Shown here one piece after another: positions 1 to 64,000 of a stretch of 64,000 nt of DNA (its first letter is position 1; every line of letters begins with the position of its first letter). A model generated the notes under the pieces. That model was given only the letters and a program-made list of their open reading frames with translations. It had not been told where the DNA came from and ran no database searches. This DNA is from a virus. The DNA is taken from the IMG/VR virus record IMGVR_UViG_3300033149_002227, positions 1-64,000 of that record, one strand, 5' to 3'. Both the position numbers and the translations under genes were made by a program.

Positions 1-692
1 ACAAACTCCCGACCGTGTGCTTGATGCTTATTACCGTCGGTTTTATTTCCCCAATGGCGATGCTGGATGTGAGCGGCTTCGTGTAACAAAACCAAATGGT
101 TGAGATGACACGGGAGTAAGCGAATTCCACAATAACCGGCACTGGAACAATTACCACCAGAACGGAATTTCAAATCGATGTCTTCCGCCCCTAATTCATT
201 ACAAACAGTTTTGAGGAACTTGCGAATGTATCTGCGATCATGTTTCTGGTGCAGCAGATCAACCTTTCTTTCCGAATTGAGTTCAGTCGGACCGATCTCG
301 CGAGCCATGATATGCTCCCAACGATACAGCTTTCCTTTCTGTGAATCACGGGGGCGATAGCGTTTCGGTTTTTCGGGGTGCTCGAAGTTTTCCTGCCAGT
401 GTGCAATAGCAGCAATAGCATCTTCCTCGGTTGGGTACTTGATTTCTTCCTCGCGAGGGTAGTTAGAATAAGATACCTCGATCTTCTCACTCATTACTTT
501 GATTTTCCACTCGGTAGTGCAATTCCGGTTGGGACGCCAGAATACCATCCACTCCTCGTCGTCGTAGTATGCGAACACACCAAACAATCCGTAATTTTCG
601 GATTTTTCCTCGTGAATAACCTCAAACTCGTCACACCAGCTACCGATGCCGGGACGAATCCAATTTCTGTGATGTCTACCTTTCCAACCCAT
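1..692 (-). CDS. Putative zinc metallopeptidase (HExxH), 3' end outside window
   Basis: An open frame begins at ATG 692 and runs off the left edge with no stop, giving 230 visible residues. AGGAG lies about 8 nt before the ATG and a host-type promoter lies just upstream. The C-terminal visible part has HEAAH at residues 204-208 and HGREF at 226-230. This HExxH...HGxxF layout is typical of SprT/WLM-like and related zincins, with zinc held by two histidines of the first motif and one of the second. The N-terminal 110 residues are rich in Trp and acidic residues and are not recognised. Substrate is unknown. A shorter start at 494 (MSEK) is possible, but the frame upstream is protein-like and the Shine-Dalgarno favours 692. 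The metallopeptidase call rests on the motif only. Confidence 0.7.
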   Translation of the reverse strand, partial: MGWKGRHHRNWIRPGIGSWCDEFEVIHEEKSENYGLFGVFAYYDDEEWMVFWRPNRNCTTEWKIKVMSEKIEVSYSNYPREEEIKYPTEEDAIAAIAHWQENFEHPEKPKRYRPRDSQKGKLYRWEHIMAREIGPTELNSERKVDLLHQKHDRRYIRKFLKTVCNELGAEDIDLKFRSGGNCSSAGYCGIRLLPCHLNHLVLLHEAAHIQHRHWGNKTDGNKHQAHGREF

Positions 693-722
693 AAAACTCT
701 CCTAACTCTCTGAATATACTGC

Positions 723-751
723 ATATTAGCATATTACGAGAAGCGTGTCAA
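723..751 (-). promoter_or_regulatory. Sigma70-type promoter for the HExxH gene
   Basis: On the minus strand TTGACA (751-746) and TAATAT (728-723) are separated by 17 bp. The -10 lies in a direct repeat of the octamer TAATATGC. It drives the metallopeptidase-like gene starting at 692. Confidence 0.7.
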
Positions 752-767
752 GTTTCTTGGGGAAATT

Positions 768-1253
768 TCAGTCGTTATATGGGTCTGCCGACATGTTGCG
801 CGTCGGTGATTCTTCTATTGTATCCACCACCGTGGCTTTTACTAACTCCTCATCGGATTTTTTCTCTGGTGGTTTAACTGTGTAAACCTTTGCGTAAACA
901 GTTCCGGTGCACGGAATACAGAACGAGCCAAACTTCCTAAAACCCTCCGGGTCGCGCTTGTGTTCCCATTCTAGAACACCGAGGTGATGTAGGAACCCGT
1001 TGGATATAATTTGCGGGATGTCTGCTATTTCGGATAGTACTGAGAATTCTGCTTCGGATACTTCGTTCACTATTGAATCCAATATACCGATGGCTTCCTC
1101 TCTGCCGTAAGTGCGTTTATCGTCTTCCATCTCTGGTGGGTATTTTACATCCTGCGCCCCAAAGGCCAAACGATAATCGTCATCCTCACAATGCCAAATA
1201 GCGATGACCTCACCCTTCTCGGGTTTGTTTCTTATTTCGAACCACGTACTCAT
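768..1253 (-). CDS. Hypothetical protein, downstream of gp46
   Basis: 161 residues, acidic, no family recognised. Its start overlaps the stop of the gp46-like gene (ATGA overlap at 1250-1253), so it is the last gene of the gp47-gp46 operon and probably translationally coupled. The middle part has hydrophobic and acidic stretches typical of a small soluble protein. One CIPC pair sits near residue 115, but there is no complete metal site. Co-transcription with the recombination nuclease hints at a DNA-metabolism role, but this is only positional inference. Confidence 0.75.
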   Translation of the reverse strand: MSTWFEIRNKPEKGEVIAIWHCEDDDYRLAFGAQDVKYPPEMEDDKRTYGREEAIGILDSIVNEVSEAEFSVLSEIADIPQIISNGFLHHLGVLEWEHKRDPEGFRKFGSFCIPCTGTVYAKVYTVKPPEKKSDEELVKATVVDTIEESPTRNMSADPYND

Positions 1254-3154
1254 GACTGATTATGTGGAATAACTTGCTCATACTCGATTCGTGATTGGTT
1301 GTTTTCCAGTACCACATTCATCACGTCATCCACTCTTGCAGCGATGTCGTCGCGGTGTGTAATTAAGAACACACGCTTTTCTTTCTTACGACAAATCTCT
1401 CTGAGGGCGTTGACCGCGTTTGCAGCACCACTAGAACACATTCCCGAGTCGAGTAATTCATCTACTGCCAACATATTGATGGGATAGTTCATATACTCGA
1501 ACACGTCCTGAAACGAGAAATTTAGTGCTACGCGCACGCGCAAGCGCTGGCCCTTGGAGAGGTTTCCGTAGTCGAACTCCTCGCTGTAGTTTGTGATGGT
1601 CACCGTTAAATCGGGATTGAAGTGAACATGGTGTGGCAATTGAAGAATGTCGAGCCAGTATGCAATACGTTGGTTCAAGATTGGCATCCATCGGTCGATA
1701 ATTATCTGACGCAGGAAGCTGTCACGCTTCGTAAGCAATTCAATCAGGTACGTGTAGTGGCGAATCAATCGGCGTAGTTCGTGTATCTCGGACTCGTCAA
1801 CCACCTTAATGGCGTCTGTTTGTAATCCTTCTATGCTTTCACTGTGCGGGTTCGTTTCAGCAGATGTTGAAACAAGCTGCTTTCGTATGTTATCTAACTC
1901 AGTACCAGCCGATGCAGCTTCCTCGACGGTTCGGTATGTTAATTCTATTTGGTTCAAATCGGCCAACCGTTCCTCTATAATCGGGAGGGGTTTCCGTATC
2001 CCGTCAAGTTTCTTAACATGAACCTCGATGTCTGTTACCATTTCTTCAAAAGAAGCGAGCGCACCGGCACCGGCATCCTCAGCCGCTTTCTTCGATGCTA
2101 GAGCTTCCTCACGAAATTCAGGGTCCGGTTCCCAGTGCTGTTTACAGGTCGGGCATTCACTGTGATCTAGGGCGGCGATAGTCTCTTCTGCCTTCTCTAT
2201 ATCAGCCACAGCACGCTCTGCATCGCGCCCGTGGGCATTCATAGTATTAGTCCGCTCGCGTTGCTCTGCATCGAGTTCACGAAGACGTGATGTAACCTCT
2301 CGCATTGTTGAATCGAGTTCTTCTATTTCTCTCAGTATAGCTATTTCTTGATCGACATCAACCGACTCCAATAGAGAAATTGCTTCTGTCAACTCGGTGA
2401 CGGTGGCGTCCTTGCGCCCCTCCCATGCGACAGAACGGTGTTTCAAATCGTCAATCTGTTGGGTGATGCGTAAGTTGGCTTGTTTGGTTGCTTCAGCAGA
2501 AGACTCTGCATGAGCTAATTCTTTATTCCGTTCCTTGCGGTCTTCCTTGAGCGCTTTGGCTTTAGTGGACATGATAGTAAACCCGAATAGGGGCTCAATC
2601 ACAGCACGTTGCTTGTCTTCTGACAGCTTAAAAAACTCGGTAGACTCGGATGAGTTGGCTACAATGTATTCGAATAATGTGATGTCGAATCCGAGGATGT
2701 CGATAATCTGGTCAGTGGTTTCAGTTTTACCACGAGCTATATCAAATTTCATTTTGCGCTTGACCTTCGTTTTGAAATCCTCATCACTATCAATGGGTTT
2801 GCGCAGAAGGAGCAATCTACCCGGACGCTCTGTGCGTTCTACATGATATGCAAAATCACCTTTCTCAAACTCGACCCATACAATCATCTGCCCCTTGTCG
2901 GACATTTTGTTGATGAGTTTCTGATTTGATATACCACGAATGACTTTACCGAAGAGCACGTAGCATAGAGCGTCGATGATGGCAGACTTGCCGACACCGT
3001 TACGAGAATCTTCACCACCGTCATCCAAATTTTCACCGAGGATAACGGTAATGAAGTTACCTAATAGGGGGATTATAACTTCCTTCGGACCATAGGACAG
3101 GAAGTTTCGAAAACCTAAATCACCAAAATCTAAAGCGTTGCTGGACATGACCAT
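1250..3154 (-). CDS. 46: gp46-like recombination endonuclease subunit (SbcC/Rad50 type ATPase)
   Basis: 634 residues. An SMC/Rad50-type ATPase that pairs with the gp47 nuclease to resect DNA ends for recombination-dependent replication. The Walker A is split by an acidic insertion after GEN (residues 40-42) and ends NGVGKS (52-57). Two coiled-coil-like arms (about 200-330 and 340-480) flank a zinc hook CPTC at 334-337. The ABC signature is NLSKGQ at 531-536, Walker B MLAVDE at 561-566, and a terminal LITHRDD gives the switch histidine. Length and order match T4 gp46 (560 residues). It lies in a minus-strand operon downstream of gp47 and two small genes and overlaps both neighbours by a few bases. 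No strong ribosome site precedes ATG 3154, and ATG 3148 is an alternative. Confidence 0.93.
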   Translation of the reverse strand: MVMSSNALDFGDLGFRNFLSYGPKEVIIPLLGNFITVILGENLDDGGEDSRNGVGKSAIIDALCYVLFGKVIRGISNQKLINKMSDKGQMIVWVEFEKGDFAYHVERTERPGRLLLLRKPIDSDEDFKTKVKRKMKFDIARGKTETTDQIIDILGFDITLFEYIVANSSESTEFFKLSEDKQRAVIEPLFGFTIMSTKAKALKEDRKERNKELAHAESSAEATKQANLRITQQIDDLKHRSVAWEGRKDATVTELTEAISLLESVDVDQEIAILREIEELDSTMREVTSRLRELDAEQRERTNTMNAHGRDAERAVADIEKAEETIAALDHSECPTCKQHWEPDPEFREEALASKKAAEDAGAGALASFEEMVTDIEVHVKKLDGIRKPLPIIEERLADLNQIELTYRTVEEAASAGTELDNIRKQLVSTSAETNPHSESIEGLQTDAIKVVDESEIHELRRLIRHYTYLIELLTKRDSFLRQIIIDRWMPILNQRIAYWLDILQLPHHVHFNPDLTVTITNYSEEFDYGNLSKGQRLRVRVALNFSFQDVFEYMNYPINMLAVDELLDSGMCSSGAANAVNALREICRKKEKRVFLITHRDDIAARVDDVMNVVLENNQSRIEYEQVIPHNQS

Positions 3155-3342
3155 CCAAATGACAGAGTGGGACGAGGTGTTCCATTTTCAACGAACACGG
3201 TATGTCTTATAACTGTACCACTTTTTACCTCGTCGTTCAAGGCAGCAGCCAAGTCGAGTTGATTTATATTTGTTAGGTCTGATAAATCGCGGGTGGTAAT
3301 CTTTGGATTTGTTTTGATCACTTCAATGATATCATTCATCAT
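3130..3342 (-). CDS. Small possible winged-helix protein between gp47 and gp46
   Basis: 70 residues from ATG 3342 (MMNDIIEV). GAGGAG lies 10 nt upstream, better than the in-frame ATG at 3372. The N-terminal part (ITTRDLSDLTNINQLDLAAA) alternates helices as in a small winged-helix DNA-binding domain, followed by a beta-hairpin-like basic end. It overlaps the preceding 62-residue gene at its start and the gp46 gene at its end, so it is embedded in the recombination operon. The DNA-binding idea is inference from predicted secondary structure only. Confidence 0.6.
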   Translation of the reverse strand: MMNDIIEVIKTNPKITTRDLSDLTNINQLDLAAALNDEVKSGTVIRHTVFVENGTPRPTLSFGWSCPATL

Positions 3343-3520
3343 CGGATTCGAACTCCTCAGAGTCATGCTCAACTTGAGCGGTTAGTGGGGCTAGTTGATA
3401 CCGCTTCATGCATTCACATTCCGCATCAAACCGTAGTTCGGTTTCATCCCATTCCCAGTGTAGTGACTCACCACAGCACGGTGATGTCGCTTCAAAAACG
3501 GTGTCAAATACATCAGACAT
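3332..3520 (-). CDS. Small acidic cysteine-containing protein
   Basis: 62 residues, with a purine-rich AAGAGAGAA ribosome site before ATG 3520. Cysteines occur as PCCG (residues 14-17) and CEC (around 35-37), which may bind one zinc ion in a minimal ribbon. The C-terminus is very acidic (EEFESDDE). It sits between gp47 and the small winged-helix-like gene and overlaps the latter by 11 nt. No family recognised. Confidence 0.6.
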   Translation of the reverse strand: MSDVFDTVFEATSPCCGESLHWEWDETELRFDAECECMKRYQLAPLTAQVEHDSEEFESDDE

Positions 3521-3588
3521 TATTTTTCTCTCTTGTAAGGTAGTGTATCGTCATTGTTTATTGTTTTTGTAAGAAAACCTTGTACGGT

Positions 3589-4629
3589 TTAATCGGTCTT
3601 GACCTCTTCGTACAATTTCACCATCAAGTCAGCATCAAAATCTGAACCCTCGGTATCCAACAAACGCAGGTGTTCGATGACCATTTCATCCACGGATTGT
3701 GAATCATCACCGATATTAGTTTCGGTGGCGACATCTAAATCAGGATTCGCCGGTCTCAGGCGTATCTCTCGGAATTTATCCGCGAGTAGTTCTTTAATTT
3801 GTACCGCTTCTTCGACCTCGATACCCATATCATCCTTAACCTCGATGATACCGTTAGAGGGTTCGAGATCATCGCTTTGCTCTAGTAGTTCACTTAGTAG
3901 CATGCGTGAGTAATACGGAGCATCTGGCCAGTCTATAAACTCGGGATCATGACCCCACTCCAACATCATACAACCACGATCCCTATCGTTTACGTCATTG
4001 AAATTATGAGGGAAGGCGTTACCCGGATACCATACCGGTATACCGTGCTCGTTGACTTTGAGTTGGCGCTTATGGAAGTGTCCAGAGAATACGGCGTCAC
4101 AGTTGGTAAAATGGTCTGCGTGCAGTCCGCCCTTGTCCGGCATCGCCACAGACTCGTTCATTAAAAACAAGGGCAACTCGAAATGACCAAAAACGTATTT
4201 CACATCGTAACCGGGAACCTCTGCAAATTCACTACCAGTTAGCCATGGAGATAACAAAACGTTATTTATCTCCACTAACTCGTTGATTACAAAGATGTTC
4301 TCCATAGAGCCCAAGTATGGCAACGAGGTGATATTACGGTTGTTTCTGAAGTACAAATCATGATTTCCGACTAACCAATATACCGGAACGCCGAGGCCAT
4401 TGAGTAATTCAACCGCTTCCCATGAGTAATGGATAGAATCGACACGTATGCGGGACCGGTTATCGAACCAATCCCCCATAAAGATTACCGCATCACATTG
4501 TGCTTCGCGTACTTGGGCGCAAAACCATTTGATGAAATTCAAACAATCGAGATTGTGGCGCTCGCTGTCGTTCTTATCACCGAAATGAATATCGGTGAAT
4601 ACAGCCGCACGGTCGAATAATTGATCCAT
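3589..4629 (-). CDS. 47: gp47-like recombination endonuclease subunit (SbcD/Mre11 type)
   Basis: 346 residues, calcineurin-like metallophosphoesterase. It is the nuclease partner of gp46 in end resection for recombination-dependent replication. Metal-binding motifs in order: DIH at 13-15, GDWFD at 52-56, GNHD at 88-91, FGHFE around 147-151 and GHFHKR at 183-188. Length agrees with T4 gp47 (339). The C-terminal third has no recognised motifs and probably contacts gp46. A host-type promoter lies just upstream, and four further genes follow on the same strand. Confidence 0.93.
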   Translation of the reverse strand: MDQLFDRAAVFTDIHFGDKNDSERHNLDCLNFIKWFCAQVREAQCDAVIFMGDWFDNRSRIRVDSIHYSWEAVELLNGLGVPVYWLVGNHDLYFRNNRNITSLPYLGSMENIFVINELVEINNVLLSPWLTGSEFAEVPGYDVKYVFGHFELPLFLMNESVAMPDKGGLHADHFTNCDAVFSGHFHKRQLKVNEHGIPVWYPGNAFPHNFNDVNDRDRGCMMLEWGHDPEFIDWPDAPYYSRMLLSELLEQSDDLEPSNGIIEVKDDMGIEVEEAVQIKELLADKFREIRLRPANPDLDVATETNIGDDSQSVDEMVIEHLRLLDTEGSDFDADLMVKLYEEVKTD

Positions 4630-4658
4630 TATGATTTACGAAGAAACTTCATTCAAGA

Positions 4659-4687
4659 ACTATAATCCTGTCGGGACTATAAATCAA
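4659..4687 (-). promoter_or_regulatory. Sigma70-type promoter for the gp47-gp46 operon
   Basis: Minus strand: TTGATT (4687-4682), 17 bp spacer, TATAGT (4664-4659), about 30 bp before the gp47 ATG and directly after the gp55 stop codon. Confidence 0.6.
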
Positions 4688-4689
4688 CC

Positions 4690-5370
4690 TTATTTTTCGC
4701 CGTCGAGTGCGTGATTGCGTTCATGGAATACACTATCGTATCCTTCTACATCCACCACACCGTACTGGGTAGTGATCACGCCTTCCTCCTTCTCAACCTC
4801 AATCTCGCGAATCCCCTCTCTCTCGTTGGACATTAGTCTGCGTTTTTCCAACGTTGGTGCTTCGTTTTCAATCTGACGAGTATTCGATGGATCGAGCCCG
4901 TATTGTTCCAGAATGTCATCACGAATCCGTCGTACCTTCTTCTCTTTGTCGAGGGTGGTAAGAAAGGAGTGGGTGACAATCTGAGTCATATATCCAAATG
5001 GGTTCTTGGATTTTTCAGGATTGAATTTCAAACTACCGTTCAATAGTGACAACAAGGCTTCCGATTTCATGTCATCGATGTACGTGTACCCGCGCCAGTT
5101 GGCACGTTGCGCGTACCGGTCAACCAGCATCATAATCATCTTGACCATCGGTTCTGTCATACATTCAGCAGCGGACGGCATCTTGTCGGGATTTTTGCAT
5201 TTCTTTTTAGCTTTTTCCCATGCAACCTTCGATAAAGCAATGTGCTCCAGTAGCCGAGCGTTGTTTAAATACTTCTGTACTCTACGTTTTTTGACTGGCT
5301 TTTTAGGTGCCGCCTTTATGTCCGTAGCCTCTTCTACTGCCGGTGTGACAGTCCTCTTTGTAGTTCCCAA
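4690..5370 (-). CDS. 55: gp55-like late-transcription sigma factor
   Basis: 226 residues. A divergent sigma70-family factor that directs host RNA polymerase to T4-type late promoters. The region corresponding to T4 gp55 spans about residues 75-150: RYAQRANWRGYTYIDDM, then FNPEKSKNPFGYMTQ and LDKEKK, the most conserved stretch of the gp55 family. The N-terminus is a basic Lys/Pro tail and the C-terminus is acidic. The start is TTG at 5370, supported by GAGGGG six nt upstream; no ATG fits better. Seven TAAATA elements elsewhere in this window fit its expected target. It is transcribed divergently from the first baseplate block, whose own late promoter lies about 90 bp away. Confidence 0.88.
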   Translation of the reverse strand: MGTTKRTVTPAVEEATDIKAAPKKPVKKRRVQKYLNNARLLEHIALSKVAWEKAKKKCKNPDKMPSAAECMTEPMVKMIMMLVDRYAQRANWRGYTYIDDMKSEALLSLLNGSLKFNPEKSKNPFGYMTQIVTHSFLTTLDKEKKVRRIRDDILEQYGLDPSNTRQIENEAPTLEKRRLMSNEREGIREIEVEKEEGVITTQYGVVDVEGYDSVFHERNHALDGEK

Positions 5371-5395
5371 AATAGTCCCCTCAGATGATTTGAGA

Positions 5396-5445
5396 TTTCC
5401 TCACGAAAGTTATACTTATAAGATGGTTACTTTCCTCACGAAAGT
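5396..5445. repeat. Paired TTTCCTCACGAAAGT boxes
   Basis: Two identical 15-bp copies at 5396-5410 and 5431-5445, 35 bp apart, in the divergent region between gp55 and the first baseplate block. A near-identical copy (19616-19630) and a weaker one (19648-19663) precede the giant structural gene. The core TTC...GAA is a partial dyad, as expected for a protein-binding site. Function is inferred only from position. Confidence 0.6.
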
Positions 5446-5460
5446 CAAGGCAGTCGTAAT

Positions 5461-5468
5461 GTAAATAC
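5461..5468 (+). promoter_or_regulatory. Late promoter (TAAATA) of first baseplate block
   Basis: GTAAATAC with the core TAAATA at 5462-5467, 27 bp before the ATG at 5494. It matches the element found at six other structural genes here and resembles the T4 late consensus TATAAATA. Confidence 0.75.
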
Positions 5469-5493
5469 ACTTTGAACTTAGCAGGGTTTAATA

Positions 5494-6372
5494 ATGGCCG
5501 CACAGCAACCACAAAATGATGACTTTCTACCATCCTACGCAATAGAACATGTTGCGGCTAAGTTGGAGCCGTTCGATCTATTACGTCTGGGTCTTAAACT
5601 AGGTGGAACAGACCGGCGTTCTGATACTTCTGAGGCTCTTCAGGGTGGTCAAGGTTCCAATATCCCTAATAAGGCAGGACAAGCTGCCGCCAAAACTAGT
5701 CCTGCAAACTCCCAACAGAACTCAAAGGATAACCACGCGCTCGCTCCTATCTTTGCTACCAGTGGATTGGTGTTCCCGTATAACCCAACGATAACCGAAT
5801 CAATCTCTGTGAAATATGATTCCATGGAATTGACTCATACCAACGAATCCTTCCATGTGTATCGTGGTACTGATAACGTTCGAATCAATATTTCGGATTC
5901 TCAATGGACGTGTGACACATTCGACAATGCTGTTTACGCGTTGTCTGCATTGCACTTTTTACGAACATACAGTCAGATGGACTTCGGTATCGGCAGAACC
6001 GGTCGCCCACCGAGTCCGATGTGGTTTTCGGCTTACGGTAATTATGCCTTCCATCGTGTCCCCGTTCTGATGGAAAAAGCAGACTGGTCGTTTCCTGCGG
6101 ATGTTGATTACGTCGGTATCCCCGAATTCGGAACACCAGAATATGCAGCACGCACTCTGCTATACGAAAGAAACGCCAGTACGCAATACACATGGCTACC
6201 CATGATATTCAAGGTGTCATCAATAGCATTGGTTGTTCAGCATTCTCCGTCCTTCTGGTCTAACTGGAATTTGGACATGTACCGTTCTGGTGAACTACTA
6301 CGAGCGCGTAAGAGTTTCCACATAACCAATCCATCTCTCAATTCGAGGAAAGGTAACGGAGGCAGACCATAA
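5494..6372 (+). CDS. Putative tail-tube/baseplate protein (gp48-like position)
   Basis: 292 residues. First gene of the late block, directly upstream of gp53 (TAATG overlap). The N-terminal 75 residues are low-complexity Gln/Asn/Ala. The rest is beta-rich with a strongly aromatic central part (about residues 120-210), as in tail-tube cap and initiator proteins. In many marine T4-like phages the gene before gp53 encodes the gp48 tail-tube cap. I see the position and beta-rich character but no diagnostic gp48 motif, so the assignment is inference. Confidence 0.55.
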   Translation: MAAQQPQNDDFLPSYAIEHVAAKLEPFDLLRLGLKLGGTDRRSDTSEALQGGQGSNIPNKAGQAAAKTSPANSQQNSKDNHALAPIFATSGLVFPYNPTITESISVKYDSMELTHTNESFHVYRGTDNVRINISDSQWTCDTFDNAVYALSALHFLRTYSQMDFGIGRTGRPPSPMWFSAYGNYAFHRVPVLMEKADWSFPADVDYVGIPEFGTPEYAARTLLYERNASTQYTWLPMIFKVSSIALVVQHSPSFWSNWNLDMYRSGELLRARKSFHITNPSLNSRKGNGGRP

Positions 6373-6671
6373 TGGCTTATAATCCCGATTACGAACAGGT
6401 ATCCCCATTCGGTGTGACACCAATCATCAACCGTTTTATGGTTTATTATGCCCACCGCACGATAAGCCCACACAACCTCGATACTGTTATTCAATTGAAT
6501 GACCACAGATATGTTCATCGTCCTGACATACTCGCGAATGATTTATACGGTGACCCTGATTTGTTCTGGGTCATTGCCGTGCGTAATGGGTTACAAGACC
6601 CTGTGTTTGATTTTAAACTGGGTGAACTGTACAACATCCCCCATCCTTCATACGTTCGGTCGATTGTATAA
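6372..6671 (+). CDS. 53: gp53-like baseplate wedge protein
   Basis: 99 residues. Carries the typical gp53 core HRPDILANDLYGDPDLFW (residues 49-66) followed by AVRN and DPVFDF, ending in a short IP-containing segment. In T4, gp53 clamps neighbouring baseplate wedges together. It is shorter than T4 gp53 (196), retaining essentially the conserved N-terminal domain. It overlaps the genes on both sides through TAATG junctions, implying coupled translation in the late baseplate operon. Confidence 0.88.
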   Translation: MAYNPDYEQVSPFGVTPIINRFMVYYAHRTISPHNLDTVIQLNDHRYVHRPDILANDLYGDPDLFWVIAVRNGLQDPVFDFKLGELYNIPHPSYVRSIV

Positions 6672-9265
6672 TGGTTGCTACTAAACAATATAGTAACAAC
6701 GTCAGTAACAACGATGTTGTGCAAGACTACGATAAAAATTCGGACACTGCCGTCAAAGAATCGAAGAAAATCATGAATGCGGAGCGACTAGCCCAACTAG
6801 CCGATGCAGCCAACGAAGCACAAGTACCGCTAGCGCGATTAAATAATAGCGCACTACTACAACCGGGATTCGCACCGGCAGGAGTAACAAAACTTGACGG
6901 CGGATTTAATGCTGAAGGAACAGAATCCCCATTGATTAGTAATCAGGAGAAAGAAAGCCCCCAAGTTACTAATTCAGCCCTAAGTGTTCGTGCGAAGAAT
7001 TCTGATACATTGACCATCCCCGATAACGTCTTGTTACCTTATGTCAGTCTGCAATACCATATGATATGGTCGATGGTGCCTACAGAAAATCTACCCAAGG
7101 TTCAGCAGAATATACCAGTCGGTGCAGGAAATAATAATGCTGGAACGTTCGATGAATTGATACGAGCTATATTAGCAGAAGGATCAGTACCATTCGCTTC
7201 AACCGGTGATGTATTCCGATTCGAACGTGCACCCGAAGAGTTTGACCCAAGCTCTAATGATCCACGGCTGATTACTCCAGACACATCCAAAATATTCAGC
7301 CAACAGTGGACACCAGCGAAGGGTAGGCATTACTATAACATCGAATCAGTGACGCTGGACAACGTAATGGCACCGACGGCACAGAACCCATATATCAATG
7401 CAATGGTCACGGGTAAAATGAACATTATAGAGCCACACGGATTCAAGTGGAACGAAGATGCCCGTAGGGTTGCTAACGATAACGGATATAATGGAGTCAG
7501 TCTAGGTCGCGTAGTATGGCGGTTGGATATATTCTTCTCTGGTTACAATCAGGATACTGGCGAATGGTCTCCATTCATCGAGTTGGATACCCGTGTCAGG
7601 AAGACTAAAGTCATAACCTATTACATGAACATCACCACGGTTGATGCTAAGGTTACCAATATGGGAACAACTTACGACATGAGCATTGTCCCTAGTGGAC
7701 ACTCCGCGTACCGACCAGAGGAAGTCATTGTGGATGCTGGTGCTATCTTTACTGGTAGCCAATCTCAGGCACAAACATTTGGAGGATTCCTCGAACGTGT
7801 TTCTCAGGTAATGAACAAAGCGGTTTCTGATAGAACAAACCAGCAGGTTGTTAGGAAGTACGAATTCAAAGCCCCACCAGAACTACTTGCCGCTGAATTT
7901 TTCTCAGGAGAATTCGAACGCAAACAGGGATTCTTGAAGAATAACCCCAAGGGTGGTTCTACCGTTTCAACTCCCAGAGACGCCAACGTCATTTCGCTAC
8001 TAGAGGATGCTCTGAAAGATTTGGAAATGACTTGGAATCAAATCCTCAAGAAAGATGATCCGAAACATCTTAAACCCCGAATACATTGGGGAATCCGATT
8101 CAATGTTGTTTATGGTTCGGGAGTTAACCCCGGAACCAATGACTTTGACGGAATCACGAATCAATATATCATCGAACCGTTTGTAACATACAAACAGGCA
8201 ACGATTAACAACAGAGACGAAATGACGAAGGTTGTTGATGTTAATGCACAGGCTGACCGTGTCGAACAGATGCTTCGACTGGGGATGATTAACAGAATTT
8301 ATAATTATATCAATACGTCGGAAAACAACGAAGTCATTGAAGTTGACATCGCGTTGAAGAATTTTTATTATCATACAATGTTCACTGGAGACGCTGGTAA
8401 ATCGGGTGCTAATCAAGCAACTGGTGCTAACTCTAAAATGAAGAAAGTATCAGAGGACTCCCTCCGAATCGATAAGGAAGGTGTTGGTAGCATCGACCAA
8501 GGCGAGGCTGCTGTACCGAGTAATCTAGAGAATAGTGTTCAATCGTCACTACGAAGACTGTTCGGAAGTTCAATCGATAATCCGTCGGCGACCTGTAGCG
8601 CACGAATATTTAAAACTCCGTATGACACTTACGGTGGTGGTTTTGGTGAAATGCCCAAAACGGATGCACGTGGTTCTGTTGGTAGTGAAGACATACTCAC
8701 GCGTAATGAATATCAAGCCAATATCAACCAACACATCAAAAATGATATGATAAAGATCGATGTAGAAGTTCGCGGCGATCCTCTGTGGTTACTGTCTCCG
8801 TATGGTAAGGATAGTGGAAACCTGTTAACAATTGGTAACGAAACCACCGATACGACATCAACATCAGCACTGGTTCAAACACAATCCGCTAGATGTTTCT
8901 TCCTTCGTATGTTCGCTCCTCACCAAGATGATTACATGAATCCAGATCGCAATGAATCGTCAACAGCTTGTAGTATTTTGGGTGGATTTTATGAAACCAT
9001 TAAAGTTAACTCTGTTTTCAAGGGGGGTAAGTTTACGCAAACCATAACTGCTGCAAAGATGAATCACCTAAATTATGTTGAGAACAATATTAGTTTAGCA
9101 ACAAATTCTCAAGTGGTGGGTGAAGGAGTAACTACGGATACGGATGTTTCACAGTCGGCTTCTCAACCAACCGTATCCGCTAAAGTGCCACCAAGAGACC
9201 CGCGAGATTTTGATCCTAATTCTAGCGTATCACAGGCAACATCCCGAATATTAAGCAACGTATGA
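6671..9265 (+). CDS. Large baseplate structural protein, hub position
   Basis: 864 residues between gp53 and gp5. The N-terminal 90 residues are helical and Asn/Ala-rich; the rest is mixed with repeated beta-like segments. Near residues 690-730 it has VEVRGDPLWLL, and near the end FKGGKFTQTI; both phrases are familiar from phage baseplate-hub and tail-structure proteins. T4 has the hub protein gp27 interacting with gp5, and this gene lies immediately before gp5 (10 nt gap), so a gp27-like adaptor role is possible. It is much longer than gp27 (391), so this may be a fused or unrelated structural protein. Confidence 0.6.
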   Translation: MVATKQYSNNVSNNDVVQDYDKNSDTAVKESKKIMNAERLAQLADAANEAQVPLARLNNSALLQPGFAPAGVTKLDGGFNAEGTESPLISNQEKESPQVTNSALSVRAKNSDTLTIPDNVLLPYVSLQYHMIWSMVPTENLPKVQQNIPVGAGNNNAGTFDELIRAILAEGSVPFASTGDVFRFERAPEEFDPSSNDPRLITPDTSKIFSQQWTPAKGRHYYNIESVTLDNVMAPTAQNPYINAMVTGKMNIIEPHGFKWNEDARRVANDNGYNGVSLGRVVWRLDIFFSGYNQDTGEWSPFIELDTRVRKTKVITYYMNITTVDAKVTNMGTTYDMSIVPSGHSAYRPEEVIVDAGAIFTGSQSQAQTFGGFLERVSQVMNKAVSDRTNQQVVRKYEFKAPPELLAAEFFSGEFERKQGFLKNNPKGGSTVSTPRDANVISLLEDALKDLEMTWNQILKKDDPKHLKPRIHWGIRFNVVYGSGVNPGTNDFDGITNQYIIEPFVTYKQATINNRDEMTKVVDVNAQADRVEQMLRLGMINRIYNYINTSENNEVIEVDIALKNFYYHTMFTGDAGKSGANQATGANSKMKKVSEDSLRIDKEGVGSIDQGEAAVPSNLENSVQSSLRRLFGSSIDNPSATCSARIFKTPYDTYGGGFGEMPKTDARGSVGSEDILTRNEYQANINQHIKNDMIKIDVEVRGDPLWLLSPYGKDSGNLLTIGNETTDTTSTSALVQTQSARCFFLRMFAPHQDDYMNPDRNESSTACSILGGFYETIKVNSVFKGGKFTQTITAAKMNHLNYVENNISLATNSQVVGEGVTTDTDVSQSASQPTVSAKVPPRDPRDFDPNSSVSQATSRILSNV

Positions 9266-9275
9266 GTATTGTATA

Positions 9276-11816
9276 ATGTCAAGTTTTGAAAGCGGTATTA
9301 ATCGATCTGCGCGGGCCAGTTGGTCGGGCGGGCGTGATACTCCATCAGCCGAAGCTCCATTACCGGGATTTTATACCGGTATCGTTATGGATGATGCTGA
9401 TGATCAGCGCATGGGTCAGGTGTGGGTCTACCTCCCGGGCGTATCACAGCGCCGGTTGAGAAAAGAACAAGCCCTCCCGACATATGGCGGTACCGCTCCC
9501 GACCGTGATAATGCGGGTGGTAACATCAATTGGGATCAAGACCTTCGTATGGGGTGGATTCAGTGTGCCCCACTGTTGCCGTTCTTTGGTGGTGATGATT
9601 TCCGCGTATCGAAAAGTCCGGGTGGTGATTTCCGAAATGCAGGCAACGGCGATGTAAACTCTTACGGAATGTGGGCGCAGCCGAGAATCGGTGACGAAGT
9701 TGGTGTTCTGTTTGCCCACGGTGATTCAGCTAAAGGTTTTTGGATTGGTTGTATGCCGAAGTATGCCCGCAACTTCATGGTTCCCGGAAGTCCCGGACGA
9801 CCACCAGAAGACCTTGATGAGAAAGCTGACGCGGAGGACGAAAACAATCCTAACCCAGTGATCCATAAACTGACCAAACAACTAAAAGACGAGGCTTCAC
9901 AAACAGCTACTCCTGCACTGGTACCAGCACTGGATAAAGCCCGCCGTTTGAGTTCTAACAGTGCCATTCCGGTCGAACGAGAACTGATTGATGTCCTCGT
10001 TGCCCCTGAAGCCGCACAGAACGTCCAGAAAGCCGGTTTATTGACTGACCCCTTACGTGGTGCAGGCACATCGAGTTCGCGCCGAGAGAGCCCATCCTAC
10101 GTCACTGGATTCAAATCCGCAGGCTGGAACTTTGACAGTGAGAAGGGAAACCTGAATACTGCCAGTGGAAATCGTGTGCAGTTCAGTGCTGCCGATTCCG
10201 ATTACAAAGATATCAATACCACCGGTCACCAGTTAACATTTGACGATCACCCCGACCACCAAGGAGTTCGTCTTAGAACCTCGGCTGGTTCCCAGTTATA
10301 CTTCGCCGACCGGTGCAACGAACCATTCATTTACATTTCGACAGCACAGGGTAATGTGTGGTTGGAGTTCATCGACAACGGAAAGGTTAACATCTTCGCC
10401 GAAGATAGCGTATCCGTCCACGCACGCGGGGATATCAACATGACGGCTGACCGTGATATCAATATCGATGCGCAGCGTAATTTCAATCTTCAGGTTCGGG
10501 GCAATACCAATTTAACACTGAAGGGTCAGAACAACATTGAACTGGGTAAGAATGATTTACCCCCAGAGAATCTGAAATATAACACCAGTCCGAATTGGGG
10601 AGGTGGAACGCCACAGGGTACTTTTATCCATAATTACGGTAGTCTTAATTGGGATATCGATGCTGCGTTCACTATGGATATAGGGAGTGATCTCAATATT
10701 CATTCATCAGCGAATACAACACTCGAAGCTGACTCGAATATCAACATTAAGGGTGGTTCTAATGTTAACGTGCAAGCTGGTTCTAATGCGAACTTACTGG
10801 CTGGTTCAGAAGCCAACATCGAATCCGGTTCTGATTTGAATTTATTGGGTGGTGGTGATATTATTGGTACCGGTTCCGAGATTCATTTCAATGGACCACA
10901 AGCGGGTTCGGCAGGATCAGCAGCGAGTGCGGCACCCGTTGTGGCAGAGACTATTCCTACCACGGCACAGACATTCCGTGTGCCAACTGATTTGGAAGTG
11001 CGGAACTGTGAAGAACCTCCAGCAGAATTTAATACGCTGGATGAAATGTCAGTACCGCAGCACCAACCATGGCCGGAGCGTTGCAGATCGTCTGCGGGCA
11101 CCCGTGGTTTCGTAGATGAGGCTCCAGTTGAAGTTTCCCGTGCCGGATCAACCACAGAAATTTCTATTGCACCGTTGAACCTCCCTGAAGAAAGTAGATT
11201 CCGAGAAGGACAGCCGTTCTCCACCAGCAACCTAAATGAAGCACCGTCGTATGATGATGTGGCTCCACAGGGTGACTTCGCCGACTGTAGCACATACACT
11301 ACCTCCGAGAAGGGTATTGATTTCTTACATCGCCAAGAGGGATTCCGAACGAAAGCGTATCCCGACGCCGACGGTTACTCGATTGGTTACGGACACTTCA
11401 TTAAAATCGGTGATACCATTAATGGTGATACCATCAACGGACGGGTTACACAGGCTGACATCGATATGCTGCGCCGAACGAAGGGACAACTGAATGTTGC
11501 CCCCGAAGAAGCAGAACGGTTATTCCGTCTGGACTTGGTTAAGTTTGAAGCCGGTATTTGCCTCGAAGTTAGTACGAACATCACCCAAGGGCAATTCGAT
11601 GCCATGGTGAGCTTTTCATACAATGGCGGTCGTGGTGCATTGCGTCGAATGATTCAGCGTAGCAACCTAAACTCTGGTGATTTCTCTGGAGTGCCGCAGG
11701 AATGGATGAAGCTATCCACCTGTAGCCGGTGTTCCGCTGCCACACGCCCGCGCATAGAGGCGGCTCTATACAGCAGGCGTCGGCAGGAGTTGGAAACCCT
11801 ATTCGCTCAGGTTTAA
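9276..11816 (+). CDS. 5: gp5-like baseplate hub spike with C-terminal lysozyme
   Basis: 846 residues. N-terminal OB-fold-like domain (about 27-170: PGFYTGIVMDD, WAQPRIGDEVGVLF, GFWIGC), as in gp5/VgrG hubs. A repetitive beta-helix follows, with GD(I/L)N-type repeats at about 370-540. A GH24 lysozyme domain occupies about 675-846. By comparison with T4 lysozyme, Glu688 (RQEGF) is the acid and Asp697 (YPDADGY) the second catalytic residue, with SIGYGH at 702-707 and the helix QGQFDAMVSFSYNGG intact. It would puncture the outer membrane and cut peptidoglycan during injection. Unlike T4 gp5, the lysozyme follows the beta-helix instead of lying before it. A duplicated GDTIN occurs near residue 713. 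Confidence 0.92.
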   Translation: MSSFESGINRSARASWSGGRDTPSAEAPLPGFYTGIVMDDADDQRMGQVWVYLPGVSQRRLRKEQALPTYGGTAPDRDNAGGNINWDQDLRMGWIQCAPLLPFFGGDDFRVSKSPGGDFRNAGNGDVNSYGMWAQPRIGDEVGVLFAHGDSAKGFWIGCMPKYARNFMVPGSPGRPPEDLDEKADAEDENNPNPVIHKLTKQLKDEASQTATPALVPALDKARRLSSNSAIPVERELIDVLVAPEAAQNVQKAGLLTDPLRGAGTSSSRRESPSYVTGFKSAGWNFDSEKGNLNTASGNRVQFSAADSDYKDINTTGHQLTFDDHPDHQGVRLRTSAGSQLYFADRCNEPFIYISTAQGNVWLEFIDNGKVNIFAEDSVSVHARGDINMTADRDINIDAQRNFNLQVRGNTNLTLKGQNNIELGKNDLPPENLKYNTSPNWGGGTPQGTFIHNYGSLNWDIDAAFTMDIGSDLNIHSSANTTLEADSNINIKGGSNVNVQAGSNANLLAGSEANIESGSDLNLLGGGDIIGTGSEIHFNGPQAGSAGSAASAAPVVAETIPTTAQTFRVPTDLEVRNCEEPPAEFNTLDEMSVPQHQPWPERCRSSAGTRGFVDEAPVEVSRAGSTTEISIAPLNLPEESRFREGQPFSTSNLNEAPSYDDVAPQGDFADCSTYTTSEKGIDFLHRQEGFRTKAYPDADGYSIGYGHFIKIGDTINGDTINGRVTQADIDMLRRTKGQLNVAPEEAERLFRLDLVKFEAGICLEVSTNITQGQFDAMVSFSYNGGRGALRRMIQRSNLNSGDFSGVPQEWMKLSTCSRCSAATRPRIEAALYSRRRQELETLFAQV

Positions 11817-12034
11817 CGGACAGGCTTTCTAGTAAACTGACCAGTCCTAGTCCAGACGCCTATCAGAACATTATCGTCGTTGAAAAACTGATGCTGGAGT
11901 TTCTTGCCGACCCGAACAACTTCAACGCGGGCATCATTGAAATGTACGCCGACCGGATTCTCCGCACGCATCATTTGAGTGAATACACCCTTGGTAAAAA
12001 ATCGGACTACTGGTTCAAGTGTTGAATCAATCAT
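11813..12034 (-). CDS. Small hypothetical protein with its own promoter
   Basis: 73 residues, basic, no family recognised. Chosen over a plus-strand frame across the same bases because ATG 12034 has a strong AGGAGAG ribosome site 7 nt upstream and a near-consensus promoter. It converges on gp5 and overlaps its last 4 bases. The sequence alternates hydrophobic and basic residues (VRFFTKGV, VEVVRVGKKL) and could form a small beta-rich domain. It is transcribed away from the neighbouring RpoH-like gene's stop codon. Confidence 0.6.
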   Translation of the reverse strand: MIDSTLEPVVRFFTKGVFTQMMRAENPVGVHFNDARVEVVRVGKKLQHQFFNDDNVLIGVWTRTGQFTRKPVR

Positions 12035-12053
12035 TGGCTCTCTCCTGCCTAAT

Positions 12054-12074
12054 TGCTATAGTGTGATTATAGCA
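12054..12074. promoter_or_regulatory. Inverted repeat overlapping -10 (possible operator)
   Basis: TGCTATA (12054-12060) and TATAGCA (12068-12074) form a perfect 7-bp dyad with a 7-bp centre. It covers the -10 element of the promoter that reads left into the 73-residue gene. A repressor binding here would block polymerase; alternatively it could act as a 5' RNA hairpin. Confidence 0.45.
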
Positions 12075-12094
12075 GTCCAGAGCCATTTGGTCAA
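12066..12094 (-). promoter_or_regulatory. Sigma70-type promoter of the 73-residue gene
   Basis: Minus strand: TTGACC (12094-12089), 17 bp spacer, perfect TATAAT (12071-12066), about 30 bp before ATG 12034. Confidence 0.75.
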
Positions 12095-12097
12095 GTA

Positions 12098-13078
12098 TTA
12101 ATCGTGGAACAGGTCGGATACTGCTATTCCTTTTTCTGATGCCAACCGGTGAAGCTCGTGATCCATCTTACTCATGGCCTCGATTCGTACTTGCCGAATT
12201 CGTTCCTTAGAAACACTGAACTCCACACCGAGATTATCAAGCGTTCGCTGATTGTCCTTATCCATTAGGATTTGGGCAACGAATACTGTCTTCTCTCGAT
12301 GTGTGAGAACTCGCATGGCTTCACTCACAAGGCTTTTATGGAAGTCAACTTCACTATCAGCTATTATGGTCTCTTCAACACCCACACCAGCATCCTCAAG
12401 GGTATCACCGAGCGTGGGACGCCCACCATGCTGAAAATCGGATTCACCCGTGGTAACAGGGTCATCCATTGATTCGTAAGGCTTTTGGAACATCTGAAAC
12501 ATCATCGTCACATCGGTTTCGTCCAGACAATGGCCTTCAGCTAATTCTTCGATAATTTTGGGGGTCATCAGGAAAGAGCCTTTACTCTGAAGCTCGATAG
12601 CAATGAGTTTTCTTATGGAATAGAACAGACGCTTCTTGTTGTGGTTCGTGCAAAACTGAACCACGAAGTAGTTTCTCATAATATAACCTTGCATCATTCC
12701 CTTCACGCACACCTTAGCGTATGCGGCAAAGCGCACATCACCGTGTTCTGACGGGGCAAACCTACGAGCGGCTTCCGCGAGGGCAATCAACCCTTCCGAT
12801 AAAAGTTCCTCATCTTCGATTCTATGATTAGACACTTCTTTTATAGAACGACGAATCGCAGGGCTGTATGCCATGAGAATCCGCGTCAAATATAGGTTAT
12901 CATCCCCTCCACTGAACTTCCTGACCTCCGGCTTCAGCGGGTCCATGAAGTCCGAAAACCCCTTGCGATTTGTTGCCCACCATGATTCAAAGAGGTTTCT
13001 CTCCTCTTCGGCAGTCAATAATGGTAGATAACCTTTGACAAATGTTTTTGCGTCGCTGGTCTTGATTGGATCACGCAT
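12098..13078 (-). CDS. RpoH-like sigma70-family factor
   Basis: 326 residues from ATG 13078, chosen because GGAGAAG lies about 5 nt upstream; the in-frame ATG at 13141 has no ribosome site. Region 2 is clear at about residues 65-150: EELLSEGLIALAEAARRF, then VRFAAYAKVCVKGMMQGYI and MRNYFVVQF, the pattern of RpoH-type factors. Region 4 near the C-terminus (about 255-305) has LTHREKTVF and SKERIRQVRIEAMSKM, the helix-turn-helix that reads the -35 element. It would redirect host RNA polymerase, and it is the second sigma factor in the window besides gp55. The C-terminus is complete. It lies between baseplate blocks on the opposite strand. Confidence 0.9.
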   Translation of the reverse strand: MRDPIKTSDAKTFVKGYLPLLTAEEERNLFESWWATNRKGFSDFMDPLKPEVRKFSGGDDNLYLTRILMAYSPAIRRSIKEVSNHRIEDEELLSEGLIALAEAARRFAPSEHGDVRFAAYAKVCVKGMMQGYIMRNYFVVQFCTNHNKKRLFYSIRKLIAIELQSKGSFLMTPKIIEELAEGHCLDETDVTMMFQMFQKPYESMDDPVTTGESDFQHGGRPTLGDTLEDAGVGVEETIIADSEVDFHKSLVSEAMRVLTHREKTVFVAQILMDKDNQRTLDNLGVEFSVSKERIRQVRIEAMSKMDHELHRLASEKGIAVSDLFHD

Positions 13079-13170
13079 TTTTCTTCTCCAGTTCTTAATG
13101 TTTGTTTTTCCATGACGGATTGGATGGTAAATAGTCTTCATGCAAGATTAAAAGCATCGAACGACTAAAC

Positions 13171-13199
13171 AATATGGTTATAACATAACGGGTTTTCAA
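13171..13199 (-). promoter_or_regulatory. Possible promoter for the RpoH-like gene
   Basis: Minus strand: TTGAAA (13199-13194), 17 bp, CATATT (13176-13171). Both boxes are imperfect. It would give a leader of roughly 85 nt before ATG 13078. Confidence 0.35.
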
Positions 13200-13201
13200 G
13201 T

Positions 13202-13573
13202 ATGGCTGCACCTCTATATCGCGGTTTTTCAACGGTTGCAAACGACGGCATCGATACACGCCTGTTTGACGTGAACCTTGTTACGCAAGATTTGCTTAAT
13301 CATTTCGGCACCCGCGTAGGCGAGCGTGTCGGACGACCCTCGTTTGGTTCTATTATACATGACTTGCTATTCGACCTCTTTGATACTAGGACTGAGGGTC
13401 TGGTTATTGCAGACGCTCAACGCATTTTCAGTGAAGACCCCCGGGTTGTATCACAGGAAGTCCACGTTGAAATTGACCCCGAAGAGCATCAGATTAGGTT
13501 AGTGGCGACTCTACAAATGGTAGAGTTCGACATGAACATAAATTTCCACGCTATATTCGAGGCTAGAGGCTAA
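13202..13573 (+). CDS. 25: gp25-like baseplate wedge protein
   Basis: 123 residues, matching T4 gp25 (132) and the GPW/gp25 family. Recognisable elements: a DVNLVTQDLLNHF helix, RVGRPSFGS, an IHDLLFDLFD-like helix and the final beta strands. The protein belongs to the wedge next to the sheath, joining gp6 and gp53. It is coupled to gp6 by a TAATG overlap. No good Shine-Dalgarno or TAATA-type late promoter is visible directly upstream. Confidence 0.9.
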   Translation: MAAPLYRGFSTVANDGIDTRLFDVNLVTQDLLNHFGTRVGERVGRPSFGSIIHDLLFDLFDTRTEGLVIADAQRIFSEDPRVVSQEVHVEIDPEEHQIRLVATLQMVEFDMNINFHAIFEARG

Positions 13574-16500
13574 TGGGCGTACTACAACGACAGAATACCC
13601 TGTTCGTATCTGAAGACTGGGTTCGCATTTACGAAGCCATACAGAATGTCGATTTTCGTGCTTACGATTTCGACAACTATGTTGCGGCTTTGCTCGACCA
13701 TCTTCGCGATGTATTCCCCGAGGAATTCAACGACTGGATTGCCTCTTCCGAATTTATTATGAAAGTAGAAGTTCTGGCTTGGTTGAGCCAAAACATCTCA
13801 TTCAGAATAGACCTTAACACAAGAGAGAACTTCCTTGCAACTGCTGAACGAAGAGATTCGTTAATTCGTTTAGCTCAAAACGTTTCATATAAGATTTCCC
13901 GTGTTCGTGGTGCGTCTGGACGCGTCCGTATTGAATCTATTAGGACAACCGAATCCCTATTTGATTCCAATAACATCGATCTCCAAGATCGCGAGATTCG
14001 TTGGAACGACCCACGGAACGAAGATTACTTCGAGCAATTCATTATCGTAATGAATGCCGCCTTCACTAACCGGACTCAGTTCGGTCGCCCTTTGACTAGA
14101 GTAACCAGCGGAAATTCCCGAATTGAACAATATGTATTCAATGGACGTGCGCCGTCAAACGGTTCTTACCCATTCACTACATCGATTAACGGTGTTTCTC
14201 TACCGTTTGACATAATCAATGCCATGGTGGATAAGGACACTGGTCGTACTGAAGAACTAGCACCCAATCCTGATAATGCCTACAATACTCTCTACATAGC
14301 AGATGGTAAAGGTCTTTCTTCTAACGGCACCGGATTCTTCCTAGAATTACGCCAAGGAACCATGCAGTTCCAAGAAGAAGAATTTGTACAACCCGAAGTT
14401 GTCCGTATTGTCAACGTCGATACACAGTCCATAAACAATGACGATTTCTTTGTTGAACAATTGGACGCACAGGGTAGTGTTGAAGTAATATGGGACCAAG
14501 TCGATACTATCTTTGGCGAAAGTGTATCATTCCTACCGACAGACCGTTCTGATTTTATTGATGAAGGGGAAGACACAACAGGTAATCAAGCTACAGGTAA
14601 TGCACGCACCGTTTACGAACTAGACACACTAGAAAACGACCGAGTCCGCGTCCGCTTCGGTGATGGTTCTTACGGTGAAATTCCACTGGGTCGATTCCGC
14701 TTTTGGTATCGTACCAGTAACCCACAGCCTCAGTTGGTAACACCATCAGACATCGGCGAGCAAACCTTCACGCTTCCGTATGAATCCGGTGGTACCATTT
14801 ACTTCCTGACTATTACGATATCACTGAAAGAAGATATCGGAAATGCTGCGGGGTCAGAGACAAACTTTTCTATCAGAACGCGAGCCAATCAGGTTTACTA
14901 CGCACAGAATCGAATGATTACTGGTCGTGACTACAACGCGTTCTTCCTTCGTGATACTGCTATCCGAAAGGTTAAGTCAGTCAACCGTACCTTCTCTGGT
15001 CAGTCAAGATTCGCGAAGCTACATGACCCGACAGGACTTTATGAGAATTTGAAAATCGTTGCCGAAGATGGACGCTTCTATCAGGAGCGCGTCACGGGCG
15101 TGAACTTTGCATCTGCGGATACCACAATCTTATCGAATCCATTATTGATTCAGAATGTGATTGAGCCCCAAATCGAAGAAGCCAACAAAGAACAATTGTA
15201 TTTCAATGATTATCCAGAACAATTCTTCCCGACTTCCCATTTCTGGTACGAAGACTCTGTGGTAAATCAGCAATCTCGCGGACGAATCGTCGAGACTCAG
15301 GGTGATACCAATACATCCATCGCCGTTGGTGATGCTACAGTTGCAATACCAGCGAAATATGTGCTGGTGGACTCTGTTTTGCGTTTGGATAATCCTCGTG
15401 GTGTCACGGTACAAGTGGACCGCGTTCCAGACGACACCGGAGCATCTGCTGATAGTATTATTCTAGAAAGAGATACCGTTGATGGTATCCGTATAGTTTC
15501 TGTTTTCCCACCGTTCCGTACCAAATTTACGGAACCTGAGAAGGTATTGATTGAGCAACAGTTGGAACTGAAACTGGATTTTGGTCTTTCATGGGTTCAA
15601 GATACCCAAACATGGATTATTATTCTTTCAGACAATCTAGACAAACAAGAAAGTGGCGGTATGTTCTGCTTGGATGACCAAGGAGATACCAGTGGTTTGA
15701 ACTTAGACCAATCTTGGATGGTGTATCTTGAATTTGTTCCGGGTGGTGACGCCGACGATCAATGGAAAGTTGTTGATCGTGGCATCAGCGAGTTCTTCGA
15801 ATCTGATAGAGAAAATGATTTCTTCTTTGCAGGAAACGAACCCGTAATTGATCCCGAAACCGGTGCAGTGAAAACTGATACCATTCTAATTCTAGAGTCC
15901 AACGAATCTAGGGATAGTCTCCGTCGGCGAAACATTATAAACCTGAGCATTTCTGCTATATTGGAATGTGACGTATATTGTTATAAATTTACTGGAGATG
16001 GTGTAACCACAGGGTTCACCACTTCCGAAAACCCGCTGAGCCCGAACGTCGCGGTAACAGTCGATGAAGTGTTACAGATTAACACCATTGATTTCAATAT
16101 CATTTCTAAGGTATCTGGCGACACCATCGAATTTGTTGTTGCACCGGCAGATGGTGCTGAGATTTTGGTTTGTATTTCCATAAGCAACTCTTTGAAATCC
16201 GTGAAAACTGATGTGTTCATCGACGTGCAGGGTAATGGTCTTCTAGATACATATGATTTGGGAACCGAACCCCCAATGCAATCTGAAAACTTATTCGTAT
16301 TCTTAGACGGTGTATATCAACGACCGTTTGTGGATTTTTCTACTGCAACACTAATCAACGGAAATGCTGCTATTGTATTAGCGTCGCCATTGCCGTCTGG
16401 TGTGAATATGTTTGTATATGGTGTTGGTGGTATTGCTGATGTGCTGTTTGGAAGATTTGATTTCGTTGCTGACGGTGTCCTAACCGATTTCACAGTAGCG

Positions 16501-18153
16501 ATTGGTGAAAATACTGCTGATAGTACATGGGTATGGAATGATGGTATCTATCAAGGGAAGGATGAATACTCAATCGTTACCGCACCAAATGAGACCACCG
16601 TTTCTTTCCCAGTCGCCCCCGGGGCAGGAACAGTCGTCTCCATTTCGGTACAACTAAATCCAGTGTTTGTCAGTAGCGATACCTATGATTTTGGAGCTTC
16701 TGACGGTATACAAACAAATTATGTGTTGACGGACTCAACCAATGTTGTCGCTGATACCACGATGGTATTTCAAGACGGTATTGCTCAGGCCGGTGCGCCA
16801 TGGGCGGTCGTGTCTCCATCATCATGGTCGGCTCCCGGATCAAACAATGTAACGTTTACGGCACCACCCGCACTCGGTGTTAATATAGCCATGATTAATT
16901 GGCCCGGTGGTGTGGGTACAGACCCAACTTCCACACAAGGTCAAACCGGTCTTGGTTTTGGTGGTGGTGATATCACCGACCTTCCAACAGGAACGAATAA
17001 CCTCGGTAACATCTCCGTTCAATCGTTGCTGGTATCATATCTTGGTCAGAATGTACCGCTATACATCGAAGACACACTCAAATCCCCAGACGGATACGTC
17101 AACGCAAATGGCGTTGAAGTCCGTCCGGCTGATGAAGATAATAGTGGTTTCGCAGACAGCCCATTCATATTCAAGGATATTGTTTTGCAGGATGGTTTTA
17201 CCGATCTTGTATTATGGAGAAAGATTGAGGAATTTGGATTCACCGTACTTGATCCAATCAGCCTGACAACCGGTCCGCGAGGAACATACGGTTTGTCTAC
17301 TGGTGGAGATGTTGGGGACGGCACAGCAATCGATAATAGCGGATATACTTCAGGTATTCCAGAACAGGTTGAAACCTCATTACCGGAATCTCAGTTTACC
17401 GTGCAAGAAGGTGACGTTCACTACGACATTGCAACCGAAACATGGTTGGTAGCTGACATCGCTACAACGATTACGTGGGTAGCCGCAGCCGACCAAACCG
17501 CATTCAAGGTTTTGATTGGTCGTAGTAATTTGAAATTCATGTGGTTGCATTATGCACCCGATGCTTACCGTATTGACCCATCAGTATCGAATGTCATGGA
17601 TATCTATATCCTAACAGCGACATACGATGACGCGTTCAGAACAGCACTGGATAATAATACCCCAACAGAAGATTTGCCGGATGCACCAACATCAGAGTCA
17701 CTGCGAATCGACTTCGCCGACTTCGATGACTTTAAGGCGATGAGTGATGCGATGATTTATCATTCTGCGCGTTACAAGATTTTGTTTGGTGAACAGGCAA
17801 TAACCGAACTGCAAGCTACGTTCAAGGTTGTTCAATCTGAAGGCTCGTTGCTCAGTGAGAATGATTTGAAACTGCGAATTCTTGACGCGATTGATACCTA
17901 TTTTGGTGTTGATAACTGGGATTTCGGCGAAGTGTTCTACATGACGGAATTGTTGGCGTTTATCCATCAGGAATTGGCACCAAATATCCAGACCGTAGTA
18001 GCAGTACCGAATTCAGACACAGAATCGTTTGGGCGGTTGTTCCAGATTCGTTCTGAACCGGATGAGCTTTTCATCTCTGCTACCAGCGCCGATGACATTG
18101 AAGTTGTTAACTCGTTCACTGACGAAGAACTCCGAATCGGTATCCTCTCTTAA
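13573..18153 (+). CDS. 6: gp6-like baseplate wedge protein, expanded
   Basis: 1526 residues, over twice T4 gp6 (660). The N-terminal and central part has gp6/gpJ character: the helical start, GRPLTRVTSG, then VRVRFGDGSYGEIPLGRF and a long domain with NRMITGRDYNAFF. The C-terminal part (about 1380-1526) is again alpha/beta, with YFGVDNWDFGEVFY. Inserted between them at about residues 800-1115 are four tandem beta modules of 70-80 residues. Each is marked by a hydrophobic strand, DG(I/V)YQ or DGIAQ, a DY/F-containing strand and a final PxxG-V strand. The same module occurs in the giant protein and in one tail fibre. In T4, gp6 dimers form the ring of the baseplate. Confidence 0.85.
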   Translation: MGVLQRQNTLFVSEDWVRIYEAIQNVDFRAYDFDNYVAALLDHLRDVFPEEFNDWIASSEFIMKVEVLAWLSQNISFRIDLNTRENFLATAERRDSLIRLAQNVSYKISRVRGASGRVRIESIRTTESLFDSNNIDLQDREIRWNDPRNEDYFEQFIIVMNAAFTNRTQFGRPLTRVTSGNSRIEQYVFNGRAPSNGSYPFTTSINGVSLPFDIINAMVDKDTGRTEELAPNPDNAYNTLYIADGKGLSSNGTGFFLELRQGTMQFQEEEFVQPEVVRIVNVDTQSINNDDFFVEQLDAQGSVEVIWDQVDTIFGESVSFLPTDRSDFIDEGEDTTGNQATGNARTVYELDTLENDRVRVRFGDGSYGEIPLGRFRFWYRTSNPQPQLVTPSDIGEQTFTLPYESGGTIYFLTITISLKEDIGNAAGSETNFSIRTRANQVYYAQNRMITGRDYNAFFLRDTAIRKVKSVNRTFSGQSRFAKLHDPTGLYENLKIVAEDGRFYQERVTGVNFASADTTILSNPLLIQNVIEPQIEEANKEQLYFNDYPEQFFPTSHFWYEDSVVNQQSRGRIVETQGDTNTSIAVGDATVAIPAKYVLVDSVLRLDNPRGVTVQVDRVPDDTGASADSIILERDTVDGIRIVSVFPPFRTKFTEPEKVLIEQQLELKLDFGLSWVQDTQTWIIILSDNLDKQESGGMFCLDDQGDTSGLNLDQSWMVYLEFVPGGDADDQWKVVDRGISEFFESDRENDFFFAGNEPVIDPETGAVKTDTILILESNESRDSLRRRNIINLSISAILECDVYCYKFTGDGVTTGFTTSENPLSPNVAVTVDEVLQINTIDFNIISKVSGDTIEFVVAPADGAEILVCISISNSLKSVKTDVFIDVQGNGLLDTYDLGTEPPMQSENLFVFLDGVYQRPFVDFSTATLINGNAAIVLASPLPSGVNMFVYGVGGIADVLFGRFDFVADGVLTDFTVAIGENTADSTWVWNDGIYQGKDEYSIVTAPNETTVSFPVAPGAGTVVSISVQLNPVFVSSDTYDFGASDGIQTNYVLTDSTNVVADTTMVFQDGIAQAGAPWAVVSPSSWSAPGSNNVTFTAPPALGVNIAMINWPGGVGTDPTSTQGQTGLGFGGGDITDLPTGTNNLGNISVQSLLVSYLGQNVPLYIEDTLKSPDGYVNANGVEVRPADEDNSGFADSPFIFKDIVLQDGFTDLVLWRKIEEFGFTVLDPISLTTGPRGTYGLSTGGDVGDGTAIDNSGYTSGIPEQVETSLPESQFTVQEGDVHYDIATETWLVADIATTITWVAAADQTAFKVLIGRSNLKFMWLHYAPDAYRIDPSVSNVMDIYILTATYDDAFRTALDNNTPTEDLPDAPTSESLRIDFADFDDFKAMSDAMIYHSARYKILFGEQAITELQATFKVVQSEGSLLSENDLKLRILDAIDTYFGVDNWDFGEVFYMTELLAFIHQELAPNIQTVVAVPNSDTESFGRLFQIRSEPDELFISATSADDIEVVNSFTDEELRIGILS

Positions 18154-18542
18154 CGTTCAAATGTACGCTTACGTTTACCACCCTTTTCACAAGGGTGGTG
18201 TCCGTATTTGTAAAAGTATTTCTTTGCATGGACGAACTTACCGTTTACCCAGAATCCGAACTTGCGTTTCTCTGGTCCACACAAACAGATTGTCCAGCAT
18301 GGTTCGTCTACAACGACGGTGTGGCGATGAAGTGCGGGCCAGTATGCGAGAGACCACCGAGAGCGAATTTTGGAACCTTTGGGACTAACGTCAGTATAGC
18401 TACCAGAAATTACCCAAGTGTAGAACCACCAAGCGTGGTCGTGCATGTAGAGGTCATCATCAGACTTAAACCAATGATGTAGGCGGATGGAGAAGTAGTG
18501 AAAATCAAGAACCCAACGCTCCATGTAGGGGCATTCGGTCAA
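18150..18542 (-). CDS. Cupin-like small protein
   Basis: 130 residues. The pattern HDHAWWFYTWVISG (around residue 34) and LHRHTVVVDEP (about 71) resembles a cupin beta-barrel, with candidate metal ligands in the HDH and HRH motifs. The aromatic content is high, and the basic C-terminus ends in GGKRKRTFER. The start is uncertain: TTG 18542 gives this length, ATG 18524 six residues less, and neither has a good ribosome site. It converges on gp6 and overlaps it by 4 bases. Related small cupins occur in large phages, but the substrate is unknown. Confidence 0.65.
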   Translation of the reverse strand: MTECPYMERWVLDFHYFSIRLHHWFKSDDDLYMHDHAWWFYTWVISGSYTDVSPKGSKIRSRWSLAYWPALHRHTVVVDEPCWTICLCGPEKRKFGFWVNGKFVHAKKYFYKYGHHPCEKGGKRKRTFER

Positions 18543-18593
18543 ACCAAGTTGTTCTTTCTAAGTAAATTTCATCTCTGTTCTCCAGAAAGTGGG

Positions 18594-18801
18594 TACCCGG
18601 GGATGGATTCAAACCACCGACACACGCCATGTACTCCAGACTTTTAACTCAGTTCATTCCGATATCCGCTTGGCTGTTCCCCCCGTCCGCGTGACGGGTT
18701 CCATTCCCCTTGCTTCAATCGACTTCATTTAGTATAGACAGGTTTCGTGATCCTTCCGCCTGTCATCTGGGGCGCTGCTCTGTCAACTGAGCTACCCGGG
18801 T
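18594..18801 (-). tRNA. tRNA-like gene interrupted in the anticodon loop
   Basis: Read on the minus strand: acceptor ACCCGGG (18801-18795) pairs perfectly with CCCGGGT (18601-18595). A D-arm GCTC/GAGC (18792-18777), an anticodon stem GCGCC/GGCGT (18775-18771 and 18628-18624, one G-U), a 5-nt variable loop GTGTC and a T-arm GGTGG/CCATC with loop TTTGAAT (18618-18602) complete the cloverleaf. Between the anticodon-stem halves lie 142 nt instead of 7, so there is an insertion of about 135 nt. No splice register gives U33, so the anticodon is not assignable; a CC/TACAT join would give UAC (Val). CCA is not encoded. Confidence 0.7.
18629..18770 (-). other. Structured intervening sequence within the tRNA-like gene
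   Basis: 142 nt between the anticodon-stem halves. It can form CCAGA/TCTGG at its ends, extending the anticodon stem, a 6-bp GACAGG/CCTGTC hairpin and a CCCGTC-ACGCG-GACGGG hairpin. The conserved group I core elements are not evident and it is shorter than usual bacterial tRNA introns, so its class is unknown. It could be a minimal intron, a degenerate insertion or a new RNA. Confidence 0.5.
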
Positions 18802-18888
18802 ATAAAATCGAATATGGATTAACTATAGTACTGGTCTAAACCAGTGTCAACCTTTTTCTTTTATTTAGGTAAAATAGCCCCAAATTTC

Positions 18889-18916
18889 TTGACAAAAGTC
18901 GGTAAACCTGTATAAT
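18889..18916 (+). promoter_or_regulatory. Consensus sigma70 promoter
   Basis: TTGACA (18889-18894), 16 bp, TATAAT (18911-18916): both boxes perfect. It drives the 85-residue gene 24 bp downstream. Confidence 0.85.
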
Positions 18917-18939
18917 GTATCAATCAACTGAGAAGAGAG

Positions 18940-19197
18940 ATGCCCATGTTCAAATCAATCAAAGAAATCAAGAAAGGCGACACAGTAACACTTACTGCAA
19001 TTCGCGGTGGTCATCGTGAAGTGAATTATGAAGGCACCGCGTACAATGATTATAGCGAGCAAGGCAACTGTGTTTCTCTGGTCATGAAGGGAACCAAGAA
19101 GATGTACTGTCTTCGTGAAGGCAAGTTCGGTCTTCGGTTGACCTCATACAAAGGAATCAGCCTTTGTAATGTCGCCCAAGATGGATGGTTTATTTAA
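18940..19197 (+). CDS. Small hypothetical protein under a strong promoter
   Basis: 85 residues, basic. GAGAAGAGAG precedes two possible ATGs (18940 and 18946). The sequence reads like a small beta-barrel (KGDTVTLTAIRGGH, NCVSLVMKGTKKMYCL), a fold common in small nucleic-acid-binding or host-interaction proteins, but no family is recognised. The perfect host-type promoter suggests early, strong expression. It converges on the following minus-strand gene and overlaps it by 4 bases. Confidence 0.7.
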   Translation: MPMFKSIKEIKKGDTVTLTAIRGGHREVNYEGTAYNDYSEQGNCVSLVMKGTKKMYCLREGKFGLRLTSYKGISLCNVAQDGWFI

Positions 19198-19568
19198 TAA
19201 CGCATATACAAAACAGGCAAGGTATCGAATGCAATATGGGTACCATATACCGCCTCGCTTATGTTCTCACAGCATAGCTGAACGGGGCATTCCTTACCGA
19301 CGTATAATGGATTCACGTCCAGCACGGCAATAGTCCCCTTTGATTCTGGCTCGAACATATCATCACTATCGAAGTTGAAATATTGAATTTCGTATGTGAA
19401 ATCTATCACAGTGGTATTTTTGGTAAGCGTGGTGCATTCTAATTTTCCCAAGGTAAGCATCCCAACACGCTCCTCGGTCTCGATACGAGCCACAGCCAAT
19501 TTCGGCCATTCTCCCCGATAATCCGGTGCTACGCCTACGTCACTTATAATGATCCAAGATTCATACAT
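19194..19568 (-). CDS. Hypothetical protein, early-type gene
   Basis: 124 residues, acidic, beta-rich. No family recognised. A host-type promoter lies just upstream, giving a short leader. The sequence has alternating hydrophobic strands (ESWIIISDVGVAP, KGTIAVLDVNPLYV) and several cysteines (ECPVQLCCEN) without a clear metal site. It lies between the strongly promoted 85-residue gene and the late giant gene, in a small pocket of probable early genes among structural genes. Confidence 0.65.
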   Translation of the reverse strand: MYESWIIISDVGVAPDYRGEWPKLAVARIETEERVGMLTLGKLECTTLTKNTTVIDFTYEIQYFNFDSDDMFEPESKGTIAVLDVNPLYVGKECPVQLCCENISEAVYGTHIAFDTLPVLYMRY

Positions 19569-19575
19569 TTGGCAA

Positions 19576-19604
19576 ATTTTATACCACTAAAGTGATCCAG
19601 TCAA
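19576..19604 (-). promoter_or_regulatory. Sigma70-type promoter of the 124-residue gene
   Basis: Minus strand: TTGACT (19604-19599), 17 bp, TAAAAT (19581-19576). The spacer contains the palindrome CACTAAAGTG. Confidence 0.6.
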
Positions 19605-19615
19605 CCTTGCTGGAT

Positions 19616-19663
19616 TTTCTTCACGAAAGTGACTATCTTATTCATGTTATTCTTCAAGAAGGT
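19616..19663. repeat. Paired TTCTTCACGAAAGT-type boxes before the giant gene
   Basis: TTTCTTCACGAAAGT at 19616-19630 differs by one base from the two copies at 5396-5445. A weaker copy TATTCTTCAAGAAGGT lies at 19648-19663, about 33 bp further and 7 bp before the late element. The arrangement (two boxes 33-35 bp apart upstream of TAAATA) is the same at both loci. Confidence 0.55.
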
Positions 19664-19669
19664 TAAGGG

Positions 19670-19677
19670 ATAAATAA
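19670..19677 (+). promoter_or_regulatory. Late promoter of the giant structural gene
   Basis: ATAAATAA with TAAATA at 19671-19676, 27 bp before ATG 19703; the same spacing as at 5461. Confidence 0.75.
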
Positions 19678-19702
19678 CCAGTGACTCAAGGACAACTATT
19701 CC

Positions 19703-22700
19703 ATGGCTAAAGAACGCAGAGCCTTTACAAATTACCCAGAAGGTAGTCAGACACGGCAAAACAACCAAGAGACATTCATTGCGGATGATCCCTCGTTTGA
19801 GCCCGAACAGGCTAATTTCCTTAATGGATTCATAGGTGACCTCACTAACCTCACTGCTGAGGATTTAGAACGTACTCCGCCGATCCTAGAAGGTTCCGCA
19901 GAACGGCAGAAGTATCAACTCGCTGTCGGCTCTACGTTCATCGATCCTGACACCCAAGAACGGGAGAGCGTTGCGTCCTACACCGATTTGGTGAACCAGA
20001 TTGATTCTAATGGTGGTGATGTTTCAGACCCCAACAGAATCTTCGCCGTGGATTTCTACGCTTGGACTCCACCAATTGATTACGACAAGCACATCAATTT
20101 CTCACGTTATTTGTGGATTGGTACTGGTACAGCCAATGTACAGGGTGAATACGTCACCAAAGAACAATCTCATTCCAAGACCGTAATACATCATTGGGAC
20201 GGAGCCACACTAACTCCAAATGCAGCACTCATCTTCAATGGACTTCCGACTGTTATGGCGGCTGGTACCTATGTGGAAGATGCCAGCACCACACAGCGAT
20301 TGGTTTATCTTTCCGATGGTGCCACATGGCAGCTTTTGAATTTGGAAGTAGTCTCGGACGTACCTACCGACTTTTCGGAAGTGGTCACGCCAACCTATTT
20401 CTACGTAGCCCGCACGGGTCCAGATTACCAACGTCCGATTGTATGGAAATACAGCGGTGGGGCTGGCCGATGGATTCCTCTCCCTGTTGTTATAAACAAT
20501 TCGCTGCCGGAATTCCCACGGGAGAATATGATTTGGGAAGATAGCCGTCTTGCGGGCGAGCGCGTACTGAAGTTCTTCGACAGCGGTGCATACCAGATAT
20601 TGACGTACACCGCAGCGGGTGGTCCTCCCGGAACCGCAGGAACCGATGGCGAATACATTTATGATACCCGAGAATTTGAGTCGCTGACCGATACATGGAC
20701 AACGGAGAACTGGTGGAGACATCAGGAAGACTTATCTCCCATAGATCGTGCAGCCACCGATAACGAAGACCAAGCCATCCGTCCTATCATTGAATTCTGG
20801 GACGGTATCGAGGGCATCGTTGGTGATACTAGGGATTACCGAAACGATAGTCCTGTATACAAGAAATATGCAATCGACCAGTCATCCCTCGACGGGTTTG
20901 ATACTGGCGAAGAAACCACGATATTCGAATACACACGTAGTGTTACTGGACAGGATGATCCCGTTTTGGGATTCCCCCTTACCTTCAACAATACTGGTGA
21001 ATTTCTATTCGGGCTCACTTTGGAATCTGATACAACTACGGTTATCGGGTACCATTACTTTTTGGACACAAACACCGGACTGCTACATGGCATATGGCAT
21101 AAGGCTGATGAATTGACCGAACAGGCAGTTGATGCTAACGGGTTGTACGATGTTCCTGTTGGCATGTCGGCGAACCCAGACCATGAAATATTGGTATCTG
21201 CGTCGCGTTCACGCATGCTCCGACACATGACAGGTGTCATAGGGGCTCAGGACGGCTTTGCAGGCTCGACGACGGGTCAGAACTCATACAGATGGACTGA
21301 CCGTAGTCCGACCCTCGGAGCGTCTATAATCGACGCTGAGGAGACCCTGCTGCGTACCACGGCTACGTTACAGGATGCTAATTTGGATTTCCCTGATGCA
21401 ATCCGTCGAATGGCTAAAGATTACAATAAGGTTCTGTTCCGGTTCACCAACAAGATGAATCAACTGTGGGATAATTTATCGTTTACCAATGGTAACGGTT
21501 CTTTGTACCCGGGACTAACTGCTACTGAAGCCTGTGACGCAGTGTTGACTTCTATCTTTATGGGTAGAACGGAAGATTTCCCATACTACAATTCTGAGAT
21601 GGGGACATTCCTAGAAACATTGGTTACTACCGGTACAGCGACGAATATTGATCCAAACCCACGACCAATTTATATTCCCCCATCACCACCGCGTGTTGGC
21701 GCAGCACCAGTATACGAACCCCGTTCATATGAACAACGGGACGGACAAACGGTGCTTATTGGGCATGAAGGGACGGTCATTCCTACATTCACGGATGAGC
21801 GTGATTTGATATGGCTGGAATTTCAGAACCGATTCTTCGGTGCAACACCCGATACGTTTAAGGTAGAAAGTGCGACCTACTCTTCGCGATTCAACGAAGC
21901 TGGAATCACATTATCTGACCATTACGGAAATTATGAACCCGACACGTCCATCCTACCGGTTGAAGATGTGGTTGAGGATTTCAATGCAATCGCCGGACCG
22001 GCAGACGGCTTACGAGTCTTCTCAACTAACACAGCCGTGTTCGCATTATTCAGTGCCGGTCAGTGGTTGACACGACCAGCAATAGTAGATGACATATTTT
22101 TAAACAATGGGGATGGTGAATATTACATTTTCAACGGAGTCGGTACATTTTCCATCGACAGTTGGAATCGACCATTTGCATTTGAGTACACAACTAATGA
22201 ATTCAGACAAATCATTCGTCGCGATTTTGAACGCTTCATCGTCTTCCGTGAAAACGATTTCAGTGAGAATACCACATTCGATGATTCCGATCCCTTCACT
22301 TGGAACTATCGTTCAGCAGGTGTCGAAGGGCATTATGTCGGAATCTACTCACGGGTTTACAACTCTTACCGGCCTCACAGTGCGCCTTGGGAAGTCGTGG
22401 GCTATAGTGTCGAGCCCGCGTGGTGGCGTACTAGCTACGTGCCCGATAGCACTGCTTCCGATGGATCGCCAAGATATGGAAGCGCTAATTCGATGTGGAC
22501 GGATTTCGCGGCTGGCATTGTTGATCATCCTGCGGGGTCGATCCAAAACGACCAATTTATAATGGCTGGACCGGTTCCGGTTGATGCGGTTGGTGAGTTA
22601 CTAGACCCAATCGCTGCCGGAGTTGTGGATAACGCTAAGCTGGATCAGCAACGAATTGACGATATTTGGATATTCGGCGACGGTGCTTTTATTGAGCAGG

Positions 22701-25700
22701 AATTCCTCAACAGTTCCTACTTCTCCTATTCGATAGCCCTTGCTGGTTACTTGATGAAGAATGGTCAGTGGACTGATTCCTTATGGGTATCCAATCGGGT
22801 TCCGATTGGTCAAACAGGCACCTACCCAATATTCAACAATCCTCACATTGTTAACGGGGACACACTCACACGACCAGCTATCAGTTCTCGCCCAATTCAT
22901 CTCGAAATAATCGATGGTGTTACCCAAGTAAACCTTGGTGTTCATGCGTGGATATCTGAAAAAGTCAATGTCGAAGGTGGTAGTCCCACTACGGGTTTCG
23001 CACGGATTGTAAAAAACACCTCTCCCGCTCTTATGTGGAAATGTGCGGGATACATCAACGAAGCACGAACAATTATATCGACCCTATCGCGTGCGGAAAT
23101 TCCGTTCAGTGACGTGCATGTTATTCTGCACAAATCTCAACCTATATCACAAAACTTCACCTCTGGTGTTTTGGTCGCACGAGAAGAAACTGGTGTTGGC
23201 TACCGTGTATTCGGATTTGATCCATTTGATCCATTCTTCACCATCGAACGTTCTACCATTCCGACATCCGGTGGTCAGGTGCTTCTCGCGCAAGACTTCA
23301 CCGTCGTGTACACGGATAATGACGACCCCAATATTACTGGTGGTTCTGTATTCCCAAATAAGACACTTCAGCACACATTTGAAGTTACGGATTTCAGACT
23401 CCCATCCAAATCCACAATTAAGAACACTGCGGTGCTTGCGGTTTTGGTTAACGGCTCGCGAATGAAGTCTCAGCACATAACAGTGGACAATACGAATAAC
23501 ACCGTAACCATCGAAGACCTCGTAGACCTCATAGAAGGAGATGCGATTGTAGTTCAGGTTTTGACCACACAGTCTGATACATCTGCGCAAATACGACAGT
23601 TTGTCGTTAACGGTGTGACCTTCCCATACTTTGCATCTGGTAGTGGTGAATATGATCGCATTGAGTACGGACGCTATTTCGAAACCTCCACTGAAGTTAT
23701 CAACTTCATGCTTGGTTACGGACGCTTCTTGGTAGCACAGGGTTGGATTTTCGATACACTCTCCGAAGGTGGTGCTACTCGTGATTGGATGCTTGGTGCA
23801 CAAAGATTTGCCCGATGGGTTTTGGATGTCGAAAGTGTTTGGAACAGAAATCCAAAAACAGACATTCTCGACGAAGGAACGTTCTATTACAGCCCAATCA
23901 TGAATGAGGCTAACTTCGTTTCACCATTTGGTCAGACTACTAGCGTAGAAACCATCGAGAACGGTGCATATGGCATTCTTAACCGAAACGCCGAACCCAT
24001 CAAGTCTGATGGAACATTAGTATCCCGAATCGATGACCGCATCGAAGTGACCCGTACCGATATAACCGATGACCAAACCGAAATATTCGGATTACGTGTT
24101 AATCTCATTGAAGCTGAACATGTTGTGGTATTCTCCAACATCACTCGATTCAATGATGTTATCTATGACCCTATTAGTGGTCTGGCACAACGTACATTGG
24201 TGGTTGACTCGTACCGCACATTGAACTGGCAAGGACGACTGGAAGCTGATGGTTATATTCTGAGTGGTGGTTCTATTCTGCCAAACTTTGAAAAGCAAGC
24301 ATTCGATTTTACCAGATTCTATGACCGTTTCAATACTGTTGATGACCCGACGAAGCGAGAGCTTGCCCGTGACCTATATGGTTACGTTCCGGCAAATCAG
24401 TCACGTTCGGTAACAACTGGAAACCGTACCCCGAACATTGAGCGTCGTGTTACTTCCGATAGTTCACAATACATGATACCTGTTGGAGCAGCCGACCGCT
24501 CGCGCTTTGATTATTATCGCGGAATGGTTCAAGCCAAAGGTACGAACCGTGCCATCTACGCGTTTACACGTGGTAGCACAATTGGCCGTGATAAATTCAC
24601 CATCAATGAAGATTGGGCGTGGAAGATTGGTCCTCCAGAATTTGGTGACACTCGCAGAGAAGTAATCCGCCTTAATGTGTCTTCTTTGGACTTCCGTGAC
24701 GAAGCTCAGGTCGTAAACTTTGGTGATCCAATTGACACCCGCAACAACACTATTGAGGTGCTGGACTTTGACCGTACCGATCCTGATAATAATCCTAGAT
24801 GGATCGTGCCACCGTCGGAATGCGAAACAGAAGACTCTTGTAATTTGAAATTCCCTATTGACAGAGATACGGGATTGATTGATGTTGACCAGTACGCTTA
24901 CTACGCCAAACTGTATGATATACCGAATAATATCAACATATTAAATCACGTTCAATACGATCCTCAATTGGAGAAGTTCGATACCGGCGCTACATGCTTC
25001 TTGGACTATAGAGTTGACAATGATCCAGCACGATACAATGCTGGACCGGGCGCTTCGTTCTCGAACGACCGATGTTGGAGAGAGCCCCAAGTTGGTTCCT
25101 TATGGTGGAACCCTCTCAGGAAGTTGTACATTCCATATCGCGACTTATTGCCTGAATACGAATCCGCTGCTAAGTTCTGGGGAGACCCACTGTATTACAA
25201 GTCTACCATCGAACGGCCAGATGATGACGACCGAACAGTCATCACCACGTATGATTACTTGGACATCACCCGCATCACACCGGTACCCCATGGCATAACC
25301 ATCGGTGATACTATAGTTGTGTCAATTCAAAAATGCACACAGTCGGAGTACAATCTGACAAATGTTGAAGTGACAGCAACGTCAACAACCGAACTTGAGT
25401 TTGAAATAGAGTCAAATCCAGATACTCCTGCTACGGGTGATCCTGAAGTAGTATTCGGTCACATCGACATATATGAGTGGGTGGAATCTCCCGTTCTTCC
25501 ATCTGAATGGGAAGAATACGTGGAGGGACTGAATGACCCGAATCATCCTAATGGTACTCCGCTGAATGTGGACGACCCATCGTTTGTAGAAATCACTACC
25601 CTTACCACTGGTAACGCACAGACCACTCTTTACTATTTCTGGGTTCTGAACAGCACCGGGGACAACCCAAGAGGCAAAGACCTGACTGCTTTCCAAATTT

Positions 25701-28700
25701 CATCTAGAATAGCCGACCCTACTGCTAATCAGGTACCGTGGTTTGCTCCTGTGGATGAAAATAACATGATCATCTTCACTGATGGTGAAAAGGTACTTGA
25801 TAATTACGGTCTAGAAATAATCATCGACCAACGATTCCTACAAACCCACGGAGCGTTTGTTCTATTCACACAAGGAAGTGATTTCTTCCCTGTTCCTCCA
25901 GAAATTGTAGAAAAGATGGCAGACTGCCTCGCGCAACTCGACGGAAAGGGTAGTGTGGTTCCATCACCAATGTTGGCTCCATCAGAAAAATACGGTTCAT
26001 GCTTTTTCCCAATTCAAACGGTATTTGCTGATGTATCTTCGGCGGTTGATGTTTACGTCAGTTCAATCAACCGAATTTTCAGTAGAAAGAATCTATCGGA
26101 AATCGATATCCTGACCGGTATCTTCAAATTGGATGATGAATTCTCTGATACCAATCCTGATGGTTTTTGGCAACGGGCACCATACGTTAACCGGAGCGTA
26201 GAAGGAGATGAAGTATACGAAGCCGTACAGACAACCGCAGAACGAGATCGTCGGTTCGCCGAAAATCTTTACGCTGAAGGGGACATCGTTCGAGTGATTG
26301 AATCCGGGCAAACTGACCCATGGACAGGGCTTGAAGTTCCTTCAAATTACCAACTCACTGATGGGTTGTTCATAGAGGTAGGTGTTGACAATAATACCGC
26401 GACTATAAACAGAAACATCGTAATCGACCAAGAACGCTTCCGTGGTTCTGCTGGACAAATCGCTGGTGCGTTGTATTTCCTAATTTACGACGTACTGGAA
26501 AAGGGTGAACAGAATGATCTGATGTACTCCTTGATGCACGAAATGAAAGTTCAGCATCCAGACCCGCGTTGTGATTGGTTCTTCAAGACCTCATACATTA
26601 CTACGTTGGTGAGCACGTCTACGGATAACTCTCCATTCGTTCGACCAGATGAAGTGTCAGCAATTCGGGACAATATCCTGAACACCAAACCATTCCGAAC
26701 CAAATTCCGTGGCGACGTTAATGCTGTTTCGTCGGCTGAAATAGAAGATTTCGGCACGAACCTGTTAGAGTTTCCTGACAAGAAGATTACCATGGTACTT
26801 GACCGCCTTTCGTGTAATGCGTTGGATGATTGTGGGTGGGAATCTGGTGCTTGGGACTCTCGACAACTTCCTTGCTCTGTATGGGACAAGCCACTCTGGG
26901 ATTACGACGATTTGGGTCGCCAAGAATATTACCTGTTGGGAACATTTACAGGTGATAATGCTACTAAAAAATTCGTATTCGATGCCATCTTCGATCCTAC
27001 ATTGTACAACATCAAAACCGTTGTTAAACAGAGCGGTGTCGAAGTTGATGCTGACTACATAGTAGTAACCACAAGTCATACCCAAGTGTTCGTCGATACC
27101 ACATTTTCTCTCGCGTCAACATTCACTGTTGAGGTGTTACAGGCACAAGGCTTCTATGCTGATGCAGACCCGACATTCATCGGTACCACATTAGACGAAT
27201 CGTTGTTCTTACCAGCACCAAGTGACTACTTGCACGCTGTTCCGAGAACTCAGGTTCCTCCGACGGAATTCTATACTGTTGTCGGCGGCGACGGAAATAC
27301 GTTTACCACAACGTCGAGCCCATGGATTGAACTTTATCTGAATGGTGTTCTTTTGGAACCATTTGTTGATTATGTGTACGCATTCGATTATGCACTCTCC
27401 ACGTTTTCAGCAATTCTTACAGTTGCTCCGACCCCGGGTGATGAAATCGCATACGGTTTCATCCGTGGTTGCTACGACATTAATGATCCAATGGGTGGAC
27501 GACCAGAAGAACGCATCGTCACCGCAGTAACGGACAGTGTTAATATCTGCGTAATCAACGATTACACGCAAGCCTACCTTGGGTGGGATACAACTCCGTG
27601 GGATGTAGCTGCATGGGATCAAGGACCGGTTAACGTCGGTCGCCGCGTGTTCATCATGAGTGTGGGTGAGCAAGAAAATATTCCTCCGGGAACAGAATTC
27701 TTTAATACGTCCGAAGACATCACGGTTATCGATGCAGCGCTGATTATGGGTACAAGTCCAATATCCTACGAGATCGTCTCGATAGAACTACAGAAAGGCG
27801 GAATTGGTGTTTTTACACCAATGACGGAAGGGGTCGAATATGGATTCATTGGAACGTTCAACAACGCAATTACAACCTTGGCACCAGATCAGGAAGACTT
27901 CATTACTAATGGAGTAGACTTTGTATTTGCAACTACTGGTGGTACCGAAATTCTGTACGTATTCCTAGATGGTGCATTGAAGACCGAAGGCATTGAGTAT
28001 ACGCTAGACGTTACGCGCACCATCATCACATGGACACAACCTGCGCCAGTAATAAGCCCTAATAATGCAACCGCTGCTAGCACCGACGAAGTAGGTGATG
28101 GATTCACAACGGACTACGAAACCGGACACGCGGATGACTCGTTGAACATAGACAATATGTTTGTCTTCCAGAATAGAGACCTTGTTCCGACCGCAGACTA
28201 CTCGGTTGTTGCCGGTGTTGCCGATCTACGTTTTGATACTGCACCTCTGTTGGATGATGAGCTTATTTTCCACACAGTGGGCAACACCTTCGCAGATAAT
28301 TCGGTAGCGTTCACCGTGGACACCTTCACGGCGGGTGCAGCACAGACTATATTCACTACTACTTCCGGTGGATTTGCTACTTCCGAATCAACGTGGGTTT
28401 TTGTTGATGCTAGATACCAAGTAGAAGGAACCGATTACAACGTGACTGGTGTAGACCAAGTTACCTTCACTGCACCAATGGCGGGTGGTGAAGCGGTTGA
28501 AACGCGAGTCATTAATAAGGGTGTCATTAATGTCGAACACATTGTATTCACCTCAACCGCAACCAATGGTGCACCAACTGACATAATCGCCGGATTAAAC
28601 GATGCAAACCCAATTCATCGCACGTTAGTATTTGTTGATGATGAAATTCAGAATGGATGGAAGTCTGCGCCTGAGAATCCAGATTATTCTATTCTGAACA

Positions 28701-29932
28701 CGAACCCAGACACGATTCTTTGGAACGTTCGTAAAGAAAAAACTGAATTGAATTGGACTGGCACCGATGGTGCATCTCTTCCGACGGGTGTTACACCAGC
28801 GGCGTGGTTCGATCTCTCTACAGTTGCAACCACATACCGATTCTGGTTCTCTGATGGTTCGACAACGGCACCGGTAGCGGGCGGAACTACGTTAGTGCCG
28901 GTTCCGTTTACGGGAGCCGAAACTGACCAAGATATTTCCGATTTGGTTCTGGTTGCAATGCTTGCTGCCGATGTGGAATTCGCTAGTGCACATAACGGTG
29001 GTGGGGGGTCCAGAGAAATTGAAGTTGAAGTAGCCACGGGTGGTTCTGTAACGGATGCAGTAGATGGTTCCGTACCGACCGGAGTCGGGATCGTCATCGT
29101 GATTAATGGTAATGATGTTCCGGCTGGTTCTGATATCAGCGTTCGTGTTATTCGTACTATTCAGATGAGCACCACGCTGTCGATTGACGTGCATCCTACT
29201 CCGGGTATGACCGTATCAGCGCAGTTTATTCCATTCATCGAAGCAACTGATATTGTGAGATACCGTTTCAATGGTTGGGTCTCTGGTCCGTTGGGTGGAT
29301 ATACCGTCGATACGATGGTGGCACCACTGGGTATAGCGCCATATGAATACGATATCGTGGAAGGAATTCTTAGGTTCGATGCCACCCCACCAGAGAATCT
29401 GTTTTTCTCTATTACGTACAACGTGGCACGACCAAACGGAATGCCAGAATCAATATTAGTGCGCATGGAGTATATTGTAGCCGATATTCTACCAGATCAT
29501 TTGTCTTATAATCCACCCCTCGGATTCGATACATCACTAGGGGTTGGCACACAAATCATAAACACTACTACCAATCTGACTTATACATGGGACGGCGCGG
29601 TTTGGAATACCGATCCTGTACCGGTGCCGGGAACGCAATATTACGTGACGCGCCCTCAGCAGATATGGGAGTACGATGGATTTGTGTTTAATCTACTGTT
29701 TAACGTGGGCGACCCATTCACCAAACCACCGGTTGTAGACTATCCGGCGTTCGGCGAAGGAATCCGATATGCAACTTATGCTTTTGGCACATCAACTGAC
29801 GCTTTGGCGCAATGGCCAGATGCATTTTACATCATGGAGCATCCGGGTGATTGCCCCAACACTTTTGGCACACCAGAAGACCCTATGGCACCAGCACCGC
29901 CAGCAGCGCCATTGCTTCCGGGTGATTGCTAA
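19703..29932 (+). CDS. Giant virion structural protein (3409 residues), gp7-like position
   Basis: 3409 residues in one uninterrupted frame. It follows gp25 and gp6 in the place where T4 has gp7, gp8 and gp10, so a baseplate or tail-periphery role is likely. The N-terminal region (about 1-130) is acidic with FYAWTPPIDYDKH. The centre is mixed, with PYVNRSVEGDE and many DxD-like loops. From about residue 2410 to 2960 it carries at least five beta modules of the kind in gp6, recognisable by LNGVLLEP, FLDGAL, VFQNRDL and VFVDARYQ followed by a DY strand. The C-terminus is Pro/Ala-rich (APAPPAAPLLP). No enzymatic domain was seen. Its own late promoter and paired upstream boxes imply high late expression. 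Fusion of several ancestral wedge proteins is possible. Confidence 0.8.
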   Translation: MAKERRAFTNYPEGSQTRQNNQETFIADDPSFEPEQANFLNGFIGDLTNLTAEDLERTPPILEGSAERQKYQLAVGSTFIDPDTQERESVASYTDLVNQIDSNGGDVSDPNRIFAVDFYAWTPPIDYDKHINFSRYLWIGTGTANVQGEYVTKEQSHSKTVIHHWDGATLTPNAALIFNGLPTVMAAGTYVEDASTTQRLVYLSDGATWQLLNLEVVSDVPTDFSEVVTPTYFYVARTGPDYQRPIVWKYSGGAGRWIPLPVVINNSLPEFPRENMIWEDSRLAGERVLKFFDSGAYQILTYTAAGGPPGTAGTDGEYIYDTREFESLTDTWTTENWWRHQEDLSPIDRAATDNEDQAIRPIIEFWDGIEGIVGDTRDYRNDSPVYKKYAIDQSSLDGFDTGEETTIFEYTRSVTGQDDPVLGFPLTFNNTGEFLFGLTLESDTTTVIGYHYFLDTNTGLLHGIWHKADELTEQAVDANGLYDVPVGMSANPDHEILVSASRSRMLRHMTGVIGAQDGFAGSTTGQNSYRWTDRSPTLGASIIDAEETLLRTTATLQDANLDFPDAIRRMAKDYNKVLFRFTNKMNQLWDNLSFTNGNGSLYPGLTATEACDAVLTSIFMGRTEDFPYYNSEMGTFLETLVTTGTATNIDPNPRPIYIPPSPPRVGAAPVYEPRSYEQRDGQTVLIGHEGTVIPTFTDERDLIWLEFQNRFFGATPDTFKVESATYSSRFNEAGITLSDHYGNYEPDTSILPVEDVVEDFNAIAGPADGLRVFSTNTAVFALFSAGQWLTRPAIVDDIFLNNGDGEYYIFNGVGTFSIDSWNRPFAFEYTTNEFRQIIRRDFERFIVFRENDFSENTTFDDSDPFTWNYRSAGVEGHYVGIYSRVYNSYRPHSAPWEVVGYSVEPAWWRTSYVPDSTASDGSPRYGSANSMWTDFAAGIVDHPAGSIQNDQFIMAGPVPVDAVGELLDPIAAGVVDNAKLDQQRIDDIWIFGDGAFIEQEFLNSSYFSYSIALAGYLMKNGQWTDSLWVSNRVPIGQTGTYPIFNNPHIVNGDTLTRPAISSRPIHLEIIDGVTQVNLGVHAWISEKVNVEGGSPTTGFARIVKNTSPALMWKCAGYINEARTIISTLSRAEIPFSDVHVILHKSQPISQNFTSGVLVAREETGVGYRVFGFDPFDPFFTIERSTIPTSGGQVLLAQDFTVVYTDNDDPNITGGSVFPNKTLQHTFEVTDFRLPSKSTIKNTAVLAVLVNGSRMKSQHITVDNTNNTVTIEDLVDLIEGDAIVVQVLTTQSDTSAQIRQFVVNGVTFPYFASGSGEYDRIEYGRYFETSTEVINFMLGYGRFLVAQGWIFDTLSEGGATRDWMLGAQRFARWVLDVESVWNRNPKTDILDEGTFYYSPIMNEANFVSPFGQTTSVETIENGAYGILNRNAEPIKSDGTLVSRIDDRIEVTRTDITDDQTEIFGLRVNLIEAEHVVVFSNITRFNDVIYDPISGLAQRTLVVDSYRTLNWQGRLEADGYILSGGSILPNFEKQAFDFTRFYDRFNTVDDPTKRELARDLYGYVPANQSRSVTTGNRTPNIERRVTSDSSQYMIPVGAADRSRFDYYRGMVQAKGTNRAIYAFTRGSTIGRDKFTINEDWAWKIGPPEFGDTRREVIRLNVSSLDFRDEAQVVNFGDPIDTRNNTIEVLDFDRTDPDNNPRWIVPPSECETEDSCNLKFPIDRDTGLIDVDQYAYYAKLYDIPNNINILNHVQYDPQLEKFDTGATCFLDYRVDNDPARYNAGPGASFSNDRCWREPQVGSLWWNPLRKLYIPYRDLLPEYESAAKFWGDPLYYKSTIERPDDDDRTVITTYDYLDITRITPVPHGITIGDTIVVSIQKCTQSEYNLTNVEVTATSTTELEFEIESNPDTPATGDPEVVFGHIDIYEWVESPVLPSEWEEYVEGLNDPNHPNGTPLNVDDPSFVEITTLTTGNAQTTLYYFWVLNSTGDNPRGKDLTAFQISSRIADPTANQVPWFAPVDENNMIIFTDGEKVLDNYGLEIIIDQRFLQTHGAFVLFTQGSDFFPVPPEIVEKMADCLAQLDGKGSVVPSPMLAPSEKYGSCFFPIQTVFADVSSAVDVYVSSINRIFSRKNLSEIDILTGIFKLDDEFSDTNPDGFWQRAPYVNRSVEGDEVYEAVQTTAERDRRFAENLYAEGDIVRVIESGQTDPWTGLEVPSNYQLTDGLFIEVGVDNNTATINRNIVIDQERFRGSAGQIAGALYFLIYDVLEKGEQNDLMYSLMHEMKVQHPDPRCDWFFKTSYITTLVSTSTDNSPFVRPDEVSAIRDNILNTKPFRTKFRGDVNAVSSAEIEDFGTNLLEFPDKKITMVLDRLSCNALDDCGWESGAWDSRQLPCSVWDKPLWDYDDLGRQEYYLLGTFTGDNATKKFVFDAIFDPTLYNIKTVVKQSGVEVDADYIVVTTSHTQVFVDTTFSLASTFTVEVLQAQGFYADADPTFIGTTLDESLFLPAPSDYLHAVPRTQVPPTEFYTVVGGDGNTFTTTSSPWIELYLNGVLLEPFVDYVYAFDYALSTFSAILTVAPTPGDEIAYGFIRGCYDINDPMGGRPEERIVTAVTDSVNICVINDYTQAYLGWDTTPWDVAAWDQGPVNVGRRVFIMSVGEQENIPPGTEFFNTSEDITVIDAALIMGTSPISYEIVSIELQKGGIGVFTPMTEGVEYGFIGTFNNAITTLAPDQEDFITNGVDFVFATTGGTEILYVFLDGALKTEGIEYTLDVTRTIITWTQPAPVISPNNATAASTDEVGDGFTTDYETGHADDSLNIDNMFVFQNRDLVPTADYSVVAGVADLRFDTAPLLDDELIFHTVGNTFADNSVAFTVDTFTAGAAQTIFTTTSGGFATSESTWVFVDARYQVEGTDYNVTGVDQVTFTAPMAGGEAVETRVINKGVINVEHIVFTSTATNGAPTDIIAGLNDANPIHRTLVFVDDEIQNGWKSAPENPDYSILNTNPDTILWNVRKEKTELNWTGTDGASLPTGVTPAAWFDLSTVATTYRFWFSDGSTTAPVAGGTTLVPVPFTGAETDQDISDLVLVAMLAADVEFASAHNGGGGSREIEVEVATGGSVTDAVDGSVPTGVGIVIVINGNDVPAGSDISVRVIRTIQMSTTLSIDVHPTPGMTVSAQFIPFIEATDIVRYRFNGWVSGPLGGYTVDTMVAPLGIAPYEYDIVEGILRFDATPPENLFFSITYNVARPNGMPESILVRMEYIVADILPDHLSYNPPLGFDTSLGVGTQIINTTTNLTYTWDGAVWNTDPVPVPGTQYYVTRPQQIWEYDGFVFNLLFNVGDPFTKPPVVDYPAFGEGIRYATYAFGTSTDALAQWPDAFYIMEHPGDCPNTFGTPEDPMAPAPPAAPLLPGDC

Positions 29933-29934
29933 CT

Positions 29935-29942
29935 GTAAATAT
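29935..29942 (+). promoter_or_regulatory. Late promoter of the 222-residue virion gene
   Basis: GTAAATAT with TAAATA at 29936-29941, 23 bp before ATG 29964, starting in the 3' flank of the giant gene. Confidence 0.65.
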
Positions 29943-29963
29943 GACTAAATCGAGGAACAACGA

Positions 29964-30632
29964 ATGCACATGTCAGACGAAATGAATATCCGCTTAGAGG
30001 GACACGTCCTCATACGGGAGTATGATGATATGACTGGTCTTCAAAAAGATCGGAAAATGGAATGCGACCAGTCCTTCGCTAATGAGCAGCTTCGCGACAA
30101 GTACATGCGAGAAAGCCAAGGGCGGGTAGTCCTTGACCAGCGTAATGCTATCCATAATGAGCATGCTTCTATCATCCTTGCTCGTGGACTGGCAAACCGT
30201 GATGACGGCTCTGTGTACTCCATGCATTTCGGTAGTGGCGGTGCCACAATCGACCCCCTTGGTGATATTATTTTTGCAACACCAAACACAGTGGGTGCGG
30301 CTGATTTGAATGTACCAACTTATTTCGAAGTGGTGGACGACACACTGGGTGCCCCTCCCGGCAACCAAATGGCAGTCCGTCACGTAAACGGAACCTTATT
30401 TTCAGACGTAGAAATCCGTTGCGTAATCGACAAAGACGAGCCATTTGGGCAGCAAGCCTTTGATAATGTCGGATTCAACATCAATGACGAGTCGCTGTTT
30501 ATATTCGACGAAATCGGGCTCAAATCCCAAGACGGATTGTTGCTCACTCACATTACCTTTTCACCCATTCAGAAATCGGCAAACAGAATCATCGAGGTGG
30601 TATACACCCTTCGAGTTAGAATCTGCGAGTAA
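29964..30632 (+). CDS. Virion structural protein, unknown
   Basis: 222 residues, with GAGGAACAACGA before the ATG. The phrases RLEGHVLIREYDD, NEHASIILARGLANR and YSMHFGSGGATIDP belong to a virion-protein type that I recognise from marine T4-like phages, though without a known function. The C-terminal part is beta-rich (EVVYTLRVRIC). It is placed between the giant protein and the tail fibres and has a late promoter of its own, so it is probably a baseplate or fibre-attachment component. Confidence 0.65.
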   Translation: MHMSDEMNIRLEGHVLIREYDDMTGLQKDRKMECDQSFANEQLRDKYMRESQGRVVLDQRNAIHNEHASIILARGLANRDDGSVYSMHFGSGGATIDPLGDIIFATPNTVGAADLNVPTYFEVVDDTLGAPPGNQMAVRHVNGTLFSDVEIRCVIDKDEPFGQQAFDNVGFNINDESLFIFDEIGLKSQDGLLLTHITFSPIQKSANRIIEVVYTLRVRICE

Positions 30633-30636
30633 ACAG

Positions 30637-30644
30637 ATAAATAC
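30637..30644 (+). promoter_or_regulatory. Late promoter of the tail-fibre block
   Basis: ATAAATAC preceded by G; TAAATA at 30638-30643, 23 bp before ATG 30666. Probably drives the fibre genes to 36216. Confidence 0.7.
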
Positions 30645-30665
30645 CAATCTAGAGGAATCAAACTA

Positions 30666-31319
30666 ATGCCAGCGTACACACTAGACAACAGCCGAGGAGT
30701 AACCGTAGCCATAATTAATGTTGGCACGACTACCGGCGTGACGTTCCCGATTGAAATTCAGGGACAGGGTATTGGTCCTTATGGAACGATTTACGCGGAC
30801 ACCGTTTATCACATGTTGGAGAACTTTGCCAACACTATCGAGCCAACCAACCCCGTTGAAGGTATGGACTTCTACAAGACGGACACGCAAGTCCCCCATT
30901 TTTACGATGGTTCGGGGTTTGTTCCGTATCTGACTCAGGGAAGTGCAAACGCAGGCAGGTTCGTTATGCTACCAACCGCTACGGGCATCGACATGACCAA
31001 CATCGCAACTATACCATTGTTCACGGCTCCCGGTGACGGTTCTGCGTGGTTACCAACTATGTTGGTACTGGTATCCACCGACGCAAATGCTGTTGCTGGA
31101 CCGGCACACATCAATCTCCAGATTGCTGCTGCTGAGGATGTACTAGAACAGACGCCGGTATCCAACGCTAGTTTGACAACTGCTCATCAATACAGCATCG
31201 GGGGCTCCACAAGGTTTGCAACCGGTATAGAAACAATCAGTATGGAAATCACCATTCCGGCTCCTGCTACGGCATTAGTCATGAATGCATTCCTATTCGG
31301 GTTCAACAACAGGACATAA
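30666..31319 (+). CDS. Tail-fibre-associated virion protein
   Basis: 217 residues, with an AGAGGAATCAAACT ribosome site. The N-terminus (AYTLDNSRGVTVAIINVGTT) and the motif VEGMDFYKTDTQVPHFYDGSGFVPY (the first stretch of which names the fibre-type YKTD...YDG block at about residues 60-85) recur in fibre proteins of T4-like phages; a similar block, LFYDTDTEVSFVWDGAEW, is in the next gene. The rest is beta-rich with Ala/Thr. It probably forms part of a fibre or its attachment to the baseplate. No enzymatic residues seen. Confidence 0.65.
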   Translation: MPAYTLDNSRGVTVAIINVGTTTGVTFPIEIQGQGIGPYGTIYADTVYHMLENFANTIEPTNPVEGMDFYKTDTQVPHFYDGSGFVPYLTQGSANAGRFVMLPTATGIDMTNIATIPLFTAPGDGSAWLPTMLVLVSTDANAVAGPAHINLQIAAAEDVLEQTPVSNASLTTAHQYSIGGSTRFATGIETISMEITIPAPATALVMNAFLFGFNNRT

Positions 31320-31324
31320 AGTAG

Positions 31325-32911
31325 ATGGCTATTACACTCATCCCATACGGATTACTCGAAGATGGCAAATATGGCATCAAGCTAAGTGATGACATTCTTG
31401 GCGTGCCTGTTGCTGCGGCGATAGAAGTACTCGATACGCTACCATCATCAGCAGACCCAGATAACTTTGCGGGTCGTACTGTTTTCGCCAAAGATGCACA
31501 GCTTCCTTATGTATTTTTAAACGACACCACAGAATGGTTTCCACTGGAAGGAATTCCAGCAGACGTTGGTGCCGTCGGTGGCAACCCACCAACAGTCCCA
31601 ATCCCACCAGATGGTTCGCTTTTCTATGATACTGATACTGAAGTATCTTTTGTATGGGACGGAGCCGAATGGCAAGCAATGGGTGGCCGATTTGCTGGTA
31701 GGTACGTCGAACAAATTACAATATCTTCTGGTTTTGCAGGACCGGGCGGCGATACGTTCTCGTTAGGAACAACTCCAGTTTATGCCGAATTCGTAGAAGT
31801 ATTCTTGGATGGTGTACGACAGGTACCGAATCCCGGCGGCGATTACAATGTAATCGGTTCATCGGCTGTTTTCCCTGTCCCGGTTGCAGCGGCAGTTGTA
31901 GTTTACACAAGAACACTAGAGTCTACCGTTTTGGAAGACCCTGCGCTACTTCAGAACGCACAATGCATTAGAGCTATCTATGATAATCAAGCAGCAGGTA
32001 TTACTGATTTTGATATCGGTGCGGCGGGTGTTGATCCTTCGTGTACTATGGTATTCCAGAATGGTTCCTTCTTAGTCGGCGGTGGCGTTGATTATAATGT
32101 TTCATCCGCCAACACAACAATAACTGGAATCGTAAAGATAGCCGTAACTACTGCCGAGGTGACAACATTATTTGCGCACGGCGCAGCAACCGGTGACGTA
32201 GTAACAATCACTGGATGCGACCAACCCGAATTCAATGGAACCTTCACGGTAACCGTCACAGGACTAGCTACGTTCAATATTCCTGTAGTAATAACAGCAC
32301 CGGCATCATGTACGGGAGCACTAGTAAGTTATAGTCCTCCGATGGTTAATGATGAAGTTATCCTGAATGTGGGTACGACACTGGCTGACGACATCACTAT
32401 CATGACATTCCAGAGAATTATTGTAGCACCAGCTACAGGTGAAGCAAACACTGCTTCTAATCTAGGCGTTGGTACTGGTCTATTCTCGACCAAGGCTGGT
32501 ATAGACCTACGGTTCAAATCCATCTCTGGTGGTAACGGAGTATTGGTTACCGATACTGGTGGTGGAACCGTAACTATTTCGGCGGATGCCCTTCAGACAT
32601 ATGAGTCCAGAGTTGGTATTAATACATCAATATACAACTTGGGTACAACGGATAGCTACATTGGTGTCCGTGATACGTCATCCGTTGTAACAGTTGACGT
32701 TTCAACTGTTCCGGGCGGAACATCTGGTTCGGGTCGTCGCTTAGTTGTTCAGGATGAATCGGGTGGTGCAGGAACAAACAACATTCAAATTGCGCACGCG
32801 AGTGCACAATTTGCCGGAGCCGCAAGCCCACTCATAATCAATGTGGACTACGGATCAGTAACTATAGTGTACGATGGCAACGATTGGCACATCGTATCGA
32901 AGACCTTTTAA
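31325..32911 (+). CDS. Tail-fibre protein with repeated DG-Y modules
   Basis: 528 residues. The N-terminal part has two YDTDTEVSFVWDG-type fibre blocks (about residues 55-125). Next come two copies of the module also seen in gp6 and the giant protein: FLDGVRQ with DYNV at about 155-180, and VFQNGSF with DYNV at about 235-265. The C-terminal part (about 360-528) is Gly/Ser/Thr-rich beta sequence ending WHIVSKTF, as in fibre tips. It probably forms a trimer. Directly follows the previous gene by 5 nt. Confidence 0.75.
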   Translation: MAITLIPYGLLEDGKYGIKLSDDILGVPVAAAIEVLDTLPSSADPDNFAGRTVFAKDAQLPYVFLNDTTEWFPLEGIPADVGAVGGNPPTVPIPPDGSLFYDTDTEVSFVWDGAEWQAMGGRFAGRYVEQITISSGFAGPGGDTFSLGTTPVYAEFVEVFLDGVRQVPNPGGDYNVIGSSAVFPVPVAAAVVVYTRTLESTVLEDPALLQNAQCIRAIYDNQAAGITDFDIGAAGVDPSCTMVFQNGSFLVGGGVDYNVSSANTTITGIVKIAVTTAEVTTLFAHGAATGDVVTITGCDQPEFNGTFTVTVTGLATFNIPVVITAPASCTGALVSYSPPMVNDEVILNVGTTLADDITIMTFQRIIVAPATGEANTASNLGVGTGLFSTKAGIDLRFKSISGGNGVLVTDTGGGTVTISADALQTYESRVGINTSIYNLGTTDSYIGVRDTSSVVTVDVSTVPGGTSGSGRRLVVQDESGGAGTNNIQIAHASAQFAGAASPLIINVDYGSVTIVYDGNDWHIVSKTF

Positions 32912-32923
32912 GGGTAAACGGCA

Positions 32924-33606
32924 ATGGTAACAAAGGTAACTAGAGACGTTATGGACCTAAGCGTCAGAGCCATTGCGGATGGTATCACCGTTGAAGGTAA
33001 TTGTGGTGCTAATTTTAGTTTTAATGGTGTTCCGATTGGTCTCAGTACACCATGTGATGGTGTTGTGGTGCTAATTTTAGTTTTAATGGTGTTCCGATTG
33101 GTCTCAGTACACCATGTGATGGTGCGTTCGTTAATCTTGATGCAACCAACATCACCGCAACGGGTACCTTTGATGTTACCGGCGCTACGGTTGTTGGTAT
33201 CGTCTCGGTTCCCATTGGTGGTGTGATTTTCTTTAACGCCGCGTTCGCCACTATACCGTCAAATTGGCAGTTGTGCGACGGAACCAACGGCACTCCTGAT
33301 ATGACCAATCAGTTCGTGTATGGCACGAATACTGAAGGTGAGCTTTTAGATACTGGCGGTGATGCTGATGCCGTAGTTGTAGATCACGGTCATAGTCTGT
33401 CTGGGAATGGATCGCATAGTCACACTACCCGAGCAGGCGTGAATGGTAATGGCTCTGGTGGTTTCGACGATGCTAACCATGGCTTTAATGTTGCGGTTGA
33501 CGGTAATGGATCGCATAGTCACACGATTAACAATACTGGTGTAAGCGGGAATAACGCGAACCTTCCACCATATATTAAATTGGCGTTCATTCAACGAATG
33601 TCATAA
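32924..33606 (+). pseudogene. Tail-collar fibre gene, frameshifted by a 62-bp duplication
   Basis: Starts at ATG 32924 (MVTKVTRDVMDLSV). After about 45 codons a perfect 62-bp tandem duplication shifts the frame, and the first frame ends at 33226. Removing one copy restores one frame of 206 residues from 32924 to 33606. Its second half is a phage tail-collar domain: PIGGVIFF, NWQLCDGTNGTPDM, NQFVYG, two GNGSHSHT repeats, and NLPPYIKLAFIQRM at the end. Such domains end short tail fibres and bind receptors. As sequenced only the fragment or a restart at GTG 33223 could be made. It could be a true mutation, phase variation or an assembly error. Confidence 0.8.
33001..33124 (+). repeat. Perfect 62-bp tandem duplication
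   Basis: Bases 33001-33062 are repeated exactly at 33063-33124, with different flanking bases on both sides. Because 62 is not a multiple of three it breaks the reading frame of the tail-collar gene. Confidence 0.95.
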
Positions 33607-33619
33607 GAGGAAAAGAGTA

Positions 33620-34243
33620 ATGGTAACAAAAGCAACTAGAGATGTCATCGACTTAAACGTCCGAGAGATCATTGATGGGTTCAAAGTTGATGTCCCCGAA
33701 AATCCGACTGAGAATCGTATGGACGGCGTTACTATCGGTGGTTCAAACCCCGTTGATGCCACGTTCGACGATCTGACTGCAACCAATCTTACTATACTTC
33801 CGGGTGGTACCATAGAGGCTACTGGCGCTACAGTAATTGGTGAATGGCAGGCAACTTATTCTGATATCGCGGAACAGTACGAATCCGACAAAGATTATGC
33901 TGCGGGAACGGTAGTGAAGATTGGTGGCGATAAAGAAATCACCGCTTCTGACGTATCTGTGGATGATGTGTTCGGTGTTATTTCATCAGAACCAGCTTAT
34001 GTGTTGAATTCTGGCAAAGAAGGACTATATTTGCCAGTAGTGATGGTAGGCCGTATTCCCGTCCGCGTCAAAGGCCCGATTGCCAAAGGTGAACGACTTG
34101 TATCGTCCAACACTCCGGGTGTAGCTCGGGCTGTCAAGAAAAGTGAACTTTCTTGCCACACACCAATCTTCGGACGCTCGCTAGAAAATAGCGATGACGA
34201 AGGAGAGCGTTTGGTAGAAGTAGCTTTCGTCACAATCAAGTAA
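33620..34243 (+). CDS. Tail-fibre protein, paralogue of the frameshifted gene
   Basis: 207 residues. The N-terminal 20 residues (MVTKATRDVIDLNVREIIDG) match the start of the previous gene at protein and nearly at DNA level, so both probably attach to the same partner. The rest has the block YSDIAEQYESDKDYAAGTVV common near the ends of phage and cyanophage fibres. Next comes a beta domain with VMVGRIPVRVKGPIAKG and FGRSLEN, a form known from fibre C-terminal segments that may act as an oligomerisation domain. Clear ribosome site GAGGAAAAGAGTA. Confidence 0.75.
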   Translation: MVTKATRDVIDLNVREIIDGFKVDVPENPTENRMDGVTIGGSNPVDATFDDLTATNLTILPGGTIEATGATVIGEWQATYSDIAEQYESDKDYAAGTVVKIGGDKEITASDVSVDDVFGVISSEPAYVLNSGKEGLYLPVVMVGRIPVRVKGPIAKGERLVSSNTPGVARAVKKSELSCHTPIFGRSLENSDDEGERLVEVAFVTIK

Positions 34244-34254
34244 AGGTTAGGTAG

Positions 34255-35205
34255 ATGACTTACAGACAGGGTGAAATAATTGTAGCTACTGATTTCAATA
34301 CGTTCAGAACGGATGTGTTGGATATCTGGGATGTCGGTAACGGCAATCGCGGTTACGGGCAGATTGATACTGGTGGCGCATCACCTATTCCTCTAGCATC
34401 GGTGGGTGCCGATGTATTAAGTGCCGAATGGGAAGCATTCCGACTCGCCGCTCAGACCTGTTCAGACCACCAAGGTAGTTCTACAACTTTTCCACCTGCT
34501 TCAGTATTAGAAGTTACTGACACCATCGTAGCGCATGATGCGCTTGATGGTAATGCTTACGATATCGGTGTAAGTCTAGCTACCATAGAGACCAACCGAT
34601 TGACTGCTGATGCTGGTTCTGTATCGGTTTTTGCAAACTCACTAAACGATAGCCGAGGCACCGCATGGGCTAATACATTACAACACCGATTTACGGCTGT
34701 GCTACCAACAGTAGATGATGCGCGATATTTCTTCAACTCTGGTGGACAAATCCGAATTCGTGGTTCCCGTTCTGGTGGTTCTGGAACACCCCAAAACGCC
34801 AGTTGGACAGAAATTCTCACGAACATGGGAACCGTCATATTCGACCACACCATTACCACCAATACGGGTGGCGGACCCGGATGGTCATTCTCCAATGTTG
34901 GTTACTTCGACCTTACCACTTCATTTCAACAAATCGCCACAGGTGTTGATACGACAGGTGGACAGTATGCTACCAACGAAGCACGAATTGATGCTCGTAC
35001 AACTGATGGTCCGGGTGGGCCGAATGGAGATAGAGGAAGAAACTTAGAATTCCGAGTACGATACTTCGATAATCATAGCAACATATTCGCCGACAATGTA
35101 AACGGTACTATTACATCTGATGTCGATTATCGGATAGCCACATCTCCACTGACTATTCAAACTCCAGTATTCGCTACGTCCATATCTCTCACTGCCGGAT
35201 CATAA
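34255..35205 (+). CDS. Virion protein, GNRGYGQ family, copy 1
   Basis: 316 residues. Shares NGNRGYGQ, VADTIVAHD-like (VTDTIVAHD), IETNR, SRGTAW and DARYFFNSGGQIRI with the next gene, so the two are tandem paralogues. This protein type occurs in marine T4-like phages near the fibre genes. The order is a short N-terminal domain, a helical stretch, then a long beta-rich C-terminal half ending SLTAGS. Function unknown, probably an accessory fibre or baseplate-decorating protein. Confidence 0.7.
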   Translation: MTYRQGEIIVATDFNTFRTDVLDIWDVGNGNRGYGQIDTGGASPIPLASVGADVLSAEWEAFRLAAQTCSDHQGSSTTFPPASVLEVTDTIVAHDALDGNAYDIGVSLATIETNRLTADAGSVSVFANSLNDSRGTAWANTLQHRFTAVLPTVDDARYFFNSGGQIRIRGSRSGGSGTPQNASWTEILTNMGTVIFDHTITTNTGGGPGWSFSNVGYFDLTTSFQQIATGVDTTGGQYATNEARIDARTTDGPGGPNGDRGRNLEFRVRYFDNHSNIFADNVNGTITSDVDYRIATSPLTIQTPVFATSISLTAGS

Positions 35206-35208
35206 ACC

Positions 35209-36216
35209 ATGGCTTATGAAGTAGGCAACAACATACTCGACAATGAATACAACGACTTCATCGGAGTTAGTGGTACGTCTGCGTTCGCCTCTCAGGGCGC
35301 TGTAGATGCCGCTGCACCGTGTGTAGGTGCTATCTATGGTGTTGGGTATGGTAATCGCGGATATGGGCAGGCAGGCGTAACCCTGACCCCTGTGACGACC
35401 TCTACAGTCATCTCAAGCGCCCAATGGACAGACATGTCCGCCGCGTTAGAAGTTTGCTCCGAAAGTCAAACCGGCATAGTTGGCGGGTCAGTATTAATTC
35501 CTCCATCAACTGAAACGCAAGTGGCTGATACAATCGTAGCACACGAATCGAGTCCACCAAGTAGTAATGCATATGATTACAACAGCGTCATTGCAAGCAT
35601 CGACACAAATAGGTTTGTATTGGATTCAGCCAAAGACGGGACAGCCGTCACAACGGGCGTATCAAGTAGTACACGTGGCTCGACGTGGGGTGGTGGTGTT
35701 GGCTCCATTAATTGTATTTTCGATTTTGGTTTTGGTACTGAAGATGCAGCCAGATACTTTTTCAATTCTGGCGGGCAACTCCGAATCGATTTAAGTCATC
35801 CGGGCGGTTCAGCACAAGATAACGACTGGTCCGCTTCTTTGGGTACCCGACTCGGACAAGTTCGTATGGATTATACCGCGACCAGTAGTACCGGTACTAG
35901 CGCATTGTCCAGTAGTATTGGTTTTTATGACCTGACTGGTTCGTATCAAACTATTATCAATGGTGCCAATATTGGTACTGGTGTGTACACAACAAACGAT
36001 GTTCTCATCGAAGCTCACCGCTTAACATTCGCTGGAGTGAATGGTGGTAATGGTGTTGGTGTTAGGGTTCGTATCACCTTAACCGACTCACACGTCGGAG
36101 GAGTAGCCCCAGTCGATTCGGTGTCGGCGGGAACGAATGCCAGCTTTGCTGTCCTAAAAGCCACATTTCTAACCGGTATCGTAACTCCGAGCGGGACAGT
36201 CACTAACCCCTTCTAA
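35209..36216 (+). CDS. Virion protein, GNRGYGQ family, copy 2
   Basis: 335 residues, the tandem paralogue of the preceding gene: YGNRGYGQ, ADTIVAHES, IDTNRF, SRGSTWG and DAARYFFNSGGQLRI. It starts 4 nt after the previous stop. The C-terminal half is beta-rich and Gly/Ser/Thr-rich. The two copies have diverged widely outside the shared blocks, consistent with an old duplication and selection for different surface contacts. It is the last gene of the fibre block, followed by a new host-type promoter. Confidence 0.7.
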   Translation: MAYEVGNNILDNEYNDFIGVSGTSAFASQGAVDAAAPCVGAIYGVGYGNRGYGQAGVTLTPVTTSTVISSAQWTDMSAALEVCSESQTGIVGGSVLIPPSTETQVADTIVAHESSPPSSNAYDYNSVIASIDTNRFVLDSAKDGTAVTTGVSSSTRGSTWGGGVGSINCIFDFGFGTEDAARYFFNSGGQLRIDLSHPGGSAQDNDWSASLGTRLGQVRMDYTATSSTGTSALSSSIGFYDLTGSYQTIINGANIGTGVYTTNDVLIEAHRLTFAGVNGGNGVGVRVRITLTDSHVGGVAPVDSVSAGTNASFAVLKATFLTGIVTPSGTVTNPF

Positions 36217-36220
36217 TTGC

Positions 36221-36249
36221 TTGACTCTTCCCACCCTCGTGTGTATATT
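36221..36249 (+). promoter_or_regulatory. Sigma70-type promoter of the accessory island
   Basis: TTGACT (36221-36226), 17 bp, TATATT (36244-36249). First gene at 36274; nearly all genes to 50401 overlap or are closely spaced. Confidence 0.75.
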
Positions 36250-36265
36250 GAAATATAGCCACGAG
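36236..36265. promoter_or_regulatory. 30-bp palindrome over the island promoter -10
   Basis: CTCGTG-N2-TATATT-GA-AATATA-N2-CACGAG: 12 of 15 bases in each half pair. It contains the -10 element and extends to the start of the transcript. It is a strong operator candidate, or alternatively an RNA hairpin at the 5' end. Confidence 0.6.
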
Positions 36266-36273
36266 AGTATCCC

Positions 36274-36675
36274 ATGGAACAATCAGAACTAGACGCATTG
36301 ATTGCTGCTGCCGACAAACGTGCAGTATATGTAAATCAAGTCGAACACGCTAAAGCGAAATTCCGCTCTCTCAACGTATTGTATTGGGAGGGGCACATCT
36401 TTGAATTGAATCAAGGATTCCTGTCTTACCTGTACATCAAATATATGGAGTGGCTTTCCACACGCGAGAGGCACCTCGAAGGCAAGTCAATCGACATTCC
36501 ACTTGAACCAGTCATCCTTCTGGATAAGAACGAGGAACCCGTTCAAATAACCGACTTAAATAGGTTCATCGAAGAAGTAGAGGAATGTCATACAGAGGCA
36601 TTGAACTATTATCACGACACCTACACCGCCTTGAAACTTTCGCGGACTACTTCCGAATTAATTGAGGTCGGTTAA
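36274..36675 (+). CDS. Small phage protein, first gene of the island
   Basis: 133 residues, mostly alpha-helical and acidic, no family recognised. SELDALIAAADKR and LYWEGHIFELNQGFL suggest a small helical bundle. It sits directly behind the palindrome-bearing promoter and overlaps the glycosyltransferase gene by the TAATG junction. It could be a chaperone or carrier of the island, but that is a guess. Confidence 0.65.
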   Translation: MEQSELDALIAAADKRAVYVNQVEHAKAKFRSLNVLYWEGHIFELNQGFLSYLYIKYMEWLSTRERHLEGKSIDIPLEPVILLDKNEEPVQITDLNRFIEEVEECHTEALNYYHDTYTALKLSRTTSELIEVG

Positions 36676-37535
36676 TGCGCGGAATGCTCATGTTCGCCCA
36701 TAACAATGATCTCTTTGATTATGGGAAGATGGCGTATGCTTCAGCACTTTCCGCCATCCACCATATTGGCAAACCCATTTCAATCGTGACGGATCATGCA
36801 ACGTGGGAAAAACTCCTGAGCGAGTACCCACGTGCGATGTTTACCTTTGACCACGCCATCCTGATAGATCATCAGAACACACACCAGCGTCATTTTGATT
36901 TGGCAGACGGTTCTACGAAAAAAGCCAAATACCATAATACTTCAAGACTCGATGCTTATGAGTTGTCACCTTACGATGAAACTTTATTGATCGATACTGA
37001 TGTGTTGATACAGGATACTTCCCTACAGCACGTTTGGGGATCATCAGCTTACGTCAGAATGAATCATGAAATTTCAGAGTTGGTTCTGGGTTCTGACAAT
37101 ACACAAATAAAACTTTCTGATAAAAGTTTGACAACATTCTGGGCAACCATTTGTTATTTCCGAAAGTGCAAAGTAACTGAAGACTTTTTTGCGCTATCGA
37201 AGTACGTAAAACACCATTACGAATATTACGGAAGCCTACATGGATTCCCAATATCGATAGTACGCGTCGATTACATAATGACTGTCGCTGCACATATTAT
37301 GAGCGGATATGTCAGTGGGTCAAAGTCCGTGGTAGAACCGCTACCAGTAGAAGACACTGTGTTTGCATGGAACAGAGATATTATGATAGATTTTGATGAG
37401 GATCGAACAACGTTCTTAACAAAATCTAATGGTAGACCATTCCCTGTATCAACGTACCGAACGGTTCACTGTATGAATAAAGATAGTATGTTGAATATGG
37501 CTGATAGGATCATTGATACTTATGCGATCCTTTAA
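36675..37535 (+). CDS. GT-A type glycosyltransferase-like protein 1
   Basis: 286 residues. The N-terminal half has an alternating beta-alpha pattern with PISIVTDH and a metal-binding DxD motif LLIDTDVL (DTD at 107-109), typical of GT-A glycosyltransferases that use nucleotide-sugars. It is related to the next gene, which shares the Y-DE-LLxDxDV arrangement. The C-terminus lacks membrane segments. It would transfer a sugar in the phage-infected cell; the acceptor (DNA base, virion protein or small product) is unknown. It overlaps both neighbours. Confidence 0.7.
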   Translation: MRGMLMFAHNNDLFDYGKMAYASALSAIHHIGKPISIVTDHATWEKLLSEYPRAMFTFDHAILIDHQNTHQRHFDLADGSTKKAKYHNTSRLDAYELSPYDETLLIDTDVLIQDTSLQHVWGSSAYVRMNHEISELVLGSDNTQIKLSDKSLTTFWATICYFRKCKVTEDFFALSKYVKHHYEYYGSLHGFPISIVRVDYIMTVAAHIMSGYVSGSKSVVEPLPVEDTVFAWNRDIMIDFDEDRTTFLTKSNGRPFPVSTYRTVHCMNKDSMLNMADRIIDTYAIL

Positions 37536-38463
37536 ACGAAAAAGAGGTTTCATCACCATCGCGCAACGGAGTGGGAAACTCAATTACCTACGGATGGCGT
37601 ATGGTCTGGCATTGAGTCTGAAAGCGACACAGCGAGACGTACCCCACTTATCAGTCATGGTGACTCCCGGTACTAAAATACCAGCGAAGTATGCCGCAGT
37701 GTTTGATGAGGTCATCGATATACCGGGGTTGGATGACTCTAAAAATTCAAGATGGAAGATACACAATAAGTGGAAAGTATACCATGTGACTCCGTATGAG
37801 GAAACTATACTCCTCGATGCTGATATGGTCTTTCCAACCGATGTCAGTGATTGGTGGGATATACTGGGAGATGAGAGGAACGTGTGGTTTGCAACGCAAC
37901 CAGCGACATACCGTGGCGACCCCGTTGATATCGGAACATATCGACAAGAATTCCTAACAAATAATTTACCGATGGTGTACACCGCATTTTTATATTTCAG
38001 ACAGAGCGAAATAGCACAAGAACTTTTTGATATGGCGGCTACCGTATACCACAATTGGGTTGCGATGCGTGACAACTATCAGTTGCGCAAAACCGATGAA
38101 GAATTACTCAGTGATATGCAACACTTCCGATCACCACTCCGACATTCGTGGACACACTTTTTCCAAGATTATCCGCGCTCCGTGAGTGGTGATCTGGCAT
38201 TCGCGATAGCCACGAAAATAATGGGCGAAGAGGATAACTTCGCTCCTGATGGGATGTTTCCTACATTTACCCATATGAAACCCGGGGATCAAGGATTGGA
38301 TTTGGTTCCGTCATTATGGTCTAACTCGTTACCCTCGGTACTTCGGGAAGATATGACACTTTTGATTGGAACCTATAGACAACGATACCCATTTCATTAT
38401 GTCGAGAAAGAATGGCTGACTCAGGATGTAATACTGACATTGGAGAAAGCGGCCCGTGGATGA
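37522..38463 (+). CDS. GT-A type glycosyltransferase-like protein 2
   Basis: 313 residues from ATG 37522 (the TTG at 37513 lacks a ribosome site). The beta-alpha N-terminal half has VTPYEETILLDADMVF with DAD at 99-101, the DxD motif of GT-A enzymes. It is a divergent relative of the preceding gene, which it overlaps by 14 nt. The C-terminal half has VSGDLAFAIATKIMG and FTHMKPGDQGLD, resembling acceptor-binding parts of such enzymes. Donor and acceptor are unknown. Confidence 0.7.
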   Translation: MRSFKRKRGFITIAQRSGKLNYLRMAYGLALSLKATQRDVPHLSVMVTPGTKIPAKYAAVFDEVIDIPGLDDSKNSRWKIHNKWKVYHVTPYEETILLDADMVFPTDVSDWWDILGDERNVWFATQPATYRGDPVDIGTYRQEFLTNNLPMVYTAFLYFRQSEIAQELFDMAATVYHNWVAMRDNYQLRKTDEELLSDMQHFRSPLRHSWTHFFQDYPRSVSGDLAFAIATKIMGEEDNFAPDGMFPTFTHMKPGDQGLDLVPSLWSNSLPSVLREDMTLLIGTYRQRYPFHYVEKEWLTQDVILTLEKAARG

Positions 38464-39004
38464 TTTTTACATTTATTATGAACTTGAACACCAATCTCAC
38501 TCGATTGGAACTATTAAGGCGATAGCTCCACGTAAACTGGATGATATGGGTGATATGGAATTTATCAGGGTTCCGTCTAAGATCGGATTGTCGTTCACCA
38601 AAGGTTCGGAATCCCTAAACCGATGGGTAGTTAAATGGCTCCCTGAATTTGCAGAAATGCGCTTGTACAAACGAGAGATCGAGAAGCTGGAATCAGTGAC
38701 TAACTTCCTACAAATTATACCCACCAGACAAACCAAGGCTCATGTCACGGTAACATGGAAACGGGAGAGTAAGCTGTTCAATGTCAGAACTCGTGGTGTT
38801 AGTATTTCCCACCCAAACATAGATATGTATTTCTTTGTGACCCGACTGGATGATCCTAATATAATTTATCATCAATTCAATACATCACTATTGGAGACGA
38901 TGAATAGGAAAGGTTTGGATATTCCGTGTGATATCACTCTCCCCAACAGATTCAGCGTGTGTACTAGAACAGCCTTTGATCGATACCAATTACGGACTGA
39001 ATGA
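38456..39004 (+). CDS. Hypothetical protein of the island
   Basis: 182 residues from GTG 38456, with GGAGAA 8-13 nt upstream and overlap of the preceding stop. No family recognised. Sequence is mixed: EFIRVPSKIGLSF, a helix KREIEKLESVTNFLQ, then beta strands. Its position between glycosyltransferase genes and the ATGA overlap with the next gene make it part of the same operon. Confidence 0.65.
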   Translation: MDDFYIYYELEHQSHSIGTIKAIAPRKLDDMGDMEFIRVPSKIGLSFTKGSESLNRWVVKWLPEFAEMRLYKREIEKLESVTNFLQIIPTRQTKAHVTVTWKRESKLFNVRTRGVSISHPNIDMYFFVTRLDDPNIIYHQFNTSLLETMNRKGLDIPCDITLPNRFSVCTRTAFDRYQLRTE

Positions 39005-39966
39005 TGAAAACATTTAACACAAACGAATTTGACATCGTTTATATGTCATATGATGAGCCGCGTGCCGAAGAGTTTTACGCAGATGTGAAAGCGAAATATC
39101 CGTGGGCAAAACACGTGCACGGTGTAAAGGGATTTGATTCTGCTCACAAAGCATGCGCAAACCTTGCGGAAACTGAAAGGTTCATCACCATTGATGGCGA
39201 CAATATAGTCGATGAAACATTCTTCAATATGGAATTCACAGTACAGGAAGACATCGAAGATTGTGTATTTTCATGGGCAGCTAGAAACCACGTGAACGGG
39301 CTTGTATACGGGAATGGTGGATTAAAATGTTGGCCACGTCAGTATGTGTTGAATATGCGCACGCACGAAAATGCTGACGAGGATACTGCGGCGGTAGATT
39401 TCTGTTGGGATACGAAATACATTCAATTCAATGAAACATATTGTGAGACATTCACAAACGGAAGTCCGTTTCAGGCTTTCCGCGCTGGTTTCAGAGAGGG
39501 TGTCAAAATGACCCTTGACCGTGGTGTAAAAGTTCGCTTACCAGAAATTCACAGTAACAACAGCGTCCTCTGGCACGGCAACACCAAACGATTGGAAATA
39601 TGGGCATCGGTGGGTGCTGATGTTGAAAACGGACTGTGGTCAGTGTACGGTACGCGTCTGGGTGCCTTCATGACCAACATGGTTGATTGGGATCACGATG
39701 TAATTGCCGATTACGATTGGTTTTATAAATTCTGGATTGAAGAAATTGCTCCTAAATTCCAATCGAACAAACTCAATGTTGATATGGACATGTATTGTCC
39801 GTATACGAAATACAAATGGAGTTACGAACTCTTGTGGGACGCAACTTGCCGGTTGGGACAACCACTCCGCCGGTCCATGGGATTTAATGTTGGTGACCTT
39901 GATGAAGAGGCATCGCGGTTTTTCAAACACGTTTATGTTGCGCCGAGTCGGACAGGATATGACTAA
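39001..39966 (+). CDS. GT2-like glycosyltransferase-type protein A
   Basis: 321 residues. Motif ITIDGDNIVDE with DGDN at 65-68 resembles the DxD site of GT-A/GT2 enzymes, though the metal-binding register (DGDN) is unusual. It shares several blocks with the gene at 42489: SYDEPRAEE against SYNEPNAAE, HVHGVKG against HVSGIKG, RNHVNGLVYGNGG, and SPFQAFRAGFRE, showing common ancestry. The family is found in cyanophage-type genomes near fibre genes. ATGA start and TAATG end overlaps mark it as operonic. Confidence 0.7.
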   Translation: MMKTFNTNEFDIVYMSYDEPRAEEFYADVKAKYPWAKHVHGVKGFDSAHKACANLAETERFITIDGDNIVDETFFNMEFTVQEDIEDCVFSWAARNHVNGLVYGNGGLKCWPRQYVLNMRTHENADEDTAAVDFCWDTKYIQFNETYCETFTNGSPFQAFRAGFREGVKMTLDRGVKVRLPEIHSNNSVLWHGNTKRLEIWASVGADVENGLWSVYGTRLGAFMTNMVDWDHDVIADYDWFYKFWIEEIAPKFQSNKLNVDMDMYCPYTKYKWSYELLWDATCRLGQPLRRSMGFNVGDLDEEASRFFKHVYVAPSRTGYD

Positions 39967-41363
39967 TGTCTGACGATTTACTAAAATTTAAGCAAGATGT
40001 AATGGATGCAATTTCTCCAACCTTTTGTGCGTCCAAATGGTATGACGCTGTTATCTTTTTAAACGAAGGAAACACGAAATCTTGTCATCATACTCAGGCT
40101 CATCAAATCAATTCCGTTGAAGTAGAATTCAATCCGTCTGCATTACACAACACCGACGACAAAAAAGAACAGCGCAAACAAATGATGGCGGGCGAACGAC
40201 CCGACGCGTGCCGATATTGTTGGAACGCAGAAGATTCAATGGAAGACGATGTGTATGCTGACCGCATTCCATACACCCGAAGATTCTCCGATGAAGATAT
40301 TCAAATCGCAGCGGATTCCGCAGTGGGTTGGGATTCCCATTTGCGTACACTCGAAATATCTTTCGACCGCACATGTAATTTTGCGTGCTCGTATTGTAGC
40401 CCTCGGTTCTCTACTACATGGGCTAAAGACATCAAGAAAAACGGTGGATATATTCTCAGAACGAACTCACCATATTATGGAAACGATGGATCAGAAGTAG
40501 CTGAACCCTACGGAAGATATAACGAAGGTAATCCATATTTGGAAGCCTTCTGGAAATGGTGGCCAGAACTTTCACAGACTCTAGAGCAATTCCGTATTAC
40601 AGGTGGTGAACCAATAATGAGTGCTTCCTTCTGGAGACTGGTGGAGACGATCAAAAGGGAAGGGGTTCGTGATGACATGCTCATTTCGGTGAACTCCAAT
40701 TTAGGTTCAAAAAAGAGTCTAATTTCCGACCTGATTGACTTCACAAATTCCATTTCCCGTTTCTCATTATTCACATCCTGCGAAGCCCACGGTGACGCGG
40801 CAGAATATTTGCGAGATGGGTTAGATTACGATTATTGGCTCAAAAATATATCCAGAGTGATGACCGAGGGGAACGTAGAACAGACCACTATTATGACCAC
40901 CATTACGGCGGTCGCCCTGTATTCGTTCACAGAGTTTCTGGATGACATATTAAAACTACGGGAAGCCGGTGATCATAACATATTGATTTCATTTAACTTA
41001 TTGAAAGCCCCACCCTTCATGTCGGTTTTGATTTTACCAGAAGAAATGCGTGATGAACGTGCGACGGCCCTCGAAGTATGGGGGAAACAGAATAGTGAAA
41101 GGTTATCGTACTGGGAAACTAATGGCGTTAAGAAAGTTGTAGCATTCCTCCGCGAAGGGGCTGATCCCCTGTGGACGGACGATATCAAGAGCCGAATGTC
41201 AAATGAACTTGACTTCTATCTGTTTTATAGGCAGTATGATGAAAGGCGGGATAAATCCTTCCAAGAAACTTTTCCTTCAGACTTGGTAGAATGGTACGAA
41301 GAACTAGCCGACCAATATGAAGAAGATATTAACAAGTATCACAAGTTTCGTGGTACAATGTAG
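39966..41363 (+). CDS. Radical SAM enzyme with N-terminal cysteine region, 1
   Basis: 465 residues. The radical SAM CX3CX2C motif is CNFACSYC (Cys137, 141, 144), preceded by a typical beta strand (LRTLEISFDRT) and followed by ITGGEP (GGE, SAM binding). The N-terminal 100 residues carry FCASKW, SCHH and ACRYCWNAED, reminiscent of an auxiliary twitch/SPASM cluster but placed before the barrel rather than after it. It would generate the 5'-deoxyadenosyl radical for a hydrogen abstraction or rearrangement on an unknown substrate, perhaps a peptide or sugar. Confidence 0.85.
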   Translation: MSDDLLKFKQDVMDAISPTFCASKWYDAVIFLNEGNTKSCHHTQAHQINSVEVEFNPSALHNTDDKKEQRKQMMAGERPDACRYCWNAEDSMEDDVYADRIPYTRRFSDEDIQIAADSAVGWDSHLRTLEISFDRTCNFACSYCSPRFSTTWAKDIKKNGGYILRTNSPYYGNDGSEVAEPYGRYNEGNPYLEAFWKWWPELSQTLEQFRITGGEPIMSASFWRLVETIKREGVRDDMLISVNSNLGSKKSLISDLIDFTNSISRFSLFTSCEAHGDAAEYLRDGLDYDYWLKNISRVMTEGNVEQTTIMTTITAVALYSFTEFLDDILKLREAGDHNILISFNLLKAPPFMSVLILPEEMRDERATALEVWGKQNSERLSYWETNGVKKVVAFLREGADPLWTDDIKSRMSNELDFYLFYRQYDERRDKSFQETFPSDLVEWYEELADQYEEDINKYHKFRGTM

Positions 41364-41376
41364 CAGGAGATAAGCA

Positions 41377-42486
41377 ATGAGCAATGGGTCATCAGCAGCA
41401 CCTTCGTTTTCAGCGAGCATGTCGCAAGAGGACGATGTAGATACAGAAATCGCCGTAGCATCGCAGAGCGATGATGAATTAACCAAATCGATCCAGCGGG
41501 CTCAGCGCCACTGGGGTACGAACCCCGAAGGTACATTATACTGGGGAACCAGTAATGTCGAAGATATGGTTCCACCGGGATTATATAAATGTGGACAGCG
41601 CGACGATGTTGGTCCATGTTTCCAAAAACTCATGATCGAAACCGACGCACTCATCCAACTCCCTGATATGGTCTGCAACGAAGTCATTGCGCAGATCAAA
41701 CAATTCTGGTCAGACGAAGTGAAGGAAGCAATGGAAACACGTGGCTTCATGCACAAGCGTGGAATTATGATGTACGGAGAACCCGGTTCCGGTAAAACAT
41801 GTACCATCCAAATGCTCGTGCAAATGCTCATCAATAATGGCGGCATCGCCATCTACGCCGAAGACCCCGGCGTCCTATCAAATTGCCTTCAGTTACTCCG
41901 CCGCATTGAACCCAACCGTCCGGTCATCGTTATTCTCGAAGACTTCGACACCCTGACAGACCGTGACCGCCGCGAAAACAATTGGCTGGCTGTTCTCGAT
42001 GGTGAAGCGCAAATCAAAAACGTCGTATTCTTGGCTACCACCAACTACATCGAAAACATCGACAAGCGCTTCGTAGATCGCCCGTCACGCTTTGATATCA
42101 TTATGCCTGTCCCGATGCCCTCGGCTCGTGCTCGTGCCGCGTACATCAAGTACAAGGAGCCGTCGTTAACCGATGACGAACTGTTCGATTGGGTTCAGCA
42201 ATCAGAAGGTTTCAGCATCGCTCACGTAAAGGAGATAATTGTCTCTGTATTGTGTTTCGGCAAAACTCTGGATGAAACTGTCCGGCGTCTTAATACCCAA
42301 CGGAAGCGCGAATTCAAAAATACAACGCTGGAAAATGAAGCCAAGGGTTCTACTGGTATTGGTTTTACCAGTGATGGTGGAAGTAAGGGTGCATTTCCGA
42401 ACCGCACTTCGTTCGATACCTTCCTTGAGGAATTGGAAGGTTGGGAGTACATTGTATCTGAAGAGGTAGAATCCACAGAGGTATAA
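41377..42486 (+). CDS. AAA+ ATPase
   Basis: 369 residues, with a strong AGGAGATAAGCA ribosome site. Walker A GEPGSGKT at 134-141, Walker B VIVILEDFD at about 185-193, sensor-1 ATTN near 222, and an arginine finger region KRFVDRPSRFD, all as in BCS1/katanin-like AAA+ proteins. The N-terminal 45 residues are disordered Ser/Glu-rich. Part of the enzyme island. It may remodel or unfold a protein substrate (for example to load a modification enzyme), or act in tail-fibre maturation, but nothing in the sequence fixes its target. Confidence 0.85.
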   Translation: MSNGSSAAPSFSASMSQEDDVDTEIAVASQSDDELTKSIQRAQRHWGTNPEGTLYWGTSNVEDMVPPGLYKCGQRDDVGPCFQKLMIETDALIQLPDMVCNEVIAQIKQFWSDEVKEAMETRGFMHKRGIMMYGEPGSGKTCTIQMLVQMLINNGGIAIYAEDPGVLSNCLQLLRRIEPNRPVIVILEDFDTLTDRDRRENNWLAVLDGEAQIKNVVFLATTNYIENIDKRFVDRPSRFDIIMPVPMPSARARAAYIKYKEPSLTDDELFDWVQQSEGFSIAHVKEIIVSVLCFGKTLDETVRRLNTQRKREFKNTTLENEAKGSTGIGFTSDGGSKGAFPNRTSFDTFLEELEGWEYIVSEEVESTEV

Positions 42487-42488
42487 TC

Positions 42489-43175
42489 ATGTATGACATT
42501 GTATTTCTATCATACAATGAACCGAATGCAGCAGAGCACTGGGAATTAGTTAAAAGCCGATTCCCACGTGCTCGGCACGTTTCTGGTATAAAAGGAATTC
42601 CAAACGCTCATCGCACTGCTGCCGAGCGATGCAAGACCCGATATTTCTGGGTCATCGATGCAGACAATATCGTCCATCCTGATTTTGACTTTTCGTTTCG
42701 TTGGCGTCGTTCCGATGAGCGACAAGACCGCGTAGCCGTTTGGAAAGCAAGAAACAATGTCAACGGACTCGAATATGGTTACGGGGGAATTAAACTATTA
42801 CCGCGCCGAGTCGTATTAGAGATGCCGAATAACATCGTTGATTTCACCACCAGTATTAGCGATCACTTCTTTCCCATGGGTGAAGTCGCATCAACCACGG
42901 TAATTAATTCATCGCCCTTCGAAGCATGGAAGGCTGGATTTCGCGAATGTGTGAAACTAGCTTCCGGTGCGATCAAATCGAATCACCCAGAGGAAGACGG
43001 ACAACGGGCGGAACAGTGGATGGCAATAACGCTCGATGTTCCAAATGCCAATCAATGTATCGAAGGTGCAAAAGCTGGCTACCGGTATGGTTGGGATAAT
43101 GCGGATGATCCGAAGGCATTGGCTAAGATAAACGATTGGGAGTGGCTACAAGCGAGGTTTACCCGTCATGATTGA
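42489..43175 (+). CDS. GT2-like glycosyltransferase-type protein B
   Basis: 228 residues, paralogue of the protein at 39001: FLSYNEPNAAEHW, HVSGIKGIPNAHR, FWVIDADNIV (DADN at 57-60), RNNVNGLEYGYGGIK and SPFEAWKAGFRE. It lacks the roughly 90-residue C-terminal extension of its relative. A GT-A type sugar transferase is likely, with an acceptor shared with its paralogue. It overlaps the methyltransferase-like gene by 8 nt. Confidence 0.7.
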   Translation: MYDIVFLSYNEPNAAEHWELVKSRFPRARHVSGIKGIPNAHRTAAERCKTRYFWVIDADNIVHPDFDFSFRWRRSDERQDRVAVWKARNNVNGLEYGYGGIKLLPRRVVLEMPNNIVDFTTSISDHFFPMGEVASTTVINSSPFEAWKAGFRECVKLASGAIKSNHPEEDGQRAEQWMAITLDVPNANQCIEGAKAGYRYGWDNADDPKALAKINDWEWLQARFTRHD

Positions 43176-43803
43176 TTCAATTAAAGTATTACGCGGACTC
43201 GAAGAGATGTATCCAGAAAAGAGCTTCATCAGCCGACTTCTGTGCTGCATAGAAAACTATCCTGAGTTGAACTGGGAAGATGCAATGTCGCGTGGACAAA
43301 TCAGATCAAAACTGTGGCTCCTAAAACAACTTCGGTTAGAGAACCGTGTCCACTTGGGGCGGGTAGCAATCTGTGGTGGATGGGTTGGTATGCTATCCCG
43401 ACTGATGCTCGATCATGATGTAATCCAAACAACACACATTCATTCTATGGACACCGCCCGTGGTGCTACTATTGCAGCGGGAGAATTGAATTATGAATAT
43501 TTTGTGGAAGATGAGTTTTCCGCAACTGCCGTAAATTGTCATGATGTGATCTATAACGACTACGATACCATTATAAACACAAGTTGTGAACACTTCGATA
43601 ACTTTGACGGTTGGTTTAATAGAATTCCGAGTGGGAAAATGGTAATACTCCAGTCAAACAACTTCACCGAAATAGAAGATCACGTTGACTGCGTGCATAG
43701 CGTCAACGAATTGGTCAACAAGGCAGGGCTTCGTACTGTGATCTACAGTGGTGAATTGCCTTGCTACGGGTACATACGGTACATGGTTATAGGTATAAAA
43801 TGA
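43168..43803 (+). CDS. Putative class I SAM-dependent methyltransferase
   Basis: 211 residues. Motif I VAICGGWVGML (about 66-76) resembles the Rossmann SAM-binding loop, then an acidic strand end MDTARG. Later comes DTIINTSCEHFDN, like the motif IV region, and GKMVILQSNN. The fold is thus probably a Rossmann methyltransferase of about 200 residues. The substrate is unknown, with sugars, peptides or small products all possible. It overlaps both neighbours (ATGA with the following gene). Confidence 0.6.
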   Translation: MIDSIKVLRGLEEMYPEKSFISRLLCCIENYPELNWEDAMSRGQIRSKLWLLKQLRLENRVHLGRVAICGGWVGMLSRLMLDHDVIQTTHIHSMDTARGATIAAGELNYEYFVEDEFSATAVNCHDVIYNDYDTIINTSCEHFDNFDGWFNRIPSGKMVILQSNNFTEIEDHVDCVHSVNELVNKAGLRTVIYSGELPCYGYIRYMVIGIK

Positions 43804-44720
43804 AGGAAGTCACAATCACCAAAACGTTTGACAATGGTCCGGTAATTAATGATTACACCGTTGCAGAAATGAAGGCTAATAGTTTCAACCTTTTTCAGGA
43901 TTGGACATGCACGGTCGGCACGAATTGCATCTATATAGATTTTGATGGAATGGTGTGGCGCGGTCCGTGCCGCGTTGGTGGTAAACTCGGTAATATGCTG
44001 AGTGATTGGAAAATACCCGATACACCAATCGTGTGCGATAGGTGGACATGTGACTGTGGTACCGGTATTAAATTACCTAAGTGGTGCGATAACGAACGGC
44101 ATGAAGAAATGTACCGCGTAGAGCCAATCGAAGAGCAGGTGTTTAACGTGCAATGGGATTTAGGTCGGAAATGTAATTATGATTGCTCGTATTGTTGGCC
44201 GACCAGTCACAACAAAACCGACAAGTGGGTCTCGATTGAAGTGTTGAAAAAGGTGGTGGATAAAATAGGTGAACAGCATACTGGAAAAATGCAATTCAAT
44301 TTTGCCGGTGGTGAACCAACACTCCATCCCGACTTTTTGGAACTGTGCTCATATATCTGGGCAAGGGGACATCACATTCACGTGCAAACCAATGGCACCA
44401 TGAATGTCATCAAGGCGAGACAACTTGCCTTGGTTGCTGAAATCTCGATCTCGGTTCATTTTGAGTTTGCCAACTACGAAAAACTGATTAACAACATAAG
44501 AGCTATTTTGAGTGCTGGAGGAAAGCTGGAAATCAAAATGATGATCAATGCTACGGGTAACTCATTTTATGCAGCACTTGATTTTAAACGATATATTGAA
44601 GGGGTACCATTCATCAAAAGGGCACGAGTTATCATGTCACCACTGCGTGATCCCAAGACCAACGACTTGATGGGATACACACCAAAACAAATAGAGGAAT
44701 TTGGGGATGTCGAATTTTGA
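43800..44720 (+). CDS. Radical SAM enzyme with N-terminal SPASM-like region, 2
   Basis: 306 residues from ATG 43800. Core motif CNYDCSYC (Cys125, 129, 132), GGE at FAGGEPT, then VQTNGT. Before it is a cysteine-rich region of a type usually found after the barrel: CTVGTNC, IDFDGMVWRGPC, VCDRWTCDCG and KWC. This is a SPASM/twitch-like pattern that would hold one or two extra iron-sulfur clusters. It probably performs a second radical step in the same pathway as the enzyme at 39966. It overlaps the next gene's upstream region by 14 nt. Confidence 0.85.
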   Translation: MKEVTITKTFDNGPVINDYTVAEMKANSFNLFQDWTCTVGTNCIYIDFDGMVWRGPCRVGGKLGNMLSDWKIPDTPIVCDRWTCDCGTGIKLPKWCDNERHEEMYRVEPIEEQVFNVQWDLGRKCNYDCSYCWPTSHNKTDKWVSIEVLKKVVDKIGEQHTGKMQFNFAGGEPTLHPDFLELCSYIWARGHHIHVQTNGTMNVIKARQLALVAEISISVHFEFANYEKLINNIRAILSAGGKLEIKMMINATGNSFYAALDFKRYIEGVPFIKRARVIMSPLRDPKTNDLMGYTPKQIEEFGDVEF

Positions 44721-45153
44721 AATACTAACGTGGGAACAAGTTAAGCCTATCTGGGATACCCATTTATGGCCCGGACGCGATAGTGAGCCCGTAACGTCGA
44801 TGCAGTATTTTGGTGGATACGATATGCAATATAAAGATGAAGAGCCTCATTTCATCGGTTTCTCTGATATCGGTGGAGAAATAATTGCGGTCAATAGTTA
44901 TGTCCGCAACAAGGCGCAAACATGGCGCAGTCGTGGGTTATGGGTACATCCAAGATTCCGTGGGTGTGGGTACGCCAGAGACCTACTGCTGTACATGATA
45001 AAGGATGTCAAAACACGGGGTGGTGATTGGATATGGACCATGCCACGCAGGGGTGCACTCGAAGCATATGAGTCTGCTGGATTTATACAGACCACTGATT
45101 GGGAAAAACAGGGTTGGGGCGTAAACTGCTATGCGAAATACGATATCAGATGA
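44707..45153 (+). CDS. GNAT-family acetyltransferase-like protein 1
   Basis: 148 residues from ATG 44707 (GAGGAA 7-12 nt upstream; the TTG at 44701 is less likely). Motif A of the GNAT fold is LWVHPRFRGCGYARDLL, where the R/QxxGxG/A loop binds acetyl-CoA, followed by motif B-like EAYESAGF. It would acylate an amine in the island's pathway or of a host protein. TGA-ATG overlap with the next gene. Confidence 0.8.
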   Translation: MSNFEILTWEQVKPIWDTHLWPGRDSEPVTSMQYFGGYDMQYKDEEPHFIGFSDIGGEIIAVNSYVRNKAQTWRSRGLWVHPRFRGCGYARDLLLYMIKDVKTRGGDWIWTMPRRGALEAYESAGFIQTTDWEKQGWGVNCYAKYDIR

Positions 45154-46103
45154 AACAATTATTTAATTACACGCATGAGAACCACTTCGCGTTCGGATAC
45201 AAATTCAATGATCATCATTATTGGATGGGACCGAAGGCGTCCGACGTGGAGGGGGCCACGTTTGCCGTGGGTTATGGGAGGTGCCAGTACGAGGCAACGA
45301 ACTTCAAGGTAGAATGCTACCGTGCTGCACGTCTAATACACGAGAGCAGCGATGAGATTGTGAATGTCATGTTCTCTGGTGGAAACGAAAGCGAGATCGT
45401 TGTGCGCTCCTTCCATGACCAACAGATACCATTTAAGGTTAGTATCCTGAAATTCAAACAGAATCTCAACCTGCATGATATTTCCTTTGCTGTGGTGTTT
45501 TGTGAACAACGAAAAATTCCATACCGTATTTTCGAACTTGATATCAAGGATTTTTGGGACGACGAAGTTTACGAATACGCAAAACGAACACAATGTCCGA
45601 CTCCGCAACTTCCATCAGCTATGTGGCTCGCTGACCAAATCGACGGACTTCCAGTTATGGGATCGGGCGAACCATATATAGCCAAGATTATACCAGACGA
45701 TTATGTTCCGGGTGAATCCCCATACGAACCAAGTGAATGGCAATTCCAAGAAAAAGAACGCATTCAGGCATGGTACCGACATTTCCTAATTCAGGAACGT
45801 CCGGCAGTTCCGGGTTTTTTCCAATACACACCCGAACTAATGTACTCGTTCCTTAACAGCCCCATCGTGCGCGAACTAGTCAACAACGAGAGGCATGGGA
45901 AACTATCTTCTGTCTCGACCAAGGGAGAAACATACCGCTTATGGTTTGCTGATATGATCCCCCGACCCAAGTTTAGTGGGTTCGAGAAAGTCATGGACTG
46001 GGAAGTAATCGCCCGTGAAGCACTAACAGAAAAATACGGGATGTATGATCGTGTAGTGAGTGTGGAGTATCATAAGTTTCTTGATAATTTGCGATATGGT
46101 TGA
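45150..46103 (+). CDS. PP-loop ATP pyrophosphatase-like protein (asparagine-synthase type)
   Basis: 317 residues from ATG 45150, overlapping the preceding stop. The PP-loop SGGNESE at 76-82, after IVNVMF, is the nucleotide-binding loop of N-type ATP pyrophosphatases (asparagine synthetase, ExsB, tRNA thiolases). These adenylate a carboxyl or carbonyl group so that an amine or sulfur can attack. The next block, FELDIKDFWDD to PSAMWLADQ, fits the fold. There is no glutaminase domain, so ammonia or another amine must come from elsewhere. It is a paralogue of the gene at 47247, which lacks the loop. Confidence 0.75.
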   Translation: MKQLFNYTHENHFAFGYKFNDHHYWMGPKASDVEGATFAVGYGRCQYEATNFKVECYRAARLIHESSDEIVNVMFSGGNESEIVVRSFHDQQIPFKVSILKFKQNLNLHDISFAVVFCEQRKIPYRIFELDIKDFWDDEVYEYAKRTQCPTPQLPSAMWLADQIDGLPVMGSGEPYIAKIIPDDYVPGESPYEPSEWQFQEKERIQAWYRHFLIQERPAVPGFFQYTPELMYSFLNSPIVRELVNNERHGKLSSVSTKGETYRLWFADMIPRPKFSGFEKVMDWEVIAREALTEKYGMYDRVVSVEYHKFLDNLRYG

Positions 46104-46599
46104 GTTCAAGGTAATTAATTTCGATGAGTGGCGGCAGCGCATGCAGCCATTATGGCCGTGGAATACTGATTGGCATTGGATACCGATTATCAATAACCCG
46201 TATGGTCAGATTCAATATACGGGATGCGAGGCGTTCAAACGTGTCATCATGTTCCCCGTGATGTGTACTGTGAACGGGACTCCTGCCGCGTATACGAGTG
46301 TGTTTAACATCTCGGATACTCATCTACGATTGCGGGGAGTTTATACGGAGCCCGAATTCAGAGGGCAAGGGCTCGTCGCCCCAATGCTTGACTGGGCATG
46401 CAATTTATTTCCAGAGCCATGGCATACTGCTATTGGGTATGGACGAGAAACGAGTCTGGATTACTTTCTGAAGGTTTGGTTTGATGAAGTAATGCCTAAT
46501 TACAGTAGTAGAAGAAGATATGAACACAGCGCGGAGGATTTATCTAATGGTGATCCTACCGTCACTTTAATGAGGAGAAAATTCCGTGATATTTCATGA
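46096..46599 (+). CDS. GNAT-family acetyltransferase-like protein 2
   Basis: 167 residues from ATG 46096 (the frame extends upstream but without ribosome site). GVYTEPEFRGQGLVAPML carries the acetyl-CoA loop RGQGLV, and SLDYFLKVWF resembles motif B. It overlaps the PP-loop gene by 8 nt and the following oxygenase by 14 nt. Like the gene at 44707 it probably acylates an amine of the island product. Confidence 0.75.
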   Translation: MVEFKVINFDEWRQRMQPLWPWNTDWHWIPIINNPYGQIQYTGCEAFKRVIMFPVMCTVNGTPAAYTSVFNISDTHLRLRGVYTEPEFRGQGLVAPMLDWACNLFPEPWHTAIGYGRETSLDYFLKVWFDEVMPNYSSRRRYEHSAEDLSNGDPTVTLMRRKFRDIS

Positions 46600-47266
46600 A
46601 AAACTAAATTTAAAATTCGATACTGAAGCGATGCAGCGAGAAGTCGTAACAATTCAACAAACCCTCGGGAATCGGATAGGTCATGGTACGGCTTTCGGTG
46701 GATGGGCACTTCAATCCCAAGACGGTGATTGGCGTAGTGGTTTTGAAAAGGGTGGATACTACAGAGCAGAAGGTGGCAGTCTCGTCGCATGGGAGAAAAC
46801 ACTACCGGTACAAGAATACTCCAAACGAACCGATGCATGTGTTGGGATATTCGCAGAGATAATTGATGAATTAGAAGAAAAAGGATTTTATCCGCTCCGA
46901 TCCCGTATCACCGTTTTTGATCCCGGACAGGCAACCATGTGGCATACGGATGCAATTCCCGAAATGTTTAGCGTTCGTATTCACATCCCGTTTATTACCA
47001 ACCTTGATTGCCGCTTTGAAGTAGAGGATGTGGGTGCTGTACATATGCCAGCGGACGGACATGGACATTTGGTTGATGTGTCTACCATGCATCGTGCATA
47101 TAATAGGGGAGACACAATCCGTATGCATTTCTTGGCGCAAGTTTGGCCCACGAATTATTCCGAGCGCTTCATAGTGACCGAGAGCCAAAAGGACATATCA
47201 AGTTACCACAACGTGAAGGGACATAAGATATATCAGCAGGTGATGCGTGACAGAGCGAAAGGCTGA
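46586..47266 (+). CDS. 2-oxoglutarate/Fe(II) oxygenase-like protein 1
   Basis: 226 residues from GTG 46586 with GAGGAG nearby upstream. The metal triad looks like His120, Asp122 (WHTD) and His169 (MHRAY), with the Arg in DTIRMHF as the 2-oxoglutarate ligand. The ITVFDPGQATMWH and DVGAVHMP strands follow the double-stranded beta-helix. It would hydroxylate a side chain (the style is that of aspartyl/asparaginyl or prolyl hydroxylases). One of four oxygenases in the island. Confidence 0.78.
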   Translation: MIFHEKLNLKFDTEAMQREVVTIQQTLGNRIGHGTAFGGWALQSQDGDWRSGFEKGGYYRAEGGSLVAWEKTLPVQEYSKRTDACVGIFAEIIDELEEKGFYPLRSRITVFDPGQATMWHTDAIPEMFSVRIHIPFITNLDCRFEVEDVGAVHMPADGHGHLVDVSTMHRAYNRGDTIRMHFLAQVWPTNYSERFIVTESQKDISSYHNVKGHKIYQQVMRDRAKG

Positions 47267-48257
47267 AAAATTCATAGCCGACAACATTCAGAAATATGGG
47301 CTGGCTGGTAGCAACACACCACACAACGAACCCAAATTTCCGAGGCTTCAGGGAAGCTCCGCTCTCTACTTCTCAAAGAAGAACCACTTCGTATGGGGAT
47401 ATAATGGTGACAGTTATACCAACCGCCGTTCGTCCTCGTGTATGTATTATACCGACTATATAAAACAACCATCCACCGGCTCGATATTATCACTGGATCG
47501 CTCGTTGGTGGATATCGCAGAACAAATGAGAAAGTCCATCGGCGAGTGGAACAATGTTATGATTGTCAATCGGGGGAGGTTTGAAGATTACGCATTCATC
47601 GAGGCGTGCAAAGAAGCAAAAGTCAAATTCAATCAAGTTATCTTGAGGTACGGTCGAAAGTGGGCTACTCCCTTTGATATGGTGGTTCCATTCTCGACTG
47701 TACATATCACACCGGAACGGTTGATAGATACCGCACGTGTCGTAGTACCGTGGTTGCGCACCAAATCTATAGATGTCATTCAAGACATCGCCATCTCGCG
47801 CCTCATGACGGAGGAACGATTAATATATCCAACCCGAATGAGATTCGTAAATCACAACCACGATGGTGAAAAGGTATGTGGTCCCGCATACTGGGCGTTG
47901 TGTGATGCAGAAGAGGATACGGCACTACTACGGTATGATTTCTTTAAGGAGGGGATGACACGCCTTACAACAAATTTAGCCACGTGGTCACCAGAACTAA
48001 TAGAGTCACAACTCGATCATCCCGAAATGAAACGTTGCATGACCAGAACCACAGCAAACGCCGATTTAGCCACGGAAAATATGTGGAAAAGTGTTTCTCC
48101 AGAGCCATACGAATTCACGGACAAACCACGTTGGTGGGAAGGAGTTCAGGAAGAAATCAATGAAATGCACGACGGTGGGAAGTATAATGAAAAATGGCAC
48201 ACACCAGCACACCGACTACTCGGTTACGGGAGTGCTTCATATGGAACTGTCAAATAA
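47247..48257 (+). CDS. Degenerate PP-loop paralogue
   Basis: 336 residues from GTG 47247. It shares the beginning (KKNHFVWGYNGD against ENHFAFGYKFND), the middle strand pattern (NNVMIVNRGRFEDYAF in place of VNVMFSGGNESEIVV) and KVKFNQVILRYG against PFKVSILKFKQ with the PP-loop protein at 45150. The SGGxxS loop is replaced by NRGRFED, so ATP pyrophosphatase activity is unlikely. It may be a regulatory or heteromeric partner. The last 120 residues (GPAYWALCDAEEDTA, HPEMKRC) are unlike the paralogue. Confidence 0.7.
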   Translation: MTERKAEKFIADNIQKYGLAGSNTPHNEPKFPRLQGSSALYFSKKNHFVWGYNGDSYTNRRSSSCMYYTDYIKQPSTGSILSLDRSLVDIAEQMRKSIGEWNNVMIVNRGRFEDYAFIEACKEAKVKFNQVILRYGRKWATPFDMVVPFSTVHITPERLIDTARVVVPWLRTKSIDVIQDIAISRLMTEERLIYPTRMRFVNHNHDGEKVCGPAYWALCDAEEDTALLRYDFFKEGMTRLTTNLATWSPELIESQLDHPEMKRCMTRTTANADLATENMWKSVSPEPYEFTDKPRWWEGVQEEINEMHDGGKYNEKWHTPAHRLLGYGSASYGTVK

Positions 48258-48293
48258 GTACACTTGAACCACCAACTACGAGGAACTATATTA

Positions 48294-49094
48294 ATGATTA
48301 TGGATATACTGTCTGCTGAAGAACCAATTTTTGTGTGTGGTGTTCCCAAATCGGGAACAACTATGGTTGGGCAAATATTAGCCAACAACCCCGACCTTCA
48401 AACCGATTCTGACATCGTACCGGCTTTGGATTTCATACGTCATGTTGAAAAGACCTATAAAGATTTCTTCTTCTTTAATGAACAACCCGGAACCATTTTG
48501 GGAGATATGGACAAGTATTGGACAGATAATGATTACAGAGAATGGCACTTACTGAACCTCGAATATTTCAAGAGTATACACTACAGTTACCGGATGGGTG
48601 CGAGACACTGGGGTTCTTCGAGTCCGCTCTGTTATCAGCATACATCACTCTTATGGAAGTGGTTTCCGAAAGCCGTATTCTTAATGGTTATGAGAGACCC
48701 CAGAGATCAATGGAGTAGTTTCAAACACCTGCACATGCGAAAGGGTGCTGATTCGTGGAAAAGTTTCAACTATTGTCACGTCACCCTCCCGTCGAGGGGA
48801 GATAATCATCCACAAATCAAATTTGTAGAATATCATGAAGTGGTACACAACCCGACAATAGTATTTGATACACTCGGATTATCTGTCCCAGAAAACTGTA
48901 CTAAGGGTATGCGTGACATATTTCTCTGCCGTACCCACGGAAATGCCGACATGATTGATGAATTACGTCGCGGCACGGATATGATAACATCCCGAATCGG
49001 GCGATGGAAACGCGACCTGAACGGGGATGAAATTCGAAGATGTACGGAAGCATTCCCAAAAGAATGTGAATATTACGATAATTTAGACTTATGA
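48294..49094 (+). CDS. Sulfotransferase-like protein
   Basis: 266 residues from ATG 48294 (ACGAGGAAC ribosome site; an upstream TTG is less likely). The 5'-phosphosulfate loop is GVPKSGTT (16-23), and the 3'-phosphate motif appears as VMRDPRDQWSS near residue 132-141. The order agrees with PAPS-dependent sulfotransferases. It would move sulfate to a hydroxyl or amine, most likely of a glycan or small molecule made by the island. Overlaps the ATP-grasp gene by ATGA. Confidence 0.85.
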   Translation: MIMDILSAEEPIFVCGVPKSGTTMVGQILANNPDLQTDSDIVPALDFIRHVEKTYKDFFFFNEQPGTILGDMDKYWTDNDYREWHLLNLEYFKSIHYSYRMGARHWGSSSPLCYQHTSLLWKWFPKAVFLMVMRDPRDQWSSFKHLHMRKGADSWKSFNYCHVTLPSRGDNHPQIKFVEYHEVVHNPTIVFDTLGLSVPENCTKGMRDIFLCRTHGNADMIDELRRGTDMITSRIGRWKRDLNGDEIRRCTEAFPKECEYYDNLDL

Positions 49095-50401
49095 ATTTAT
49101 TGATACCACATGGTAGGACCGCTGACAAATACCTAGTGCAGGCTGCACAGGATATGGATCACTGTGTCCATCTTATGTGCAACCTTCAAGAGCGCAGCCG
49201 ACAGAGAGACGTGGGACGGGAATGTCTACCGGATGTATGGGTACCCCTTCCTTCGAGATATGATTTAAAACTCTCCCTCGAAGATTATCAAAAATGGTAC
49301 CACGAGCAAATCCGCACTTACGTAGCAGACCATGATATCCATGCAATACTTCCGTGCTCGTCAATGGATGTTGTCATGGATGAAGTTGCACAGATCAACG
49401 AGGACTTCACGCTACTCGGTGTCACCCCTGAACAAGCAGCATTCTTTAGGGATAAAACCGTTTATCTCCCTGCTATGATAGCAGCCGGAATTCGGGTACC
49501 TGAAATTTATGAAATAGTGGAGCCTAGTGGTGAGCCAGAAAATTACGATATCCCATATCCCTGCATCGCAAAACCCGGACTCGGATGTGGAGGTTATGGA
49601 ATTTTCATCTCAGAAGCCGAATACAACCTTCGGCGGTTTTTTGGTCATTCCGATAACACGGACGGTTTTTCCGAACGCGCTTTCTTCTACCAAGATAAAG
49701 ACTTTGCCGGACGCCCCAAATCTTACCGTCACTATGGATACGGGGGTCGATACCTTATCCAAAAATATCTTACCGGACCTTGCATCTCCCTATCGGGAAC
49801 GACTGTCAATGGCGTACCTCAACTCGACTTGGTTTACGACATTGGCATCACAGACCCACCCACCTGTGCTGAAATTAACTTCGGGTGGCCGAGTATCCAT
49901 CCTGAAGCCGAAGTCGCCGCTCGACGGCTTGTTGATTCTCTCAGAAAAAATAAACTGGAACCCCCCGATGGGGCGTGGATGGCAGACGCCATCCTCCACG
50001 AAGGAGAACTCTGGCTCGTAGATTTCTCGGTACGGATGTCAAGCTCCGGTACTAAGATGCTTTACCATACTTGTAACGACCTTTCTTACCCAACCAATGT
50101 TATAAATGCGGCTCTGGGCGAAGAATGGCGAATGATAACCCCCAAACCGGTTATCCCTACCTATTATAGCTTCATCCCCTTCCCGAAGGGCAAACTTTTA
50201 AACATCCGATATCCAGACGCTAGCCAGTTGGAAGAAATCGTGCTTTCGGTTGAGGAAGGTGAGCGTGTTTTTGAAATGCGCAATGATGTTCAGGTCGCGG
50301 ACCGTGGTTGGATCGTGGCAACATCACCGAATGGAACACGTGATGACGCAGAGGATATCGTAAAAACCTTCATTAGTAACGTCCAGTACGATGTCAATTA
50401 G
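49091..50401 (+). CDS. ATP-grasp ligase-like protein
   Basis: 436 residues. Layout of the carbamoyl-phosphate-synthase/carboxylate-amine ligase type: a Rossmann-like N-terminal domain (about 1-130), PCIAKPGLGCGGYGI around 156-170 for the flexible loop, a central beta domain, and the C-terminal catalytic part with AWMADAI and LVDFSVRMSSSG near 311-320 for metal binding. It would join a carboxylate to an amine with ATP, suggesting that the island makes a peptide-like or amide bond. Followed by a new late promoter. Confidence 0.8.
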   Translation: MNLLIPHGRTADKYLVQAAQDMDHCVHLMCNLQERSRQRDVGRECLPDVWVPLPSRYDLKLSLEDYQKWYHEQIRTYVADHDIHAILPCSSMDVVMDEVAQINEDFTLLGVTPEQAAFFRDKTVYLPAMIAAGIRVPEIYEIVEPSGEPENYDIPYPCIAKPGLGCGGYGIFISEAEYNLRRFFGHSDNTDGFSERAFFYQDKDFAGRPKSYRHYGYGGRYLIQKYLTGPCISLSGTTVNGVPQLDLVYDIGITDPPTCAEINFGWPSIHPEAEVAARRLVDSLRKNKLEPPDGAWMADAILHEGELWLVDFSVRMSSSGTKMLYHTCNDLSYPTNVINAALGEEWRMITPKPVIPTYYSFIPFPKGKLLNIRYPDASQLEEIVLSVEEGERVFEMRNDVQVADRGWIVATSPNGTRDDAEDIVKTFISNVQYDVN

Positions 50402-50403
50402 TA

Positions 50404-50411
50404 GTAAATAT
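50404..50411 (+). promoter_or_regulatory. Late promoter inside the island
   Basis: GTAAATAT, TAAATA at 50405-50410. It is the only late-type element in the island, 42 bp before ATG 50453. Confidence 0.55.
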
Positions 50412-50452
50412 CAACAACCATACCATATAGAGTAAATTTAGAGGAATTAACA

Positions 50453-50761
50453 ATGTTCATGACAGTTTCCAGATTCGCCCGAAAGAACGCGGAGCCGTGC
50501 ACGCAGGCAGACATCGACACCATCATACCGGCTATGCCATCCCGCGTTGCGTATAAAGCGACATTCGATGGATTACAGACGGCGGGTGATGTCATTTATC
50601 GTTCTGGTTCTATTAATGGTGCCAATGAGATTGAGACAGTAACGCTATACCGCACCCAACAGGATTATGATACTTTCAAAATCGCTCCAGAATTGTTGGC
50701 ATTTAAAAACGAACTTCTGATAATTTACAATTTAGTAGCTATTACAGAGGAAGTGATTTAA
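50453..50761 (+). CDS. Small protein with own late promoter
   Basis: 102 residues, AGAGGAATTAACA ribosome site, no family recognised. NAEPCTQADIDTIIPAMPSR at 12-31 and KNELLIIYNLVAITEEVI at the end suggest an alpha/beta protein. As one of few island genes with a late promoter it may be a virion or late-acting component, possibly the target of the modifying enzymes, but that is speculative. Confidence 0.6.
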   Translation: MFMTVSRFARKNAEPCTQADIDTIIPAMPSRVAYKATFDGLQTAGDVIYRSGSINGANEIETVTLYRTQQDYDTFKIAPELLAFKNELLIIYNLVAITEEVI

Positions 50762-50780
50762 TCACGATTGTGGAATACTG

Positions 50781-51332
50781 ATGTATCCGTATATTGAATT
50801 TTTTGATTCAGAAGAAATAGGATATACAGAAGATATGCGAGAGAATCTTCTCGCAGTCGCAAAGGGGTTAACCGGCTTCGCACAGTATGAAAGTCTAGAT
50901 GGTACGATTATCCAGCTAGAGCATCGGGCGACCCCCTTCGTCGAGTTCGAAATTACGAAGGCAATGCGCAACCTCATTCAACCACAAGTTCCGGTCACCG
51001 CCGCAACATTCCTCAAACTTAATCCCGGAACCCATGTCCCTATCCATCTTGATAATCATTTATTGCGATCTACCGTATTGAGCTTCCCACTAACGCCAGA
51101 ACCAGAATACTTTGCTCCGACCTTGTTTTATGAGAATGAGAGTAGTACGATACCGATTGAAGTAGGTCACTGGCACGGTCGCCCGGGCGCAATAAACACC
51201 AGAGAATACCATGCCGCTTATAATAATAGATACACGCGGATCAAGTTCCAATTATGTTTTGAAATGATGTTGGATGAATTCATGACACTTTACCACAGCG
51301 GGGAACTTTTCCGTACACAATTAGGCAATTAA
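50781..51332 (+). CDS. 2-oxoglutarate/Fe(II) oxygenase-like protein 2
   Basis: 183 residues. HLD at 89-91 (PIHLDNHLLRS) and a later His144 (EYHAAYNNR) with RIKFQL would give the HxD...H iron site and Arg ligand. The strand pattern VLSFPLTPEPEYFAP fits a jelly-roll. Closest in style to phage-borne aspartyl hydroxylase-like proteins. It ends on the base before the next gene starts. Confidence 0.68.
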   Translation: MYPYIEFFDSEEIGYTEDMRENLLAVAKGLTGFAQYESLDGTIIQLEHRATPFVEFEITKAMRNLIQPQVPVTAATFLKLNPGTHVPIHLDNHLLRSTVLSFPLTPEPEYFAPTLFYENESSTIPIEVGHWHGRPGAINTREYHAAYNNRYTRIKFQLCFEMMLDEFMTLYHSGELFRTQLGN

Positions 51333-51953
51333 ATGGAACACTCGTTTCAACAGCAAGTCATAGATTATGAAGGAGTCCGATTTAACATCAGACCCCTTGA
51401 GTCATCCGATTTCAAAGAATACACACGAGTTGTAGGCACGCAAAAGGGAATCATGGAGCGCAGTCGTGGGTTGGATATTACCGACTTCTTGTCTGAGTTT
51501 CAACAGCGCAGTAGTGGTAGAAACATACTCGTTGGTGCCTTCACTGATGAGGGTATTCTTAGATCGTGCGTGGGTATGTTCTTCTGGGACAAATTACCCG
51601 GAGTAACAGATCACACGATGGTAGTAGATCATTCCTACGCACCCCTTTTCAATCCGAAGAAAAGTGGACAATTACATATCATCAAAAGCCTACATCAGTA
51701 TTGTGAATCCCAAGATCGCTATTATCACTATTGTGTTAAACATGCCGGACACATGAAAGCCGAATTGAAGATGTGGGACAAATACACCGATGAGTTTTTC
51801 AATAGATATGAACGGTATATTGAGTGTATTGTTCCAGCCGGAACACGTCCATCATGGGATAGTTATTGGGGTATCATGGGGAGAATAACTTATCCCTATG
51901 ATATAGCCATACACTCAGTTAGACTTAAGCAAGAATACCGGAACTACGCCTGA
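51333..51953 (+). CDS. Hypothetical protein, possibly GNAT-related
   Basis: 206 residues. FNIRPLESSDFKEYTRVVG is typical of the first strand and helix of GNAT acetyltransferases, and SCVGMFFWDKL could be the core strand, but the usual acetyl-CoA loop Q/RxxGxG/A is absent (there is PKKSGQLHIIKSLHQY). So the GNAT call is weak. It converges on the following minus-strand oxygenase with no gap. Confidence 0.5.
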   Translation: MEHSFQQQVIDYEGVRFNIRPLESSDFKEYTRVVGTQKGIMERSRGLDITDFLSEFQQRSSGRNILVGAFTDEGILRSCVGMFFWDKLPGVTDHTMVVDHSYAPLFNPKKSGQLHIIKSLHQYCESQDRYYHYCVKHAGHMKAELKMWDKYTDEFFNRYERYIECIVPAGTRPSWDSYWGIMGRITYPYDIAIHSVRLKQEYRNYA

Positions 51954-52634
51954 TTAAAGAAAGGTTTTCAGATCGTCGTATAATACTTCGGTAATTAGTA
52001 CAACTCGTGGTTTCGCTGACGCGGTGTTGAGAACCCTATGATTCCATGCGGTATTAAGAAACCACATATCGCCGGAAGCTATATGTATTGATGATTCCTC
52101 TCCCCGCCTTCTGAATTCAAAACTCGAATCGTCCATATCAACTCCTATTTGAACCCTGCATATAACTGATGTGTTCAGATCAATATGCCATGGTATCTCA
52201 GCACCGGGAGGAGTAATAGTGAGCCGTGTTTGGTAAACGGAGCCAAACATACCCTCAAGATATTTTTGGATTTCGCTGGTTCCGTCTCTCCAGTCGGTGT
52301 AGCTAATTTCTCCATCTTGATCGGTGTCTGACGCTTGTTGTTGAAGGAGCAGCAGTTTGTAATTGTCGGGCACCATATTGGCTAACCTACAATTTTCTTT
52401 TCTGGAGATTTTGTACCTGTCCGTATTAAAATCACTAGGAGCGCCACTGGTTGCGATTTCTCGCGCTTGCTCCAGAACCGCTTCAGGAATGCCGTGGTCT
52501 AATTTAACATAGGTTGGTAAATCGTTTCGCCCCGGTCCGTTGATTCCCTTTACGTGGTTCCGGTTCAGTGATTTATTTTCTATTGCTTGCTTGGTGTGTT
52601 TGTCATCAAAGCGAATATCGTGATGGCCTGCCAT
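51954..52634 (-). CDS. 2-oxoglutarate/Fe(II) oxygenase-like protein 3
   Basis: 226 residues. Iron triad His150, Asp152 (WHIDLNTS) and His199 (AWNHRVLN), with Arg210 (KPRVVLI) as 2-oxoglutarate ligand. The distances agree with the jelly-roll fold of aspartyl/asparaginyl hydroxylase-type enzymes. It shares NGPGRNDLPTY and the metal-site layout with the oxygenase at 53409, so they are paralogues flanking the desaturase. It is transcribed with the desaturase in a minus-strand unit. Confidence 0.8.
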   Translation of the reverse strand: MAGHHDIRFDDKHTKQAIENKSLNRNHVKGINGPGRNDLPTYVKLDHGIPEAVLEQAREIATSGAPSDFNTDRYKISRKENCRLANMVPDNYKLLLLQQQASDTDQDGEISYTDWRDGTSEIQKYLEGMFGSVYQTRLTITPPGAEIPWHIDLNTSVICRVQIGVDMDDSSFEFRRRGEESSIHIASGDMWFLNTAWNHRVLNTASAKPRVVLITEVLYDDLKTFL

Positions 52635-52647
52635 GAGTTTGTCCTCT

Positions 52648-53421
52648 TTAGTCAGATCGTTGGGTTTTCATTAAACCAAATGTTTCTAGGGTTCGGGCTC
52701 CAATATCAAGTTCCCACCATTTGAAACCGTTTCTATACCGATTTGGGTACTTATGATGGTTGTTGTGCCAACCTTCACCCGGAGCGAGCATGTTCACCCA
52801 CCAGTTATTGGTACTAGAGTCCGCTGGTCTGAGGTCATAAGTTCGGTATCCAAACATATGACTGATAGCGTTGACGTGGCTATATGCATGAAATGCAAAA
52901 ACCGCAGGTAGACAATAACCAAATACCATCAATAATGGATCGATCAAGAATAACAATCCCGCCCATGCGAACAGTATCTTGAAGTAGTGTTGTTGGCAGA
53001 ACCTAACATGCGGGTTCTTCATTAAATCCCGAACCATTCCCTTTGGAATTTCAAATGGGTTCCATAGATGGAAGTACGCTCGCACACCACCAAGGATTTT
53101 TGGCGAGTGTGGGTCTTTCTCGGTATCACAATACGCGTGATGTAAACGATGGGTACCAGCCCACCCCATTGGCGTTCCGCCAGTAGCCAAACACCCACTG
53201 TAGATCATCAGAACCTCAAACCACTTGTATGTGGTGAAACTCTTGTGGGCGAGATAGCGATGAAAACCAACACTGATACCGATTGATCCGATAACACAGT
53301 ACCAGAATGCATATCCAGCAGCCCACATCCACCATGACCCATATATGAATGCGGGAATTAATGCAAGGTGATTCAGTATGTGAAGAATTCGTAGTTTGTT
53401 TGAAAAGTTTAGCTCAGGCAT
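52648..53421 (-). CDS. Fatty-acid (acyl-CoA type) desaturase
   Basis: 257 residues. Three histidine boxes: HRYLAH (54-59), HRLHH (91-95) and HNNHH (219-223), which hold the di-iron site of membrane desaturases. Several hydrophobic segments lie between them (about 20-55, 65-90, 150-190). Length is somewhat shorter than the usual 300-380, but the boxes are complete. It would introduce a cis double bond into an acyl chain in the host membrane. It overlaps the following oxygenase gene by 13 nt at its start, so the two are co-translated. Confidence 0.88.
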   Translation of the reverse strand: MPELNFSNKLRILHILNHLALIPAFIYGSWWMWAAGYAFWYCVIGSIGISVGFHRYLAHKSFTTYKWFEVLMIYSGCLATGGTPMGWAGTHRLHHAYCDTEKDPHSPKILGGVRAYFHLWNPFEIPKGMVRDLMKNPHVRFCQQHYFKILFAWAGLLFLIDPLLMVFGYCLPAVFAFHAYSHVNAISHMFGYRTYDLRPADSSTNNWWVNMLAPGEGWHNNHHKYPNRYRNGFKWWELDIGARTLETFGLMKTQRSD

Positions 53422-54086
53422 GGCACCATATCCTCGATAGCATTATAGAAGCAGCCCGTAATAATAACGATACGGGGCTCGTCACTCAGCACCTCAACAC
53501 AGTGGTTGTATCCGGTATTTTTAAACCATACTTCCCCGGGCTTCATGACCTGTGTTTCGATTACCCCACAGCGTTCAATTTTGAATTCTTGCACCCCTTG
53601 TATCATGATGCTTGCACGACACGCATAGTTGGTATTGGTATCGATATGCCAACCGACCGTTCCCTTCGGTGGGGCAATTGCGATGCGTGATCGAAAGTGG
53701 GGGTTGACGAATTGATTAATCAACGGCCCGAAACGGGGTTCTTGATAGTTTTGGTATTCCCACTCATCTGGAACTTCGTCTGCGCCCTCGGGGCGATCTC
53801 CGGTGGTCTGAAGTAGAAGTTGCCTGTAGGCAGGGAGACTTTGATGAAAAAAATCTTTTAACATACAGGCTTGTGCGATTTCATAAACGTCTGAATTATT
53901 AACATCGCTATAATCGTCGGGGTGACTCGCGATTCGCGCCATGACTAATTCCTTTAAGGCAAGGAAGGAAGTTTCGTCATATTCCCCAAGTTGTTGGAAG
54001 GTGGGTAACAACTTTCTGTCGGGTCCGTTGTTTCCGTGACACCGTGCTCTCATACGATGTTTATCTTGAAGTGCATATTGGCTCAT
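53409..54086 (-). CDS. 2-oxoglutarate/Fe(II) oxygenase-like protein 4
   Basis: 225 residues from ATG 54086 (MSQYALQD). The promoter's -10 lies at 54116-54111, so upstream starts at 54110 or 54104 would be at or before the transcript start. Iron triad His147, Asp149 (WHIDTNTN), His195 (GYNHCVEV) and Arg205 (EPRIVII). N-terminal NNGPDRKLLPTF matches NGPGRNDLPTY of the oxygenase at 51954. It would hydroxylate an unknown substrate, possibly together with the neighbouring desaturase. Confidence 0.8.
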   Translation of the reverse strand: MSQYALQDKHRMRARCHGNNGPDRKLLPTFQQLGEYDETSFLALKELVMARIASHPDDYSDVNNSDVYEIAQACMLKDFFHQSLPAYRQLLLQTTGDRPEGADEVPDEWEYQNYQEPRFGPLINQFVNPHFRSRIAIAPPKGTVGWHIDTNTNYACRASIMIQGVQEFKIERCGVIETQVMKPGEVWFKNTGYNHCVEVLSDEPRIVIITGCFYNAIEDMVPCLS

Positions 54087-54110
54087 ATTTGTGTTCTCCG
54101 CCATAATCAC

Positions 54111-54139
54111 AATATATACCGTCGCAGTATAAGTGTCAA
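54111..54139 (-). promoter_or_regulatory. Sigma70-type promoter for the oxygenase-desaturase unit
   Basis: Minus strand: TTGACA (54139-54134), 17 bp, TATATT (54116-54111). Predicted transcript start about 18 nt before ATG 54086. Confidence 0.75.
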
Positions 54140-54164
54140 GGCTTTCAGGTATTAATATTTATCA

Positions 54165-54172
54165 GTAAATAC
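54165..54172 (+). promoter_or_regulatory. Late promoter of the Met-Pro-Met-Asp protein
   Basis: GTAAATAC, TAAATA at 54166-54171, 23 bp before ATG 54194; identical in form to the element at 5461. Confidence 0.7.
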
Positions 54173-54193
54173 ACTGATAACGAGGAGCTTACC

Positions 54194-55498
54194 ATGACCA
54201 ATATCGACTTACAAGTAGCATTAATGGAATCCGGTCGCATGAATCTCATGCATTTACCGTCGGGAGCCATTTCGTGGTTGTGGGATCGTCCGACAAAACA
54301 AATTGATGCTGCCGAGTCCCTAGCGGTCGCAGCCAATGCACACGGCAACCCCGTGGTGGATGCTTCATTGTTAAAAGCTGACCAGAATGTGTTACTGATA
54401 AAATGCGAAGGAGGTGAGTCTTTTCGAATATACCCTGATGGCGGCTTTTCCCACAATGATTCACCCATGGATATCGGGGGTTGTTCGTCTGTGCTTCAAG
54501 GTATGCAGCAGGATGAGTGCCCAATGGACGACAACGGACACCAAATGCCTATGGATATGCCTATGGATATGCCTATGGATATGCCTATGGATATGCCTAT
54601 GGATATGCCTATGGATATGCCTATGGTGATGGGTGAGTCCGACGAATTTAAGCCATTCGAATTAACAACATACCGGACGGATGGTGATGTATGGATAACC
54701 GGATACAATGATCTGAAGGCTGCTATATCTTTCGGCAAAGGAGAAATGGGTGATGGCGAAACCGTGGGATTTACAGTAACCGCCCCAACCAAAAATGCCT
54801 TTTCAAAACCAGAAATGTACCATCAGGAAGGCGAGGTGGCCGAGGATGCCGGTAATGATGAGCACATGGACGCAGAGGCTCCTGAGAGCGGCGTAGCGAC
54901 GCCCATTGGTATGACCAACCTAGCAGGCGAACCAACCATGGACGAGGCTGACGGGGCTGGTGGTGGCTTCTCAATGGGTTCTGGCTCTGGTGCACCATAC
55001 GTTGGTGACATGGCAATGGATGCTGACCCAGAACTTGAAAATCTGGTAACATCTCGTGGACTTGGTGAAGCCAGTGTTCATATGTTTCGTAACGAGAGTG
55101 ACGAAGCCCTGAGCGCCCTCGCTGAAGCATTAGGTATGGATGAGTATGACCCATCGGACGATATGGTAGATGTTGAGAATATCAATCTGGAAGTTTATGA
55201 CGAATCTACCGATTCATATCAGGAATTTCCTGTCTCCGTTGAGTGGAACGTAGAACCAACTGAATACGAGGGTCAATATCTATTCTACCAAGGTAGTGCG
55301 GACGTGGAAAGTATCAACCTAGTTAACCCAATTCGGGTCAACGGGAAGGTATACCGGCAGATGGATGATGAATTGGCGGCTCTTATTTTACAAACGTATA
55401 ACACGAAAGAGACATCGTTATCGGATTACATTGCTGACCAATATGCTCACAAAATCGACATACCTCAGCACAAGTACCCAGACTCATCACGTAATTAA
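54194..55498 (+). CDS. Acidic virion-type protein with Met-Pro-Met-Asp repeats
   Basis: 434 residues, with a GAGGAGC ribosome site. The N-terminal domain (about 1-100) is ordered; a repeat MPMD, six perfect copies plus a variant (about 118-145), forms a low-complexity arm. A Gly/Asp/Met-rich acidic linker continues to about 290, and a C-terminal domain follows (about 300-434: ESTDSYQEFPVSVEWN). Late promoter and size fit a virion or head-decorating protein. The Met-rich acidic stretch could bind metal, for instance copper, but no known domain was seen. Confidence 0.7.
   Translation: MTNIDLQVALMESGRMNLMHLPSGAISWLWDRPTKQIDAAESLAVAANAHGNPVVDASLLKADQNVLLIKCEGGESFRIYPDGGFSHNDSPMDIGGCSSVLQGMQQDECPMDDNGHQMPMDMPMDMPMDMPMDMPMDMPMDMPMVMGESDEFKPFELTTYRTDGDVWITGYNDLKAAISFGKGEMGDGETVGFTVTAPTKNAFSKPEMYHQEGEVAEDAGNDEHMDAEAPESGVATPIGMTNLAGEPTMDEADGAGGGFSMGSGSGAPYVGDMAMDADPELENLVTSRGLGEASVHMFRNESDEALSALAEALGMDEYDPSDDMVDVENINLEVYDESTDSYQEFPVSVEWNVEPTEYEGQYLFYQGSADVESINLVNPIRVNGKVYRQMDDELAALILQTYNTKETSLSDYIADQYAHKIDIPQHKYPDSSRN
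54545..54616 (+). repeat. Six 12-bp tandem repeats (ATGCCTATGGAT)
   Basis: Six exact copies of the 12-bp unit at 54545-54616, followed by a partial variant to about 54626. The period keeps the reading frame, so changes in copy number only change arm length. Confidence 0.9.
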
Positions 55499-56040
55499 TT
55501 AACCTCGACAGGAAGTCCCTGACTGAGGTCGTAATATTTGCCTGACCAAAAACCAAATTGACCCTTCCGAATGCGACCTTTCCACCAGCGGAACTTAACT
55601 CCGGCTTCTTCAAATATTCCCAGAACTTCATCATGGTCAGCATCCCATACGGCATCGTCATTGCGTGACATCTTGAATGCCATCTGACCCTCCGCGTGAA
55701 CGATGATTTCGGAGATTCCCGATTGAATCACCCCACGAGCGCAGGGCGTACATGGTAACCAATTAATGTAGAGTTTGGCACCAAGGCAACTCGTACCCTT
55801 GCGTCCTGCGTTGTATATCGCATTACGCTCGGCATGCTCGAAGTATTGATATTTCAGCGGGCGCTGTTGTCTTTCAAGAGTATCCTCGATCCCTCGTGGG
55901 TACCCGTTGTAGCCGAAACTGATTGGCGTGTTGTCTTGGTCAGCTATATAACAACCTGAGTGTGTACTTTCGTCGGGGCTGCGATCTGCAACCTCGTAGC
56001 ACATGTTCATGTACATTTGATCCCACGATGGTCTGTCCAT
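55495..56040 (-). CDS. dCMP deaminase
   Basis: 181 residues from ATG 56040. The zinc-binding catalytic motif is HAE at 69-71 (HAERNAIYNA) with PCTPC at 96-100, as in deoxycytidylate deaminases. It makes dUMP from dCMP for phage dTTP synthesis. The TSGxx-type start region (DESTHSGCYI) and WGIED-like FGYNGYPRGIED are also family features. It converges on the preceding plus-strand gene, with the two stop codons sharing TTAATTAA. Confidence 0.9.
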   Translation of the reverse strand: MDRPSWDQMYMNMCYEVADRSPDESTHSGCYIADQDNTPISFGYNGYPRGIEDTLERQQRPLKYQYFEHAERNAIYNAGRKGTSCLGAKLYINWLPCTPCARGVIQSGISEIIVHAEGQMAFKMSRNDDAVWDADHDEVLGIFEEAGVKFRWWKGRIRKGQFGFWSGKYYDLSQGLPVEVN

Positions 56041-56068
56041 TTCGAATTCCAAGTTTGGTGTATAAACA

Positions 56069-56097
56069 CATATAGTATCGTTTGTGGCACCGGTCAA
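56069..56097 (-). promoter_or_regulatory. Sigma70-type promoter of dCMP deaminase
   Basis: Minus strand: TTGACC (56097-56092), 17 bp, TATATG (56074-56069). The -35 lies 4 bp from the -35 of the divergent promoter at 56102. Confidence 0.6.
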
Positions 56098-56101
56098 GTG
56101 A

Positions 56102-56130
56102 TTGACAGACCGCCGTGTGGGTGTTATAGT
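56102..56130 (+). promoter_or_regulatory. Sigma70-type promoter of the kinase-phosphatase
   Basis: TTGACA (56102-56107), 17 bp, TATAGT (56125-56130), 24 bp before ATG 56154. Back-to-back with the dCMP deaminase promoter. Confidence 0.75.
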
Positions 56131-56153
56131 TACGGGATGAATGGAGAAACAAA

Positions 56154-57500
56154 ATGAAAACGATTCCAATAGGACCATCAATAGTGATGATGGTCGGTCC
56201 TTCTGGGGCTGGCAAGAGTACATTGATAGAAAGGCACTTCAACTCGCGTGAAGTCATTTCTACCGATGCTCTGCGCGTGGAATTTACCGGCGACAAGCGT
56301 CGGCAAGATAAGGACGATGAGGTGCTGGCCGAGGTCAGTCGCCGTGTCGAAGCGAAAATTAATGTCGGGCAGCGCGTTGTTATCGACGCCACCCACGTGC
56401 GCGACCAAGATCGTCGCCGCTCACTCGAACTCGGACTGATGCTGGATGTCCCAATAACCTACTTGGTGGTGAACCGGTCGGTTGAATCCAAAATGCAAAA
56501 AGCAGGTTGGAGAAAGGACATTTACGTTAAGAAGCTCACTAGCGGAAAACTTGTTAGCCTCATCGAGGCACACGAAGATACCTTCGTAGCCAACGAACAC
56601 AAAATTCTTGCCGGTGACAGTCAAGGTAAGAAAGTCACGGTTATCGATACTCGCGTGGAAGAGTTCAAAGTCGCCCGCGAACTATCACGGGAAAATCCGG
56701 TTGAACAGTTGATATCGAGTGGTTTCAATCGCGTGCGTGTCGTCGCTGACGTGCACGGAAATCTGGAATCATTTCGTAAGGCTATCGACGTACCCGAGGA
56801 CACCTTCCTGTTGTTTTTGGGAGACCTATTGGACTACGATGTCCGTGGTATCCAGATTGTAGAACGTGTGTACAAAATGGTTCAAGAAGGCCGTGCTATC
56901 ACTCTTCGTGGTAATCACGAACGGAAGATTGCGAACTGGGTTGTCAAGGAGCGTGGTAACGGTTTCGAAGGGAGTATCACTTCCGGCAACGACTTCACTG
57001 TTAATATGGTTAAGGCTATGACGCCAGCGCGTCGTGCTTTGTGGGAACGAAGGTTCCTAGCTCTGGTTGACCTGTCTCCTGATTGGATACAACTGGATCG
57101 GTTTCTATTCGTTCACGGTGCAGCACACCGCTCTATTTGGGATGATACATTATTCCGTGCAGAGGAAGAATCGAAGCGTATGGCCATGGCCATGTTCGGT
57201 GAGTCCACAGGCAAGACCATCGGCGGTTACCCTGAGCGGTTGTACAACTGGGTTGATGATATTCCCACCCGACACACCGCTGTCGTTGGGCATGCCGTAC
57301 TGTCAACCGAGGAGCCATTAACCAAAACCAATGACAAGGGTGGTAAGGCTATTTTCCTTGACACTGGTTCCTCGAAGGACATAGATGACTTCGGTCGCGG
57401 TCCTGCTGTTCGTGGACACCTGTCATGGATGGAACTGAGCATTGGGGCTTTGTCACGCAATGGCAGCTATGTGGTGTTCGATGCATTTGGTCGGGACTGA
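56154..57500 (+). CDS. Polynucleotide kinase-phosphatase (bacterial Pnkp-like, ligase domain absent)
   Basis: 448 residues. N-terminal P-loop kinase GPSGAGKST (15-23), with the later IDATHVRDQDR motif typical of 5'-polynucleotide kinases. The C-terminal half is a calcineurin-like phosphatase: ADVHG (Asp199, His201), GDLLD (Asp224), GNHE (254-256), FVHGA (His321) and GHAV (His380). The order kinase then metallophosphatase is that of bacterial Pnkp, not T4 Pnkp, whose phosphatase is HAD-type. Such an enzyme would heal 5'-OH and 2',3'-cyclic phosphate ends before sealing. The ligase partner here is a separate gene at 59487. Confidence 0.85.
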   Translation: MKTIPIGPSIVMMVGPSGAGKSTLIERHFNSREVISTDALRVEFTGDKRRQDKDDEVLAEVSRRVEAKINVGQRVVIDATHVRDQDRRRSLELGLMLDVPITYLVVNRSVESKMQKAGWRKDIYVKKLTSGKLVSLIEAHEDTFVANEHKILAGDSQGKKVTVIDTRVEEFKVARELSRENPVEQLISSGFNRVRVVADVHGNLESFRKAIDVPEDTFLLFLGDLLDYDVRGIQIVERVYKMVQEGRAITLRGNHERKIANWVVKERGNGFEGSITSGNDFTVNMVKAMTPARRALWERRFLALVDLSPDWIQLDRFLFVHGAAHRSIWDDTLFRAEEESKRMAMAMFGESTGKTIGGYPERLYNWVDDIPTRHTAVVGHAVLSTEEPLTKTNDKGGKAIFLDTGSSKDIDDFGRGPAVRGHLSWMELSIGALSRNGSYVVFDAFGRD

Positions 57501-57846
57501 AAAACCACACAACCAACGTCGCGTATGGTTTGCATACGCGATGTTGGTTTTAATGAACATCATCGACGTGGTGTTCACCCGCACAGCCCTCTTCGTGAAC
57601 ACCACTGAAGCCAATCCCGTTATGAACCACATGTACCAGAACTTCGGTATATGGGGTATAATTGCCGTGAAGATATTTTTCCTGACATTACTCGGATTCA
57701 CGATTAAACACCTCCCACAACTACATGCAGGTTACCGAACAGTATTTTATTGCGCAGTTGGAATCTACGGATTACTGGCTGCTTACCACGCATACTGGTT
57801 ATTCGGAATAGACCCCCGATGGATAAGTAATATACACTTTGGATAA
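57481..57846 (+). CDS. Small membrane protein, DUF5658-like
   Basis: 121 residues from ATG 57481 (overlapping the kinase-phosphatase by 20 nt). Three hydrophobic helices, about residues 20-38, 60-80 and 90-110. The first has NIIDVVFTRTALF and the loop TTEANPVMNHM, matching the D..T...E.NP pattern of the DUF5658 family. Function unknown; it would sit in the inner membrane. It ends at the beginning of the protease transcript. Confidence 0.7.
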   Translation: MHLVGTEKPHNQRRVWFAYAMLVLMNIIDVVFTRTALFVNTTEANPVMNHMYQNFGIWGIIAVKIFFLTLLGFTIKHLPQLHAGYRTVFYCAVGIYGLLAAYHAYWLFGIDPRWISNIHFG

Positions 57847-57861
57847 TTGGAGAAATTAATT

Positions 57862-59487
57862 ATGCTACGTACAAAATCATCAAGTTGGTTCATTCCATTC
57901 TGCTTTGTCGGAGCGTTGATAGGTATAATTCTCACGACCGGTCACTCTCCTGCCGCCCAACTCCGCTACGACACCAGTTCTCAACTGAATTACGGCGAAC
58001 AATTCCAACGGGTACTCGATGCAATACGTGGCAATAGCGTTAATGCCGAGGCAGTAAAATCAGAGGAAGATTTATTCAATATTGCCGTCGATGCCATTTT
58101 GGAAAAAATTGGTGATAAGCACGGAAGATATTTTTCCGCTGAAGAATACCAACGGTTACAAGGCGACCTTCGACCTGCAAATTATACCGGTGTGGGGATT
58201 CAAATTGCTCCCGGCGCAGGTGGTGCCATTATTCTCAACATATTTGACAATTCTCCATTGCATAACATGGGCGTTAGAGTAGGTGATTTAATCACCGCTG
58301 CTGGTTCTCTGGGTGAACCGATGGTTGAATACGATCCAGAAGACCTGATGGTAATCGTAACCGCAATTAAAGGACGGGCAGGGACGGATGTTATATTAAA
58401 CACCAGACGTGGAACTCGGAACCTTCCGCCTATTACTGTTCCACGAATACAGACTAGAAATCAATACGTGTATATGAAACGTTCCGAGACCGGAGTTCTC
58501 ACAATACGAGTGACACAGTTTTCCGGTTCAGTCATCGGTGATATCAAATCTATGCTATCAGATCGAGGGTGGTTAGGTAGAAACGACGTGCTGGATACGA
58601 GTATTATCAAAGGTGTGGTTTTGGATTTGCGGGGTAATCCCGGTGGTATATTGGGTCAAGCGGTATACGTTAGTGATTTGTTTCTCCCAAAGGACGTATC
58701 AGCAGTTCGCGTCATCGAGCGCCCCGAAGTTGAAGGCGGACCGGCTATGGCGTATAATTACCTAACTGCTGACGAAAGAATGTTCCCTGTTGATATTCCA
58801 CGAGTAATATTGATAAACGGCGGTTCGGCGTCTGCATCGGAAATCGTTGCCGGAGCAGTACAAACACATGCCGAAGGTCTCATCATGGGTATTAAATCCT
58901 ACGGTAAAGGTTCGGTGCAAACTGTCATTGATTTGCCCGGAGGAACCGGCATTAAAACCACCTCGGCTATCTACTTTGCGGGTGGCACCATGGAAATCGA
59001 TGGTATCGGAGTAATGCCTGATGCTGTAGTTCTTCAACCCGACCCTATCGGACTGAGTGCCGACGACAAGAGTTTCAATGGTCACCTTATAAAGATTTCA
59101 ATGGACCCCGAAATGGATCACCAATTGAATGTGGCTCATACTTACATCAATGCATTTATCAGTGGTGAGCATGTATTGGACGTACCGGAATCACGACAGG
59201 CTGCGGAAAACAAAGCACACGGTGCTGAAACCAAACTCATAAACATTTGCGACCAACGGGGACTTCGGGGTTGTCCACCAGTGGATATCACATTATTCGA
59301 AAACATTGATCACGGTTCGTTTTTATCAGATACGGATGCTGCGGGTTGGATGTGTTACCCAGACGAAGGAGAAACCGAGTGGGACGACATGTCATTTCTG
59401 GATGGCTACGGCATAAGTGATTTATTCAGCCTTTCTTTATCGGGCCAAATGTGTCCAAATGACGAAATAACATTTACGTTGGAATAA
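57862..59487 (+). CDS. S41 C-terminal-processing protease-like enzyme
   Basis: 541 residues from ATG 57862 (TTGGAGAAATTAATT ribosome site). N-terminal signal or anchor helix (WFIPFCFVGALIGIIL, about 9-24), then a PDZ-type domain (GVGIQI, VGDLITAAG, about 110-175), then the S41 core: LDLRGNPGG, GGSASASEI with nucleophile Ser324, and SYGKGS with Lys349, 25 residues on as in CtpA. The C-terminal 130 residues are acidic and unrecognised. It would work in the periplasm on C-termini of membrane or exported proteins. Confidence 0.88.
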   Translation: MLRTKSSSWFIPFCFVGALIGIILTTGHSPAAQLRYDTSSQLNYGEQFQRVLDAIRGNSVNAEAVKSEEDLFNIAVDAILEKIGDKHGRYFSAEEYQRLQGDLRPANYTGVGIQIAPGAGGAIILNIFDNSPLHNMGVRVGDLITAAGSLGEPMVEYDPEDLMVIVTAIKGRAGTDVILNTRRGTRNLPPITVPRIQTRNQYVYMKRSETGVLTIRVTQFSGSVIGDIKSMLSDRGWLGRNDVLDTSIIKGVVLDLRGNPGGILGQAVYVSDLFLPKDVSAVRVIERPEVEGGPAMAYNYLTADERMFPVDIPRVILINGGSASASEIVAGAVQTHAEGLIMGIKSYGKGSVQTVIDLPGGTGIKTTSAIYFAGGTMEIDGIGVMPDAVVLQPDPIGLSADDKSFNGHLIKISMDPEMDHQLNVAHTYINAFISGEHVLDVPESRQAAENKAHGAETKLINICDQRGLRGCPPVDITLFENIDHGSFLSDTDAAGWMCYPDEGETEWDDMSFLDGYGISDLFSLSLSGQMCPNDEITFTLE

Positions 59488-60221
59488 TGTCGAAGTTCCC
59501 AACAATCAAGACAATCGACGACGTACTGCCGTTCGTCAAGCATCACGAAGAGTTCACCGTGACTGAACATCAATGGGGTATATCAATTGATTACCAGACA
59601 CCAGATGTAACCACGTTCAATACCCCACAGGCGAGAGAATGTCGCGGCATAAAATTCCGCTTGGACGGTAGTCTTCTAGCTCGCCCTTATCACAAGTTCT
59701 TCAATATCGGTGGTTCGCGAATGCGCACTGAAGCATTGATTGCGTCAGGGCGCTTCGACAACAAACACACTATCCTCTATATGCCGCATGGCTCGATGAT
59801 TCACCCAATCGTTCATAATGACACGGTGTTCTTTTGCACCCGCTCGGGGATCACTGACGTAGCTGAGCAAGCACTCAGGTTTGTCACGCCTGTCCACGAC
59901 TCACAGAACGCCGGACCGTGGTGTACGGATTTCTGCTATGATTTGGCAAAATCAAATCTCACAGCAATTTTTGAATGGTGCCCCCAAGTTGAACCCGTTC
60001 AAAAATATCCAGCAAACAGGCTAGTACTGACCGCTATCCGTACAAATCAAACTGGGGAATACCTCAGCTATGACAGCATGCGAGCACTAGCCGGTTCGTA
60101 CTATATTCCTATGATCGGTTCCTTCGATGGCGACTGGACAGACGTTGCGAAAAATGAAAGTTATGTCATTCGGTGGAATGATGGTATGATGGGTAAACTC
60201 AGAAATAATCGCGGAAAATGA
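59487..60221 (+). CDS. Rnl1-like RNA ligase remnant, catalytic lysine replaced
   Basis: 244 residues. T4 Rnl1-type landmarks are clear: ECRGIKF, RPYHKFFNIG, FEW (motif III-like), LTAIRTNQTGEYLSYD and a final ESYVIRW...GKLR stretch. But the KxDGS adenylation motif, Lys99 in T4, reads MPHGS with Met at the identical position 99. The protein also stops after motif V, lacking the C-terminal domain of T4 Rnl1 (374 residues). It probably cannot form the lysyl-AMP intermediate. It may bind RNA, compete with host ligases or act on pre-adenylated ends. Overlaps the protease gene by 1 nt. Confidence 0.75.
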   Translation: MSKFPTIKTIDDVLPFVKHHEEFTVTEHQWGISIDYQTPDVTTFNTPQARECRGIKFRLDGSLLARPYHKFFNIGGSRMRTEALIASGRFDNKHTILYMPHGSMIHPIVHNDTVFFCTRSGITDVAEQALRFVTPVHDSQNAGPWCTDFCYDLAKSNLTAIFEWCPQVEPVQKYPANRLVLTAIRTNQTGEYLSYDSMRALAGSYYIPMIGSFDGDWTDVAKNESYVIRWNDGMMGKLRNNRGK

Positions 60222-60222
60222 T

Positions 60223-60471
60223 ATGGATTTAAGCAATTACGGAGAAGATATTTTGACTGCTGATGGGTTGGACGATGCCATAATCGGTGTCGGTACCCGA
60301 TGTGGTCAACCACCCATTGCAGTGTACGATGTATCGAAGGTGCTTGACATTCTCGTGGATCGCGACGGCATGACATATGAAGAAGCTGAAGAATACTTCG
60401 GTTTCAATATCGAAGGAGCGTGGGTCGGGGGACAAACCCCAATCTGGCTTCGCGTACCAGAGCAAGACTAA
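60223..60471 (+). CDS. Small conserved phage protein (GLDDAIIG type)
   Basis: 82 residues. Pattern DGLDDAIIGVGTRCGQPP, VYDVSKVLDILVDRDGM and EEAEEYFGFNIEGAWVGGQTP is recognisable from small phage and bacterial proteins of unknown function. It starts one base after the ligase-like stop codon, with GGAAAATG as its only ribosome site. Confidence 0.7.
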   Translation: MDLSNYGEDILTADGLDDAIIGVGTRCGQPPIAVYDVSKVLDILVDRDGMTYEEAEEYFGFNIEGAWVGGQTPIWLRVPEQD

Positions 60472-60488
60472 CTCACTAGGAGAAAGAA

Positions 60489-60680
60489 ATGAACTACGAC
60501 GACCACGAAGATTTTAACAAGCATAGATTACCACATGAAGCAACGAAAGAATTCGCGAATGCTCGTGCCGCAGTGTACGACAACGCCAATGCAGTTTTTG
60601 CTGGCGGCACCCGAGATGGTATTGCTGCCCTCGTATTGGGTGGTACACTTTATCTAATAGCTAGTGCCTTACTTCTGTAA
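60489..60680 (+). CDS. Small membrane-tail protein
   Basis: 63 residues. The C-terminal 20 residues (GIAALVLGGTLYLIASALLL) form one membrane helix and the N-terminal 40 are acidic and hydrophilic, so it is a tail-anchored inner-membrane protein. GGAGAAAGAA is its ribosome site. Function unknown. Confidence 0.65.
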   Translation: MNYDDHEDFNKHRLPHEATKEFANARAAVYDNANAVFAGGTRDGIAALVLGGTLYLIASALLL

Positions 60681-61048
60681 TGAATACTGATATATTGATG
60701 ACATCCATATGCATCGTTTTGGCTATGGTGGCGATATATGTGATCCTCATCAGGAAGCATGCATCCAAAGATGAACGTGCCCGCGTCGAACGAACGTTGT
60801 ATGCATCAGCCGGTGAAATTGTTACGTGCCTGAACGGACATGAGATATGTGAGTTGGCTAAGGATATTTTTGTAGCTGACTTAATCAGTGTTAGTCAGTT
60901 CAAAAACTGGCGTCACCAACCACAGCCACAGCCGCATGATCCAATAACACCGTGTATGGTATGTAGAGCGCCCTATGTTAACTCAACTACAGCGTATGGT
61001 GGAACACAGTTGCACATCGATGGCGAGTGGAGAACCACCCGCTCTTAA
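60680..61048 (+). CDS. Membrane-anchored zinc-ribbon-like protein
   Basis: 122 residues. N-terminal membrane helix (SICIVLAMVAIYVILI), then a cytosolic part with Cys50, His54, Cys57 (TCLNGHEIC) and Cys92, Cys95 (CMVC), a plausible zinc site. It overlaps the previous stop by a TAATG junction and converges on the LamG-like gene by 4 nt. Function unknown; the membrane-plus-zinc form suggests a host-membrane interaction. Confidence 0.65.
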   Translation: MNTDILMTSICIVLAMVAIYVILIRKHASKDERARVERTLYASAGEIVTCLNGHEICELAKDIFVADLISVSQFKNWRHQPQPQPHDPITPCMVCRAPYVNSTTAYGGTQLHIDGEWRTTRS

Positions 61049-61917
61049 AGTCCTGCGTTGTAATGTGCAAGGATTCGGGCATCGGGTAGCATGTAGTTGT
61101 AGATAGCTATGTTATCGTACTGGCCATCCGTCCGCGAAAAACTATCAAACGATGTATAACCAACTCTGAAAAATGTTTGGTTACCACCCCCATTATAACC
61201 AGTGGCGTAACCCACAGTATCATATTCTACCCCATCGATCCAGAATGTAATCGTTTTCGCTAATCCGTTCCGTGTGGTAACAATATGATGAACGGTGTTG
61301 AGTGATAACTGCGCCGTCGCCGATGTCGTGACTATTGGCGAGCGAACATTGATTTCGTGATAGGCTCCGAGATGACCGGTGGAATTCACCGTTAAACTCC
61401 ATAAGGCATTGTATTGAGCCTGTGGTAGGTTCGTCTGTGTACCACAGTGCACTATATGGTTCCGATCATTCAATGCACCACTTCCGCCACTAAAAGTATC
61501 CAACTTAACCCAACATTCAATGCTCATGTAGCTTATTAACTGCAAGAGATTTTGACCAGTCTGAATCAGGTGCCCTCCATTGTAGGTGGTGGGTGGGACG
61601 ATATCTGCATTTGCTCCGGGAAAATCATATACTCCTCCCCCATCATTGACCAATCCGGGGAGGCCGTTAGGACCAGCACCGGGAAGAAGAGGTGGTGAAG
61701 GATTACCAGAAGTGAGCCGTGCATCAAATCCTGTACTCCGCTCGTGACCGGTCACTTGAGCTATGAATGCATTAGGTCCAGAATCAGTCGTAAATGTACC
61801 GCCAATGCCCCACGCATCGTTCAATTCGTAAAAGACGACAGGATTATCAGCAAGCACCTCGTCAGAAGCCGAGATCGTAGGCTGATTGACCATATGCGCT
61901 GTGATGCCCGCGTGCAT
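61045..61917 (-). CDS. LamG/concanavalin-like domain protein
   Basis: 290 residues from ATG 61917, overlapping the stop of the upstream gene by TAATG. The jelly-roll pattern of LamG-like domains spans about residues 110-290: SIECWVKLDTF, WSLTVNSTGHLGA, HHIVTTRNG, ITFWIDGVEYDT and GQYDNIAIYNYMLPDARILAHYNAG. Proteins of this form in phages are fibre or head-decoration components that bind sugars. Cotranscribed with the Gly-rich fibre. Confidence 0.78.
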   Translation of the reverse strand: MHAGITAHMVNQPTISASDEVLADNPVVFYELNDAWGIGGTFTTDSGPNAFIAQVTGHERSTGFDARLTSGNPSPPLLPGAGPNGLPGLVNDGGGVYDFPGANADIVPPTTYNGGHLIQTGQNLLQLISYMSIECWVKLDTFSGGSGALNDRNHIVHCGTQTNLPQAQYNALWSLTVNSTGHLGAYHEINVRSPIVTTSATAQLSLNTVHHIVTTRNGLAKTITFWIDGVEYDTVGYATGYNGGGNQTFFRVGYTSFDSFSRTDGQYDNIAIYNYMLPDARILAHYNAGL

Positions 61918-63821
61918 TATACAGGCACCAAGTTGCCGAACAATGTCCAAGTAGTGGTGGTCACTTTAAGAGCCGTTGCTACTGCATATTGCCCGTTCAA
62001 TACTAGAGTTAAGTTTGCATTAACATTTAGCGTATCGGTGTCTATTGCTACCGTTGTTGCTCCCGCTCCCAGTTGTTGAAAATGGATTTCTGTTCCTATA
62101 GGATATGCAACAGAAGCATTGGATGGAAGTGTCACTGTGTTTGCACCTGCATTGTCCATTGTAACCATTTTACCAGAGTGTCCCAATGTAAACGCACCGG
62201 GTCCATATGACACTCCTGTTTGTATTTCGAATTCAAGTTTTGCGTCTATACCACCATTCACAACTAGCGTAGACCCATCCCATGTGAAGTTCGGGTCACC
62301 TTCGAGTGTTCCGTCACCGGTCCATACACCGATCTGATTATTAACAGGGGTGCCTACCTTTATTACATCACCAGCACCCGCGATGGTCTGCCATGTTGCA
62401 GTGGTTGCACTAGTGGCTACTAGAGTCTGCCCGATTGTTGGGGGTATTGCTGCGTCCACATTTACGTCTGCACCAGTAGTGGCTAGGTCGGAGGCTGCAC
62501 CGACATCCTGCCATGTTGCAGTGGTTGCACTAGTGGCTATTAGAAACTGTCCGATTGTTGGGGGTGCGGCGAGGTCTATGTTTACGTCTGCACCACTCGT
62601 GGCTAGGTCGGAAGCCGCAGCGCCACTAGCTGTGAGATCGATACCATTCCAAGTAATAGTACCGCCATCGTTATATAATTTGTCTGTTGTAACAGTTGGG
62701 GCTGTTTGGGAAGGAATAACAATAGCACCGGAAGAACCACCACCAGCACCAGCGCCCGGGGTTAGTGTCACGTTACCACCAGCCGCTATTCCGAGTGCAT
62801 CACCAGCAGTCACGTTAACGTCACCACCGACACCACTCAATTGCGGTAGACCGCCGAGGATGTTAACGTCACCACCACCACCAGTACCAGTACCACCAGC
62901 ACCACCGATAACAGACGCAGCACCACCAGCACCGTTGGAAGTATCACCTTCACCACCGGTTATGGAGATCGCACCACCAGTATTTGCGGCACCAACGCCA
63001 GCACCGGCAGTCAATGAAATTGGGGCACCGTCGGCGGCAACAGAAGCACCGGGGTTGATTATTACTTCACCACCAATACCTGTTGTGGAGTCACCACCAG
63101 TAATCGCAACTGCACCACCAGCGGCGGCAGTACCAACACCACCTGTAATGGATACGCTACCACCAACATTACCAGTACCAGAATCACCAGCACCGATGGA
63201 CACAAGTCCACCCAGTCCGATTGCAGCATCACCAGCAGCAAGAACAACACTACCACCAATACCAGCAGCAGCACCACCAGCACCAGCAGTCAAGCCGATA
63301 TCACCGCCGTTACCATTGGTACCACCATCACCGGTTACGAAGTTCATAGTACCACCAGCGGCGGCTATGTTGCCGTCACCAGTTGTGACCGTGAACCCGA
63401 CACCAGTATTACCGGCATTGCCAGTAGGGGTTTCGATATCGAATCCCGCAGTGGACCAATTGAGAACAGAAGCGGGCACAACATAGGTGCCAGAGTTATC
63501 ACCCATGGTGAATGCGATAATGTTATCATCGACACCCGTGAAGTTTTCGACATAAATTTGGGTGTTGAGATCGGCGTCTTCTAGTTTGGACAGTACGACA
63601 CCACTAACACCAGCTAGGATAGCCCAACCACCACTGTATATTTCGAAGTCACCAAAGTCAGTGTTGTACCGCATCATGCCATTGGTTGGTGAGGCAGGGC
63701 GTTGAGCCGTGCCACCAACTGGGATGGTCATCGAGGTAGTCCCGGGCAATTCAACGAGAGTTTCACCCGAGGCTGCAATAGTAGGCCAGAGTGTATCTCT
63801 CCAGTGGTTTTCTTGTGTCAT
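61917..63821 (-). CDS. Gly-rich repeat tail-fibre-like protein
   Basis: 634 residues, with AGGAATGAATC before the ATG. The N-terminal 100 residues include PASPTNGMMRYNTDFGDFE, a fibre-type block. From about residue 160 to 390 there are about 12 repeats of 15-17 residues with the pattern GGxVxIxxGxxxxxx, as in a beta-helix or beta-solenoid. A pair of 40-residue repeats (DLATSGADVN...TTATWQ) follows at about 400-485, corresponding to a 120-bp repeat in the DNA. The C-terminal domain ends VTTTTWTLFGNL. Probably a trimeric fibre exposed on the virion. Confidence 0.8.
   Translation of the reverse strand: MTQENHWRDTLWPTIAASGETLVELPGTTSMTIPVGGTAQRPASPTNGMMRYNTDFGDFEIYSGGWAILAGVSGVVLSKLEDADLNTQIYVENFTGVDDNIIAFTMGDNSGTYVVPASVLNWSTAGFDIETPTGNAGNTGVGFTVTTGDGNIAAAGGTMNFVTGDGGTNGNGGDIGLTAGAGGAAAGIGGSVVLAAGDAAIGLGGLVSIGAGDSGTGNVGGSVSITGGVGTAAAGGAVAITGGDSTTGIGGEVIINPGASVAADGAPISLTAGAGVGAANTGGAISITGGEGDTSNGAGGAASVIGGAGGTGTGGGGDVNILGGLPQLSGVGGDVNVTAGDALGIAAGGNVTLTPGAGAGGGSSGAIVIPSQTAPTVTTDKLYNDGGTITWNGIDLTASGAAASDLATSGADVNIDLAAPPTIGQFLIATSATTATWQDVGAASDLATTGADVNVDAAIPPTIGQTLVATSATTATWQTIAGAGDVIKVGTPVNNQIGVWTGDGTLEGDPNFTWDGSTLVVNGGIDAKLEFEIQTGVSYGPGAFTLGHSGKMVTMDNAGANTVTLPSNASVAYPIGTEIHFQQLGAGATTVAIDTDTLNVNANLTLVLNGQYAVATALKVTTTTWTLFGNLVPV
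62389..62628 (-). repeat. Two copies of a 120-bp repeat in the Gly-rich fibre
   Basis: TGCCATGTTGCA and surrounding bases recur at 62389 and 62509, period 120 bp (40 codons). The copies are imperfect and stay in frame. Confidence 0.7.
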
Positions 63822-63844
63822 GATTCATTCCTGTCAATGCTGTA

Positions 63845-63852
63845 GTATTTAC
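63845..63852 (-). promoter_or_regulatory. Late promoter of the Gly-rich fibre
   Basis: Minus strand GTAAATAC with TAAATA at 63851-63846, 24 bp before ATG 63821. Confidence 0.65.
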
Positions 63853-63875
63853 TCATACTTAACACGTTAGCAAGA

Positions 63876-64000
63876 TTAGGCATTTGCCAGAATACCAAAA
63901 CAAACACGAGCCAATGTAGAACCCGTATCAGGGGTGGTGTATGTCATTATGAGTTCATCACCTGCGCTAAGGACTAGTGGACCGAGAGCCGCCACGACAC
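63876..64000 (-). CDS. C-terminal end of a further gene, 5' end outside window
   Basis: A frame enters from the right edge and ends at TAA 63878-63876, giving 40 visible residues (start outside). The end SAGDELIMTYTTPDTGST is followed by a hydrophobic stretch (VCFGILANA). It probably belongs to another virion protein of the same minus-strand block. Too short for a family. Confidence 0.6.
   Translation of the reverse strand, partial: VVAALGPLVLSAGDELIMTYTTPDTGSTLARVCFGILANA

Follow-up and report, generated by a model that had tools for sequence, protein, structure and literature searches.

Among described RNAs, T4 rnaC (species 1) and rnaD (species 2) resemble the element reported here in being phage-encoded small RNAs of unknown function. 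In rnaC a canonical T-arm (CCGGG-TTCGAAT-CCCGG) is joined to a long non-tRNA middle, and the same arrangement, in which a tRNA-like end module is attached to a domain of another kind, was found in the element of the window (the whole 64,000-nt stretch of viral DNA analysed). The T4 RNAs differ in being located in a tRNA cluster and in having no sequence similarity to the element, and no complete D-arm plus anticodon stem was found in rnaC by the scan.

Three further systems show partial likeness. Group I tRNA introns are also inserted in the anticodon loop of a complete cloverleaf, but the insert of the element is 135 nt long and is without a group I core, U33 or detectable homology. The archaeal and eukaryal tRNA introns (bulge-helix-bulge, EndA) likewise are short, variable inserts, enclosed by a helix that adjoins the anticodon stem. 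By comparison, the bulge of the element is one-sided (7 nt; 5 nt opposite 1 nt in the related locus L003), no EndA gene was found in the searched records, and the element has a bacterial-type promoter and lies in a phage. Finally, tmRNA and YrlA carry a tRNA-like module on a longer RNA, whereas the element has a complete D-stem and has no common tag frame, Rfam match or, in the searched records, Ro60/TROVE gene.

A complete tRNA body on the minus strand

The window is part of a virus record of 74,825 bases, a fragment of a jumbo phage related to the RaK2/GAP32/PA5oct group; the baseplate wedge protein encoded in it most resembles those of jumbo phages of this kind. ARAGORN and Rfam detected no tRNA in the window record or in the 103-kb relative G001; the 347-kb relative G003 has 51 Rfam-detected tRNAs and a tmRNA. 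Within viral contigs, tmRNA genes were observed in L023 (8216..8552; G003), L095 (9393..9837, minus strand) and L198 (9292..9692, minus strand).

A full tRNA cloverleaf with stems of 7, 4, 5 and 5 bp was located on the minus strand between positions 18801 and 18595, with an anticodon loop of 142 nt, that is, 7 nt plus 135 extra nt. The layout is ACCCGGG-TA-GCTC-AGTTGACA-GAGC-A-GCGCC-[142 nt]-GGCGT-GTGTC-GGTGG-TTTGAAT-CCATC-CCCGGGT, followed by A-CCCA, and it bears out the preliminary description of a cloverleaf whose anticodon loop holds 135 additional nucleotides. The 5' part (18777..18801) comprises the acceptor strand ACCCGGG (18801-18795), U8A9 and the D-arm GCTC-AGTTGACA-GAGC with its 8-nt loop. 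A26 stands between the D-arm and the anticodon stem, in which the 5' strand GCGCC (18771..18775) pairs with the 3' strand GGCGT (18624..18628). The intervening 142-nt "anticodon loop" (18629..18770) is a fast-diverging domain. The 3' part (18590..18623), consisting of the V-loop GTGTC, the T-arm GGTGG-TTTGAAT-CCATC, the acceptor strand CCCGGGT (18601-18595), A and CCCA, is near-identical in L003. A U-1:A73 pairing could extend the acceptor to 8 bp, ending C-CCA. The body is that of a class I tRNA, with the tertiary positions U8-A14, G15-C48 (Levitt pair 15-48), G18-U55 and T54-A58 and an elbow formed by 18-55 and 19-56, so that the four stems and the tertiary core expected of a decoding tRNA are all present.

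The element was not called by ARAGORN, the tRNA-detection software used for the check named in the preliminary description, or by Rfam at the gathering score; the length of the loop and the non-canonical base 56 of the T-loop are a plausible reason. Under strict scan rules (7/4/5/5 bp plus a T-loop rule, an insert of at most 200 nt, both strands), one match was obtained in 1850 block-shuffled 64-kb windows. Conservation in a relative is the stronger test of the element.

Compensatory changes in a related phage

L003, a locus of the 103-kb relative G001, represents a second phage whose DNA is about 80% identical and which carries the same tRNA body; it is the sole diverged relative behind the pair comparison among the matches listed. 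Nine substitutions separate the window from L003 over 54 paired positions, and none of them breaks a pair: they form four double compensatory pairs and one change from A-U to G-U. The anticodon stem, for instance, is GCGCC/GGCGT in the window and GTGCT/AGCAT in L003, a difference of two compensatory pairs. When random substitutions were simulated, all 27 pairs stayed intact in 16 of 1.5 million trials (about 1 in 100,000), and with a strong transition bias in 715 of 1.5 million (about 1 in 2,000); these odds are somewhat generous because the closing helix of the insert, described below, was picked after the fold had been seen. The preliminary description had considered that the pairings might fail in related sequences or that relatives might have an ordinary tRNA without the insertion. 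All 27 pairs are intact in L003, and no insert-free tRNA was found at this place among the matches listed.

At the elbow, positions 19 and 56 form A-U in the window element and C-G in L003. Since A19-U56 is also found in ordinary phage tRNAs, the elbow of the window element is of the tRNA type; for the same reason, the altered elbow was rejected as a unique signature. A19-U56 often stands in place of the near-universal G19-C56 in ordinary phage tRNAs, as observed in L062, L070, L282, L283, L285 and others, and the replacement is apparently a covariation.

Selection has kept the tRNA shape in two related viruses, and the element is therefore very probably a real RNA and not a broken gene. A decayed tRNA gene with unrelated DNA inserted would agree with the missing U33, the lack of a usable anticodon and the failure of tRNA finders to call it. 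This reading, already disfavoured, is highly improbable: after the two lineages separated, compensatory changes occurred and no pair was broken, the promoter is conserved, and each lineage has an insert.

A BLAST search with the region found no match among 50,697 phage records, and searches for homologues by D-arm, T-arm and cupin protein returned only the same two lineages among the matches listed. The observation is confirmed and firmer than the preliminary description could make it, yet confined to two lineages.

The insert and its closing helix

The loop of L003 is 174 nt long (167 extra nt), and its insert is unalignable with that of the window outside a closing helix. This 6-bp helix, P1, closes the insert in both phages. 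In the window its strands are CCAGAU (18765..18770) and GUCUGG (18636..18641), and the helix reads CCAGAU/GUCUGG as compared with GUAGAU/GUCUAC in L003; two pairs are compensatory, and AGAU/GUCU is unchanged. The minimum free energy (MFE) folds of both inserts have a common topology of helix P1, hairpin P2 and long arm P3. In the window, P2 (GACAGG...CCUGUC) is predicted at 18737..18764 and the long irregular arm P3 at 18647..18733, both by MFE only, with similar topology in L003.

The inserts were not more stable than their dinucleotide shuffles (z of -1.3 for the window and -0.6 for L003), so P2 and P3 are predictions only, and folding into hairpins, as noted in the preliminary description, is by itself no evidence. 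What stands of that statement is P1, which is backed by the comparison of the two phages.

Anticodon loop and the intron question

Removal of the insert left U33 in no register, in the window or in L003, which extends to both phages what had been stated for the window; the base at position 33 would have to be C or G. A 7-nt loop with U33 and a conserved anticodon was obtained in neither phage. The loop bases beside the stem are CC...ACAU in the window and UG...ACGU in L003. Positions 32-34 and 37 differ, and only A35, C36 and U38 are common to both. With differing loop bases and no U33, the anticodon is not what selection keeps, and the absence of U33 together with the non-conserved 5' side of the loop makes a decoding tRNA freed by splicing unlikely.

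Two observations keep the splicing reading alive. A cut after position 33 would give UAC in the window or CAC in L003, both valine anticodons, and the phage has genes for a Pnkp-like enzyme of RNA end healing (P-loop kinase plus metallophosphoesterase; 56154..57500, plus strand), with a homologue in G003, and for a T4 Rnl1-type RNA ligase (59487..60221, plus strand). A non-group-I intron of a phage tRNA would be removed by an endonuclease and sealed by these healing and sealing enzymes. The insert does occupy the classical intron site, the body is conserved while the interior has diverged and the boundary helix is kept, and A35, C36 and U38 are shared. In addition, other phage tRNAs have inserts of 39-92 nt, too short for group I, and some of them keep U33 and a sensible anticodon, such as Glu(UUC) in L191 and Ala(UGC) in L207. 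On the other side, both phages lack U33 in every register, and the 5' side of the loop is not conserved. As to a bulge-helix-bulge intron, the predicted junction between the stems (0 versus 7 nt in the window, 1 versus 5 nt in L003) does not have the geometry of two 3-nt bulges with a 4-bp helix between them. Splicing endonuclease (PF01974, EndA) was not found in G000, G001 or G003 (G000 and G001 being fragments), nor was RtcB found in these partly fragmentary records. To our knowledge, T4-type phages have pnk and rnl1 without tRNA introns, which also counts against splicing. The new type of intron proposed in the preliminary description is weakened, and we regard it as rather unlikely.

The covariance-model check agreed with the preliminary description that group I core motifs are lacking, since RF00028 was unmatched at E<=10 in both phages. 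As a control, the same Rfam library found a 255-nt group I intron in a phage tRNA of L241. A shrunken group I intron would suit the insert position in the anticodon loop, but no core motif is conserved between the two inserts and we know of no functional group I intron as short as 135 nt, and this explanation is extremely improbable.

Every Rfam family, including group I, tmRNA and Y RNA, was rejected for the window, which gave no match at E<=10 in the permissive scan; the two L003 matches, mir-251 and nuclear RNase P, were at chance level and biologically senseless. The element also failed as a tmRNA (RF00023 unmatched, no tag frame common to both phages, D-stem complete) and as a YrlA or Y RNA (RF02553 unmatched, no Ro60/TROVE gene in the searched, partly fragmentary records).

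Promoter and downstream cupin gene

A sigma-70-type promoter, TTGACA-17-TATAGT (18822..18850, minus strand; 11 of 12 consensus positions), lies upstream of the tRNA-like RNA, with about 20 nt between its end and the tRNA body. Its counterpart at the matching position of L003 is TTGACA-17-CATAAT. Downstream, on the same strand, is a cupin / cysteine-dioxygenase-like gene (18150..18572; phrog_4786), whose ATG (18572-18570) follows a Shine-Dalgarno-like stretch about 18 nt past the CCCA end. The corresponding gene of L003 is at about 8172..7750 on the minus strand, and comparison of the two (dN 0.13, dS 0.97) indicated purifying selection.

Codon 5 of the cupin gene is an in-frame UAG (18558..18560, minus strand) that is conserved in L003. 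Homologues in other phages have Trp at this place (Bajun VKFAWRKPGGLPECPY; window MKFT*KEQLGLTECPY). The first 60 nt of the gene show two differences between the window and L003, both synonymous, and the coding constraint therefore seems to extend across the UAG. The next in-frame ATG, GTG or TTG after the UAG in L003 is the ATG at codon 17.

Elsewhere these phages use TAG as a stop, and its genome-wide recoding was rejected, as TAG stops 4 of 62 ORFs in the window and 11 of 102 in G001; no other UAG-interrupted gene was evident in the window, and one comparison was unusable on account of the noise from aligning antisense frames. In G003, a tRNA (L027, 18699..18776) has the CUA (amber) anticodon, U33 and A37, and about 18% of the ORFs nevertheless end in TAG.

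The element might act in cis as a leader controlling the cupin gene, for example through readthrough of the codon-5 UAG or access to the ribosome-binding site. By position and promoter it would share a transcript with the gene, the UAG is conserved in both phages with coding constraint beginning at the ATG, and a relative, G003, encodes a CUA-anticodon tRNA. Sequestration of the ribosome-binding site by the insert was rejected, as no pairing common to both phages was found, and the element was likewise rejected as its own CUA suppressor tRNA, since no register yields CUA in both phages. Cis control is accordingly considered very unlikely.

Other tRNA-bodied RNAs in viral contigs

IMG/VR scans for odd D-loops brought up multi-copy RNAs and short-insert tRNAs, here given among the matches listed for these and for the broad D-arm scans. 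The RNAs bounded by AGTCAGG...CCTGACT (L086, L098, L153) resemble the element in having near-constant acceptor, D- and T-arms around unrelated middles of differing length. Unlike the element, they occur in several copies per phage and have another body sequence, and the L086 copies lie near ordinary tRNA genes. Copies were found in L086 (7219, 6926, 6708 and 4593, minus strand) and L098 (597, 843, 1056 and 1362, plus strand), and also in L153, L122, L095/L106, L127 and L114, with middles of 80-162 nt in most copies. The L098 multi-copy region had no match in the phage record collection.

Phage tRNAs with anticodon-loop inserts of 37-92 nt, too short for group I, were seen in L191 (reverse-complement position 935), L183 (5402..5279, minus strand), L207 (1613..1453, minus strand), L238 (3854..3965), L087 (2809..2571 and 3137..3021, minus strand) and L118; the motif ACUAACAGCAAGG is common to the two L087 inserts and one L118 insert. 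On the minus strand of L100 (reverse-complement position 470), a tRNA has a 458-nt insert between ACGGT and ACCGT and gave no group I call at the Rfam gathering score.

By its looks, the window element is best filed as an RNA that has a tRNA body and a variable domain, a description that assigns it to no named family.

A proposed leader RNA with a tRNA body

Of the three options offered in the preliminary description (a new tRNA intron, a decoy tRNA and a non-coding RNA using tRNA ends), the third fits best because the tRNA body covaries and no usable anticodon loop is conserved. We tentatively propose, at slightly less than an even chance, that the element is not an intron but a stable leader RNA of a jumbo phage, in which a tRNA body carries a variable payload arm. 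The strong promoter would start the transcript about 20 nt upstream of the tRNA body. The ends of the RNA would fold into the complete tRNA body, with the closing helix and the fast-changing payload arm in place of the anticodon loop. RNase P and the host 3'-end machinery might recognise this body, cut the RNA away from the cupin message that follows and shield its ends. What the RNA offers would then be the payload arm, as bait, guide or protein-binding arm, and not codon reading; we infer this function. Against the proposal, only two distinct lineages are known among the matches listed, the independent backing of the payload arm is the closing helix alone, chosen after the fold had been seen, and a conserved body with a diverged insert is equally expected of an intron.

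A decoy or sponge is a related option, in which a host factor, either a defence nuclease that targets tRNAs or a tRNA-binding factor, would be drawn to the tRNA body and then spoiled or trapped by the insert. Phage tRNAs with altered anticodon loops have been proposed to evade anticodon nucleases (PMC10264068), the repair cassette is present, and a fast-changing insert on a fixed body resembles an arms race. However, the analysis pointed to no particular nuclease or target, anticodon nucleases require anticodon-loop features that the element lacks, and the text of PMC10264068 does not mention introns or insertions. We therefore consider a decoy improbable.

As for the wider scope of the leader RNA with a payload arm, it is possible, if doubtful, that the tRNA body is a scaffold of general use in phages, in which the fold gives processing and end protection and a freely evolving payload replaces the anticodon loop. 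The window element, with its own promoter and coupled to a gene that would need UAG readthrough, would be a single-copy case and the multi-copy AGTCAGG family a further one; the first, known for a long time, may be T4 rnaC.

If the element is spliced instead, a bacterial virus with RNA-repair enzymes of its own would harbour a tRNA intron whose removal depends on proteins. If the proposed scaffold is true, part of the phage "tRNA" repertoire would not be for decoding, and RNAs with other functions would have a stable chassis in the tRNA fold. This would reopen the half-century-old question of the T4 stable RNAs, and also the question of what lies behind the odd or intron-bearing tRNAs that tRNA finders report in large phages.
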